IMG/VR virus record: IMGVR_UViG_3300005511_000086
Span: 1 to 23,074 of that record
Length of the DNA stretch: 23,074 nt
Reading direction: 5' to 3' (one strand)
From: a virus
The translations under genes and the position numbers were made by a program. The notes under the pieces are model-generated. The model was not told the origin of the DNA, searched no databases, and saw nothing but the letters and a program-made list of their open reading frames with translations. Shown piece after piece: positions 1-23,074 of this stretch (positions are counted from its first letter, which is position 1; the number at the start of each line of letters is the position of its first letter).

Positions 1-21
1 CTCCCACCCTAAATCGGTGCA

Positions 22-384
22 TCACCGACCTTGGGTTCGAGCTGCCTCCGCCCTCGTCTTGAGCTCATGGCAGTCGTGATTCATGGCCTGCAGGTTAGCC
101 TCTGCATCGGTGCCGCCTTCGGCCAAGGGAATGATGTGGTCTACCTCATCAGCGGGTAGGGGAACGCTGCGCTTCGCGCATTCGGGGCACTGGCAGAGGA
201 ACAGGTCCCGAGCCAGTATCTTGTCTCTCAGGCGGCGCCATGGGCGACCTGTAAGCCGGCCGTATGTGGATGTCTTGGCCCAGTGCCCACCCTTGCTGGC
301 CTCTTGCTGGGGCTCACTGGTGTTTGTTGTGCAACGGGTATCCACCGTTTGGATACGGCTCTTTATGCTGGTCAGACGGCCCAT
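22..384 (-). CDS. HNH endonuclease (120 aa), likely packaging-associated
   Basis: The protein has an HNH nuclease core. A Cys cluster (C64, C66, C69) is followed by the DHII motif with D82 and H83, the GGTD-x4-NLQ segment near residues 91-99, and C105 in the last helix. HNH proteins of this size usually lie directly before the terminase genes of long-tailed phages and assist DNA cleavage during packaging (family knowledge). The first 40 residues are poorly ordered in composition and vary within the family. The ATG overlaps the upstream stop as TGATG. The 21 bases remaining to the left hold GGGAG on the minus strand, a possible ribosome site for the next gene, which lies outside the window. 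The fold call is firm; the packaging role is inferred from position. Confidence 0.92.
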   Translation of the reverse strand: MGRLTSIKSRIQTVDTRCTTNTSEPQQEASKGGHWAKTSTYGRLTGRPWRRLRDKILARDLFLCQCPECAKRSVPLPADEVDHIIPLAEGGTDAEANLQAMNHDCHELKTRAEAARTQGR

Positions 385-668
385 CAGCGCCGCGGCGTGC
401 CGTCCATGTAGTTCCCGCTGTCTGGCGGGTCCTCGCCATCTGCCTCAGCCACTGCCCTTACCAGACCTTCGTTGCTGGCTGCCAGGCGGTTGATAGCCTC
501 TGTCTGAACGCCCAATGCGGCTACCAGTTCAGGTATACCGGGCTCGGTAGGGGTGCTGGGTGCTATCTGCCACTCCACCCCGCTAAAGCCGTGGCTTTCG
601 GTCTGGGCTCTCAGCTGTGCCACTATCTCTTTGGCGCTTTCCAGCCTCATCTGGGCGGGAAACTTCAA
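384..668 (-). CDS. Small phage protein of unknown function (about 94 aa, start uncertain)
   Basis: The readable part begins LKFPAQMRLESAKEI and looks like a compact alpha/beta protein with a C-terminal helix and an acidic, proline-containing tail. I do not recognise the family. The start is unclear. The frame is open up to 905, but codons upstream of about 675 have weak G/C third positions and the competing frame there looks coding. A TTG at 668 is used here; CTG at 674 and ATG at 650 are alternatives, and none has a good Shine-Dalgarno sequence. Translation may depend on the overlapping upstream gene. The end forms TGATG with the HNH gene. Function cannot be assigned. Confidence 0.55.
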   Translation of the reverse strand: MKFPAQMRLESAKEIVAQLRAQTESHGFSGVEWQIAPSTPTEPGIPELVAALGVQTEAINRLAASNEGLVRAVAEADGEDPPDSGNYMDGTPRR

Positions 669-771
669 TACCAGGACGCCGGCCGGGGAAGAGGTGGGCG
701 GCTCGTTCAGCGGCGATTCTGGTCCATTTGGCAATCCAGGCTCGGCGCTGCTCGCAGGATTTGCAGGGCAT
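583..771 (-). CDS. Small CxxC protein (62 aa), unknown function
   Basis: The N-terminus MPCKSCEQRRAWIAKW has a CxxC pair followed by a basic, Trp-containing helix, a pattern seen in many tiny phage proteins of unknown role. Third codon positions are strongly G/C up to about residue 31. They then weaken, and the codon pattern moves to the overlapping downstream frame at about 675-680. The open frame runs to 583, so the last 30 residues may not be conserved. A second ATG at 776 in another frame gives a proline-rich, less likely product. No strong ribosome site is visible; the gene sits 9 nt after the preceding stop. The gene is probable; its function is unknown. Confidence 0.6.
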   Translation of the reverse strand: MPCKSCEQRRAWIAKWTRIAAERAAHLFPGRRPGIEVSRPDEAGKRQRDSGTAESPDRKPRL

Positions 772-780
772 GTCATGGGC

Positions 781-942
781 TCAGCCGTAGTTGTGGGGAA
801 TGCGCCGGCTTTGTGGCGGTTTGCGGCCCAAGCTCTCAAGGCGGGTATAGCGCCATGCCAGCACCAGGGCTTGGCGGACGGTGTCGCTCGATGTGCCGCG
901 CACAATGCGGTAGTTCTGGAACACGCGCCAGAGGAATTTCAT
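781..942 (-). CDS. Small basic protein (53 aa), unknown function
   Basis: This short gene encodes MKFLWRVFQNYRIVRG followed by a basic helix and an Arg/Pro-rich tail ending NYG. A GGAG lies 6 nt upstream of the ATG at 942, which makes that start better than the in-frame ATG at 954. Similar small proteins (aromatic/basic N-terminus, Arg-rich helix) occur in many tailed phages near the end of the early operon, without known function. The next start codons at 776 and 771 follow within 10 nt, so the gene is probably co-translated with its neighbours. The reading frame and ribosome site are clear; the role is unknown. Confidence 0.75.
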   Translation of the reverse strand: MKFLWRVFQNYRIVRGTSSDTVRQALVLAWRYTRLESLGRKPPQSRRIPHNYG

Positions 943-1015
943 GCTGCTCTCCATTGGCGCCCATCGGACGAACGTTGAGGACTGGGCTTGGCGCGGCTAA
1001 ATGCGATGTGCAGAT

Positions 1016-1291
1016 TTATCGCCAAACCGCATTTTTAACGGCTATGGCACGGCCGGTGAAACGATTGAACTCATAAACTTTGTCATCGGCCGGTATAAGA
1101 CTCGGCGTCTCCTGCCGAACTCTCAGAGTGGATAAACCTATTTGGGTTGGCATGCCTGAGATGGGGTTAAATCTGCGCCTTGTTTTCAACTCAACGCGCC
1201 AATGAATAGCTTGGCCTGTCAGCGGATTGAATGACGGCAGTTGAGCCCTTATGCGCCTGACAAAACGCATCCAGCGGATGTAATTTCGCAT
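1016..1291 (-). CDS. Hypothetical basic protein with three FN-x2-[TS]-G repeats (91 aa)
   Basis: A good ribosome site (CGGAG, 6 nt spacing) precedes the ATG. The protein is rich in Arg and carries three copies of one motif: FNPLTG near residue 21, FNPISG near 42 and FNRFTG near 75. Each is followed by a short strand-like stretch. The repeats suggest a small duplicated beta-hairpin unit, but I do not recognise a family and no catalytic motif stands out. It lies between two other tiny genes in the stretch downstream of the predicted late promoter, so it may be expressed late. The gene is well supported by its start signals; function is unknown. Confidence 0.7.
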   Translation of the reverse strand: MRNYIRWMRFVRRIRAQLPSFNPLTGQAIHWRVELKTRRRFNPISGMPTQIGLSTLRVRQETPSLIPADDKVYEFNRFTGRAIAVKNAVWR

Positions 1292-1318
1292 TAGATCTCC
1301 GTAGCTATGCCCATCCGG

Positions 1319-1453
1319 CTACAGCTTAATGCGGTAGGAGCCGGTCCGGCCGACAAGGGCCATCCGTATCCCCAGCCACAAAGCAACGGTGCGTTTGCGG
1401 CCGAACGTGCGCGCCACATCAAACGCGCTCTTTGCCAGGATGAGTCGTCTCAT
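1319..1453 (-). CDS. Small basic protein (44 aa), unknown function
   Basis: The product MRRLILAKSAFDVARTF and onward is a basic, amphipathic small protein with a hydrophobic middle (VALWLGIRMALV), possibly a single membrane-associated helix. The start is set by TTGGAG located 5 nt before the ATG. That ATG also overlaps (ATGA) the stop of the open frame that ends at 1450. Extending the frame upstream to 1606 adds an unconvincing Arg/Gly/Pro-rich sequence without a ribosome site, so I reject the longer form. The family is unknown to me. Confidence 0.65.
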   Translation of the reverse strand: MRRLILAKSAFDVARTFGRKRTVALWLGIRMALVGRTGSYRIKL

Positions 1454-1702
1454 GTGGTCTCCAAGTAGTCCAGCATTCGGACTTGACCCGTATGGGCTGC
1501 TGGGGTGCCGGCGTCCAACCTGCTGCCGCCTGCGCTTGGCGGTAGAGATTCCCAGCCTGGGCTGGCCGCGGCAGGCTCGCGGTGCGTTGTGTTGGGCGGG
1601 GAGCACGTCCGTATCGAGGGCTGCAGCCTGTGCTCAGCGAGCGGCGGCGCATGGATATGGGCGAGAACGGCTCCCGGCTTGGGACTGCGCAGGATGCGCG
1701 AA
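1454..1702 (-). other. Unassigned stretch behind the HNH/AP2 gene; possible 5'-truncated gene remnant
   Basis: None of the three minus-strand frames here has a convincing start. The frame that ends at 1450 (ending VRMLDYLETT) stays open through the whole stretch and its stop overlaps the next ATG as ATGA, which argues for real coding. It is Pro/Ser-rich, however, and has no ATG/GTG start with a ribosome site after the stop of the endonuclease gene at 1703. About 75% of its sampled codons end in G/C. One reading is that insertion of the homing-type endonuclease removed the 5' part of a gene. It could also be non-coding spacer. Confidence 0.3.
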
Positions 1703-2128
1703 TTAATTGAATCTGGCGAATTCCAGATGGAGTGCCTTTGCGGCAGCGTCATAGACCTGCTTCGCTTCGGCGACCGTGGCATACGTACCAAGATGACGCT
1801 TTACCCCGTCGCGCCGAATTTGAGCGCAGAACTTACCTCGACGCGGATACACGCCTTTGAAACCAGCGGCGTTGTTAATGTGCATTTTTCGGTTCTGCAT
1901 GTTCTGTACGTGGGTGCAGACACGCAAATTTTCTCGCCTATTGTCAGCGCCGTTGCCATTGATGTGGTCAACGATTTCCCCGTCTCTCGCACCCATCACC
2001 ACGCGGTGGAGCAGCTCGTATTTTCGAGCCCCGTCGAGCATGTAATTCCGCCTCACATAGCCGCCGTTGGTAACGTACCAATTCATCGCGCGCAGGTGTT
2101 CATCCTGCGGGGACAGCAGTATTTTCAT
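1703..2128 (-). CDS. HNH homing-type endonuclease with C-terminal AP2 domain (141 aa)
   Basis: Residues 38-80 form an HNH core: H41, then VDHINGNGADNRRENLR with D54 and H55, and a following Asn/Arg helix. Residues 89-141 are an AP2/ERF-type DNA-binding domain (GFKGVYPRRGKF, then HLGTYATVAEAKQVYDAA). This two-domain layout is typical of freestanding phage homing endonucleases, which cut related genomes that lack the gene and so spread themselves. No Shine-Dalgarno sequence is visible and the ATG lies only about 14 nt after a strong terminator on the same strand, so expression probably requires readthrough. The upstream and downstream sequences are non-coding or unclear, as expected for an inserted mobile gene. 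Confidence 0.92.
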   Translation of the reverse strand: MKILLSPQDEHLRAMNWYVTNGGYVRRNYMLDGARKYELLHRVVMGARDGEIVDHINGNGADNRRENLRVCTHVQNMQNRKMHINNAAGFKGVYPRRGKFCAQIRRDGVKRHLGTYATVAEAKQVYDAAAKALHLEFARFN

Positions 2129-2141
2129 GGGATATGGACGT

Positions 2142-2167
2142 AAAAAAGCCGCCTCAGTGGGCGGCTT
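2142..2167 (-). terminator. Rho-independent terminator, candidate tR'
   Basis: On the minus strand AAGCCGCC, a 6-nt loop and GGCGGCTT form a perfect 8-bp stem followed directly by six T residues. It would end leftward transcripts. It lies about 110 nt beyond a candidate promoter at 2286-2313 and before the late-side genes, the position of lambda tR'. Confidence 0.88.
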
Positions 2168-2285
2168 GGAAATCTTTGGAGGTGGCTACGCCATCAAGGT
2201 CTTCGGCCCGTGGGCTGACCCGGGCAGACGTTTGGCATGTAGTCGAGGGCGAGAGGCGGCTGCGGCCTCTGCAATCTCGGGTGCA
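2168..2285 (-). other. Untranslated leader between the candidate late promoter and terminator
   Basis: About 118 nt without a supported gene on either strand, between the stop of the 71-aa gene and the terminator. I see no tRNA-like fold and no strong hairpin other than the terminator. By position it corresponds to the short PR'-tR' leader of lambdoid phages. This is an inference from layout only. Confidence 0.4.
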
Positions 2286-2313
2286 ATTATCACAGATTGT
2301 TGGTTTTGTGCAA
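2286..2313 (-). promoter_or_regulatory. Candidate late promoter (PR'-like)
   Basis: On the minus strand TTGCAC (2313-2308) and GATAAT (2291-2286) are 16 bp apart. The -10 is preceded by TGT, which makes it an extended -10 (TGnGATAAT). It overlaps the stop codon of the 71-aa gene. It sits just past the Q-like gene cluster and before a terminator, as expected of a Q-dependent late promoter. The -35 is weak (3 of 6 matches), so this is a sequence-based prediction. Confidence 0.5.
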
Positions 2314-2505
2314 GTCTTTTTCGTCAGCCCGGTTCAGGGCATCGCATATCAGCTGCGCATCGGCAGTGTCAAAAGACTCACACACAGCCTCAAATTGGCC
2401 GTCGTATTGACTGCCCCCGATCATCACCGGGCGAGTGGTATCGACCACAGTGGCATCAAAACAGCAGTGGCACGACTGAGATCCTTCAACGACTTTGTAT
2501 CTCAT
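2290..2505 (-). CDS. Conserved-type phage protein of unknown function (71 aa)
   Basis: The product starts MRYKVVEGSQSCHCCFDATVV and has a Cys/His group (C12, H13, C14, C15), then a second half with VCESFDTADAQLICDALN, a short strand-helix unit. Small proteins with this outline (an EGSQS-x-HCCF type start and an acidic DA-x2-I helix) are common in phage early regions; their role is unknown to me. It overlaps the preceding NinX-like gene by 4 nt, so it is the last gene of the leftward early cluster. Its 3' end overlaps the candidate late promoter. Confidence 0.8.
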   Translation of the reverse strand: MRYKVVEGSQSCHCCFDATVVDTTRPVMIGGSQYDGQFEAVCESFDTADAQLICDALNRADEKDLHKTNNL

Positions 2506-2918
2506 GGCTTGGCCTCTGTTTTCGATGATAGTCCGCTTCCAATGAGCACCAAAGCGCCATCCTCACAGCGAGCCCACTGGGGATGATTCAGCTCCGCCTC
2601 ATCCGGGACGGTTTCACCGTACTTGCTGGCCACGTAGGCGCGCATGGCGGCAATGAGAGGCGTCGGACCGTAACCTTCAAATTTCCCGACGATGTCATCC
2701 TTCCGAACGTCCAAGATAGGATCGATGAACGCCTCCCATAAGCCTGACTTCATGAATCCTGGAGCGCCAATGGTGATCTTCTCCTTCTCGATGATCGGGC
2801 CGCCGGCGTCCCAGAATCTGGTCGGATCCCAATCGTAACGGTCTAGAAGGCGTGGGTTAAGGGTTTGTCCAACCCAGTAGCGCAGCTCAGCCCCTATCAG
2901 TTTGTCAACACGTTTCAC
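2502..2918 (-). CDS. NinX-like protein (DUF2591 family), 138 aa
   Basis: The sequence runs LIGAELRYWVGQTLN, then DAGGPIIEKEKITI, then YGPTPLIAAMRAYVASKYG. These are the hallmarks I know from the DUF2591/NinX family of the lambdoid nin region: an N-terminal LxGAxLxxWV, a central GGPIIE and a terminal GxTPLIAAMRxxVxxxxG. The function of the family is not established. The GTG start at 2918 is chosen because AAGGAG lies 5 nt upstream and GTGA overlaps the previous stop by 4 nt. The longer ATG form from 2990 adds a basic sequence that lies in the neighbouring gene. About 30 residues follow the last conserved block. Confidence 0.85.
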   Translation of the reverse strand: MKRVDKLIGAELRYWVGQTLNPRLLDRYDWDPTRFWDAGGPIIEKEKITIGAPGFMKSGLWEAFIDPILDVRKDDIVGKFEGYGPTPLIAAMRAYVASKYGETVPDEAELNHPQWARCEDGALVLIGSGLSSKTEAKP

Positions 2919-3097
2919 GATGGCTCCTTTGCTGCGAACTTTCCGACCTGAGCCCTTACAAGCACGCCGTCTTTTCTCCAAACCGACCATTCGACGTCAT
3001 TTTCATCAATGTAGCCGTGAGGGTCGGCATCTTCCCGCCATTTGGCCTTCATCTCTTCTTCTACCACAGGCAACGCGTTGAGTTGATCTAGAGTCAT
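2915..3097 (-). CDS. Small acidic protein (60 aa), unknown function
   Basis: Starting MTLDQLNALPVVEEEMKAKW, this protein is acidic in its first half, then has an EWSVWRKDGVLVRAQVGKF strand segment. An AAGGAG lies 8 nt before the ATG at 3097, and that ATG overlaps the stop of the zinc-finger gene (4 nt). The frame could extend to 3265, but that part lies within the neighbouring gene and has no ribosome site. The gene is translationally linked on both sides. I do not recognise the family. Confidence 0.75.
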   Translation of the reverse strand: MTLDQLNALPVVEEEMKAKWREDADPHGYIDENDVEWSVWRKDGVLVRAQVGKFAAKEPS

Positions 3098-3837
3098 GTC
3101 GCACTCTCCTTTGCCGCAATATACCGGGTGCCGGACTTCTGCCAGCCAGCAGACAACCTTTGCCCCATGCTGCGCTCTGCGATGTTCTTGCAGTCGTCCA
3201 GATGGCGTGCCAGGCGCTTTCCCTCCTCGCCACGCGGCGGCCTGGCTTGGCCTGAGCCCTGGCATGCCGGGCAGTGCCGGGCGGAAAGCGACGGCGTGCC
3301 GGGGATGGCCTTAAACCGCTGACCATTGCATACCAGACAAACTTGGTCCAGCCAGTATTTGAGCACCGCGGCGCCGATATCTTCTGGGTCGGGGTTCTTC
3401 CACTTGTAAGCCCTGATGGCCACCTGCCGGCGCACCTCGGGCAGCGTTTTCAGCTTTCCCATCAAGATTCCCAGTTCATGCGTATACCACTTGATTGCGG
3501 TCATCTGGGCGGCGATCTGGCGGCGGCGAGCATCCTCCTTGGTGGCCACCTCAAGCGCTTTCCCGGTCAGGCTGGCCAGCGCCGGGGAGCGGTCCAGGGT
3601 GGCGGCCATGGCCTCGATTCGCTCTTTGGACGGCCGGCGCGGCTTCTCGGCGCCATCCCATTCAGCCATCAGGCGCAGCAGCCCGGCACCCAGCTGGTCA
3701 TCGCTCCAGGCCGCCGCTACCAGCATGTCAGCCGAGCTCCCGCGATCTGCGTCGGTGTGCACGCGCAGGTTGCTGGCATTCACGGCGGCAGTGTACCGTT
3801 CCTGGGTGTCGGGTTTCTTGTCTTCTTCGGTTGCCAT
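3094..3837 (-). CDS. Zinc-finger phage protein, candidate Q-type late antiterminator (247 aa)
   Basis: The C-terminal half has two CxxC pairs about 24 residues apart: VCLVCNGQRF near residue 167 and HCPACQGSG near 189. This DnaJ-like zinc knuckle is shared with several phage Q antitermination families. A helical N-terminal region (residues 30-165) precedes it and a basic tail follows. Q-family proteins bind DNA near the late promoter and modify RNA polymerase so that it passes tR'. Here a promoter-leader-terminator cassette lies less than 1 kb downstream, the expected place for Q action. AGGAG lies 6 nt before the ATG. The gene is certain; the Q assignment rests on the zinc finger, length and location, and a general zinc-binding role remains possible. 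Confidence 0.6.
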   Translation of the reverse strand: MATEEDKKPDTQERYTAAVNASNLRVHTDADRGSSADMLVAAAWSDDQLGAGLLRLMAEWDGAEKPRRPSKERIEAMAATLDRSPALASLTGKALEVATKEDARRRQIAAQMTAIKWYTHELGILMGKLKTLPEVRRQVAIRAYKWKNPDPEDIGAAVLKYWLDQVCLVCNGQRFKAIPGTPSLSARHCPACQGSGQARPPRGEEGKRLARHLDDCKNIAERSMGQRLSAGWQKSGTRYIAAKESAT

Positions 3838-3910
3838 GGGGCGCTCCTGTTTTTATAGCTAAAAATCGTTATTTAGTGCTGGTGGGCATTGGATTTCGGC
3901 CGCATTCGCA

Positions 3911-4090
3911 TCACCGCATGTCCTTGCACAGCTCCAGCGCCTGCTGCTCGGTAAAGCCCTCCGACACCAGGGCCAGGAACTTCACCCGCGCCAGCTTGGC
4001 GTCGAGCTGCTTCAGCTCCATCAACGCGGGCAGGTTCTCGCGCAGGGTACGCACGCTCAGGGCCAGGGCTGCGTTGTCCTTTTCGCTCAT
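3911..4090 (-). CDS. Small helical protein (59 aa), unknown function
   Basis: The open frame encodes MSEKDNAALALSVRTLRENL and continues as an almost entirely helical, charged protein ending ELCKDMR. It overlaps the YbcO-like gene by 4 nt (ATGA), which supports co-translation. Nearly all codons end in G or C, as in neighbouring real genes. The 70 bases between it and the zinc-finger gene hold an AT-rich patch (TATAAAAAC on the minus strand) that could be a weak internal promoter, but I see no matching -35. The gene is well supported by frame and overlap; function is unknown. Confidence 0.78.
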   Translation of the reverse strand: MSEKDNAALALSVRTLRENLPALMELKQLDAKLARVKFLALVSEGFTEQQALELCKDMR

Positions 4091-4530
4091 ATCAAACCTT
4101 TCTCTGCCAGCCGCACCAGGGACCGCAGGTGTCCGTGGAACCAGTCGAGGTCTACCTGCTCGCGGGTCATGTGGGGCACACCGGCCAGAGTGTCGTAAGC
4201 GGCATCGCAGGCGGTACAGGCGTAGGCGCCGGCTAGGTCAAGCGCCTTGATGCCGCGGCCCTTGCCTGCGGCGGCGTGCCGGGCGTGGCTCCAGATCGTC
4301 GTTTCTGGGTCGTGGGTACAGACACCCACAATGCGGACCGTGCATTCCTCGCCGCGCGCGGATTCCCGGATCTTGTTGGTCACGGGTTTCGCCCGGGTGG
4401 CCGCGCCCTTGGGCTGGCTCACTACGGGTGCGCTGCCGATCACCGCCGTCGACGCAAAGCGCTGCACCCCAGGCCACACCGTGACCCTGGGTTCTTTCTG
4501 CTTTGCTGGCTTTGGGCGGGTTCGGAGCAT
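4087..4530 (-). CDS. YbcO-like nuclease, DUF1364 family (147 aa)
   Basis: Residues 53-147 match the DUF1364 pattern: KIRESARGEECTVRIVGVC, then DPETTIWSHAR, then GIKALDLAGAYACTACDAAYD. C63, C71, H82, C105 and C108 are candidate metal ligands. E. coli YbcO of the cryptic prophage DLP12 is an HNH-like nuclease suggested to act on recombination intermediates (family knowledge). The first 50 residues are basic and low in complexity, and may be an unstructured DNA-binding extension. It ends with a 4-nt overlap with the 59-aa gene. It belongs to a nin-like cluster with the NinB-like, RusA-like and NinX-like genes. Confidence 0.88.
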   Translation of the reverse strand: MLRTRPKPAKQKEPRVTVWPGVQRFASTAVIGSAPVVSQPKGAATRAKPVTNKIRESARGEECTVRIVGVCTHDPETTIWSHARHAAAGKGRGIKALDLAGAYACTACDAAYDTLAGVPHMTREQVDLDWFHGHLRSLVRLAEKGLI

Positions 4531-4532
4531 GG

Positions 4533-5357
4533 TCAGGCCGCTCCGATGACTGTCAGTTTGCTGATGCCGTTTTTGTTGCGCACGCCGTTGGCGCAGTACC
4601 GCCGCAGCGCGGCCTCATGGAGCTCGCCGGGCAGCACATCAATGCCGCTACCAGTCATCCCGCCCTTCCACGAGCCTTTTTCGTAGCCGACTTCCTTGTC
4701 AAAATCCATCGACAAAGACCGGCTGACCATGCTAGGGAAGATGGCCGATAGCCATTTAAGCGGCCCATTACCTCTGCGCCACTCCCGCTCCTCGATCAGG
4801 GTTGTGCAGCGGATACGTGTGCCGTCGAAGTCCTCAAGCTCAAAAACAGCTTTCGGCACGGTTTCTTTTACCGCCTCTTCGTGAGCGTGCTGGTCCAGCC
4901 AATTCGCATGCTTGTGGCGGTCAGATTCCAGCAGCGTGGCTACATGCTCTCCTTGCAAACCGTAGTAGCTGTGCCGGTGGAGGCGCGTCTGCCACCAGCT
5001 GAATTGCAGGCTCCATGATTTATTGCCGGGCCAGCAGTCAGGCTGCCTTCCGTACTTGATCCGCAGGCCATCAAAAGCAAGGCTGATGCCCAGTTCGCGC
5101 CGGGTTTCGTCCCAATACCAGTCGCGGCCCATGCGCGCCACCGTTGCGGCGTCCCACGTCTGCGCCAATACCTTCCGCCGGCAGGGGAACAACACCCACT
5201 TGGGCAACCGGAATAGCAAATACAACCGCCACAGGATAAGGCTCAGATGCGGCTTGTGTTCGCTGTAGCCGCTGTTTAGGTCCACGGACAGGCACGCGCT
5301 ACCACTCCAGGGGCATGCCTCCATGATCCTGTTTCTGATGTAATAACGGTCGTCCAT
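4533..5357 (-). CDS. Large phage protein of unknown function (274 aa)
   Basis: The product is rich in Trp, Arg and aromatic residues and begins MDDRYYIRNRIMEACPWSG. Residues 40-60 include a hydrophobic, basic stretch (LILWRLYLLFRLPKWVLF) that could be an amphipathic or membrane-touching helix. Later there are LHRHSYYGLQGEHVATLLES and a C-terminal RNKNGISKLTVIG. Similar Trp/His-rich proteins are seen in nin-type clusters of phages from Gram-negative hosts, with no known activity. The ATG at 5357 is preferred over the GTG at 5360 because AGGAG then has 6-nt spacing. It lies 3 nt before the YbcO-like gene. No catalytic motif is recognised. Confidence 0.82.
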   Translation of the reverse strand: MDDRYYIRNRIMEACPWSGSACLSVDLNSGYSEHKPHLSLILWRLYLLFRLPKWVLFPCRRKVLAQTWDAATVARMGRDWYWDETRRELGISLAFDGLRIKYGRQPDCWPGNKSWSLQFSWWQTRLHRHSYYGLQGEHVATLLESDRHKHANWLDQHAHEEAVKETVPKAVFELEDFDGTRIRCTTLIEEREWRRGNGPLKWLSAIFPSMVSRSLSMDFDKEVGYEKGSWKGGMTGSGIDVLPGELHEAALRRYCANGVRNKNGISKLTVIGAA

Positions 5358-5406
5358 CACTCTCTCCTGTTAAATCAATGCGGCTGAAGCGCAGCCGCTC
5401 GCGGTT

Positions 5407-5502
5407 TCAACTAAATACAGCCACCAAGAAAACACCGGCGATTGCGCAAACTGCTACCGCGGCAATTGCCCAGCAGAGGTCTCTCATGTGTTCGGAGTCC
5501 AT
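5407..5502 (-). CDS. Tiny single-span membrane protein (31 aa)
   Basis: The frame encodes MDSEHMRDLCW followed by a hydrophobic stretch of about 20 residues (AIAAVAVCAIAGVFLVAVF) and a final Ser. The charged start and single hydrophobic helix predict an inner-membrane micropeptide. AGGGG lies 6 nt upstream of the ATG at 5502. An ATG at 5508 overlaps the stop of the preceding gene and is the alternative start. Such micropeptides can act as superinfection-exclusion factors, holin-like proteins or inhibitors, but nothing here tells which. It is followed by about 50 non-coding bases before the next gene. Confidence 0.6.
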   Translation of the reverse strand: MDSEHMRDLCWAIAAVAVCAIAGVFLVAVFS

Positions 5503-5504
5503 GG

Positions 5505-5945
5505 TCATCCCCTGATGTACTTGTAGCCACCGGTGCGATCAGTGAACATCGACAGCAACGCCTGCAGCGGGGTCACCTTGTGATGACTCAGTTGGCGAAC
5601 CCATATGCGGCCCGGCGCGGCGCGGCCGTAGTGCTCAATCCATTCGCCAAGCACCTCAGCCTCGTACCGATCAAGTCGTGTGGCGACCTCCCAAACTTGA
5701 CCGCGCTGGACGGTCAGGATCACATCGGACCGCGGCGGTGCACTGATAGTCCTCGTTAAGCCTTCCCATGTCATGACAGGGGACTCGCGGCGCGGCTCCT
5801 CAGTAGGTACCACCGGCACGAGTTCTAGCGCGGACAGACCGCGCGCGCGGGAAACCACCCGCTGGGCCTCCAGAACATCCTGCTCATCCACAGGCTGGCG
5901 CGCGCGGACGCGGTCCCGGATTTCCATGGCTTCGGCGTAGGTCAT
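5505..5945 (-). CDS. Hypothetical phage protein (146 aa)
   Basis: The N-terminal third is helical and charged (MTYAEAMEIRDRVRARQPVD). A Pro/Glu-rich linker follows. The C-terminal half contains EVLGEWIEHYGRAAPGRIWVRQLSHHK and ends GGYKYIRG. The start overlaps the NinB-like gene by 4 nt. The position between NinB-like and nin-type genes suggests a recombination or late-switch accessory role, but no motif supports a specific activity. I do not recognise the family. Confidence 0.8.
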   Translation of the reverse strand: MTYAEAMEIRDRVRARQPVDEQDVLEAQRVVSRARGLSALELVPVVPTEEPRRESPVMTWEGLTRTISAPPRSDVILTVQRGQVWEVATRLDRYEAEVLGEWIEHYGRAAPGRIWVRQLSHHKVTPLQALLSMFTDRTGGYKYIRG

Positions 5946-6466
5946 GCGCCCTGCTCCAAGATCTCGCCGGTTTCTTGATCGACCACTTCGGCTTTCTTCT
6001 GCCGGCGCTGGGGGCGCAGGTGCGGCGGCAACGGCACCGACACCACCACGCCCAATTCGTCGGCGGCAATGGCGATCACCTCATCGATGTAGCTGGCCAG
6101 CCGGCGCACGCCCAAGTCCTCAGTGCTCACGCGGATGCGGCGCCGCGACTTCTTACCCGTGATCGGGTTGATCGAGGTCTGCCTGCGATCTGGCAGCAGG
6201 CGCTGCCTGAAATACTCTTTCCATACTGGCATCGGGAACAGCGCGCCGCCGTTGGCCCGGCCATACAGCGAAATTTCTGTCAGTACCACGCCGTGGAGAT
6301 ACCCGCGCTGCGCCTCGGTGATCGCGTCGTCCAGCAGGCGGAACTCGGCCACCAGCTCGCGGCCGGCCTTCAGCTGCTCGCCGATCCACGGCAGGGCCTG
6401 GCTGACCAGGATGGCGCGGGCCTGGTCCTGGTCTCGCAGCTCTACGCGCATGAGGATGTCGCTCAC
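5942..6466 (-). CDS. NinB-like recombination protein (174 aa)
   Basis: Residues 39-150 follow the NinB (lambda Orf) pattern as I know it: ITEAQRGYLHGVV near 49, VWKEYFRQRLLPDRR near 81, GKKSRRRI near 104, then STEDLGV and a helix YIDEVIAIAADELGV. Lambda Orf is a mediator that helps load the annealing protein onto SSB-coated DNA and can supply RecFOR functions. Such a role fits with the Erf-type gene on the right arm. The start is GTG at 6466, whose GTGA overlaps the preceding stop, with GAGG about 7-8 nt upstream. An in-frame ATG six codons later is the alternative. Identification is by motif, so moderately sure. Confidence 0.75.
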   Translation of the reverse strand: MSDILMRVELRDQDQARAILVSQALPWIGEQLKAGRELVAEFRLLDDAITEAQRGYLHGVVLTEISLYGRANGGALFPMPVWKEYFRQRLLPDRRQTSINPITGKKSRRRIRVSTEDLGVRRLASYIDEVIAIAADELGVVVSVPLPPHLRPQRRQKKAEVVDQETGEILEQGA

Positions 6467-6624
6467 GGCAGCACCTCTTTGAACAGATCAGCCTGCCGCT
6501 CATTCGGCACCGCGGCGCGCCGGGCGCGGGCCGGTTTCAATCCCAGCACTGCAGCCGCGCACTTTGGCCCGTAGCCGCTTGGGGCCGGGACTTTCAGTTT
6601 TCGGTTGCAGCGGGCGCAATTCAT
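6463..6624 (-). CDS. Small Cys-containing protein (53 aa)
   Basis: The product starts MNCARCNRKLKVPAPSGYGP and continues KCAAAVLGLK with a basic tail. A CxxC pair plus a third Cys after GYGPK is a recurrent short zinc-ribbon-like pattern in phage micro-proteins. The ATG overlaps the previous stop and its own stop overlaps the NinB-like GTG start, so translation of the three genes is linked. The function is unknown; single-strand DNA or RNA binding is possible but not shown. Confidence 0.78.
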   Translation of the reverse strand: MNCARCNRKLKVPAPSGYGPKCAAAVLGLKPARARRAAVPNERQADLFKEVLP

Positions 6625-6833
6625 CGCGCTTGCTCCCAATCAGCCATAGCCTGCAGTTCGGCGGCGTTTTGGGTCATGTCGTCAATGAGAGTGCCCACTA
6701 TCCAGACATAGGCAACGATCTGGAGCGTGGCTGAAACCATGTCGCACAGCCATCCGAAGGCATACCCAACCATCGGCGCGGCCATCGCCACAAGGGTGAA
6801 CAGCAAGATGTGGGTTTGGGTGAGCGCCATCAT
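6621..6833 (-). CDS. Small membrane protein with two predicted helices (70 aa)
   Basis: After MALTQTH there are two hydrophobic stretches, about residues 8-27 (ILLFTLVAMAAPMVGYAFGW) and 33-49 (SATLQIVAYVWIVGTLI), then an acidic tail. It is probably an inner-membrane hairpin. The ATG at 6833 is selected because GGAGG lies 7 nt upstream and the ATGA overlaps the DUF4406 stop; the longer form from 6851 lies inside that gene. The role is unknown. Its place among early genes argues against a classical holin, which would be late. Confidence 0.78.
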   Translation of the reverse strand: MMALTQTHILLFTLVAMAAPMVGYAFGWLCDMVSATLQIVAYVWIVGTLIDDMTQNAAELQAMADWEQAR

Positions 6834-7141
6834 TTCGCCACCTCCGGGCAAGGCAAATACCTTACCGGCATGCCCAGCTTCCGCGCTATCTGCCGTTCCA
6901 GGGTTGCGCCTTCGGACTTTTCCCAGCCCGGCAACATGAGGACCGAATCACAGGCCAGCATTTGCGGGATGCTTAGGCGCATGTACGCCGCCCAGGTGCC
7001 GCACAGGGGCGCGGGATTCTCCGCCGGGTTGGCCACCACGCAGCCCGCGGCGCGCAATTCGGCTGCTGCAGCGTGAAAGGCGGGGTAGTTGCTGTGCGGA
7101 AGGCCAGACATCGGCCCGCAAATGAACACCGATTTCTTCAT
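6830..7141 (-). CDS. DUF4406 protein, nucleoside deoxyribosyltransferase-like fold (103 aa)
   Basis: The start MKKSVFICGPMSGLPHSNYPAFHAAA is the signature of the DUF4406 family: a beta strand then GPMSG-x4-NYPAF. It is followed by a Rossmann-like pattern with VANPAENP, an acidic D-S-V-L-M-L-P-G-W strand and a GAT-x-E segment. The family belongs to the nucleoside 2-deoxyribosyltransferase superfamily. Enzymatic activity of the phage members is not established, and nucleotide binding or turnover is the reasonable guess. Length is normal for the family. The start overlaps the RusA-like gene by 4 nt. Confidence 0.9.
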   Translation of the reverse strand: MKKSVFICGPMSGLPHSNYPAFHAAAAELRAAGCVVANPAENPAPLCGTWAAYMRLSIPQMLACDSVLMLPGWEKSEGATLERQIARKLGMPVRYLPCPEVAK

Positions 7142-7476
7142 TTCGTCACCTCCACCAGCAAGCCGTACTCGCCGCGCTTGGACTTGCGCTGCGCCGGCAC
7201 CCAGGTAATGCGAGGGTCGCCGTCGTCCACGCCCAGCCAGTCGGCAATGCCATCTCTTGCGTTCTTGGCGCTGGCGGCAAGGTTGTCGGTATCGAGTTCT
7301 TTGGAGCTCAAGCGCGTCATGGTCACGGTGACGGGCAGCGCCGGCGGCGGGCCCCAGGCCCTGAGCATGAGAAACGCCGTGCTGCGGTGCACCTTGGCGC
7401 GCGCGGCCCTGGCCATGTGGTGCTCCCGCGTGTTCATCAGGGAGACCGTCTTGATGGGGAGCAGGACAGAGATCAT
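7138..7476 (-). CDS. RusA-like Holliday-junction resolvase (112 aa)
   Basis: The central motif DTDNLAASAKNARDGIADWL followed by GVDDGDPRITW reproduces the RusA active-site layout. D62 and D64 lie in D-x-D-N, K71 in the next helix, and an acidic cluster at D84, D85 and D87 precedes a Trp-containing strand. RusA-type enzymes resolve four-way junctions arising in phage replication and recombination. The N-terminal strand IKTVSLMN and the charged HHMARAARAK stretch fit the start of the fold. The gene overlaps both neighbours by 4 nt. The match is by motif, and some relatives are annotated only as hypothetical. Confidence 0.75.
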   Translation of the reverse strand: MISVLLPIKTVSLMNTREHHMARAARAKVHRSTAFLMLRAWGPPPALPVTVTMTRLSSKELDTDNLAASAKNARDGIADWLGVDDGDPRITWVPAQRKSKRGEYGLLVEVTK

Positions 7477-7727
7477 TTTTTAGACCTCGCTTCCACCGGC
7501 GCGACCCATGGCCCCGTCTTCACCAACGCCCGTATCGAAGCCTCCGAGTGCCCGAAGGCGCAGGCATCCGCAAGCACTGCACGCCGCCGTGCAGCGACTT
7601 CCGCGGCCGGTATTGGCAGACTGCCGATTCGCTTGATCAGGCGTGCCGTGCAATGGACGCATTTCGGCGTGTCGAAGTACGGCCACAGGCCCTCCGTCTC
7701 CGTCGACGCTTTGCAGGATTGGCACAT
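7473..7727 (-). CDS. Small zinc-ribbon-like protein (84 aa)
   Basis: Two CxxC pairs, MCQSC (C2, C5) and KCVHC (C23, C26), about 18 residues apart, predict a small zinc ribbon. A helical, alanine-rich segment and a C-terminal GPWVAP follow. The start ATG (7727) lies immediately after the stop of the HNH gene. An overlapping frame beginning at 7731 lacks the Cys pairs and is rejected. It probably binds nucleic acid or a protein partner, but no family is recognised. Confidence 0.75.
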   Translation of the reverse strand: MCQSCKASTETEGLWPYFDTPKCVHCTARLIKRIGSLPIPAAEVAARRRAVLADACAFGHSEASIRALVKTGPWVAPVEARSKK

Positions 7728-8222
7728 TCATCGCGCCCCCAGTTGAAGGTAAGGGTTGGTGAAGTCGACGCGTGATTTGTTGCGCCGGATGTTTGACACG
7801 TAGGCGCTGCTCATTCCGTACTGGGCGGCAACTTGACGCACCGACCCGACGCTTTCCGCAACTTCGCGGATTTGCTCATCGGTCCAGGTTGAATTAGCCC
7901 GCTTGGCTTGAGCAATACGCGCGCGGTGGTTAATTGACGGCTTAATGCCACGCCGCGTTTCGTTGTTGAGCAGGGCCTGCAGGTGATCAGGGTGGACGCA
8001 CTTCGGGTTCCCGCAAGAAGTGACCGTTCGACGTTTTTTCGGTATCGCCCTTTCTCGGGACAGCACCCAAATAACGCGGCGCATGGACATCAGAGTCCCG
8101 CCAATGCGAGCATTCGGGCCGGCTGTCGTTTTGGCGCATTTGTCCTTCCAGACCAGGCACCCGTCCTGCTCCACCACACGGGCGAAAACCCAATCCAGAG
8201 TGATCTCGTCGATGGATTTCAC
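7728..8222 (-). CDS. HNH endonuclease with C-terminal helix-turn-helix (164 aa)
   Basis: The first half carries an HNH-like core: DGCLVWKDKC near residue 20, R-x2-W-x-L near 49-54, and CGNPKCVHPDHL at 70-81 with C70, C75, H77 and H80. This layout is common in phage HNH homing-type endonucleases. Residues 113-148 (WTDEQIREVAESVGSVRQVAAQYGMSSAYVSNIRR, quoted here in part) form a resolvase-like HTH that probably recognises the target site. The stop overlaps or abuts the zinc-ribbon gene and the start overlaps the DnaC-like stop by 4 nt, so it is well fitted into the operon. It could be a domesticated homing enzyme. Confidence 0.88.
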   Translation of the reverse strand: MKSIDEITLDWVFARVVEQDGCLVWKDKCAKTTAGPNARIGGTLMSMRRVIWVLSRERAIPKKRRTVTSCGNPKCVHPDHLQALLNNETRRGIKPSINHRARIAQAKRANSTWTDEQIREVAESVGSVRQVAAQYGMSSAYVSNIRRNKSRVDFTNPYLQLGAR

Positions 8223-9055
8223 ATGGCCTCCTTCTTGGCCTGCGACCGGTAGCTGGCCCAGTCAAAAGCCACCCACCGGCTGGTTTCCGTCAGTCGGTCA
8301 TAGGTCCGCTCGCCGACAAACTGCTTGAAGCCGGCCGCGTCCTGGTTGGTCAACAGGATCGTCGGCTTCATTTCCCGATACCGGCCGTCCAGCACATCAA
8401 AAAGGATGGTCTGCTCGCCGTCGGTGCCGTACTGGACGCCGATTTCATCAATGACCAGCAGGTCGACGGTGCAAAGCGCCTTGACCACCTGGCTTTCGCT
8501 GCGCTCGGCGTTCTTGCGCCACGTGCTGCGAATGGCGCGCACCATTCCCATGAAGGTGGTGTACAGCGCGTTGTGCCGGGGCATGACCGACTGCATCACG
8601 GAGGCGGCCAGATGGCTTTTACCGGTGCCCGGAAGACCGGACAGGATCAGCCCGGCGCCGCGCCGGTGGTTTGATTCGAAGCGCGCGGCGTAGTCCTGGA
8701 CGATGCCCAGCACCGCGCGCTGGCCGTCGCTCTCGACGTTGAAATTGTCGAAGCTGCGGCCAATGAACCGCGCCGGGATGGCCGAATGCTCGATCAGCTT
8801 TTCCAGCCGGGCACGCGCCACCTCCGCCTGCTTTTCGGCCTGATGCTGGCGTTCCTTCGCCAGTTCGGCCTCCGCGCATTGGGGACAACCGGTCCAGATT
8901 TCCTTTTTTGCGGCGTACCGGATGCCGGTGGCCACATAGCCGCCGTGCGTCTCGCAGTGGCGCGCTTCTTCGCCCAGGTTCTCGCTCAGCACCGCCGGCA
9001 GCCTGGGCAGGCGTGGCGCTTCGGCCTCGTGGTTTTCAGATGAGCGATCCGTCAT
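8219..9055 (-). CDS. dnaC: DnaC-like helicase loader ATPase (278 aa)
   Basis: An AAA+ core is clear: Walker A GLPGTGKS at 140-147, Walker B LLVIDEIG at 199-206, a sensor-like ILLTNQD near 233-239, and GERTYDRL with a likely arginine finger near 250-254. A Cys/His set (C34, H37, C57, C60) in the N-terminus may bind zinc; some DnaC/DnaI-type loaders have such a domain. The role is to load the host DnaB helicase at the phage origin with the preceding replication protein. It overlaps that gene by 20 nt and the HNH gene by 4 nt. The gene symbol denotes similarity to the DnaC family, not orthology. Confidence 0.93.
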   Translation of the reverse strand: MTDRSSENHEAEAPRLPRLPAVLSENLGEEARHCETHGGYVATGIRYAAKKEIWTGCPQCAEAELAKERQHQAEKQAEVARARLEKLIEHSAIPARFIGRSFDNFNVESDGQRAVLGIVQDYAARFESNHRRGAGLILSGLPGTGKSHLAASVMQSVMPRHNALYTTFMGMVRAIRSTWRKNAERSESQVVKALCTVDLLVIDEIGVQYGTDGEQTILFDVLDGRYREMKPTILLTNQDAAGFKQFVGERTYDRLTETSRWVAFDWASYRSQAKKEAM

Positions 9056-9920
9056 GGCTGACTCCTGCGTGGTAATCGAGGTTTTTGAAACCGGAATGTT
9101 TTCCTGCCACGGCCTTTGGCGCGCCGCCCGGCGGAAGGGCTGCGGCCAGCCACTCCAGCGGCTGCAGCGGCTTGGCCTTGGCGCATTCGCGCAGCTTGTC
9201 GATCAAGGCTTCGTCCCCGTGGTGCTTGCGTAGCCCACCGAGGAATGACCGGGCTTGCTTCTCGGCGTTGCCTGCAGCGGTCAGCAACCCGAGCCCGTAC
9301 CCGAAAATAATTTCATCCGGGTCGGTGATTAATGGCGGCTTGCCGCCCGTACCTTCAGGTACGGAATTAAGTCCCTGTCCATTAACATTGCGATTGGGGG
9401 GAGAATCGGGGGGCGATGCCGCCGCGATGGTTAGAACGGCCTTCTTCTTCAGTGTTTTTGATTGGGGGGCGATCTTTTTGAGCAAGACAATCGCGGATTG
9501 AAACTGTCGCCGGGCGGTCGCTATGTCAACCTCAATACCCCAGCGCTTCGCGTTGCCACTGGCGCCGGAAATGCTGTTCAAAAGCTTCTCGATCCAGGCC
9601 TCCAAAGCCTTTTCGGCGACAACGGGGTGATATAGGCGGCCGTCTGAACATTGAACCCAGCCGCGCTGGGCCTGCTCCTGCACCTTGGCCCATTTCTGGC
9701 ACTGCGCAAGGTGCGCGAGCATACGCGGGTTGTTCGGCAAGCTGGCGGCCGGCACTTGATGCCAGCTTTCAAGCCAAAGGCACATGGCTGCAGCGCGCTC
9801 GTCGCCAGAACCCAGCACCCATGTCTCAGATGTGAGCAGGCGACGGACGTCCAACGGCATGAATGCGAAATCCTGCAGATTGCATTCCGCTGGGGTCATG
9901 GGCTCAGGGAGTTCGATCAC
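9036..9920 (-). CDS. Phage replication protein, DUF1376 N-terminus (294 aa)
   Basis: Residues 15-110 follow the DUF1376 (YdaU-like) pattern: DFAFMPLDVRRLLTSETW, then AMCLWLESWHQVPAASLPNNP, then GWVQCSDGRLYHPVVAEKALE. The C-terminal part has a Pro/Ser-rich linker (about 165-200) and a helical domain rich in KAKPLQPLEWLAAAL, which may contact the helicase loader. Such proteins lie directly upstream of dnaC genes and are thought to recognise the origin, often located within the gene itself. The linker-coding region (about 9330-9430) holds GATTGGGGGG-type direct repeats that could serve as origin repeats. That last point is speculative. Confidence 0.85.
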   Translation of the reverse strand: MIELPEPMTPAECNLQDFAFMPLDVRRLLTSETWVLGSGDERAAAMCLWLESWHQVPAASLPNNPRMLAHLAQCQKWAKVQEQAQRGWVQCSDGRLYHPVVAEKALEAWIEKLLNSISGASGNAKRWGIEVDIATARRQFQSAIVLLKKIAPQSKTLKKKAVLTIAAASPPDSPPNRNVNGQGLNSVPEGTGGKPPLITDPDEIIFGYGLGLLTAAGNAEKQARSFLGGLRKHHGDEALIDKLRECAKAKPLQPLEWLAAALPPGGAPKAVAGKHSGFKNLDYHAGVSHDGSLI

Positions 9921-10402
9921 AAGCCGCTCCTGCCTACCAATCGGAGCAATGATGCCTTGCCTGGCTCCGGAGGCGTGTCAGCGCCCTCCTCGTCCATCCA
10001 AGGGTCAGGCAGTTGGTAGAAGCTTGGCTGCCCAGTAAAGTACCCGACAAATTCTTCGCGCAGAAGAATGGTTTCGCGCCCAAAGGCTTGGCCAGGAACA
10101 TCACAAAATGAAAATCTCGCGCGGTGCCACCACAGCCACGCCACAGCGTGAGGCAAGCACCCCTCAAAAAACTCTCGGCTTTCACTGATTCGGAAGTTGG
10201 CGAGCCAGCGATGAAGTTCTCGCTCGGCGTCCTGGAAGTTCACAACCTCAGCAAAGCACACCACCTCAAAAGGGTACGGCACAGCAGTCCCCTTGGAAAG
10301 TTCACTAGCGCGCTCGTGCGGGGAGCGCTCGGTACATCCCACCTTGATCAGGTCAGGCATGTACGCATTTGTCAGGATGTAGACGAATCCGATGTTGCTC
10401 AT
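9917..10402 (-). CDS. GIY-YIG nuclease-like protein, T5orf172 type (161 aa)
   Basis: The N-terminal 80 residues match the T5orf172/MUG113-type GIY-YIG fold: VYILTN (7-12) and LIKVGCT (18-24), R31 after a helix, and an acidic A-E-R-E-L-H helix with E62, ending SREFFEG. The tail (residues 85-161) is Trp/Pro-rich and not recognised. The start at 10402 has GAGG 6 nt upstream; the longer form from 10462 overlaps the methyltransferase and has no ribosome site. It overlaps the replication gene by 4 nt and follows a DNA methyltransferase. Activity is plausible because R31 and the acidic residue are present. Confidence 0.85.
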   Translation of the reverse strand: MSNIGFVYILTNAYMPDLIKVGCTERSPHERASELSKGTAVPYPFEVVCFAEVVNFQDAERELHRWLANFRISESREFFEGCLPHAVAWLWWHRARFSFCDVPGQAFGRETILLREEFVGYFTGQPSFYQLPDPWMDEEGADTPPEPGKASLLRLVGRSGL

Positions 10403-10439
10403 GAAAACCTCGTCGCTTCGTCGCTTAGGGTGGCTTCGG

Positions 10440-11660
10440 TCACGCTGCTGCCTCCAGGTCAAGGGATGGCTGGCGCAGGCGCTCGTCCTGCAGGGCCTGG
10501 TAATTGATGTTCAGTTCGATGCCGATGAACTTGCGGCCCAGCGCTTGCGCCACCTGTCCCGTGGTGCCGCTGCCGAAGAAGGGGTCCAGCACAACGCCGC
10601 CAGCCGGTGCGCCAGCAAGAATGCAGGGCTCAATCAGGTCTGTTGGGAAAGTGGCGAAGTGGGCGCCCTTGTAAGGCTTGGTGCTGACGGTCCAGACGCT
10701 GCGCTTATTGCGCCGGCCTTCGTAGGCTACGGGCTCGCGGTCTTCACGGAACTGCGGCTTCTGGCCATGTTCGCCGGCGCTGTCTTTGGTGGTGCGCGCA
10801 AAGGTGTTTCTGGTGCTTCCCCTGATGCCGTTGCGCTCAGCGGTCGGGGCCGACTTGTGGGAGGCGGCCGCGCGTTGCTTGCGCGCTTCGATGCTGCCAT
10901 GAACAGCCTTCATCGGCCCGTTGGTCTTGCCCGGGACACGCAGTGAGCCCTGCTGGTTCTCGACGTCCTGGGCCAGCCGCGAAAAGGAGGCCTCGGCCAT
11001 CACTTCGGAAATTGCGCCCATGTCGCAGTAGTAGGTCGGCGACTTCGACAGCAGGAAAATGTATTCGTGGCTCTTGGTGCAGCGGTCGGTGACGCTCTCG
11101 GGCATCGGGTTGGGCTTGGCCCAGATGATGTCTTGCCTGAGATACCAGCCATCGGCACGCAGCGCGAAGGCCAGCATCCACGGCACGCCAATCAAGTCTT
11201 TCTGCTTGAGGCCGGCGGGTGCCGGAACCCATGCGCGCCCGACGGCGCCGGCGTTCACCTGGTTGGCGTGCAGCCCGGCCGGCAAGCGGCTGCCGCGCTG
11301 CGTGACGGCGGCCTCGCGCGCAGTGTCACCGGTGGGCTTCTTGAACTTGCTGGCGTCCTTTCCCTGCCCTGTGATGGCATCGCTGTTGCCGCTGCGGCCA
11401 GAGCCAGCGTAGCTGTCCCCCATGTTCACCCAGAGCGTGCCGTCGTCGCGCAGCACGCGGCGCACCTCGCGGAACACCATCACCAGTTTCGCAATGAACT
11501 CGTCCGGCGTCTGCTCCAGACCGATCTGGCCGGCGTGACCATAGTCGCGCAGGCCGAAATATGGCGGGCTGGTGACGCAAGTGTTCACTATGCCGTCTGG
11601 CATGCTCTGCAGCACCTGCAGGCAGTCGCCGAAGTGGCACTTGTTGAGCCAGTCGTTCAA
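10440..11660 (-). CDS. Beta-class site-specific DNA methyltransferase (406 aa)
   Basis: The catalytic motif IV is TSPPYFGLRDYG (SPPY at 31-34), and the AdoMet-binding motif I DPFFGSGTTG lies near the C-terminus (359-368), followed by GRKFIGIELN. This order defines beta-class amino-methyltransferases. SPPY is compatible with N4-cytosine and also with N6-adenine modification. A long middle region (about 85-310) holds the target-recognition part, including GVPWMLAFALRADGWYLRQDIIWAKPNPMPES. No classical restriction enzyme is adjacent, so it probably protects phage DNA from host restriction. The only nearby nuclease is the GIY-YIG gene downstream. Length is normal. It overlaps the preceding gene by 4 nt. 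Confidence 0.93.
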   Translation of the reverse strand: MNDWLNKCHFGDCLQVLQSMPDGIVNTCVTSPPYFGLRDYGHAGQIGLEQTPDEFIAKLVMVFREVRRVLRDDGTLWVNMGDSYAGSGRSGNSDAITGQGKDASKFKKPTGDTAREAAVTQRGSRLPAGLHANQVNAGAVGRAWVPAPAGLKQKDLIGVPWMLAFALRADGWYLRQDIIWAKPNPMPESVTDRCTKSHEYIFLLSKSPTYYCDMGAISEVMAEASFSRLAQDVENQQGSLRVPGKTNGPMKAVHGSIEARKQRAAASHKSAPTAERNGIRGSTRNTFARTTKDSAGEHGQKPQFREDREPVAYEGRRNKRSVWTVSTKPYKGAHFATFPTDLIEPCILAGAPAGGVVLDPFFGSGTTGQVAQALGRKFIGIELNINYQALQDERLRQPSLDLEAAA

Positions 11661-11866
11661 AGCGCCCTCGCCTTCTGCCGTGGCTTTTCAGCCCGGTCGG
11701 CCTTCTCGGTGTTGATGGACACTGCGAACGTTGGCGCCGGGGTGTTGAGTCCACGCTTGAGAGCCCGGGCCCGCGATGCAGCTGCTGAGGCGCTGTGCTG
11801 CCCAAGGCTATGGCCGATCTGGCTGGGAATGCCTTTGATGTCCCAGGGGGATGGGTGGGGCTTCAT
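11657..11866 (-). CDS. Small basic protein (69 aa), unknown function
   Basis: The product begins MKPHPSPWDIKGIPSQIGHS and is rich in Ala, Arg and Lys, with a C-terminal stretch KADRAEKPRQKARAL. It is predicted to be basic and partly disordered, with a short motif-like N-terminus (PWDIKGIP). It overlaps both the clamp-like gene and the methyltransferase gene by 4 nt, which makes expression with both nearly certain. The adjacency to a clamp-like protein raises the possibility of a small partner, but this is only positional. The family is not recognised. Confidence 0.75.
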   Translation of the reverse strand: MKPHPSPWDIKGIPSQIGHSLGQHSASAAASRARALKRGLNTPAPTFAVSINTEKADRAEKPRQKARAL

Positions 11867-12573
11867 GCGACAGCTTTTTCGACTTCGGCGACCTCTGCGG
11901 TTTGCAACAGGTGCGGCCAGTTGAACACCTCGTTTGCGCCGTCACGCATTGGCATAATCAAAGAAATCAGCTCAGGCATGCGTTCGTACTGAACCACTGC
12001 AGCGCCGCCTTTCTTGGATTGCCACAATGAGACGCCGGCGTACCGAGGGTCAACCAGTTGTTTGTAACGCGCCAAATAGTTGATATTCAGGCCGTCCCAC
12101 ACGCCACGCTTAAGCTCGCTGAAATTTGGGAGGATTTTTTTCCAGTCTGGGTATTTGCCTTCAATCTGGCAGCGCCCAGACTGAGCGAAATATTCGAGCG
12201 TTGACCCAAATGAACCAACGTCATTGCCGATGTAGGCGCGCTGGCCCTCTACTACAACATGAGCAACAGCAGGACCGCGCCCTTTTCGATAAGTCGGGTC
12301 AGTGCGAACTTTCCTGCATGCAGCCATGAGCGCTGGCGTGGCTTGAATCGTGATTCCAGCGTCACCTCCACCTTCAATTGAACCTGTCGCGTCGTAAATG
12401 ATGCCGATGGTGTGACCATCGCAGCCAACCACATAAACACCGCCTTGTGGAGCAGCTTCGATGTGCAGGCCGCAGAGGTAATACCTGATGTCGCTCTTGG
12501 CCATGAAGTAGCTGGCGACCAGCGCATATTCAGCCTTGAACTTGGCGCGCACGTTGTCGAGTTCGGTTTGCAT
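11863..12573 (-). CDS. DNA sliding-clamp-like protein (DnaN fold, incomplete), 236 aa
   Basis: Several segments match bacterial DnaN as I remember it. A leading helix ending AKSDIRYYLCGLHIE (25-39) equals the start of clamp domain II. CDGHTIGIIY (51-60) equals ATDGHRLAV. IEGKYPDWKKILP (137-149) equals the DGRFPDYRRVLP stretch. LISLIMPMR (202-210) equals the C-terminal VVMPMR. Domain I and the first half of domain III seem to be missing, so the protein cannot be a standard three-domain clamp. It could be a reduced clamp, a clamp decoy or a fold reused for another task. AGGAG lies 5 nt before the ATG. The overlap with the next gene is 4 nt. The family-level call is reasonable; the role is unknown. 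Confidence 0.72.
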   Translation of the reverse strand: MQTELDNVRAKFKAEYALVASYFMAKSDIRYYLCGLHIEAAPQGGVYVVGCDGHTIGIIYDATGSIEGGGDAGITIQATPALMAACRKVRTDPTYRKGRGPAVAHVVVEGQRAYIGNDVGSFGSTLEYFAQSGRCQIEGKYPDWKKILPNFSELKRGVWDGLNINYLARYKQLVDPRYAGVSLWQSKKGGAAVVQYERMPELISLIMPMRDGANEVFNWPHLLQTAEVAEVEKAVA

Positions 12574-12606
12574 GGTGTCTCCTGGGGTTTGTTTGGGATC
12601 GCGGCC

Positions 12607-12894
12607 TTATGCGGCCACCGGCTCATTGGTTACAGGCTTGCCGAGGCGCTGGAGGACTTCGTCGACCTCCTCGTCTCCGGGATTGCCGATGGGCCGGAGA
12701 ATGACGTCGGAAATGGCGTCGATGTCGCCCCATCGCGGAACCCGAACCCGAGGCCCTTCATACTCCCAGCATGGCGCGCCATCGCCAGTAGTGCCGCAAA
12801 GGACAGTCAGCTTGAAGATTCGATCAACGAGCCCAGCCATGCGTGCTACTGGGTCGTCAATGACACGAGCTAAACACCCAGGATGGCAGTTCAT
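12607..12894 (-). CDS. Hypothetical phage protein (95 aa)
   Basis: The protein begins MNCHPGCLARVIDDPVARMA and contains two Cys-rich points (C3, C7) and a middle CGTTGDGAPCWEYEGPRVRVPRWGDIDAIS (quoted in part) with a likely beta meander. It ends in an acidic tail. Small proteins with a CLARVI-type start and a CWEYEGP-like strand are common in phages of Proteobacteria, without known function. It overlaps the CII-like gene by 4 nt. It is followed by about 30 bases and a fresh ribosome site for the clamp-like gene. Confidence 0.8.
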   Translation of the reverse strand: MNCHPGCLARVIDDPVARMAGLVDRIFKLTVLCGTTGDGAPCWEYEGPRVRVPRWGDIDAISDVILRPIGNPGDEEVDEVLQRLGKPVTNEPVAA

Positions 12895-13382
12895 GCTGCG
12901 CTCCTCAAGTGAGGAGCTGGCTTGCCGGCCTCGTTCTCACGCGCTACCTCGCGCAAAAGTGCATTCATGTTGCGGATGACCTCGTGGGCATGGTCTTCGA
13001 TGACTTTGCGCTCGTTGTCCGAAATAAGGCCATCCGCGCGGGCGGCAGTGATGTCGGCCAGGACGGTTGAGGCGCCGGTTACCAGGCCCACGGTCGAGGC
13101 CATCAGCGAAGGCGCATCCTCATCGGTCTCGCGTGGCTCCAGCTTGACGAAGCCGCCCGCCGTGTTGTTCACCACGTTGACGTAGGCGTAGCAGTGCAGC
13201 GATTGCGCCTCGATGCACAGCTCGGAAATCTCGTTGGCTTCGATGGCGCCCAGCTTGTGGGTGGGTGCGCCGGAGAGCTTCTTGCGCAGCACCTCGTCGG
13301 TGTTGCCCAAGCGCTGGGCCATCGCTGGACGGCCACCTGGGAAGTGGTCGACCATCTTGCGAAGTGCGTCAATAGTATTCAT
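12891..13382 (-). CDS. CII/YmfL-type phage regulatory protein (163 aa)
   Basis: The N-terminus MNTIDALRKMVDHFPGGRPAMAQRLGNTDEVLRKKL has the FPGG-x3-MA-x-RLG pattern and a helix-turn-helix typical of the phage regulatory protein CII family (CP76/YmfL type). The remainder is helical, with DGLISDNERKVIEDHAHEVI. Members often influence the choice between lysis and lysogeny or activate early genes. The ATG at 13382 has AGGAG 7 nt upstream. The longer form from 13463 passes through an AT-rich intergenic stretch and is rejected. An imperfect inverted repeat (TTGTGCA/TGCAACAA, 13409-13425) lies about 30 bp upstream and might be its binding site. Confidence 0.82.
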   Translation of the reverse strand: MNTIDALRKMVDHFPGGRPAMAQRLGNTDEVLRKKLSGAPTHKLGAIEANEISELCIEAQSLHCYAYVNVVNNTAGGFVKLEPRETDEDAPSLMASTVGLVTGASTVLADITAARADGLISDNERKVIEDHAHEVIRNMNALLREVARENEAGKPAPHLRSAA

Positions 13383-13466
13383 GTCCGGTCTCCTGAGTTT
13401 TGGACGTTGTGCAGTGCAACAACTGGGATTTAAATAGCTGCCATGGAAAATCAAATCGATCACGAA

Positions 13467-13778
13467 TCAGGGCGGTTGCGCTACTCCTTCGGCCTTCACA
13501 TAAGGCTGAGGCTTGTCCCAGGAATAGACGGTGGTGGCTTTGCCCTCGACGCCGCCTTTGTGTATGACCCGCACGATGTAGGCGATGTTGTGAGGGTTGA
13601 AGCGGTAGCCGGTGACCTTGCCCAGATACTTGCGACCCTCTGCGGCGCCGCGCGTCCAATTGATCAGTCCACCGATTGGAGCGATCGCGGATGCCGCCAT
13701 GTGCGCCTGGATCAGCCCGTCACGCTTCAGCTGCAGTGCGCTGATCTGGCGGTTCAGGGCTTCTATTTCGGGGGTCAT
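13467..13778 (-). CDS. Hypothetical phage protein (103 aa)
   Basis: The product starts with a coiled-coil-like helix (MTPEIEALNRQISALQLKRDGL), then a glycine-rich linker with WTRGAAEGRKYLGKVTGYRFNP, and a beta-strand segment IAYIVRVIHKGGVEGKATTVYSW. The last part resembles a short SH3-like strand set. I cannot name a family. GAGG is found 8 nt before the ATG, inside the end of the upstream fusion gene. About 85 non-coding bases separate it from the CII-like gene. Confidence 0.75.
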   Translation of the reverse strand: MTPEIEALNRQISALQLKRDGLIQAHMAASAIAPIGGLINWTRGAAEGRKYLGKVTGYRFNPHNIAYIVRVIHKGGVEGKATTVYSWDKPQPYVKAEGVAQPP

Positions 13779-13781
13779 GGG

Positions 13782-14300
13782 TCAGGCCTCGATCAAGTCG
13801 TTGGCAGTGATGCCAAGGCGCACGCAAATAAGGCGAAGCTGTTCGACGTTCGGGAGGTGGGTGCCGGTTTCCCAGTGGGAAATCGTGGCTTTCTGGAGGT
13901 CGCCGCCGTCGGCCCTCATGCCCTTGCCGAACTCGTCTTGTGTCAGGCCGGCCTTCTTGCGCGCGGCAGCGAGGCGATAGCCGAAATCCCCGGCGTGGCG
14001 GGGACTGGCCGGCACCACGGCCGCAGTTGCAGCTTCAGCCCAACGGCAAACGTCCTGGAAATCCAGACCTTCGAACCACTCGTTCAAAAATCGGTCAGTC
14101 GCTGCAGAGGCGCAAGCGTCAATGAGCTGCAGTTCTCGTTTTGGAGTTTGGTCTCCACACAGGAAGCACCGGTATTCAAGCAGATGCACGCCAACGCAAC
14201 TCACGCGGTCGGCATGAACAGCCACCCTGGAAATAGGATCGATGGACCGACCCACCTTTATGAGCCCGTTGCTGAAAAGGCAAACGTAGAGGTAGTCCAT
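13782..14300 (-). CDS. GIY-YIG-like domain fused to a Cro/CI-type HTH (172 aa)
   Basis: Residues 1-80 resemble a T5orf172-type GIY-YIG domain: YLYVCLFSNGLIKVGRS (3-19), R25 in the next helix, an acidic helix KRELQLIDAC with E56, and FLNEWFEG at 71-78. Residues 106-170 form a standard HTH_3 domain: GYRLAAARKKAGLTQDEFGK, then ATISHWETG, then LPNVEQLRLICVRLGI. The two parts are joined by an alanine-rich linker. The gene is second in the cro operon, 3 nt after cro. The function may be site-specific nicking or regulation; the HTH could read a phage operator. The canonical GIY tripeptide is altered, so nuclease activity is uncertain. Confidence 0.85.
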   Translation of the reverse strand: MDYLYVCLFSNGLIKVGRSIDPISRVAVHADRVSCVGVHLLEYRCFLCGDQTPKRELQLIDACASAATDRFLNEWFEGLDFQDVCRWAEAATAAVVPASPRHAGDFGYRLAAARKKAGLTQDEFGKGMRADGGDLQKATISHWETGTHLPNVEQLRLICVRLGITANDLIEA

Positions 14301-14303
14301 GGC

Positions 14304-14579
14304 TCAGGCCTTAACGAGATCCAGCAGCGGGCGGCCGCCCACGTGCGGCCATGCCTTGTCCTTGACCCGAACCCATGCGGCTGCAGGACAGAGCTGCTCG
14401 ACGGTCACTTTGGCGCCGGCCTCGAACTCGATCGCCACCGCCTTGTCGTCTGGGATGGGGCGTTTGCCCTTAAGCCATTGATTCAGCTGCGCCGGCTCCA
14501 CGCCGATCAGCCGTGCCAATTTCGCTTGAGAACCGACGATATCGCAGGCCTCTTCCAATGGTGGTTTTGGTGTATCCAT
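14304..14579 (-). CDS. cro: Cro-like repressor, YdaS/Cro-type HTH (91 aa)
   Basis: An HTH spans residues 8-55: EEACDIVGSQAKLARLIGV, then QLNQWLKGKRPIPDDKAVAIE. This is the YdaS/Cro form found in many prophages. It is the first gene of the leftward operon, divergent from the repressor gene, which defines the Cro position. The ATG at 14579 lies only about 7 nt beyond the predicted -10, so the mRNA may be leaderless; there is no Shine-Dalgarno sequence. It should bind the TGTAGC-N3-GCTACA operators and lower early transcription. The symbol is used by position and fold. Confidence 0.85.
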   Translation of the reverse strand: MDTPKPPLEEACDIVGSQAKLARLIGVEPAQLNQWLKGKRPIPDDKAVAIEFEAGAKVTVEQLCPAAAWVRVKDKAWPHVGGRPLLDLVKA

Positions 14580-14585
14580 TGGAAT

Positions 14586-14614
14586 ACTGTAGCACCGCTA
14601 CACGTTTATATCAA
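14586..14614 (-). promoter_or_regulatory. Leftward early promoter (PR-like) for the cro operon
   Basis: On the minus strand TTGATA (14614-14609) and TACAGT (14591-14586) are 17 bp apart, and TGC precedes the -10 (extended -10). The predicted start falls at about 14579, the first base of the cro ATG. Both operators O1 and O2 overlap it, so bound repressor would block it directly. Confidence 0.75.
14588..14602. promoter_or_regulatory. Operator O1
   Basis: Perfect 15-bp palindrome TGTAGC-ACC-GCTACA. It overlaps the -10 of the cro promoter. The same half-sites and spacing recur at 15823-15837. It is the likely target of the CI-like repressor and Cro. Confidence 0.8.
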
Positions 14615-14625
14615 GCCATGCTACA
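14611..14625. promoter_or_regulatory. Operator O2 (imperfect)
   Basis: TCAAGC-CAT-GCTACA: one perfect half-site and one with 4 of 6 matches, spacing 3. Its centre is 23 bp from that of O1, about two helical turns, which permits cooperative binding. It overlaps the -35 of the cro promoter. Confidence 0.6.
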
Positions 14626-14652
14626 GATTATTTTAGATAGCATTGCTTCACA

Positions 14653-15357
14653 ATGAAAATCTGGACTCAGAAAGAGGAGGCCGAGAAGCTGGCCAAGCGA
14701 TTCAAGGACTTGAAAGCTCGCGGGATGGGCCAGGCCGAGTTCGCGCGCGTTTTCGGCGTGCCTGGTGGAGCGTCCATGGTGACCCAGCACATCAAAGAAC
14801 ATCGCCCCATAAACTTCGATTCCGCGGTTGCATACGCCAAGGGTTTTGGCTGCTCACTTGCCGAGATCAGCCCGAGGCTGGAGCAGGAGGTGCGCGACAA
14901 AGCAAAAACGGCCGGCCCCCTGTTAGAAGCACCAGTAGCAAATTCCAGCATTGCGCACACCACGGGCTCACAAATAGACACAGGTGGCGTTGCGGACTCG
15001 ATACGCACGCTTCGTGACGCACTTCACGGTTTGGCCGATGAAGCACGGGAAGAGGCGGAACATTTGCTAGCAAAGATGGCCCGGCAGCCTAGCGGCAGGT
15101 GGGCTGAACGTCTGGTCGATTTGTTTGAAGCTGAGGGTCAGGAACAAGATGCGGAGGGCGTGCCAAGTAGTTCTACCAGTTCGGCTAAACCCCTAATCAC
15201 GGGGCCCACGGGGGACACCACAATGAAAAACCAGAGTGGATTAACCAGCAAACGCAAGCGACGCCTCGAAGGCGGATCGCTTCCCCGCAGAGAGGCCCAA
15301 GATGAACCCCGTAGCACTGGACGAGTACCGAAAGGAAAGACTCGCAGAATCGTTTGA
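14653..15357 (+). CDS. CI-like repressor without a visible S24 protease domain (234 aa)
   Basis: The N-terminal HTH is clear at residues 13-72: LAKRFKDLKARGMGQAEFARVFGV, then GASMVTQHIKEHRPINFDSAVAYAKGFG, then SLAEISPRL. The rest includes a Thr/Ser-rich linker and a helical domain (IRTLRDALHGLADEAREEAEHLLAKMA). From about residue 165 a low-complexity, basic tail follows. I find no Ala-Gly cleavage site context or Ser/Lys catalytic segments of LexA/CI proteases, so RecA-driven self-cleavage looks unlikely. It is divergent from cro and faces operators O1/O2. There is no strong ribosome site before the ATG, as for other low-level repressors. The tail overlaps the next gene by 56 nt. Confidence 0.82.
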   Translation: MKIWTQKEEAEKLAKRFKDLKARGMGQAEFARVFGVPGGASMVTQHIKEHRPINFDSAVAYAKGFGCSLAEISPRLEQEVRDKAKTAGPLLEAPVANSSIAHTTGSQIDTGGVADSIRTLRDALHGLADEAREEAEHLLAKMARQPSGRWAERLVDLFEAEGQEQDAEGVPSSSTSSAKPLITGPTGDTTMKNQSGLTSKRKRRLEGGSLPRREAQDEPRSTGRVPKGKTRRIV

Positions 15358-15715
15358 TGAACTGGCCGCGCACGCCAGGGCCGGCGAAGTGACCGGCTGG
15401 ACGGGAACCGTAAAGTTTGGAGGCCGTGACCATCGCCACTACGCGCTTGGCGACTACGTCCATGAGGCCAACCAGGCCGTGGCGGAACTGCAGGCGTTGC
15501 AGAAGACGCTGACGGGATTGCAGAGCTACACCCCACCACCGGAACCAGAGGCGTGCATGCGCTGCAGCCTCCACCACCTCGCCTGGATCAATGGAACTCC
15601 ACTCGGTGCTACCGCTTGCCCAGGCATGCGCCAAGCCGGCGCCGCGGCCCCACCCCCTGCGCACTGTCCGCACCGCGAACCACCTGTCGCTAATGCCATA
15701 ACGACCAACGGGTAA
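15302..15715 (+). CDS. Hypothetical protein downstream of the repressor (137 aa)
   Basis: It begins MNPVALDEYRKERLAESFDELAAHAR and has a conserved-looking segment GEVTGWTGTVKFGGRDHRHYALGDYVHEAN, quoted in part. A Cys-containing region follows (CMRCSLHH, C85 and C88, and later Cys) before a Pro-rich end. GAGAGG lies 7 nt before the ATG, inside the repressor tail. The gene ends 18 nt before a strong terminator, so it is the last gene of the repressor transcript and may be expressed in lysogens. This position is typical of lysogenic accessory or exclusion genes, but no function can be read from the sequence. Confidence 0.72.
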   Translation: MNPVALDEYRKERLAESFDELAAHARAGEVTGWTGTVKFGGRDHRHYALGDYVHEANQAVAELQALQKTLTGLQSYTPPPEPEACMRCSLHHLAWINGTPLGATACPGMRQAGAAAPPPAHCPHREPPVANAITTNG

Positions 15716-15732
15716 AAGACCCCCACCCCGAT

Positions 15733-15759
15733 AAAACCGCCCGCGAGGCGGTTTTTTAT
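15733..15759 (+). terminator. Rho-independent terminator after the repressor transcript
   Basis: AAACCGCC, a 5-nt loop and GGCGGTTT form a perfect 8-bp stem with a run of six T residues. It ends transcription of the repressor unit. A further hairpin GCCCG-AAAAA-CGGGC (15761-15775) follows at once and may insulate the next promoter. Confidence 0.92.
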
Positions 15760-15798
15760 CGCCCGAAAAACGGGCATGAAAATATTTTCGCCATTTCA

Positions 15799-15813
15799 TG
15801 TAGCACTGCTTGA
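15799..15813. promoter_or_regulatory. Operator O3 (imperfect)
   Basis: TGTAGC-ACT-GCTTGA: one perfect half and one with 4 of 6 matches. It overlaps the -35 of the rightward promoter. Centre-to-centre distance to O4 is 24 bp, mirroring O1/O2. Confidence 0.6.
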
Positions 15814-15839
15814 CACTGCTTATGTAGCGGTGCTACAGT
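15810..15839 (+). promoter_or_regulatory. Rightward early promoter (PL-like)
   Basis: Consensus -35 TTGACA (15810-15815), 18 bp, and extended -10 TGC-TACAGT (15834-15839). It lies just after the repressor terminator, with an AT-rich stretch including the palindrome GAAAATATTTTC (15778-15789) upstream that may act as an UP element. The predicted start is about 15846. It drives the acyl carrier protein gene and the recombination genes, and is covered by O3 and O4. Confidence 0.8.
15823..15837. promoter_or_regulatory. Operator O4
   Basis: Perfect 15-bp palindrome TGTAGC-GGT-GCTACA overlapping the -10. With the next three bases it is identical over 18 bp to the cro promoter core read on the minus strand (14602-14585). 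Confidence 0.8.
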
Positions 15840-15845
15840 ACCTCA

Positions 15846-16185
15846 TCGCAACCACAAAAGCGAAACACCCAAAGCCCGGCGATACGGGGCTGAAGCCAAC
15901 AGGATGCAAAGGCGGGGTTAGGGGATGTTCCCCGCAGTAGATGTGGTGCGGTTTGTAGAGGGTAGATAGGTGTGGCGGGCCCTAGGTAGCAAAGGGCTGA
16001 CGACGATGGTTCACCCAGTCTTGAACTGGGCGTGGAGTTGAAAAGACTTTAGGCAGCGAGAGCCAGTGCGGGTATCGGGCGACAGCCCGTCAGACCGCGA
16101 AACCATCACCGACCGCCAAGCTGGGTTTTGCGCCCCAGCCCACACCTACCTGCCCTCTGTCCGACCAACCGACAGGAGGGGCGCA
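15846..16185 (+). ncRNA. Long structured 5' leader before the acyl carrier protein gene
   Basis: This stretch of about 340 nt has no supported gene, only frames of under 20 codons. It can form several hairpins: AGCCC/GGGCT (about 15872-15890), GCGGGG/CCCCGC (15912-15935), GCCCT/AGGGC (15979-15997), CCCAGT-CTTGA-ACTGGG (16014-16030), CGGGC-GACA-GCCCG (16076-16089) and GCTGGG/CCCAGC (16120-16139). Early phage transcripts normally start the first gene soon after PL, so a leader of this length suggests a cis-acting RNA. Possible roles are an antitermination element like HK022 put, a regulatory leader, or a processed small RNA. I recognise no known family. The class is an inference from structure and position. 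Confidence 0.45.
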
Positions 16186-16428
16186 ATGCCAGTAGTAGAC
16201 ATCCAAGCCAGGGTGACGAAGATCGTCGCCGAGCAGCTGGGCCGCGAGGAAGCCGAGGTAACCCTCGACAAGCCATTCACAGAGCTGGGTGGCGACAGCC
16301 TCGACCAGGTCGAGCTGCTGATGGCCATCGAGGACGAATTCGGCATCCAGTTCGCTGATGACCAGTTCGACGACATCACCACAGCGCGGCAGGCAATCGA
16401 CGCCGTCACCGCCAAGGTGCAAGCATGA
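16186..16428 (+). CDS. Acyl carrier protein (80 aa)
   Basis: The sequence is a complete, acidic acyl carrier protein. [20 protein letters not shown] contains the phosphopantetheine attachment site, Ser38 in G-G-D-S-L-D, followed by the recognition helix and [16 protein letters not shown]. Host AcpS would convert it to the holo form, after which it could carry acyl chains or interact with host enzymes that bind ACP. AGGAGG lies 6 nt before the ATG at 16186; the frame is open further upstream but that part belongs to the leader. It is the first gene of the rightward early operon. No acyltransferase or ketosynthase is nearby, so it must rely on host partners or have a non-metabolic role. Confidence 0.95.
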
Positions 16429-16661
16429 GGCGCCCAGTCGACCCTCCCCTGCTGGCCGAAATGCTGGAAAAGGCACGGCTGCGGGCGATCACGCCGACGA
16501 ATGAGCCAGTGTCGCTGAGCGACGAAGACCGCCAGGAGATCGACGCGGCCATACATGCCTACAAGCAGCCCAGGCCCGGCAATCCCCTTGTGGATGGGTA
16601 TGAGGCAGACCGGCAGCGCAGGGCTATCGCGATGGAGCAGGGCTCGCGGAGGCATTCATGA
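16425..16661 (+). CDS. Small helical protein following the ACP gene (78 aa)
   Basis: It begins [31 protein letters not shown], quoted in part, then has an acidic helix [17 protein letters not shown] and a basic end. The ATG overlaps the ACP stop by 4 nt, so the two are made together. This could reflect partnership, but small helical proteins are common here and nothing proves it. I do not recognise the family. Confidence 0.78.
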
Positions 16662-17020
16662 GCGCAACGCACACTCCAGGCCCATGGCACTGGCGCGACG
16701 GCTACAGGCTTGAGCCTGTCAATCAGGACTACACCAAGCAGGCTGTATCCAGCATCCTTGATCGCGAAGGTGGTCATGGCTACGTGGGCAGGCCTGTCGA
16801 GGAAACATTGGCAGAACTGGACGCCGATTTCGCATTGATCGCCGCCGCCCCTGAGTTGCTGGAAGTCCTCCAAGTCACTGCAGGAAACATTCGAAGCCTC
16901 GGCCCGGCCGGTGCAATTCCGCATCCCTACAAAGAGTGGCTTGGGGCTGTCGAATCAGCAATTGCCCGCGCCACCCAACCTACCGCAGCCCTTGCTGCGA
17001 AAGAGGAGAAACAGTCGTGA
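16658..17020 (+). CDS. Phage protein of the HTPGPW type (120 aa)
   Basis: The N-terminal HTPGPWHWRDG and central ADFALIAAAPELLEVLQ are the two hallmarks of a widespread group of short phage proteins, with a small beta part followed by the x-LIAAAPELL helix. Their function is unknown. The middle here includes VSSILDREGGHGYVGRP in place of the more usual strand segment. The C-terminal part ends with an Ala/Lys-rich tail. It overlaps both neighbours by 4 nt. Presence confirms the phage accessory nature of the region. Confidence 0.88.
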   Translation: MSATHTPGPWHWRDGYRLEPVNQDYTKQAVSSILDREGGHGYVGRPVEETLAELDADFALIAAAPELLEVLQVTAGNIRSLGPAGAIPHPYKEWLGAVESAIARATQPTAALAAKEEKQS

Positions 17021-17913
17021 GGTACTTTGACCAAGACGAGGCCAAAGGCCTCAATGCTGAGCCCTGGATGCTCGAACTCCTGGCCCTGAACCCTTCCTAC
17101 CTAGGCTGGGGACCGCATGAAGACTACATGTGGAAGGAGGGTGATGGGTGGAATTCTCGGCAAGTCTTTCCCACCTGGGCTGAATTCGGTCCTTGGACGC
17201 TGGACGAACTTAACGAGTGCGTCAACTTCTATTTTTCCGTGCACCGGGAATCTGAAGATTGCAAGACCTGCGGCGGGAGCGGCACACACGTTGACGCGCA
17301 ATGGGTGTCGAAATCGTTCTATAGCCACTCGTCGCCGTTCAAGCGCCAAACAGCCGACGAGTTGCGTGCCGAGGCTGTCATGCGCGGCTTTGGTTCACAC
17401 CCCACGCGTGCGCTGGGCTACGGTGGCTACCCGAGCGATGAGCTTCTGGAAAAGTACGGCCAACCCTTCCGCACGTTCTGCGAACGCATGCGCGAGCGCG
17501 GCCACTGGTGCGACGACATCACTGACGAAGAAGTCGCTGCGCTGGTTTCGGAAAATCGCGTCAAGGCCGGTGAAGCTGCGGCGACCATCAACGCGCAGAA
17601 CGCGCCCGGCGCCCGGTCCATGGGGCACGATGCCATCAACCGCTGGATTCTGGTTAAGCATCGGTGCGAGCGAATGGGCATTCCGTACCTCTGCCCGGCC
17701 TGTGAAGGCAATGGCTACGTGCACACGGCACCAGCCGCGCATGTCTCCCTGACGCTCTGGTGGCTGCATCCGCGCAAAGGCTGCTCGCGCGGTCTGGAGA
17801 TAACGCGACTACAGCAGGATGAACTGCCACACGCCTTCGCCTTTCTGCGCGGCGCTGCTCAGCGGAACGCGGACAGATTCGCCAAGCTTCCTGCAGCAGG
17901 GGGTGCCTCATGA
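17017..17913 (+). CDS. Hypothetical protein with two CxxCxGxG zinc knuckles (298 aa)
   Basis: A GTG start at 17017 (GTGA overlap with the preceding stop, GAGGAG about 8 nt upstream) gives a protein beginning MRYFDQDEAKGLNAEPWMLEL. It has a Trp-rich N-terminal part with LGWGPHEDYMWKEGDGW and two DnaJ-like zinc knuckles: CKTCGGSG near residue 87 and CPACEGNG near 227. The segment between includes GYGGYPSDELLEKYG. After the second knuckle there is LTLWWLHPRKGCSRGLE. A structural zinc site made by the two pairs is likely. I know similar proteins in phages only as hypothetical; the role is unknown. Confidence 0.85.
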   Translation: MRYFDQDEAKGLNAEPWMLELLALNPSYLGWGPHEDYMWKEGDGWNSRQVFPTWAEFGPWTLDELNECVNFYFSVHRESEDCKTCGGSGTHVDAQWVSKSFYSHSSPFKRQTADELRAEAVMRGFGSHPTRALGYGGYPSDELLEKYGQPFRTFCERMRERGHWCDDITDEEVAALVSENRVKAGEAAATINAQNAPGARSMGHDAINRWILVKHRCERMGIPYLCPACEGNGYVHTAPAAHVSLTLWWLHPRKGCSRGLEITRLQQDELPHAFAFLRGAAQRNADRFAKLPAAGGAS

Positions 17914-18230
17914 CTTCCACTACCACCCCAACCCGCCGCAACGCCACCCGCCAGGACATCCAGCACATAGCCGACATGTTGGCATGCCTGAACGTCGAAG
18001 GCGATGGCGCCGCGCAGATCCTGGAGGCCATGCACGGCTCCATGAAGAACAGCTTTTACTATGCCCTTCCGCATACGCCCATGGCCGCTATCGCCGGGGA
18101 CATGCATGAGCGCATTGCCGAGTTCAACCGGCCGCGCGTTGGTGTCATCAACTGCAAGGCTCGCGCCGCTGCTGAGGCGTTTGGTGCTGGTCTTGATCCT
18201 CTTAGCCTTGAGCAGGGAGAGCCAGCATGA
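17910..18230 (+). CDS. Hypothetical phage protein (106 aa)
   Basis: The protein is mostly helical: after a Thr/Arg-rich start it has DIQHIADMLACLNVEG, then ILEAMHGSMKNSFYYAL and IAGDMHERIAEFNRP, ending with an Ala-rich helix. No catalytic motif is visible. It overlaps both adjacent genes by 4 nt and has the codon pattern of its neighbours. The family is not recognised. Confidence 0.78.
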   Translation: MTSTTTPTRRNATRQDIQHIADMLACLNVEGDGAAQILEAMHGSMKNSFYYALPHTPMAAIAGDMHERIAEFNRPRVGVINCKARAAAEAFGAGLDPLSLEQGEPA

Positions 18231-18517
18231 CCATGCCAAACATCATCAGTTATGGCGATCTGCGCGCCGCCGAAAAAACGGGCACCCGCGATACGGTCGT
18301 TACCAGCAATTTGGGTTTCTTGATTGCTCTTCGGGGTAATGCCGACGCGCGCGACCGGCTGGCAGAGGCAGCGATGCAAGGTTTGTGCGCCAACTCTGGA
18401 GGTCCGTTTCAGGCGCGTGACGGTTCAGGTTGGGAATTGATCAATTGCACGCTTGATGACGTTGCAAGGTTGGCCTACCAGATCGCCGACGCCATGCTGG
18501 AAGCGAGGGAGGCATGA
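18227..18517 (+). CDS. Hypothetical phage protein (96 aa)
   Basis: The product starts MTMPNIISYGDLRAAEKTG and has the middle segment TVVTSNLGFLIALRGNADARD, then GWELINCTLDDVARLAYQIADAML. A GGAG lies 7 nt before the ATG and the ATGA overlaps the previous stop. The predicted fold is alpha/beta and compact. The function is unknown. It is part of a string of small overlapping genes between ACP and the recombination module. Confidence 0.78.
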   Translation: MTMPNIISYGDLRAAEKTGTRDTVVTSNLGFLIALRGNADARDRLAEAAMQGLCANSGGPFQARDGSGWELINCTLDDVARLAYQIADAMLEAREA

Positions 18518-18669
18518 GCCGCTTCATCGTAAGGATACCCGGCATGCGCCTCACCGTCTCGGCGTCCAGCGTGTGGGATGCCATCGCCCAGGTGCGACTG
18601 GCCTACCCATTGCACCGCGGCGGCTCTGCGCGACCAGCCCAATCCCAGAAACCCAGGAGCATCCCATGA
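18514..18669 (+). CDS. Small basic phage protein (51 aa)
   Basis: The short frame encodes MSRFIVRIPGMRLTVSASSV, then WDAIAQVRLAYPLHRGGSARP and a basic end. A similar outline (beta strand FIVRIPG, strand LTVSA, helix WDAI, then RGGSARP) recurs in small phage proteins without assigned function. It overlaps the genes on both sides by 4 nt, and its codons prefer G/C in third position. Confidence 0.78.
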   Translation: MSRFIVRIPGMRLTVSASSVWDAIAQVRLAYPLHRGGSARPAQSQKPRSIP

Positions 18670-18968
18670 GAGCTACCGCGTTCAAGTTGATTGAAGCCGC
18701 GCAGGCCTTCCCCCTGCCGCGCCGCATCGCATCCGAGCCCCAGCATATACACGACGCCCGTGTGGCGGCTGTGAAGCGCCTGGGGACCTCATGGGTGGCG
18801 CATCCGGCTTACGTCTTCAATCCCCGGCACTCGACCAATCGCGATGTCTACGAGGCTGCGCGCGTGCCGTACCTTAGCGAAGTCTCACGCCGGGCAGCAG
18901 CCGACCGCGCGCGCCGGGATGCCTTCAAACGCGCCCAGGCCGTGCGTGCTGCGCTGGGAGGTGTGTGA
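18666..18968 (+). CDS. Hypothetical basic protein (100 aa)
   Basis: Beginning MRATAFKLIEAAQAFPLPRR, it has a middle region HIHDARVAAVKRLGTSWVAHPAYVFNP and a strongly basic helical end (RRAAADRARRDAFKRAQAVR). The latter suggests nucleic-acid binding, or simply a charged helix. The ATG overlaps the previous stop by 4 nt; a longer upstream form (from 18453) would lie inside the two preceding genes and is rejected. The family is unknown to me. Confidence 0.75.
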   Translation: MRATAFKLIEAAQAFPLPRRIASEPQHIHDARVAAVKRLGTSWVAHPAYVFNPRHSTNRDVYEAARVPYLSEVSRRAAADRARRDAFKRAQAVRAALGGV

Positions 18969-19303
18969 TGACCAATTGCTGCAATGAATACGGACGCTGC
19001 ACCCAGGGGCCCAATTGCCCGGTGCGCGAGAAATACGCCGCCGAGGGCTCCGAGTACCTGCTCCAGCCCGCCAAGGGCATCTGCCTCAAGCCAGGGCCCA
19101 CGCGCGCCACCGACGGAGTGGAAATCACCGAGTGGCATGCGCCTGAGACCGGCGACGTGCCGGCGATCGTGATGCTGGACAAACCCTACCAATGGCTGCG
19201 CGACCTGTTTTTCAGCGCCGTCTGGTGGGCCGGGACCATCAGCCTCACCGCACTCACGGCGTGCGCCTTCCTTCTTGCTACAGGATTCTTCCCCGGCTTT
19301 TAA
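18968..19303 (+). CDS. Cys-rich membrane-anchored phage protein (111 aa)
   Basis: The N-terminal segment MTNCCNEYGRCTQGPNCPVR holds five Cys (residues 4, 5, 11, 17 and nearby) in a pattern common in small phage proteins, probably a metal-binding knuckle. The C-terminus carries a hydrophobic helix (AVWWAGTISLTALTACAFLL, about residues 83-102) ending with TGFFPGF. It should be anchored in the inner membrane with the Cys domain in the cytoplasm. The ATG at 18968 is preferred over the GTG at 18965 because GGAGG then has 6-nt spacing. The function is unknown. Confidence 0.82.
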   Translation: MTNCCNEYGRCTQGPNCPVREKYAAEGSEYLLQPAKGICLKPGPTRATDGVEITEWHAPETGDVPAIVMLDKPYQWLRDLFFSAVWWAGTISLTALTACAFLLATGFFPGF

Positions 19304-19327
19304 ACCTATTCAACCACTGAGGAAAAT

Positions 19328-20527
19328 ATGAACGACACCGATAGCGCGATTTTGGACCGCCCCGCAGAAACCCAGCAGAACAAAAGCCTTGTGCTGGTCA
19401 GCGCCACACTCAAGGAATATGACCGGGTCGAGGCTGGCCTAGCTGACCTGCGCACCAAATACAAGGACGTGGTCTACCCCGTATCCACTGCCGCCGGCAT
19501 GGAAGAAGCCAAGGCCGCCAGGGTCGCCCTGCGTGACCCGCGCTATGCCGTCGCCAATGCCGCGAAAGCTGCAAAGGCCCCGCTCAATGAACTGAAAAAG
19601 GACATTGACGAGCGCGCCGCCGCGATTACCGCACAGCTGGTAGACCTCGAAACCCCGATTCATGAGCAGATCAAGGCCGAGGAAGACCGGGTCGCCGCGG
19701 CAAAAGAAGCCGCAGCGAAGGCGAAACGAGAAGCCGCAGCGCGCGCCCAGAATGCAATCGACGAAATCCGGGGCATTGCCGTCAAAGCGGCCACCAGTAG
19801 CGCGGCAGAGATTGACCTGATGCGAGCCGGCCTGGATGCCATGGAGACCAGCATGGAGGCCTTTGGTGAACGCGCGGGCGAAGCCATGCAGGCCAAGATG
19901 CAGGTTCTGCAAACGCTCGACACCCTGCACGCCGCCGCGGTTTCCCGTGAGGCCGCAGAGGCTCGGGCCGCTGCCGACCGCCGCGAGTTGGAGGCCATGC
20001 GCGAGGCCCAGGCAGAGCGGGAACGCATCGCCAACAAGGAGCGTGAAGAAGCTCAGGCAGCAGAAAACGCCAAGCGCGCCGAGGAAGCCAAGGCCGAAGC
20101 AAAGAAGCTGGCCGACGAACGCGCAGCCTTTGCCCTGGAGCAGGAGCAGGCCCGCGCCGCACAGAAAGCAGAGGCCGACCGGTTGGCCGCCGAACGCCTC
20201 AAGGTCGAGGAAGCCCAACAGGCCGCCCAGCGCGAGCGCGACCAGGTTGCAGCCAAAGAGCGCGAAGCAGCCGAAGCGGCGCGCAAGGAAGAGGACCGCA
20301 AGCGCCAGGAAGCTGCTGAGGCCGAGCGCCAGCGCCTGGACCAGGAGGCCGCCCAGCGCCGCAAAGCCGAGGAAGACGCCCACGCCGCCGACCAGCTGCG
20401 CCGGAACGCCGCCGGGGTAATGCTGGATGCCCTGCAGGCCGTCACCAAAGATCACGATTTCGACGGCCTCGCGCCGGCCACCCAGCAGTTGGTATTCAAC
20501 GCCATCACCGCAGCCACCAAGGAATAA
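19328..20527 (+). CDS. Coiled-coil recombination-module protein, DUF1351-like (399 aa)
   Basis: The first 115 residues contain LKEYDRVEAGLADLRTKY, then YPVSTAAGMEEAKAARVALRD and an NELKKDIDERAAAITAQL helix, a pattern I associate with DUF1351-type proteins found beside Erf/RecT and YqaJ genes. Residues 115-370 are a very long Ala/Glu/Arg/Lys coiled coil. The end HDFDGLAPATQQLVFNAITAA is globular. GAGG lies 5-6 nt before the ATG. It is probably a structural or accessory partner of the annealing/exonuclease pair; the exact role is not established. The coiled coil produces a large meaningless open frame on the other strand. Confidence 0.82.
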   Translation: MNDTDSAILDRPAETQQNKSLVLVSATLKEYDRVEAGLADLRTKYKDVVYPVSTAAGMEEAKAARVALRDPRYAVANAAKAAKAPLNELKKDIDERAAAITAQLVDLETPIHEQIKAEEDRVAAAKEAAAKAKREAAARAQNAIDEIRGIAVKAATSSAAEIDLMRAGLDAMETSMEAFGERAGEAMQAKMQVLQTLDTLHAAAVSREAAEARAAADRRELEAMREAQAERERIANKEREEAQAAENAKRAEEAKAEAKKLADERAAFALEQEQARAAQKAEADRLAAERLKVEEAQQAAQRERDQVAAKEREAAEAARKEEDRKRQEAAEAERQRLDQEAAQRRKAEEDAHAADQLRRNAAGVMLDALQAVTKDHDFDGLAPATQQLVFNAITAATKE

Positions 20528-20529
20528 CC

Positions 20530-21336
20530 ATGAGCGACGCCAACGTTATCGAAATGCTGGAGGAGCCAGCCCCGACCCGTCTGCCGGCCGTCGCCTCGGA
20601 ACTCGGCGGCCCGCTGGGCGCGGCAATGCAGGCGCTGAAGCTCGGCGTCAGTGTGGCGGACATGAAGGACATGCTGGCTCTCCAAAAAGATTGGGAAGCG
20701 AATGAAGCCCGCAAGGCCTACGTCGCCGACATGGCCGCCTTCAAGCTCAATCCGCCCGAGATTTTCAAGACCAAGGCCGTCAGCATCAAAACTCGCGACG
20801 GCGGCCAGGGTCCGCAGTACAGCCACGCCACGTTGGGCGAAGTCTGCGAAAAGATTGTGGAAGGCCTGGCCAAGCACGGATTCAGCCACCGCTGGGACAC
20901 GAGGCAGCCCGAGGGCGGACAGATTTTCGTCACCTGCACCCTCACCCATCGGCTTGGCCACAGCGAAAGCACCACGCTCAATTCCAGCCGCGACGAGACC
21001 GGGGCAAAAAACAATATCCAGTCCCTGTCTTCGACCATCACATATCTGCAGCGCTATACCCTGCTGGGCGCCAGCGGGTTGGCCACCAAGGACATGCCGG
21101 ATGACGACGGCAAGGGCGCCGACGGTGGAAACACCGACCCTATCTATAACGCAGCCGCCAACCTCATGGCCTGGACAAAAAAAGCCATCGAGGCAAAAAC
21201 CTTTGAACAACTGAAAAAGGTTCGCCACGACGCGAACGTGGATTTTCTTGAAAACCATGACCCGGAAAGCTGGGAAGAATTCAAGAAGGTCTGCAGCAAC
21301 CACCACGGCAAACTCATGGGTGGCGCTTCGGCATGA
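20530..21336 (+). CDS. erf: Erf-family single-strand annealing protein (268 aa)
   Basis: The Erf core spans residues 60-190. KAYVADMAAFK leads into IFKTKAV, then the signature YSHATLGEVCEKIVEGL (97-113), then NNIQSLSSTITYLQRYTLLGASGL (161-184) and the acidic DMPDDDG. Erf-type proteins (P22 Erf) form rings that anneal complementary single strands, for circularisation and recombination of phage DNA. The C-terminal region (about 205-268) has a helical, charged domain likely to contact the exonuclease or SSB. It begins 3 nt after the coiled-coil gene and overlaps the exonuclease gene by 4 nt, the usual pairing. Confidence 0.93.
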   Translation: MSDANVIEMLEEPAPTRLPAVASELGGPLGAAMQALKLGVSVADMKDMLALQKDWEANEARKAYVADMAAFKLNPPEIFKTKAVSIKTRDGGQGPQYSHATLGEVCEKIVEGLAKHGFSHRWDTRQPEGGQIFVTCTLTHRLGHSESTTLNSSRDETGAKNNIQSLSSTITYLQRYTLLGASGLATKDMPDDDGKGADGGNTDPIYNAAANLMAWTKKAIEAKTFEQLKKVRHDANVDFLENHDPESWEEFKKVCSNHHGKLMGGASA

Positions 21337-21986
21337 GCCTCTACACCATAAGTCCGCATGCGCAGCACTCGCCAGGGTGGTATGCCGACCGTCTAGGCAA
21401 GCTGACCGGCTCCGTTGCTGACCAAATTTACACGGGCGGCAAGGGTAAGACCCGGGCGGCCTTGCGCGCGAGGCTGGTGCTGGAGCGTATGACCGGCGAG
21501 TCCGGCAAGGCGCCATTCGAGACCGAGGCGATGCGCTGGGGCACCGACCAGGAACCGTTCTCCCGAATGGCATTTGAGCGCGAGACCGGCTTCAATGTTA
21601 CCCAGGCAGGGTTTATTTACCGCAACCGGCTGGCCACGGGCTGCAGCGTTGACGGACTTCTTGAAGAAGGCGGAACCCTGGGGATCTGGGAATCGAAAAG
21701 CCCGGACTCGGAAACCCACTATGGCTGGGTGCTGGCTGGGGTGCTGCCAGAGGAACACCGCCATCAGGTGTTGCACAACATGTGGGTGACCAACGCCCAG
21801 TTCGGCTACTTCACCAGCTACGACCCGCGCATGCCGGGCAATTTGAAGCTGTTCGTGGTGCGCGTGGAGCGTGACCAAGACGAAATCCTTAGCCACGAAG
21901 CAGCCGTGATGCAGTTCCTGCTTGAGACCGACCAGGAAGAAAAGCTGATGCGACTCAAGGCCAGCGAGCCACTCGTTTTCCACTGA
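21333..21986 (+). CDS. YqaJ/lambda-Exo-type 5'-3' exonuclease (217 aa)
   Basis: The PD-(D/E)XK core is readable: GTDQEPFSRMAFE with E74, GCSVDGLL with D107, WESKSP with E120 and K122, and a glutamine helix HRHQVLHNMWVT with Q145. These are the expected catalytic and metal-binding residues of the YqaJ recombinase family that includes lambda Exo. The enzyme would trim double-strand ends to give single strands for the Erf protein encoded just upstream. Length is close to that of lambda Exo. The ATGA overlap shows translational coupling with erf. Confidence 0.93.
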   Translation: MSLYTISPHAQHSPGWYADRLGKLTGSVADQIYTGGKGKTRAALRARLVLERMTGESGKAPFETEAMRWGTDQEPFSRMAFERETGFNVTQAGFIYRNRLATGCSVDGLLEEGGTLGIWESKSPDSETHYGWVLAGVLPEEHRHQVLHNMWVTNAQFGYFTSYDPRMPGNLKLFVVRVERDQDEILSHEAAVMQFLLETDQEEKLMRLKASEPLVFH

Positions 21987-22047
21987 CCGCTCCTCTTTTA
22001 TTGCCACATTTGACCGTCTCCCATCAATCAACCCCAAGGAAATCACC

Positions 22048-22626
22048 ATGACCACGATCAATATTTCCACCCTCAACAAACCCTCCGTCCTGGCCGCGCT
22101 GTTCAACGCCATCCGCCAGATGGGTATGGGCTTCATGCATACCGATGGCCGTGCAAGTATGACCGTGGCTGACGCTGCGGCGCTGCTCGAAAAAGACAAC
22201 TATTTCGATTACCTGCGCGGCAGGGTGCGTGAGACATGGCGCTTGCGCGAGATTGGGGAAGCCGCGCGCAACGCGGGCCTGCGCTCTGACTATGTCTACC
22301 GCGCCACAGAAAACGTGAACGGCTTGGCGGAAACCTGGACGCCGAGCATCTTCATGCCGCGCGCCGCCAGCCGCATCACCCTCGAAATCACAGACGTGCG
22401 CGTTGAGCGCTTGAAGGACATCAGCGAGGCCGATGCGAAAGCCGAGGGCTGCGAGCAGGTCGGCGTGGAAACGGGCGTCGTCGATGTGAACGGAAATCCC
22501 CAGGAAATCGGCAGCTACGCGGCCGGGTATTACGACCTTTGGGAAACCATCAACGGGCCCGGCTCATGGGATGCAAACCCCTGGGTGTGGGCAATTTCCT
22601 TTAAACGCATTCAACAGGGAGCCTGA
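22048..22626 (+). CDS. Apparent two-part fusion: small phage domain plus ASCH-like C-terminus (192 aa)
   Basis: Residues 1-60 (KPSVLAALFNAIRQMGMGFM, then MTVADAAALLEKDNYFDYLRGR) resemble a separate short phage family. These usually end soon after YFDYL-x-GR. From about residue 60 the sequence changes to VRETW, then WTPSIFMPRAASRITLEITD and LWETINGPGSWDANPWVWAISF, the core of ASCH-like phage proteins. The usual start of the second family is shortened here. The simplest reading is an in-frame deletion that joined two neighbouring genes. The ribosome site AAGGA lies 7 nt upstream. RNA binding is suggested for ASCH domains in general; the activity of this form is unknown. Confidence 0.8.
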   Translation: MTTINISTLNKPSVLAALFNAIRQMGMGFMHTDGRASMTVADAAALLEKDNYFDYLRGRVRETWRLREIGEAARNAGLRSDYVYRATENVNGLAETWTPSIFMPRAASRITLEITDVRVERLKDISEADAKAEGCEQVGVETGVVDVNGNPQEIGSYAAGYYDLWETINGPGSWDANPWVWAISFKRIQQGA

Positions 22627-22630
22627 CATC

Positions 22631-23074
22631 ATGACCAACCAAACAACCGCACAAGTGGCAGATAGCGGGTATCCGGAATTGCCCGCAGAATTCGTCAAAA
22701 AACCTATCGTCATTAAGGCTGTTCAGCTGACTGAAGCCGTCGCCAAGGCCTATGTTTTCGATCACGTCCCGTTGCCTGCGGGCGTCGAGTTCGCCAGCGC
22801 ATCGCATAAGGATGGCGTGCTGAACAAATTCTTCGCCTACATCGAAACGCTTGAAGGACGCATGAGCGTGACAATTGGCGACTGGATCATCACTGGCGTG
22901 AAGGGCGAGCGCTACCCCTGCAAGCCCGACATTTTCGCGCTGACATACGAACCCGCCGACCGCTCCAGCCGCCTTAATGGTGGTGGGGCGATGTTGGAAG
23001 CAATCACAACCGCTGACCTTCAGCTTGGGGATGGGCACGTTGAAGCCGCCCGACGCACCCTGCATGCGGCGATG
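22631..23074 (+). CDS. Phage protein of unknown function, cut by the window edge (148 aa seen)
   Basis: The open frame starts MTNQTTAQVADSGYPELPAE and stays open to the last base, so the gene is incomplete. The middle matches a widespread phage type: KKPIVIKAVQLTEAVAKAYV, then AYIETLEGRMSVTIGDWIITGVKGERYPCKPDIF (quoted in part), then ALTYEPAD. This is a compact beta-rich domain of unknown role. A tail follows that continues with LEAITTADLQLGDGHVEAAR outside the usual domain. GGGAG lies about 9 nt before the ATG. Its length and end cannot be judged from this window. Confidence 0.82.
   Translation, partial: MTNQTTAQVADSGYPELPAEFVKKPIVIKAVQLTEAVAKAYVFDHVPLPAGVEFASASHKDGVLNKFFAYIETLEGRMSVTIGDWIITGVKGERYPCKPDIFALTYEPADRSSRLNGGGAMLEAITTADLQLGDGHVEAARRTLHAAM

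Follow-up and report, generated by a model that had tools for sequence, protein, structure and literature searches.

What is encoded in the stretch of some 340 nt that separates an early phage promoter from the first gene of its operon? The window analysed here is a whole IMG/VR virus record of 23,074 bases (IMGVR_UViG_3300005511_000086), which may represent a fragment of a phage. On its plus strand, a sigma-70 promoter at 15810-15839 (TTGACA at 15810, an 18-nt spacer and TACAGT ending at 15839) is followed by a leader that extends to the ATG at 16186, where an acyl carrier protein (ACP) gene starts. The ribosome binding site and start codon of this gene lie at 16171-16188 (+), and its product, encoded up to 16428, matches PF00550 (E 4.7e-17) and phrog_5934. 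A sequence-only reading of the window had claimed that the leader contains no gene, and our inspection bears this out: the only ORFs found between the promoter and the ACP ATG are short ones or an upstream extension of the ACP frame, none of which is supportable. Operator half and full sites of the TGTAGC..GCTACA palindrome type overlap the promoter (15799-15839, +; TGTAGCACTGC at 15799-15809 and TGTAGCGGTGCTACA at 15823-15837), and an operator of the same type is found at 14588-14602, beside the divergent cro promoter and between the divergent regulators. Just 5' of the promoter, an intrinsic terminator at 15731-15757 (+), read from the sequence as CCGCC-CGCGA-GGCGG then TTTTTT, ends the transcript arriving from the cI side, and most of the relatives described below have a terminator at the matching position.

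The surrounding gene order gives the leader its context. The leftward operon comprises genes for a Cro-like repressor (14304-14579), CII (12891-13463), RusA, a methyltransferase, a replication protein and a DnaC-like loader. On the rightward side, a cI-like HTH gene (14653-15357) is followed by the terminator, the promoter, the leader and the ACP gene, with an Erf annealing protein and an exonuclease encoded further on. Reading this order by lambda logic, we take the leftward operon to correspond to PR and the rightward promoter to be the PL equivalent, which therefore places the leader at the exact position of lambda nutL and HK022 putL.

The leader had been described as containing at least six hairpins. 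It is indeed structured (the fold of 15838-16185 has an energy of -145.5 kcal/mol, z = -2.95), but it is better described as two domains: a core of about 105 nt at 15846-15950 and a multibranch RNA at 15958-16157. Only the first of these, the 5' portion of the leader, is conserved, and the hairpins of the 3' portion belong to a separate variable module. This large module (200 nt, +, z = -4.61) is closed by a helix of 18 positions with one mismatch (15958-15975/16140-16157). A search for its homologues returned nothing convincing, only three matches of ~26-32 nt, and it is a separate, very stable element found only in the window phage, where it occupies the place taken by other variable modules in other members. 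The folding energy of the core is unremarkable (z = -1.26), and energy alone would have missed it.

Relatives of the core, about 75 in all, were found in phages and prophages, mainly of Comamonadaceae. In a blastn search for distant matches, Acidovorax phage AP1 alone matched the core, across 100 nt at the 5' end of the leader, and the remaining matches to annotated phages and plasmids fell within or close to the ACP portion of the query. Patterns taken from the AP1 alignment then yielded further members in viral contigs and in Comamonas, Paracidovorax and Paenacidovorax genomes. Pattern-selected loci included chance matches that were removed by inspection, namely an IS-like end (L005, L014, L016 and L019) and coding or unrelated sequences (L012, L024-L026, L158, L165, L169, L175, L180 and L183). 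A covariance model, R1, which matches the window at 15834-15950 (+) with 108 bits, was then used for surveys seeded on a Comamonas jiangduensis genome. It had matches in 22 of the 53 genomes surveyed in the genus of that genome and in 12 of 401 in its family; the surveys of the order and class returned the seed genome only, a weak absence given that few candidates were scored per genome. Each phage record has one match to the core. We found no earlier report of this leader RNA in the open-access papers searched.

It had been suggested that homologous leaders be collected upstream of phage ACP genes. The homologues are instead defined by their position at PL, and the leader is followed by different first genes in different phages. 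An ACP-based search returned four ACP relatives whose fetched loci were without an R1 match, so the presence of the RNA is not tied to that of ACP. The phage-encoded ACP (16186-16428) is the first gene of the early operon in the window, and none of the other phages examined has it together with the RNA. Separately, three Comamonas prophages carry tRNA-Arg (TCT) genes within the same early operon (L113:3478-3554, L112:4834-4910 and L116:3825-3901).

Comparison of the relatives defines a fold in which P1 closes the core, P2 encloses P3 and P4, and P5 comes next, all on the plus strand. P1 (15847-15950) pairs 15847-15850 with 15947-15950 and 15852-15856 with 15942-15946; its support is moderate (p = 0.025), and it is fully recoded yet paired in the relatives L033 (ATCAAACAA/TTGTTTGAT) and L095. 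P2 (15867-15870/15915-15918) is 97.7% paired, with double changes in three of its four pairs, and reads ACCC/GGGT in most members, with GACC/GGTC as a variant in other members. P3 (15873-15877/15887-15891) has the conserved loop GGCGATACG and shows double changes in four pairs, which are all four of the pairs counted in alignment A4. For P4 (15895-15897/15911-15913, conserved loop AACAGGATGCAAA), support for the pairing is weak and conservation of the loop is strong; the loop motifs of P3 (GCGATNCG) and P4 (ACAGGANGC) are nearly invariant. P5 is a hairpin at 15921-15933, directly 3' of a conserved TTAG, with double changes in four of four pairs in alignment A1.

Both of these alignments were built without structure, A4 with MAFFT from 33 sequences. 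The covariation score of A4 was 0.321, compared with 0.105 for shuffled alignments (none of 500 shuffles scored as high) and at most 0.133 for slid controls; that of A1 was 0.305 versus 0.084. The scores thus lie above every shuffle and every slid control, and the check for covariation in homologous leaders that had been proposed for this locus came out positive. P2, P3 and P5 show strong compensatory change, and the core is a covarying RNA family. A conserved small ORF was absent: no reading frame stays open through the core in all relatives, and its length varies among them in steps that are not multiples of three, so we rejected a hidden conserved ORF. We likewise rejected membership in a known RNA family. 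Rfam 15 gave weak chance matches and none at gathering score in the window, and no match overlapping the core in 40 relatives, in keeping with the sequence-only reading, which had recognised no RNA family with this sequence.

In nearly all relatives, the core begins a constant few bases after the -10 box of the promoter, and most of the members missed by a strict promoter scan have a -10 box of the TTTAAT type, equally far from the core. The operators of the relatives are unrelated, and the RNA is therefore conserved independently of the repressor. What follows the core also varies. In L095, L097, L080 and L084 it is followed directly by a ribosome binding site and ATG, without a terminator, and in other members swapped modules extend the noncoding sequence behind it by hundreds of bases. 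Since some members have only the core and then a ribosome binding site, we consider the core to be autonomous.

These features bear on the idea that processing of the leader yields a small regulatory RNA that acts in trans, with repressor or host mRNAs among its possible targets and the conserved loops serving as sites for pairing or protein binding. Phage leader-derived RNAs are known, P1 c4 being an example that provides a precedent, and both the strong conservation of the loops and the presence of variable RNA modules behind the core would suit such a role. However, the core is not ended by a terminator, and its strict linkage to the PL start in combination with different operators, together with the terminator and boxA context described below, is a better fit to a function in cis. 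We therefore regard a trans-acting small RNA as very improbable.

The modules behind the core are of interest in themselves. In L001, L015, L017, L018 and L110-L116, the PL leader contains ~400-900 nt of noncoding mosaic 3' of the core, and such mosaic modules recur in varying order and position among the relatives. One of them corresponds to RF02917 (Burkholderiales-2 RNA), a module different from the core that is absent from the window and matches 3' of the core in eight relatives, ~50-60 nt after it in seven (L096:1675-1745, L104:1367-1441, L008:4163-4235, L091:817-891, and L100, L068, L090 and L079). All of these matches are antisense to the phage transcript. Rfam may list RF02917 in the reverse orientation, and the members of this family may be modules of phage leaders.

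If the core acts in cis, the sequences transcribed after it should indicate what it acts upon. In 139.7 kb of sequence 3' of the core, strict intrinsic terminators numbered 73 on the co-directional strand versus 25 on the other strand and 1.7 after shuffling. The excess is specific to the strict count, as a loose count had no strand bias (132 versus 141). In AP1 a strong terminator precedes the first annotated gene by ~20 nt, and L113, L017 and L015 are alike in this respect. The terminator-rich operons of the relatives are hard to express without antitermination. The same terminators before the first gene would also suit a regulated attenuator or a riboswitch-like leader whose control over them depends on a signal. 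Yet terminators recur after later genes too, and the four members in which the core leads straight into a ribosome binding site and ATG have none to control. Furthermore, we noted no alternative pairing between a terminator and the core, and the first genes have no function in common, leaving attenuation an improbable explanation. The operon of the window has no strict co-directional intrinsic terminator in the 7 kb downstream, and antitermination must therefore be argued by homology in this phage, unless the need is for Rho resistance of the untranslated leader.

A second indication comes from boxA. Of 51 members, 17 have the motif YTTTAAM at a distance of 25-50 nt behind the core (21 have it in a relaxed form), against a shuffled expectation of 0.045, and elsewhere within 350 nt it was seen only once. 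About 40% of the relatives carry a boxA that matches the one in the rRNA operons of the host, as Comamonas rrn leaders have the same boxA letters, GGTCTTTAAAAAT; the leader of the window lacks a boxA. The host rrn leaders in L154 and L155 read TCTTTAAAAATTAACAGCCGATAAG and the phage leaders in L090, L100 and L104 read TCTTTAAAAAGTCAGCCGCCGATG, so that the similarity between phage and rrn leaders may extend beyond boxA.

Both the position at PL and the boxA of a subset of members are also features of nut sites, which raises the question of whether the core is instead a binding site for a phage-encoded antitermination protein of the N type and inactive as RNA alone. N-type proteins are small and fast-evolving, making them hard to recognise, and a phage partner could be missed. 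Nevertheless, a covarying, multi-helix RNA of ~105 nt is far larger than boxB, and boxA follows the core here, whereas it precedes the hairpin in the lambda nut site. Moreover, when the proteins of seven phages (the window and six further records) were compared, no family was common to all and the most widespread occurred in four of the seven. The lack of a common protein, along with the differing first genes, points to an element that, like put, needs nothing but host factors, and we view dependence on an N-type partner as rather unlikely.

Given the evidence from boxA, terminators and synteny, we favour antitermination. The 5' ~105 nt of the leader is probably a cis-acting antitermination element, put-like or rrn-like, at the start of the PL-equivalent operon. 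According to this model, the core would be the first RNA made once the repressor leaves the operator, and would fold behind RNA polymerase. Only host factors would then take part, namely RNA polymerase and, for many of the relatives, also the Nus/boxA complex, and the altered polymerase would read through the terminators downstream. We infer antitermination, contact with polymerase or Nus factors, and action in the window's own phage, where function is deduced from the relatives. Put-like antitermination in cis, one of three options raised when the locus was first read, thus emerges as the best supported of them through the homologues, covariation, boxA, terminators and synteny, but sequence, fold and copy number all place the element outside the put family. 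More tentatively, and with a likelihood that we place somewhat short of even, the core may define a second class of antiterminator RNA, one that acts autonomously, shares neither sequence nor fold with put, serves as the PL control element of a large and protein-diverse set of Comamonadaceae phages, is often coupled to a host-type rRNA boxA, and has swappable noncoding modules behind it. If so, a covarying and unrelated RNA at the put position of otherwise dissimilar phages would mean that this strategy has arisen at least twice. Such an RNA would also provide a second system for studying the control of elongation by nascent RNA, in which ~75 natural variants already mark the important residues.

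The textbook case of a phage RNA that alters RNA polymerase with no phage protein involved is HK022 put, which antiterminates via the beta-prime zinc-binding domain. Like put, the leader core is a structured RNA (put-sized, at ~70-100 nt) with which the PL transcript of a lambdoid-type operon begins, with no evident phage protein and, in the relatives, with terminators downstream. HK022 putL is located just after PL, and put consists of two stem-loops with a triplex (PMC9378689). The core instead has several helices closed by P1, and occurs once per phage with no PR-side (putR-like) copy, whereas HK022 has two. The two families also differ in the boxA of many members and in the Comamonadaceae hosts of the leader RNA. 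No homology to put was found in sequence or model comparison: with filters off, the best R1 match in HK022 27-40 kb scored 8.0 bits (E 0.24), with none at PL. Lambda nutL shares the PL position and, with a subset of the relatives, boxA, but the leader family has neither a boxB-like single hairpin nor a recognisable N, places boxA after a structured core, and precedes diverse first genes (ACP in the window). The antitermination leader of rrn operons (boxB-boxA-boxC) differs in that its structure is unrelated to the core, over half of the leader members lack boxA, and the setting here is a phage early operon; it is alike in placing structure first and boxA second, in the boxA letters shared with Comamonas rrn, and in needing no dedicated phage protein.
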